A stretch of DNA of 10,687 nucleotides, from assembly GCA_012516015.1 (NCBI GenBank), contig JAAYXG010000276.1, forward strand, positions 1-10,687, written 5' to 3'. The notes beneath the pieces were generated by a model. It saw only the letters and a list, made by a program, of their open reading frames with translations, made no database searches and had not been told where the DNA came from. Numbering within the stretch: the first letter of the stretch is position 1; every line of letters starts with the position of its first letter. A program made the position numbers and the translations under genes. Below are positions 1-10,687 of this stretch, in pieces. The DNA comes from Lysobacteraceae bacterium (lineage in GTDB: Bacteria; Pseudomonadota; Gammaproteobacteria; Steroidobacterales; Steroidobacteraceae).

Positions 1-994
1 CGAGCGACCAGCGTGCGGTCGCACGAATCTTGAGATCGTCGAGCTCGCCGGCCGCGAGGCGGCGATAGCCGGCATACGCGATCATGGCGGCGTTGTCCGT
101 GCAGAACTCCGGGCGCGGATACATCACGCGCACGTTCATGCGGCGGCCGAGCTCGCTGAGCTCGGCGCGCAGCTTGCGGTTCGCGCCGACGCCGCCTGCG
201 ACGACGAGCGTCGAAAGCGACGTTTGCTCGAGCGCGCGCTTGCACTTGGCGACGAGCGTCTCGACGACGGCATCCTGAAACTCGCGAGCAATGTCGGCGC
301 GCGTCGCGTCATCGAGCTCGAGTCCTCGCGTCGCGACGACGACCGCCGTTTTCAGGCCGCTGAAACTGAAGTCGAGCCCGGGCCGATCGAGCATCGGCCG
401 CGGAAAACGAAAGCGGCTCGGTTTCCCGGTATCCGCCAACTTCGCGAGCGCGGGGCCGCCGGGGTACGGCAGCCCGAGCAGCTTTGCGGTCTTGTCGAAC
501 GCTTCGCCGGCCGCGTCATCGACCGACGTGCCGATGATGTCGTATTGCCCGAGCCCGCGAACTTCCGCGAGCAGGGTATGCCCGCCCGAGACGAGCAGCG
601 CGAGAAACGGAAATTCGGGCGCCTCGCTCTCGAGCATCGGCGCGAGCAAATGGCCTTCGAGATGATGTACGCCGACAGCCGGGCGCTGCCAGGCGAAGGC
701 GAGGCTGCGAGCAACCGAGGCGCCGACCAGCAATGCGCCGACGAGACCCGGCCCCGCGGTATAGGCAACCCCAGCGATGTCGCCCGGCGCGCTCTGCGCA
801 TCCGCGAGCGCCGCATCGACGAGCGGCAGCAGCTTCTGCACGTGATCCCGCGAGGCCAGCTCCGGAACCACCCCGCCATACTGCGCATGCAGCGCGACCT
901 GGCTGTACAACCGATGCGACAGCAAGCCGCGCTCGCTGTCGTAGACGGCGGCGGCGGTTTCGTCGCAAGAGGTTTCGATGCCGAGAATTTTCAC
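1..994 (-). CDS. tsaD: tRNA N6-adenosine threonylcarbamoyltransferase TsaD (3' end beyond window)
   Basis: TsaD is the catalytic subunit that, with TsaB and TsaE, transfers threonylcarbamoyl from TC-AMP to A37 of ANN-decoding tRNAs (t6A) in the cytoplasm. The frame read from GTG at 994 opens with [17 protein letters not shown], the signature N-terminus of the Kae1/TsaD/YgjD family. The metal-binding motif [11 protein letters not shown] puts His at residues 111 and 115, the same numbers as E. coli. LVSGGHT, the [12 protein letters not shown] segment, [19 protein letters not shown] and [11 protein letters not shown] follow in family order. 331 codons are visible, ending ARWSL, against about 337 residues in E. 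coli, so only a few residues are missing. GTG was chosen because the family motif begins there. No Shine-Dalgarno precedes it: the upstream sense sequence is C-rich heptad repeat. It is divergent from rpsU, as in E. coli. Confidence 0.96.
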
Positions 995-1000
995 GCTAAG

Positions 1001-1190
1001 GGCTCGGGGCTTGGGGCTTGAATTTGGGGCGAGGGGCGAGGGGCGTGGGGCTTGGGTAGGAAAAAGAAGAAAGTAAGCCTACGTGATGCGGGCTTACACG
1101 ATGGGTTTCAATCTCGAGCCTCGAGCACTCTGGCCCGAGCCCCAGGCCCGAAGCCCCAAGCCCTTTGCACCTCCCAAGCCCCTCGCCTCT
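1001..1190. repeat. Heptad-repeat foldback 1 (tsaD-rpsU divergent region)
   Basis: The left arm (1001-1060) is a run of 7-mers of the form GGGCNNG: GGGCTTG, GGGCGAG and GGGCGTG, some repeated. The right arm (about 1131-1187) carries the complementary family, such as CCCAAGC and CCCTCGC. GGGCTTGGGGCTT (1007-1019) is a perfect 13-nt inverted match to 1151-1163. GGCGTGGGGCTTGGG (1041-1055) matches the complement of 1173-1187 at 14 of 15 positions. The 1007/1163 pair is centred at 1085, exactly the centre of the inner hairpin 1073-1097. The left arm reaches to within a few bases of the tsaD start and the right arm ends just before the candidate rpsU promoter. Function is unknown. Confidence 0.8.
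1060..1097 (-). terminator. Terminator-like hairpin with T-rich tract, facing tsaD
   Basis: Read on the minus strand, GTAAGCC (1097-1091) pairs with GGCTTAC (1079-1073) across an 11-nt loop and is followed by a T-rich run, 10 T in 13 bases (1072-1060). It lies about 66 nt upstream of the tsaD start and in its direction. It could be a weak intrinsic terminator or attenuator, or the palindrome could be a protein-binding operator. The stem is only 7 bp and the T tract is interrupted, so termination efficiency is doubtful. Confidence 0.45.
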
Positions 1191-1219
1191 TTGATTTTCT
1201 TGCCCTGGCTCATTAAACT
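1191..1219 (+). promoter_or_regulatory. Candidate sigma-70 promoter of the rpsU operon
   Basis: TTGATT (1191-1196) and TAAACT (1214-1219) are separated by 17 bp and each match the -35 and -10 consensus at 4 of 6 positions. A start near 1226 would place the terminator-like hairpin 1232-1263 at the very 5' end of the rpsU leader. This is the best promoter-like pair I found between tsaD and rpsU. The -35 box lies just beyond the right heptad arm, which ends at 1187. Confidence 0.45.
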
Positions 1220-1231
1220 TACCGGCTCTTG

Positions 1232-1263
1232 AGCCTGCCCTCATTGGAGAGGCGGGCTTTTTT
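1232..1263 (+). terminator. Intrinsic terminator or attenuator upstream of rpsU
   Basis: AGCCTGCC (1232-1239) pairs with GGCGGGCT (1251-1258), seven Watson-Crick pairs and one G-U. Inner CTC/GAG pairs close an ATTG loop, and six T follow (1258-1263). Its direction is toward rpsU, whose start is 55 nt downstream, and no plus-strand gene precedes it. GGCT-CTTG-AGCC (1224-1235) could form an alternative short hairpin using the first stem bases, as in an attenuator. Termination in this orientation is well supported by shape; its role is inferred. Confidence 0.7.
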
Positions 1264-1279
1264 CACAGGTTATGACTGA

Positions 1280-1295
1280 TCGGCCCACCGGCCGA
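1280..1295 (+). promoter_or_regulatory. Hairpin in the rpsU 5' leader
   Basis: TCGGCC (1280-1285) and GGCCGA (1290-1295) form a perfect 6-bp stem with a CACC tetraloop, 14 nt upstream of the rpsU ribosome-binding site (AGAGG, 1310-1314). It may stabilise the leader or bind a regulator. No known ribosomal-protein leader family is recognised. Confidence 0.4.
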
Positions 1296-1318
1296 GTGTA
1301 GGGAAATTCAGAGGTTCT

Positions 1319-1537
1319 ATGCCGAGCGTTCGCGTCCGAGAAAACGAGTATTTCGATGCCGCCCTGCGGCGCTTCAAGCGCGCCTGCGAGAAAGCTGGCG
1401 TGCTGACCGAGCTCCGGCGGCGCGAATTCTACGAGAAGCCGACGCAAGAACGGAAACGGAAGAAGGCCGCCGCCGTGAAGCGGCACATGAAGCGCCAGTC
1501 GCGCGATGCCAGCGGAATGCGTCGTCGCCCTTACTGA
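1319..1537 (+). CDS. rpsU: 30S ribosomal protein bS21
   Basis: bS21 sits on the 30S platform near the anti-Shine-Dalgarno end of 16S rRNA and helps initiation on natural mRNAs. The 72-residue product matches E. coli S21 (71 aa) along its length: an N-terminal VRENE motif, [35 protein letters not shown] and the basic tail AVKRHMKRQ ending RRRPY. The start is fixed by family alignment and by AGAGG at 1310-1314, four bases before ATG. It is the first gene of the rpsU-yqeY-dnaG-rpoD set. A terminator-like hairpin lies upstream, and a REP plus a GC-rich hairpin follow the stop, which could let S21 be made in excess of primase and sigma, as is known for this operon in E. coli. Confidence 0.98.
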
Positions 1538-1546
1538 CCTGTTCGT

Positions 1547-1568
1547 GTCGGGTTAAAACCCGACCTAC
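1547..1568 (-). repeat. Single GTAG-type REP element
   Basis: Read on the minus strand the 22 nt begin with GTAG, then the palindrome GTCGGGTT, TT loop, AACCCGAC. They are identical over all 22 nt to the left half of the REPIN at 6284-6305. A further GACCTACA fragment follows at 1573-1580, perhaps the remnant of a second REP. GTAG before a short palindrome is the known signature of REP sequences mobilised by RAYT (TnpA-REP) transposases. The stem lies 9 nt after the rpsU stop and could protect its 3' end. Confidence 0.75.
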
Positions 1569-1589
1569 GGCTGACCTACAAGGTAAAAT

Positions 1590-1612
1590 CGCGGCGCCTC
1601 AAGGGCGCCGCG
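1590..1612 (+). other. GC-rich 9-bp hairpin between rpsU and yqeY
   Basis: CGCGGCGCC (1590-1598) and GGCGCCGCG (1604-1612) form a perfect 9-bp stem around TCAAG. There is no T tract, so it is not a canonical intrinsic terminator. It could act as a 3'-end stabiliser or an RNA processing boundary for rpsU mRNA. TAAAAT at 1584-1589 resembles a -10 box but has no convincing -35. Confidence 0.5.
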
Positions 1613-1684
1613 AACGTTTGAGCCCCAGGGAAACCGCTCTCGAATCGGCGCGGATCTCACCCCGGGGCAGCGAGGACCGAATCC

Positions 1685-2137
1685 ATGCCGTCTCTCAAAG
1701 AACGCATTACGGAAGACATGAAGAACGCCATGCGCGCGAAGGACAGCGAGCGCTTGGGCACGATTCGCATGATCACGTCCGCGATCAAGCAGCGGGAAGT
1801 CGACGAGCGCATCACGCTCGATGACACCCAGGTGCTCGCGATCATCGAGAAGATGATCAAGACGCGCAAAGAATCGATCGCGCAATTCCAAACGGGCGGA
1901 CGCGAGGACCTCGTCGCGAAAGAGCAGAAGGAAGTCGAGCTGCTCCAGACCTACCTGCCCGAGCAGCTTTCCGAGGCGGAGCTCGACAAGCTCATCGCGG
2001 ATGCGATCGCGCAGACGGGCGCCACCACCATCAAGGACATGGGCAAGGTCATGGGCCTCGTAAAGCAGCAGGCGCAGGGCCGCGCGGACATGGGCGTGGT
2101 GAGCGGCAAAATCAAAGCCAAGCTCGGCGCCGCTTAG
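1685..2137 (+). CDS. yqeY: GatB/YqeY-domain protein
   Basis: A 150-residue product of the YqeY family, about the usual length. It starts SLKERITEDMKNAMRAKDSERLGTIRM and contains the conserved YLPEQLSEAEL segment, then TIKDMGKVMG and a C-terminal GRADMGVVSGKIKAKL. The helical domain is homologous to the tail domain of GatB, the amidotransferase subunit that makes Gln-tRNA and Asn-tRNA; stand-alone YqeY has no firmly established reaction, though tRNA-related binding is often proposed. The start is supported by GAGGA at 1672-1676, eight bases before ATG. It lies between rpsU and dnaG, an arrangement found in many proteobacteria but not in E. coli. The 264 bp to dnaG are occupied by a foldback. 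Confidence 0.93.
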   Translation: MPSLKERITEDMKNAMRAKDSERLGTIRMITSAIKQREVDERITLDDTQVLAIIEKMIKTRKESIAQFQTGGREDLVAKEQKEVELLQTYLPEQLSEAELDKLIADAIAQTGATTIKDMGKVMGLVKQQAQGRADMGVVSGKIKAKLGAA

Positions 2138-2146
2138 AGGCGCCAC

Positions 2147-2397
2147 GGGCTCTGGGCTCTGGCAAGAGCGTACCTCCGGCACCCACTCCGCCGGTCGCCA
2201 TGACTACCGCTTAGACAGGAACCGCAGCAGTTACAAAGAGCACTCAATGAACGAAAGAGAACACGATCGTTCTCCTAGGTGTTCTATGTTTTCTTTGCGG
2301 CCTCCTGTCCTGATCTTCTCTGGCCTGCAAGCCATCAACTCGCTAAGTTAGTGCCTTCTCTGGCCAGCAGCCCAGAGCCCAGTGCCCAGAGGCCCAG
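2147..2397. repeat. Heptad-repeat foldback 2 (dnaG 5' region)
   Basis: The left arm has two GGGCTCT heptads plus GG (2147-2162), 10 bp after the yqeY stop. The right arm (2364-2397) has CCCAGAG, CCCAGTG and CCCAGAG. GGGCTCTGGG (2147-2156) is a perfect inverted match to 2371-2380, and the full 16-nt arm pairs with 2364-2380 with one extra base. Shorter inverted pairs lie nearly concentrically inside: GACAGGA (2214-2220) with TCCTGTC (2303-2309), CAAAGA (2234-2239) with TCTTTG (2292-2297), and GAGAAC (2257-2262) with GTTCTC (2269-2274). All centres fall between about 2261 and 2266, so most of this 264-bp gap is an imperfect palindrome. It ends at the dnaG start, and the dnaG ribosome-binding site lies in the right arm. 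Confidence 0.75.
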
Positions 2398-2401
2398 CTA
2401 C

Positions 2402-4198
2402 GTGTCCGGCCGCATTCCCCAACACTTCATCGATGAGCTGATCGCTCGCGCGGACATCGTCGAGCTGATCGGCAGCCGCGTGCCGCTGAAGAAGCAGGGG
2501 AAGGAGTTCAAGGCGTGTTGTCCGTTCCACGGCGAGAAGACGCCTTCCTTCACCGTCGTACCGGACAAGCAGTTCTATCACTGCTTCGGCTGCGGCGCGC
2601 ACGGCACGGCGCTCGGCTTTCTGATGGAGCACGATCACCTGAGCTTCCCCGAAGCAGTCGAGGAGCTGGCCTCGCGCCTCGGGCTCGAGGTGCCGCGCGA
2701 AGCGCAACAGCAAGGTCCAAGAGCGTCCGCCACCGACGCGCTGTTCAACGTGCTCAACCAAGCGAGGGAGTTCTACAGTCGCGAGCTCGCGAGCTCGGCA
2801 CGCGCCATCGAGTACTTCAAGAAGCGCGGGCTCACCGGCGAGACCGCGGCGCGCTTCGCGCTCGGCTACGCGCCGGATGCGTGGGATGCCCTGCTCCAAC
2901 ACATGGGCCGCTCGGAAGCGGAGCGGGCCCGTTTGCTGCAAGTGGGACTCATCATCGAACGGGAGCGCAAAGCCGGACAGGACGGGCCGCCCGGCTACTA
3001 CGACCGCTTCCGCGATCGCGTCATGTTTCCGATCCGCGATGCGCGCGGGCGTACGCTCGGGTTCGGCGGCCGCGTGCTCGACAAAGGCGAGCCCAAGTAT
3101 CTGAACTCGCCGGAGACGGAGCTCTTTCACAAGGGCCGCGAGCTCTACGGGTTGTACGAGGCGCGCCAGGCGTCTCGAACCCTCACGCGCATTCTCGTCG
3201 TTGAAGGCTACATGGACGTCGTGCGCCTTCATCAAGCCGGCGTGACGTATGCGGTCGCGACGCTCGGCACGGCCACGACGCCCGAGCATCTCGCGCGCAT
3301 CTTCCGCATTTGCAGCGAGGTCGTGTTCTGCTTCGATGGCGACCGCGCGGGTCGCGCCGCCGCGTGGCGGGCGCTCGAGAACGCATTAAGTCAAGTGCGC
3401 GAAGGCCGGCAGATTCGATTTCTGTTCTTGCCCGAAGGGCACGACCCGGATTCGCTCGTGGGCGAGGAAGGCAAAGACAAGTTCGAAGAGCGGCTCGAGC
3501 GGGCGCTGCCCCTCTCGGAATACTTTCTGAAGCACCTGTCCTCGCAGGTCGATGTGGAGACCGTCGACGGCCGGGCGCGATTCGGGCAGCTCGCGAAGCC
3601 CTATCTCGAGCGCATTCCGCCGGGGCTCTATCGCGAGCTTCTCGCCGACGAGGTCGCGAATGTCGTGCGCATGGACCGCGATCGATTCGCGAAGACGATC
3701 GGCGTCGATGAACTAAAAGCGCGCGAGCCGCTCAAAGAGCGGCCGGCTCAGCATGGAAGGCCGCGGACCGCCGCGACGAGCCGCCGCAATCTCGTGCGCC
3801 AAGCGATCCATTTATTGGTTCATTACCCCGAAATTGCCGACGAAGCCCCTGATGTCGAGGGAATCGCCGGGCTGGACCGCCCGGGCATCCCGCTGCTCTT
3901 GGAGCTCATTCACAGCCTCCAGGAGCGCCCGTGCGCTACGACCGGCGCACTGCTTGAACGATGGCGCGACCGCCCCGATGTAGAGCATCTGTCCAAGCTT
4001 GCAGCATTGGAATGCCTCGTCCCGGACGCCGCGGGGGCCGCAAAGGAGCTAGTCGGCGCGATTAAGCAGCTCGCAGAGGAAGGAGCTTTTGTGCGGCGCG
4101 AGCATTTACTGAGTAAGCACGCTCGAGAAGGCCTGAATGAGGCCGAAAAACTCGAGCTACAAGCCTTGCTGCGCAAGCCGGCCACGGAGTCGCCGTGA
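2402..4198 (+). CDS. dnaG: DNA primase DnaG
   Basis: DnaG makes the RNA primers for replication and is recruited to the fork by DnaB helicase. The 598-residue product (581 in E. coli) has a CHC2 zinc-binding domain with CPFH and CFGC (Cys40, His43, Cys61, Cys64, the same numbers as E. coli). The core contains [18 protein letters not shown] and a TOPRIM site with VVEGYMD (Glu268) and FDGDRAG (Asp312, Asp314), equivalent to E. coli Glu265, Asp309 and Asp311. A divergent helicase-interaction domain follows from about residue 440. GTG at 2402 was chosen because [15 protein letters not shown] aligns with the E. coli N-terminus and AGAGG (2388-2392) lies nine bases upstream. An in-frame GTG at 2279 would add 41 residues read through the repeat, with no family support. 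The gene also holds a sigma-32-like promoter (3953-3981). Confidence 0.97.
3953..3981 (+). promoter_or_regulatory. Candidate sigma-32 heat-shock promoter for rpoD, inside dnaG
   Basis: CTTGAA (3953-3958) is followed after 15 nt by CCCGATGT (3974-3981), a 7-of-8 match to the sigma-32 -10 consensus CCCCATNT; counting from the first C gives a 14-nt spacer. In E. coli a heat-shock promoter for rpoD is likewise within the 3' part of dnaG. This site is in the codons for the LLERW helix, about 365 bp before the rpoD start, near but not identical to the E. coli position. Motif match and location agree; activity is untested. Confidence 0.6.
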
Positions 4199-4343
4199 GC
4201 CGGGCCGCGTCGGGAACCGCGGTGCAGCAATTGCGACTAATATGTGTGCGTTGGCCGACAAACCTGCTGGCGCCCGCATATCGATCCAAGTAAACTGCGC
4301 GGTCTTTTTAAGCCCGCCGCATCGAACCCGTGAGGGCCCAGTC

Positions 4344-6227
<1,884 letters not shown>

Positions 6228-6254
6228 CGTCGTCGTCGAGGATCGAAACGAAAA

Positions 6255-6280
6255 GCCGAGGCACCTGCCTCGGCTTTTTT
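6255..6280 (+). terminator. Intrinsic terminator of the rpoD operon
   Basis: GCCGAGGC (6255-6262) and GCCTCGGC (6267-6274) form a perfect 8-bp stem around ACCT, preceded by AAAA and followed by six T. It starts 28 bp after the rpoD stop. The A and T runs could extend the stem and allow some termination from the minus strand too. Confidence 0.95.
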
Positions 6281-6282
6281 GT

Positions 6283-6335
6283 TGTAGGTCGGGTTTTAAC
6301 CCGACCAAAATTGTCGGAATAAATTCCGACCTACA
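6283..6335. repeat. REPIN: two inverted GTAG-type REPs
   Basis: The left REP (6284-6305) is GTAG plus stem GTCGGGTT, TT loop, AACCCGAC. The right REP (6313-6334), read on the minus strand, is GTAG plus GTCGGAAT, loop, ATTCCGAC. They sit head to head with a 7-nt gap, and the outer TGTAGGTCGG (6283-6292) and CCGACCTACA (6326-6335) are a perfect 10-bp inverted repeat. This is the architecture of REPINs, non-autonomous elements moved by RAYT transposases elsewhere in the genome. The left half is identical to the REP at 1547-1568. Confidence 0.8.
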
Positions 6336-6363
6336 TGGAAGCTCGCGTTGGCCGCCGCGGCTG

Positions 6364-6388
6364 TCGCCGATCGCCATCACATCGGCGA
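6364..6388. other. 8-bp hairpin downstream of the REPIN
   Basis: TCGCCGAT (6364-6371) and ATCGGCGA (6381-6388) form a perfect 8-bp stem with a 9-nt loop and no T tract. It lies between the REPIN and the 25-codon reading frame. No tRNA or known RNA family is recognised between 6336 and 6451. Confidence 0.4.
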
Positions 6389-6451
6389 GGAACCTCAAAC
6401 GAACTGTCCGCATCTAACCTTCAAACGACCTTGGTTATGCGGAGTGGAAGC

Positions 6452-6529
6452 ATGAGCCTTCTCTTCTACCTATTCATGTTCATCATGGCCTGCGCGTTCG
6501 GGTGGTGGGCGAAGGGGAAGAATGTGTAG
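6452..6529 (+). CDS. Possible 25-residue single-span membrane protein
   Basis: The frame encodes MSLLFYLFMFIMACAFG followed by WWAKGKNV: one hydrophobic helix with an aromatic boundary and a short basic tail, suggesting an inner-membrane microprotein with its C-terminus in the cytoplasm. GGAG at 6441-6444 lies seven bases before the ATG, a good ribosome-binding site. An in-frame ATG at 6335 is disfavoured because it adds a low-complexity Arg/Ser-rich stretch beginning in the REPIN. The ACAFG segment recalls the helix of CydX-type oxidase microproteins, but no cyd genes are nearby and the match may be chance. The stop codon TAG is inside the first heptad of foldback 3. Function unknown. Confidence 0.5.
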   Translation: MSLLFYLFMFIMACAFGWWAKGKNV

Positions 6530-6605
6530 GGTGTGAAGTGTGAGGTGTAGGGTCTAGAGGCGCGGTGCCCTTCTGAGATTACGCGCTATACCCTACACGT
6601 CACAC
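6524..6605. repeat. Heptad-repeat foldback 3 between convergent genes
   Basis: The left arm has five 7-mers in register (6524-6558): GTGTAGG, GTGTGAA, GTGTGAG, GTGTAGG, GTCTAGA. The right arm complements it: GTGTGAGGTGTAGGGT (6538-6553) matches the complement of 6590-6605 at 15 of 16 positions. The stem resumes with GCGCG (6560-6564) pairing CGCGC (6582-6586), leaving a loop of about 17 nt. The left arm includes the stop of the 25-codon frame and the right arm covers the ycaQ stop (6600-6602). It could form a hairpin in either transcript and act as a shared 3' end, but has no T tract. Confidence 0.8.
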
Positions 6606-7820
6606 GGCGCCCGAAGCGCGCCTCAACGCGCGCATGAGCTCCCCCCGACGCGACATGAACTGAACACCGTCGAGGCCCAGCCACCCAGCTAACGCCTCGA
6701 GCTGACGCTTCAAGCGCGGCGCGACTTTCGTCGCGCGTTCGCCCTCCTCCACGCTGCCGCCGCGCACTTGCAAGATGCCGCGCGCTCGATCCGCTTTGAG
6801 ATCCACGCGTGCGACGAGGCGATCGCCCATGAGGAACGGCAGCACGTAGTAGCCATGCACGCGCTTGTGGACCGGCGTGTAGATTTCCAATCGATAGTGG
6901 AAGTCGAACAGGCGCTCCGTGCGCTGACGCTCCCACACCAATGAGTCGAACGGCGAGAGCAGCGCGTTGACATCGACGCTCCGAGGGCAACTTGCCTCGC
7001 GGTGCAAATACGCCTGCTCTTTCCAACCTTCAACGGCGACCGGCGTCACGACACCGGCTTCGACGAGCTCGGGTAGGCGTGCCGCGGCATCCGCCGCGGG
7101 CAGTCTGAAGTAGTCGCGCAGATCGCGCGCTGTTGCGATGCCGAGTGCACGCGCTGCGATCGCCATGAGCTCGCGCTGCGCCTCCTCCTTGGTCGGCGTC
7201 GGCGCGGCGACGATCTCGGCCGGCAAGACACGCTCGCTCAAATCGTAAAGACGCTCGAAATTGCGGCGCGCCGCGGTCGTGACGACGCCGGTCCAGAATA
7301 GCCATTCCAAGATCTCCTTTCCCTCGCTCCAGCCCCACCAGCTTCCTTTCGAGCGGCCGCCGTTCACGAGATCGCCGGCACCCAAGGCACCGCGCTCGCG
7401 CACTTGCGCGAGCACGGACTCGACGGCGCTCGTATGCTCCGACGCGAAACGCTTGAGTCTTCCCCACACGCCTTCGCCTCGCTTCGCTTGCTCCATTCGC
7501 CAGCGAAACAGCGGCTGACACTCGATCGGCAACAGCGAGGCTTCATGCCCCCAGTACTCGAACAACCTGCGCTGCCGCGGATCGTACGCGGCGCGCTCGA
7601 GGAGACTGCGCGCATACTCGCCGCGGCGTGAGAACGCGGGCAGATAGTGCGAGCGCACGAGCACGTTGACGGAATCGATCTGCACGGCGCCGAGCATGAG
7701 TACGAGCCGGGCGTAGGCGCTTGCGTTGCGCAAGGCGCAGCCCGCGGGCGCGAACCCTTGTGCGGCCAGCGCGATGCGCCGAGCCTCCGCCAAGGAAACG
7801 GAAGCCCGCGCGCGCCTCAT
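6600..7820 (-). CDS. ycaQ: YcaQ/AlkX-family DNA glycosylase
   Basis: The 406-residue product (410 in E. coli YcaQ) belongs to the winged-helix AlkZ/AlkX family. E. coli YcaQ (AlkX) is a DNA glycosylase that unhooks interstrand crosslinks made by nitrogen-mustard agents. VQIDSVNV near the N-terminus holds the QxD catalytic motif of the YcaQ branch (Gln47, Asp49); AlkZ has QxQ. Other conserved blocks are RSHYLPAFSRRGEY, EYWGHEASLLPIE, RRNFERLYDLSERVLP, LSPFDSLVWERQRTERLFDF, YRLEIYTP and HGYYVLPFL. The start ATG (7820-7818) shares ATGA with the stop of the upstream transporter gene, and no Shine-Dalgarno is visible, so translation probably depends on coupling. Longer in-frame extensions only read through the transporter gene in another frame. 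Confidence 0.92.
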   Translation of the reverse strand: MRRARASVSLAEARRIALAAQGFAPAGCALRNASAYARLVLMLGAVQIDSVNVLVRSHYLPAFSRRGEYARSLLERAAYDPRQRRLFEYWGHEASLLPIECQPLFRWRMEQAKRGEGVWGRLKRFASEHTSAVESVLAQVRERGALGAGDLVNGGRSKGSWWGWSEGKEILEWLFWTGVVTTAARRNFERLYDLSERVLPAEIVAAPTPTKEEAQRELMAIAARALGIATARDLRDYFRLPAADAAARLPELVEAGVVTPVAVEGWKEQAYLHREASCPRSVDVNALLSPFDSLVWERQRTERLFDFHYRLEIYTPVHKRVHGYYVLPFLMGDRLVARVDLKADRARGILQVRGGSVEEGERATKVAPRLKRQLEALAGWLGLDGVQFMSRRGELMRALRRASGAV

Positions 7821-9643
7821 TGCAGCGGGAAGAAGCGCGGCAGCGTGTACGAGAACGCGAGCCACATGATGATCACGAGCGGTAGCCCGACGCGGACGAA
7901 ATCTTTGAAGGTGTAGCCGCCCGCGCTGAAGACGAGCAGATTGCAATTGTCGGCCATCGGCGTGGCATAGCCGAGATTCACGCCGAAGAGCACGGCGAGT
8001 ACGAACGGCTCGGGCGGCAAGCCGAGCTGTCGCGCGACTTCGATTGCGATCGGCGTGCCGATGACGGCGGCGGCGCCGTTGGAGATGACGCCGCTCAGGA
8101 TCGCCATCAACAAGATCGTCGCGCTCAGAACCGCGACCGGCGGCAGACTCGTGCTCGCCATCACGAGCAATCCCGCAATGAAAGAGGCGCCCCCGGTCGT
8201 CACGAGCGCCATACTGAGCGCGAGGCTCGCGACGGTGAGCATGATGAGAGAGGAATCGAGCGCGCGCGTGGCGTGACGCCACTTGAGACATCCCGTCACG
8301 ACCATCAACAGCACGCCGAAGATCGCAGCGATGGAGATCGGCGCAATGCGCAACGCCGCAACGAGAATGATGCCGCCCATGATCGCGAGCGCGAGCGGCG
8401 CTTTCTTCGCGAGCGGCACGTTCGTCGTGGCATCGAGCACCAGCACTTCGCTGCGCCGCTTGAGCGCTTGGATCTGCTCTTCCGGTCCCTGCACGAGCAG
8501 CACGTCGCCGACGCCGAGCGGCACGTCGCGAAGCGTCGTCGCACTGGCGAGCGCGTCGGATTCTCCGGGCCTGTGAATCGCGAGCGGGATGAGCTGGTAC
8601 TGCCAATCGAAATTCGCCTGTGCGAGCGTTCGGTCGCGCAGCGGCGAGGTGGGCGTCAACACGAGCTCGGCGGTCTGCTGATCCTGAGCCGTGAGCGGAT
8701 GCTCCTCGTCGACAGGCGTATCGCCCGAGTAGAGCTTCGCGCCGAGAATGCGTGCGTACTCCATCAGGCGCTCGGACGTATCGCGCACGACGAGCTGATC
8801 GCCGGCGCGCAGCACGAGATCGGGCAGCGGCGAGATCTTCATCGCCGGCTGACGGATCACCGCCTGCACGACCATATCGCCGTTCGTCATCTTCTTAGCA
8901 TCCGCAAGCTTCTTGCCGTTGACGCTGCTTTGTTCCTTCAAATGCAACTGCGCTTCGAAAATGCGCAGCGACGTGCCGTGAAACGGCGCCGGGCGATCGG
9001 GCAGCAGGCGCGGCGCGATGAGCCATAGATAAAGGAGCCCCGGAATCGCCGCAAGCGCCGCCGGAGCGAGGAACTCGAAGATGTGAAATCCCTCGATACC
9101 GAAGCGCGCCGCGCTGCCGATGACGAGCAGGTTGAGCGACGTGCCGATCGGCGTGCCCATGCCGCCGATCTGCGAAGCGAACGTCATCGGCATCAACACC
9201 TTCGACGGCGACATGTTCGAGCGAATCGCGGCCGCGGTGAGAATCGGGATCATCAACACGACGAGCGGCGTGTTGTTCATGACGGCGCTCATGCACGGGA
9301 CGATCGTGAGCACGACGCCGAGCGCAAGCAGCGGACTCGCCGTCCAGATGCGGCTGACGAAGCGCCCGACGGGCGCGAGCGCACCGGTGACGACGAGCCC
9401 CTGGCTCGCCATCATGAGCGAGCAGATCGTGATCAGCGCTTCGTTCCCGAAGCCGCTGAAGAAATCGAACGGCTCGATCTCTCCTTCCGGCGTGCTGTAG
9501 GGAAAGATGCTGAACCCGATTGCAAGCAAAGCGACGACGAGCAGGCTCGAGGTCTCGATGGCGATCGACTCTCGCGAGAACAGGTACAACGCGAAGAGCG
9601 TCAATACCATCACCGCGATGGCGTGTGGGTCGAGTAAGGTCAT
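7817..9643 (-). CDS. SLC13/DASS-family anion permease with two RCK_C (TrkA-C) domains
   Basis: A 608-residue inner-membrane protein of the divalent anion:Na+ symporter superfamily in the YfbS-like form: a membrane half (about 1-212), two soluble RCK_C-type domains (about 225-310 and 320-400, with LRAGDQLVVRDTSERL and LGVGDVLLVQGPEEQI), and a second membrane half (about 415-606). Family signatures are MNNTPLVVLMIP (residues 122-133), GTPIGTSLNLLV (163-174), ISNGAAAVIGTP (520-531) and GYATPMADNCNLLVF (558-572). The SNT ion-site motifs of the family read NNT and SNG here. Relatives move sulfate, dicarboxylates or other anions; the substrate cannot be read from sequence. The start ATG has only a weak GAAGA upstream. 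It overlaps ycaQ by four bases, giving a two-gene unit. Confidence 0.88.
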   Translation of the reverse strand: MTLLDPHAIAVMVLTLFALYLFSRESIAIETSSLLVVALLAIGFSIFPYSTPEGEIEPFDFFSGFGNEALITICSLMMASQGLVVTGALAPVGRFVSRIWTASPLLALGVVLTIVPCMSAVMNNTPLVVLMIPILTAAAIRSNMSPSKVLMPMTFASQIGGMGTPIGTSLNLLVIGSAARFGIEGFHIFEFLAPAALAAIPGLLYLWLIAPRLLPDRPAPFHGTSLRIFEAQLHLKEQSSVNGKKLADAKKMTNGDMVVQAVIRQPAMKISPLPDLVLRAGDQLVVRDTSERLMEYARILGAKLYSGDTPVDEEHPLTAQDQQTAELVLTPTSPLRDRTLAQANFDWQYQLIPLAIHRPGESDALASATTLRDVPLGVGDVLLVQGPEEQIQALKRRSEVLVLDATTNVPLAKKAPLALAIMGGIILVAALRIAPISIAAIFGVLLMVVTGCLKWRHATRALDSSLIMLTVASLALSMALVTTGGASFIAGLLVMASTSLPPVAVLSATILLMAILSGVISNGAAAVIGTPIAIEVARQLGLPPEPFVLAVLFGVNLGYATPMADNCNLLVFSAGGYTFKDFVRVGLPLVIIMWLAFSYTLPRFFPLQ

Positions 9644-10029
9644 TGTTCTTCGAATGGCACGCTGCGGCTGAACGACCCGCCGGCGACCCAGGTTCCGCGC
9701 CAGGATCCGGTCGGTCGAGCTCCGGGCGCGCGCGGCGCCTCACAAACAGTGATCAATTGACGTTGCTGGAAAACCCTCGCGCGCAGGACGGGACATCGCT
9801 TGCGCAGCGGCAATTAAAGTCAAACCCCTCAGCCGCAAGCGCTGCGATCGTGTGCTCTAGCGCACTGTTTTCCGCACCTCCTCCTCGCTCGCTCGTATGC
9901 AGCGGCGGCTTGCGCTCGGGCATCGACCTCAGGGGCTTATCCTCGCGCGGATGAATGACGCGCCTCCGAGCGCATCTCAAAATCGAGCCCACTTACCGAC
10001 GAATGTCCCTGTGCGGGAGGACTCACCCG
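9644..10029. other. 386-bp divergent intergenic region, no gene recognised
   Basis: This lies between the permease start (minus) and the small plus-strand gene, so it should hold both promoters. I see no convincing -35/-10 pair for either. CGCTTGCG (9797-9804) and CGCAAGCG (9834-9841) form an 8-bp stem with a 29-nt loop, with ATCGC/GCGAT outside it (9795-9799, 9844-9848). A GTG-started minus-strand frame (9753-9992, 79 codons) has no clear ribosome-binding site or recognisable protein. No tRNA is seen. Confidence 0.6.
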
Positions 10030-10281
10030 ATGCGCTCGACCGACAACTTTGCCTTCGAGTTCTCGCTCGATCTCACGACTCAGGAGCTTCTAACCATGCC
10101 GCCCGCAGCGACAACGATCGAGATCGAGGACATCGGGGACGTCGAACCCCTCTACCGCGGGGCGGCTCCAGCCGCGAACGCGGAACGCGCAAGGATAGAG
10201 GACTCGGCGGGCGCTGTGGAGATTGAATTGACCGCCGAACAGGTGCTAGCGCTGCTGACCGATGGGGTTAGTGACGTGTGA
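10030..10281 (+). CDS. Small acidic protein of unknown function (83 aa)
   Basis: I do not recognise this product. It is acidic, rich in Glu, Asp, Ala and Leu, has no signal peptide or membrane segment, and contains TIEIEDIGDVEPLY, then VEIELTAEQVLALLTDG near the C-terminus. GGGAGG (10015-10020) nine bases before the first ATG is a strong ribosome-binding site. A second in-frame ATG at 10096 is also preceded nine bases upstream by AGGAG (10082-10086), so a 61-residue form is equally plausible. The two good sites in one frame argue that the frame is translated. Its stop codon lies in a heptad array, and the gene is convergent with the DUF4136-type gene. Confidence 0.6.
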   Translation: MRSTDNFAFEFSLDLTTQELLTMPPAATTIEIEDIGDVEPLYRGAAPAANAERARIEDSAGAVEIELTAEQVLALLTDGVSDV

Positions 10282-10291
10282 CGCGTGACGA
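10271..10291. repeat. Heptad array 4 at the stop of the small acidic gene
   Basis: Three consecutive 7-mers GTGACGT, GTGACGC, GTGACGA vary only in the last base and span the stop codon TGA (10279-10281). The 9-mer GTGACGTGT also occurs in the complement of the right arm of foldback 3. No clear complementary arm is visible before 10378, unlike the other three sites. Confidence 0.7.
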
Positions 10292-10322
10292 GCAAGCGCC
10301 CTCGACCTATCTTGCCCGTCAT

Positions 10323-10352
10323 CAAGAGGGTACGGGGCAGCGGGACCTCTTG
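10323..10352. other. 7-bp hairpin between convergent genes
   Basis: CAAGAGG (10323-10329) and CCTCTTG (10346-10352) form a perfect stem with a 16-nt loop between the 83-codon gene and the DUF4136-type gene. No T tract follows on either strand, so terminator function is uncertain. Confidence 0.35.
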
Positions 10353-10378
10353 GCGTCCGCGCCGCCGCGTCGCCCAGC

Positions 10379-10687
10379 TTACATATCCGGCTTACCGGGA
10401 TATTGCCGCATCAGCTCGGTCACGACGCCGTTGATCGTGACCTTCGGATTCGCGAGGGCCTCCTTCGTCATGCGGCCTTCGGCAACGCCCTCCCAGATGA
10501 GCTGCTTCTTCTCGGCATCGACGATGTCGACGTTGATCGTGCCGACCTTGTAGGTGACGGTGCGATCCTCTTCGTAAAGCGGCCAAGCGCTATACAACCC
10601 GTAACGATAGCCATAGTAGCCGTAGCCGGTCGTGATGCGGGGACGGAGCTCCGTGCGCTCGCGAGTATTCATGAAGAAGTTGACGAG
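10379..10687 (-). CDS. DUF4136-type protein, C-terminal part
   Basis: The minus-strand frame enters the window already open (LVNFF precedes the first ATG at 10672) and ends at TAA 10379-10381, so the 102 visible residues are a C-terminal fragment. The order NFFMNTRERTE, a Tyr/Gly-rich GYGYYGYRYG segment, TYKVGTINVDIVDAEKKQLIWEGVAEG, then a short helix matches the DUF4136 family as I know it. These are usually lipoproteins with an N-terminal signal peptide, which would be outside this window. Their function is unknown. The ATG at 10672 is internal, not the start. Confidence 0.75.
   Translation of the reverse strand, partial: LVNFFMNTRERTELRPRITTGYGYYGYRYGLYSAWPLYEEDRTVTYKVGTINVDIVDAEKKQLIWEGVAEGRMTKEALANPKVTINGVVTELMRQYPGKPDM

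Follow-up and report, generated by a model that had tools for sequence, protein, structure and literature searches.

The locus analyzed here raises the question of what process sets tandem repeats of exactly 7 bp at the edges of genes, mirrors them across the intervening gap and keeps this layout while the letters of the repeats differ from site to site. The window, the whole stretch of DNA that was analyzed, comprises 10,687 nt of contig JAAYXG010000276.1 (GCA_012516015.1), and an earlier note made from its sequence had described four heptad arrays at gene boundaries, three of them folded back on an inverted partner.

Mirrored heptad arrays at the gene edges of the window

Tandem Repeats Finder detected period 7 at 1000-1056, 1134-1163, 2147-2162, 2364-2397 and 10271-10290, and an array at 6524-6557 was found additionally by a lag-7 scan. 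Together with predicted folds, these results bear out the description given for sites 1 to 3. Site 1 begins beside the start, at 994, of tsaD (2-994, minus strand, PF00814). Its left arm (995-1056, detected by both methods) carries GGGCTTG/GGGCGAG heptads that are G-rich on the plus strand, and its right arm (1134-1189) carries the same family on the minus strand, with 1134-1168 covered by the scan and the remainder assigned by eye. The inner end of the right arm bears a short motif, CCAGA on the minus strand (1129-1133, TCTGG on the plus strand), in place of which the left arm has TAGGA. Downstream of rpsU (1319-1537, plus strand, PF01165) and yqeY (1685-2137, plus strand, PF09424), site 2 lies between the yqeY stop at 2137 and the GTG start at 2402 of dnaG (2402-4198, plus strand, PF01807/PF08275). 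Here the left arm (2147-2162, plus strand, 2.3 copies of GGGCTCT, Tandem Repeats Finder) is followed by CAAGA (2163-2167, plus strand), and CCAGA on the minus strand (2359-2363, TCTGG on the plus strand) marks the inner end of a GGGCTCT-type right arm (2364-2397, minus strand, both methods), which ends 4 bp 5' of the dnaG GTG. Site 3 lies beyond rpoD (4344-6227, plus strand, Pfam Sigma70 domains) and consists of a left arm of GTGTAGG/GTGTGAA heptads (6524-6557, plus strand, lag-7 scan) and a right arm of the same family on the minus strand (6587-6605). Its heptads contain two stop codons: the TAG (6527-6529) of a 25-aa ORF without a Pfam match, in the left arm, and the TGA (6600-6602) of a gene for an AlkZ-like DNA glycosylase (6600-7820, minus strand, PF06224), in the right arm. 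The boundaries are gene edges, as had been proposed.

When folded as single DNA strands with DNA parameters, sites 1, 2 and 3 were each more stable than 200 of 200 dinucleotide shuffles (z -3.8, -3.8 and -5.1). For the left array, the closest 12-nt inverted match agreed at 12, 12 and 11 of 12 positions within the inner 300 bp, compared with 9, 8 and 8 of 12 on the outer side. Site 4 (10271-10291, plus strand, GTGACGN, 2.9 copies) had rightly been left outside the mirrored set: its fold equaled that of the shuffles (z 0.00), its partner match was not significant (10/12 inner versus 9/12 outer), and with only 2.9 copies the site is weak. No Rfam family matched at E <= 0.1 across the window.

Polarity, matched arms and an inner motif

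The wider genome was sampled through 60 other contigs, 20 picked for G3N4-array matches and 40 evenly spaced. The evenly spaced contigs, which include 33,700 masked bases, yielded 17 arrays at lag 7 in 147,554 unmasked bases, compared with 0 to 5 at each of the other lags from 5 to 13, 9 at lag 14 (a harmonic of 7), and 5 and 3 at lags 15 and 16; extrapolation from these 40 contigs gives about 400 arrays genome-wide. Because the array detector needs about 28 bp, which itself gives a floor of four units, a preference for four units is not claimed. At least eight heptad families were present, including GGGGCTT, GGGCTCT, GGTTGAC, GGGGATA and others, the commonest being of GGG-type. The phenomenon is much larger than the window, with arrays throughout the genome, in congeners and in Xanthomonas too. 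Lag 7 was not dominant in Xanthomonas AmX2 (23 arrays versus 24 at lag 6), X. prunicola (13 versus 19) or Luteibacter (3 versus 11), samples in which lags 6, 9 and 12 may come from codons.

To be scored for polarity, an array had to show a G-C difference of at least 3 and lie more than 250 bp from either end of its sequence; of the 92 own-genome arrays that passed the first of these filters, 85 were retained. A complementary partner within 250 bp was found on the 3' side of the G-rich strand for 63 of these 85 and on the 5' side for a single one, so that inverted partners, for which a check had been suggested, are indeed strongly biased towards a single flank. Identical polarity was observed in two congeners (50/59 and 18/21, versus 0 on the opposite side) and in Xanthomonas (32/50 versus 0); moreover, adjacent pairs stood in plus-minus order in 31 of 34 cases, and in 27 of 27 under a stricter strand criterion. 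The claim that the heptads are unrelated between sites needs correcting with regard to their orientation, since it is the G-rich strand that is directed into the gap, and this convergence argues against ordinary mutation as the sole explanation. G-quadruplex formation, which might drive or select the repeats, would agree with the prevalence of GGG-type families. However, among 62 pairs from the own genome and the congeners G012 and G004, a G-quadruplex motif was present on both arms in 19, on one arm in 12 and on neither in 31, with unchanged polarity in the pairs that lack it; these 31 pairs rule it out as a general cause, and we regard it as extremely unlikely to be the origin of the repeats.

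Left and right arms of a site have their heptad in common. In the own genome this match was not reached in any of 5000 permutations (29 pairs), nor in G012 (23 pairs, 0/5000), and it was reached in 6/5000 for G004 (8 pairs) and 1/5000 for Xanthomonas AmX2 (9 pairs). Even within the own-genome GGG family (19 pairs) the within-site match was closer (2/5000 permutations). No arm matching was seen among the four GGG pairs of G004 (4387/5000), and no clear excess in X. prunicola and X. vasicola with three pairs each (1660 and 2490 of 5000). When units were compared between arms, those of equal rank matched slightly better than those of differing rank (5.74 versus 5.53 of 7, p 0.013, the comparisons not being independent). 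Arm lengths were uncorrelated (54 pairs, rho 0.04, over a range narrowed by the detection floor), which argues against whole-arm copying, since this would predict a correlation.

Read from one gene edge to the other, a typical site opens with G-rich heptads and the motif YMAGA, continues through some 20-230 bp of interior and closes with TCTKR, the complement of the motif, and C-rich heptads. In the own genome, YMAGA occupied the inner end of 56 of 99 arrays (3.0 expected) and the outer end of 4, and apart from the heptads it was the sole recurring sequence of the sites in this sample. The own-genome count and whole-genome counts with a reversed control are the independent tests of the motif; the stretches of G012 and G004, and two of three from G013, were picked at YMAGA-containing matches, and YMAGA counts there are not independent. 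Variants of YMAGA were unmatched between arms (6/15 identical; expected fraction 0.34). A GYAASAG-like motif, defined after viewing the data, was present in two Xanthomonas species. YMAGA may be a start or stop point of copying, and its derivation from primase or from the replication strand is speculation.

Gene context, turnover between species and possible origins

Arm edges lay within 30 bp of a gene in 82 of 108 cases, compared with 72.8 expected when the element is slid within its gap (maximum 80 in 2000 trials). This gene-edge anchoring is real and arises mostly from elements filling their gap, and the gene caller, our own rough script, may inflate it by setting starts beside arrays. With the same gene calls, and 11 pairs set aside, 51 pairs comprised 12 between divergent, 27 between co-directional and 12 between convergent genes, and 329 background gaps comprised 85, 183 and 61. 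Selection for RNA foldbacks had been put forward as a cause; such hairpins would serve processing, stability or termination, their arms being free to drift while pairing persists. The strong folds predicted for sites 1-3 (DNA parameters) and the 27 co-directional pairs are consistent with this, but divergent gaps, which have no ordinary transcript across both arms, were not depleted (12/51 versus 85/329), and sense-strand mismatches displayed no significant G-U excess (39 G-U, 30 A-C and 52 others), so that this explanation is weakened. Moreover, none of the seven terminator-like sites in the window (8.4 in shuffles; loops of 3-8 only) lay inside an arm, and a species-wide change of heptad would be left unexplained. 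We consider a selected RNA hairpin unlikely.

Heptads differed between species at orthologous gaps. By eye, the gap 5' of dnaG has GGGCTCT-type arms here, GTGAGTG-type arms in G004 and a right arm only, AACCGCT, in G007; in five congeners the yqeY-dnaG gap is 49-51 bp long and array-free, its sequence too diverged to show a junction. At one orthologous Xanthomonas site, also compared by eye, the interior is conserved, X. vasicola has more heptads than X. prunicola in each arm, and in each arm the heptad type differs between the two species (GGGATT-type against GGGAAT-type). Over four orthologous Xanthomonas sites in three species, the arms of one site matched at 16.2/18 and orthologous arms of different species at 14.3/18 (14.9 for X. 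vasicola-X. prunicola, 14.0 against AmX2), compared with 14.2/18 for arms of different sites and different species. At these sites orthologous arms are thus hardly closer between species than unrelated arms. Different sites of the same species matched at 15.8, 14.3 and 17.4, approximately the within-site value, so that a species vocabulary alone would suffice there. Strong divergence was also seen in some array-free gaps of the compared Xanthomonas locus, and fast turnover is therefore not unique to gaps with arrays.

Most of the tests agree with the earlier note's proposal that the architecture, rather than the sequence, is maintained: partner polarity, arm matching and the differing heptads of the dnaG gap speak for a process by which letters are rewritten and the layout is preserved. 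We infer, with about even confidence, that the foldbacks arise and are rewritten through a process acting on the DNA itself. Slippage would add and remove heptads, and one arm would repeatedly be recopied from its partner by template switching across the foldback, in a manner resembling quasipalindrome correction. The arms would also pick up sequence from other sites of the genome, giving rise to a species-specific vocabulary, although no direct trace of such site-to-site copying was seen. The recurrence of the inner motif across unrelated heptads argues against plain slippage and switching, which would not predict it. A dedicated heptad-writing system might operate, in which a hypothetical enzyme with an exchangeable template, telomerase-like in effect, would add units in gaps: YMAGA, or the GYAASAG-like motif in the two Xanthomonas species, would be its start or stop signal, one template would serve the two arms of a gap, and a change of template would rewrite the vocabulary of the species. 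We give this only a slim chance. Binding arrays for DNA- or RNA-reading proteins of species-dependent specificity, with both arms binding one protein, are also unlikely; the species-wide vocabulary and the heptad shared within each site would fit, but at least eight families in one genome demand as many specificities.

A targeted element had likewise been suggested. A small mobile foldback element, MITE- or REP-like, could insert in gaps with YMAGA as its inner end, consistent with the recurrence of this motif, the dispersal of heptad families over the genome and the restriction of the GGTTGAC family to 3 of 296 genomes of the order, all within this genus. For a classical mobile element, however, the case is weakened: between any two interiors of the own sample, the sequence shared at E <= 0.01 never exceeded 13 bp, and one Xanthomonas site has changed arms around a still-alignable interior. 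Furthermore, matches to RAYT-type Y1 transposases, found in 6 of 14 genus genomes, do not follow the arrays: there were none in the array-bearing G000 (76% complete), G004 and G013, and two in the almost array-free G009. We therefore rate a mobile element as quite unlikely. Drosophila foldback (FB) transposons have inverted repeats built from short tandem subrepeats; they are mobile elements with shared sequence, whereas the interiors here are unrelated. The preferred reading remains rewriting at the DNA level.

Other candidate enzymes were also set aside. Reverse transcriptase (PF00078) occurs in 10 of 14 genus genomes and is absent from the array-bearing G013 and G007, and Ku occurs in 13 of 14, array-free ones included. 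SbcD, a palindrome nuclease, had no match in 13 of 14 genus genomes; since array-free relatives are among these, its absence is at most permissive.

Comparison with known repeat systems

Our literature search returned nothing nearer than three systems (PMC4692102, PMC4679880, PMC8794818), of which the sections cited are compared here. TAACTGA direct repeats of Beggiatoaceae, cyanobacteria and Bacteroidetes resemble the present arrays as intergenic heptads close to gene starts; according to these sections they differ in being direct, mostly 5' of start codons and of one heptad, with one inverted case in the studied genome (PMC4679880). Template switching has been described as a source of stems that also preserves them, and has been proposed to account for the G-C and U-A strand asymmetry of RNA stems (PMC8794818). 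Quasipalindrome mutation of this kind shares with our sites the mutual recopying of inverted-repeat arms, complementary changes and possibly strand asymmetry, but it concerns single stems, and the sections cited mention neither tandem heptads nor a fixed starting motif (PMC8794818).

The excess of seven-base units among longer bacterial repeats is presented in parts of two of these reports as an open question (PMC4692102, PMC4679880). It becomes testable here, because the two arms of a site serve as mutual internal controls, polarity is near-absolute, half of the pairs lack a G-quadruplex motif and one end bears a recurring motif. A mutational process would rapidly generate palindromes at the borders of housekeeping genes, dnaG among them; an enzymatic one would represent a new kind of DNA-writing activity.

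Closest are the GGGNATC heptads of Xanthomonas, described in the sections cited as G-rich, mostly intergenic, near ORF ends, species-variable and linked to G-quadruplexes; two genomes carried 70 and 75 inverted pairs that were closely spaced and convergent (Rehm et al. 2015, PMC4692102). Convergent pairing is thus already known, and the units studied here are likewise exactly 7 bp long, G-rich, intergenic and convergently paired. They depart from the GGGNATC consensus (GGGGCTT, GGGCTCT, GGTTGAC, GGGGATA and others), and half of the pairs have the four G-tracts of a G-quadruplex on neither arm. Whereas those sections describe one heptad type per Xanthomonas genome, a single genome here holds at least eight with matched arms, and the inner motif, the arm matching and the species-wide switch of heptad, features of the present system, go unmentioned there for the GGGNATC repeats (PMC4692102).

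Period-7 foldbacks in the window and the genome

Tandem Repeats Finder and a scan for period-7 arrays (lag-7 scan) showed that sites 1 (1001-1190), 2 (2147-2397) and 3 (6524-6605) each pair a left arm of G-rich plus-strand tandem heptads with a right arm that carries the complement of that heptad family. Each of these three sites folded better than 200 of 200 dinucleotide shuffles, whereas the fold of site 4 (10271-10291) was not better than its 200 shuffles, so the mirrored layout claimed in the earlier note for three of the four sites stands. Pfam matches identified the neighboring genes as tsaD, rpsU, yqeY, dnaG, rpoD and those for an AlkZ-like glycosylase, a CitMHS-type transporter and a DUF4136 protein. 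Divergent genes flank site 1, and site 2 occupies the yqeY-dnaG gap. Site 3 is flanked by a 25-aa ORF without a Pfam match and, on the other side, by the convergent AlkZ-like gene, the stop codons of both lying inside the heptads. Once repeated, most non-GGG heptads hold a stop codon (GTGTAGG, as at 6524-6605, GGTTGAC and GTGACTC), and a stop-bearing array of period 7 closes all three frames, as was likewise pointed out for TAACTGA repeats (PMC4679880).

Period-7 arrays are a genome-wide feature that extends beyond the window, which is contig C180 of a 3.6 Mb assembly (844 contigs, 76% complete). Four G-triplets at four-base spacing (G3N4) gave 160 matches on the forward strand and 176 on the reverse, overlapping matches being counted separately. 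Free of any sequence assumption, the lag-7 scan covered 147,554 unmasked bases from contigs taken at even spacing (n = 40) and returned 17 arrays, compared with 0-5 arrays for each of the remaining lags from 5 to 13. Examples of the heptad families in the window and 60 contigs include GGGGCTT, GGGCTCT, GTGTAAG, GGTTGAC, GCGGTTA, GGGGATA, GGCTGTA, GTGACTC and GCGGACA.

Polarity, arm matching and the inner motif

A scan of 250 bp per flank, seeking the reverse complement of each array at a threshold of at least 12 of 14 matches, bore out the pairing: of 85 arrays, 63 had a partner 3' of the G-rich strand and 1 had a partner 5' of it. The same polarity was observed in the congeners G012 (50/59) and G004 (18/21) and at Xanthomonas loci (32/50), with no 5'-side partner in any of them. 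Adjacent arrays in the sample from the window's genome were ordered +- in 31 of 34 cases (-+, 2; ++, 1), and in 27 of 27 under a stricter strand criterion; G012 gave 14 +- and 2 ++.

Both arms of a site shared their heptad beyond chance in the window's genome, G012, G004 and the Xanthomonas genome AmX2. At 3 pairs apiece, X. prunicola and X. vasicola did not depart clearly from chance, and there was no excess when the GGG pairs of G004 (n = 4) were considered separately. A G-quadruplex motif was absent from both arms in 31 of 62 pairs. Selection for RNA foldbacks would predict that pairs are depleted between divergent genes and that G-U mismatches exceed A-C mismatches on the sense strand. With genes called by a simple script and 11 pairs excluded, divergent-gene pairs were not depleted (12/51 versus a background of 85/329) and the predicted mismatch excess did not reach significance (39 G-U, 30 A-C). 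In one sampled stretch (L113:2612-2805) the right side carries TTCTGGCC plus heptads in three copies, with GGTCTTGTCTGC after the first two, possibly a snapshot of arm amplification.

The pentamer YMAGA (CCAGA, TCAGA, CAAGA or TAAGA) often follows immediately on the G-rich array, across unrelated heptad families. It was present at -6 to +16 of the inner end in 56 of 99 arrays, exactly at the end in 37 of these, against 3.0 expected from array-free intergenic DNA and 4/99 at the outer end. A pattern of two G3N4 units, GGG and YMAGA, compared with its reversal in 60 genomes, occurred at 65 versus 2 places in the window's genome, 21 versus 2 in G004, 20 versus 0 in G012, and at no more than 3 places in each of the other 57. 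The arms agree in their heptads but not in their YMAGA variants, which were identical in 6 of 15 pairs from the window's genome (expected fraction, 0.34), 14 further pairs lacking YMAGA on one or both arms being left out. In X. prunicola and X. vasicola, G[CT]A[AC][GC]AG, a motif defined post hoc, stood at 8/29 inner and 0/29 outer ends (0.4 expected), and YMAGA proper at 6/29 and 2/29; both signals were weak in AmX2 (2/34 each).

Distribution and turnover

Within the genus (14 genomes, G000-G013), G3N4 places are patchy: 336 in the window's genome, 139 in G004, 468 in G012, 60 in G013, 50 in G007, 26 in G002 and 0-5 in the rest. Among 296 genomes sampled from the order, three carry GTTGAC-type triple heptads, and all three belong to this genus (7 of its genomes sampled); the heptads exceed their reversed control in the window's genome (91 versus 3), G012 (104 versus 2) and G007 (11 versus 0). 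At a stricter threshold, 76 of 80 gammaproteobacterial dnaG loci held zero or one lag-7 array. One marine gammaproteobacterial MAG carries a +- pair of the A-rich heptad ATACAAG (L065:6966-7079), and the layout is therefore not limited to G-rich units. In Luteibacter, pattern listings ordered GGGAAGT places + then -; the lag-7 detector found 3 arrays in 140 kb and zero pairs.

dnaG was recovered in 12 of the 14 genomes. Judged by eye, the yqeY-dnaG gap spans 49-51 bp and is array-free in G001, G003, G008, G010 and G011; clean arrays are lacking in G002, G005, G009 and G013. By the same inspection, the gap has GGGCTCT arms in the window's genome and, in G004, arms of GTGAGTG type accompanied by CCAGA and TCTTG; the sole arm in G007 is a right one, AACCGCT, preceded by TCTTG. 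The dnaG locus was also compared between X. prunicola and X. vasicola: of its 19 called genes, 15 share 91-100% identity and another two 87-88%, and the remaining two gave poor alignments. One array site kept its interior while length and heptad differ in both arms; another was apparently unalignable from gene edge to gene edge. Because several array-free gaps there have also strongly diverged (60-76% with gaps; others 86-96% identical), this locus offers no clean neutral baseline. Separate from the heptads, X. vasicola carries dispersed many-copy repeats of about 60-125 bp and roughly 73-83% identity (L253:3684-3754, L256:17206-17331).

Arms from four sites in three Xanthomonas species matched at 16.2 of 18 bases within a site, at 14.3 between orthologous arms (14.9 for the closer species pair) and at 14.2 between different sites of different species; orthology thus adds little or no similarity. 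Different-site arms within one species matched at 15.8 (X. vasicola), 14.3 (X. prunicola) and 17.4 (AmX2), so that the within-site match at these four sites is mostly explained by species vocabulary. Together with the low match between orthologues, the likeness in two of three species points, in this small sample, to species-wide concerted change. With yqeY-dnaG arms differing between genomes and orthologous Xanthomonas arms scarcely closer to each other than unrelated ones, the earlier proposal that layout is kept while sequence changes is largely upheld.

Candidate processes and published heptad repeats

A mobile element would predict common interiors and a transposase. The interiors of the sites are unrelated to one another, and arrays were not tracked by matches to RAYT or reverse transcriptase, the two enzyme families searched. 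The window's genome has three reverse-transcriptase (RVT_1) matches, on contigs C63, C186 and C214. SbcD (TIGR00619) had no match in 13 of the 14 genomes of the genus, and G009 a partial match only.

Coupled change of the two arms is consistent with template switching inside a foldback, a process that has been described and may yield strand asymmetry (PMC8794818). Slippage and switching alone leave three features unexplained: the motif that recurs, the polarity that stays constant across lineages and the vocabulary particular to each species. Some component of the process is therefore missing, and for this reason we consider a DNA-level explanation by slippage and copying to have only an even chance of being correct.

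In the open-access literature on heptad repeats, as far as its accessible text extends and with subscription papers mostly uncovered, multiple matched families, arm matching and an inner motif were not found. The closest described system is that of Rehm et al., who considered the role of GGGNATC heptads still to be elucidated and reported 70 and 75 convergent pairs of them in two Xanthomonas genomes (PMC4692102).
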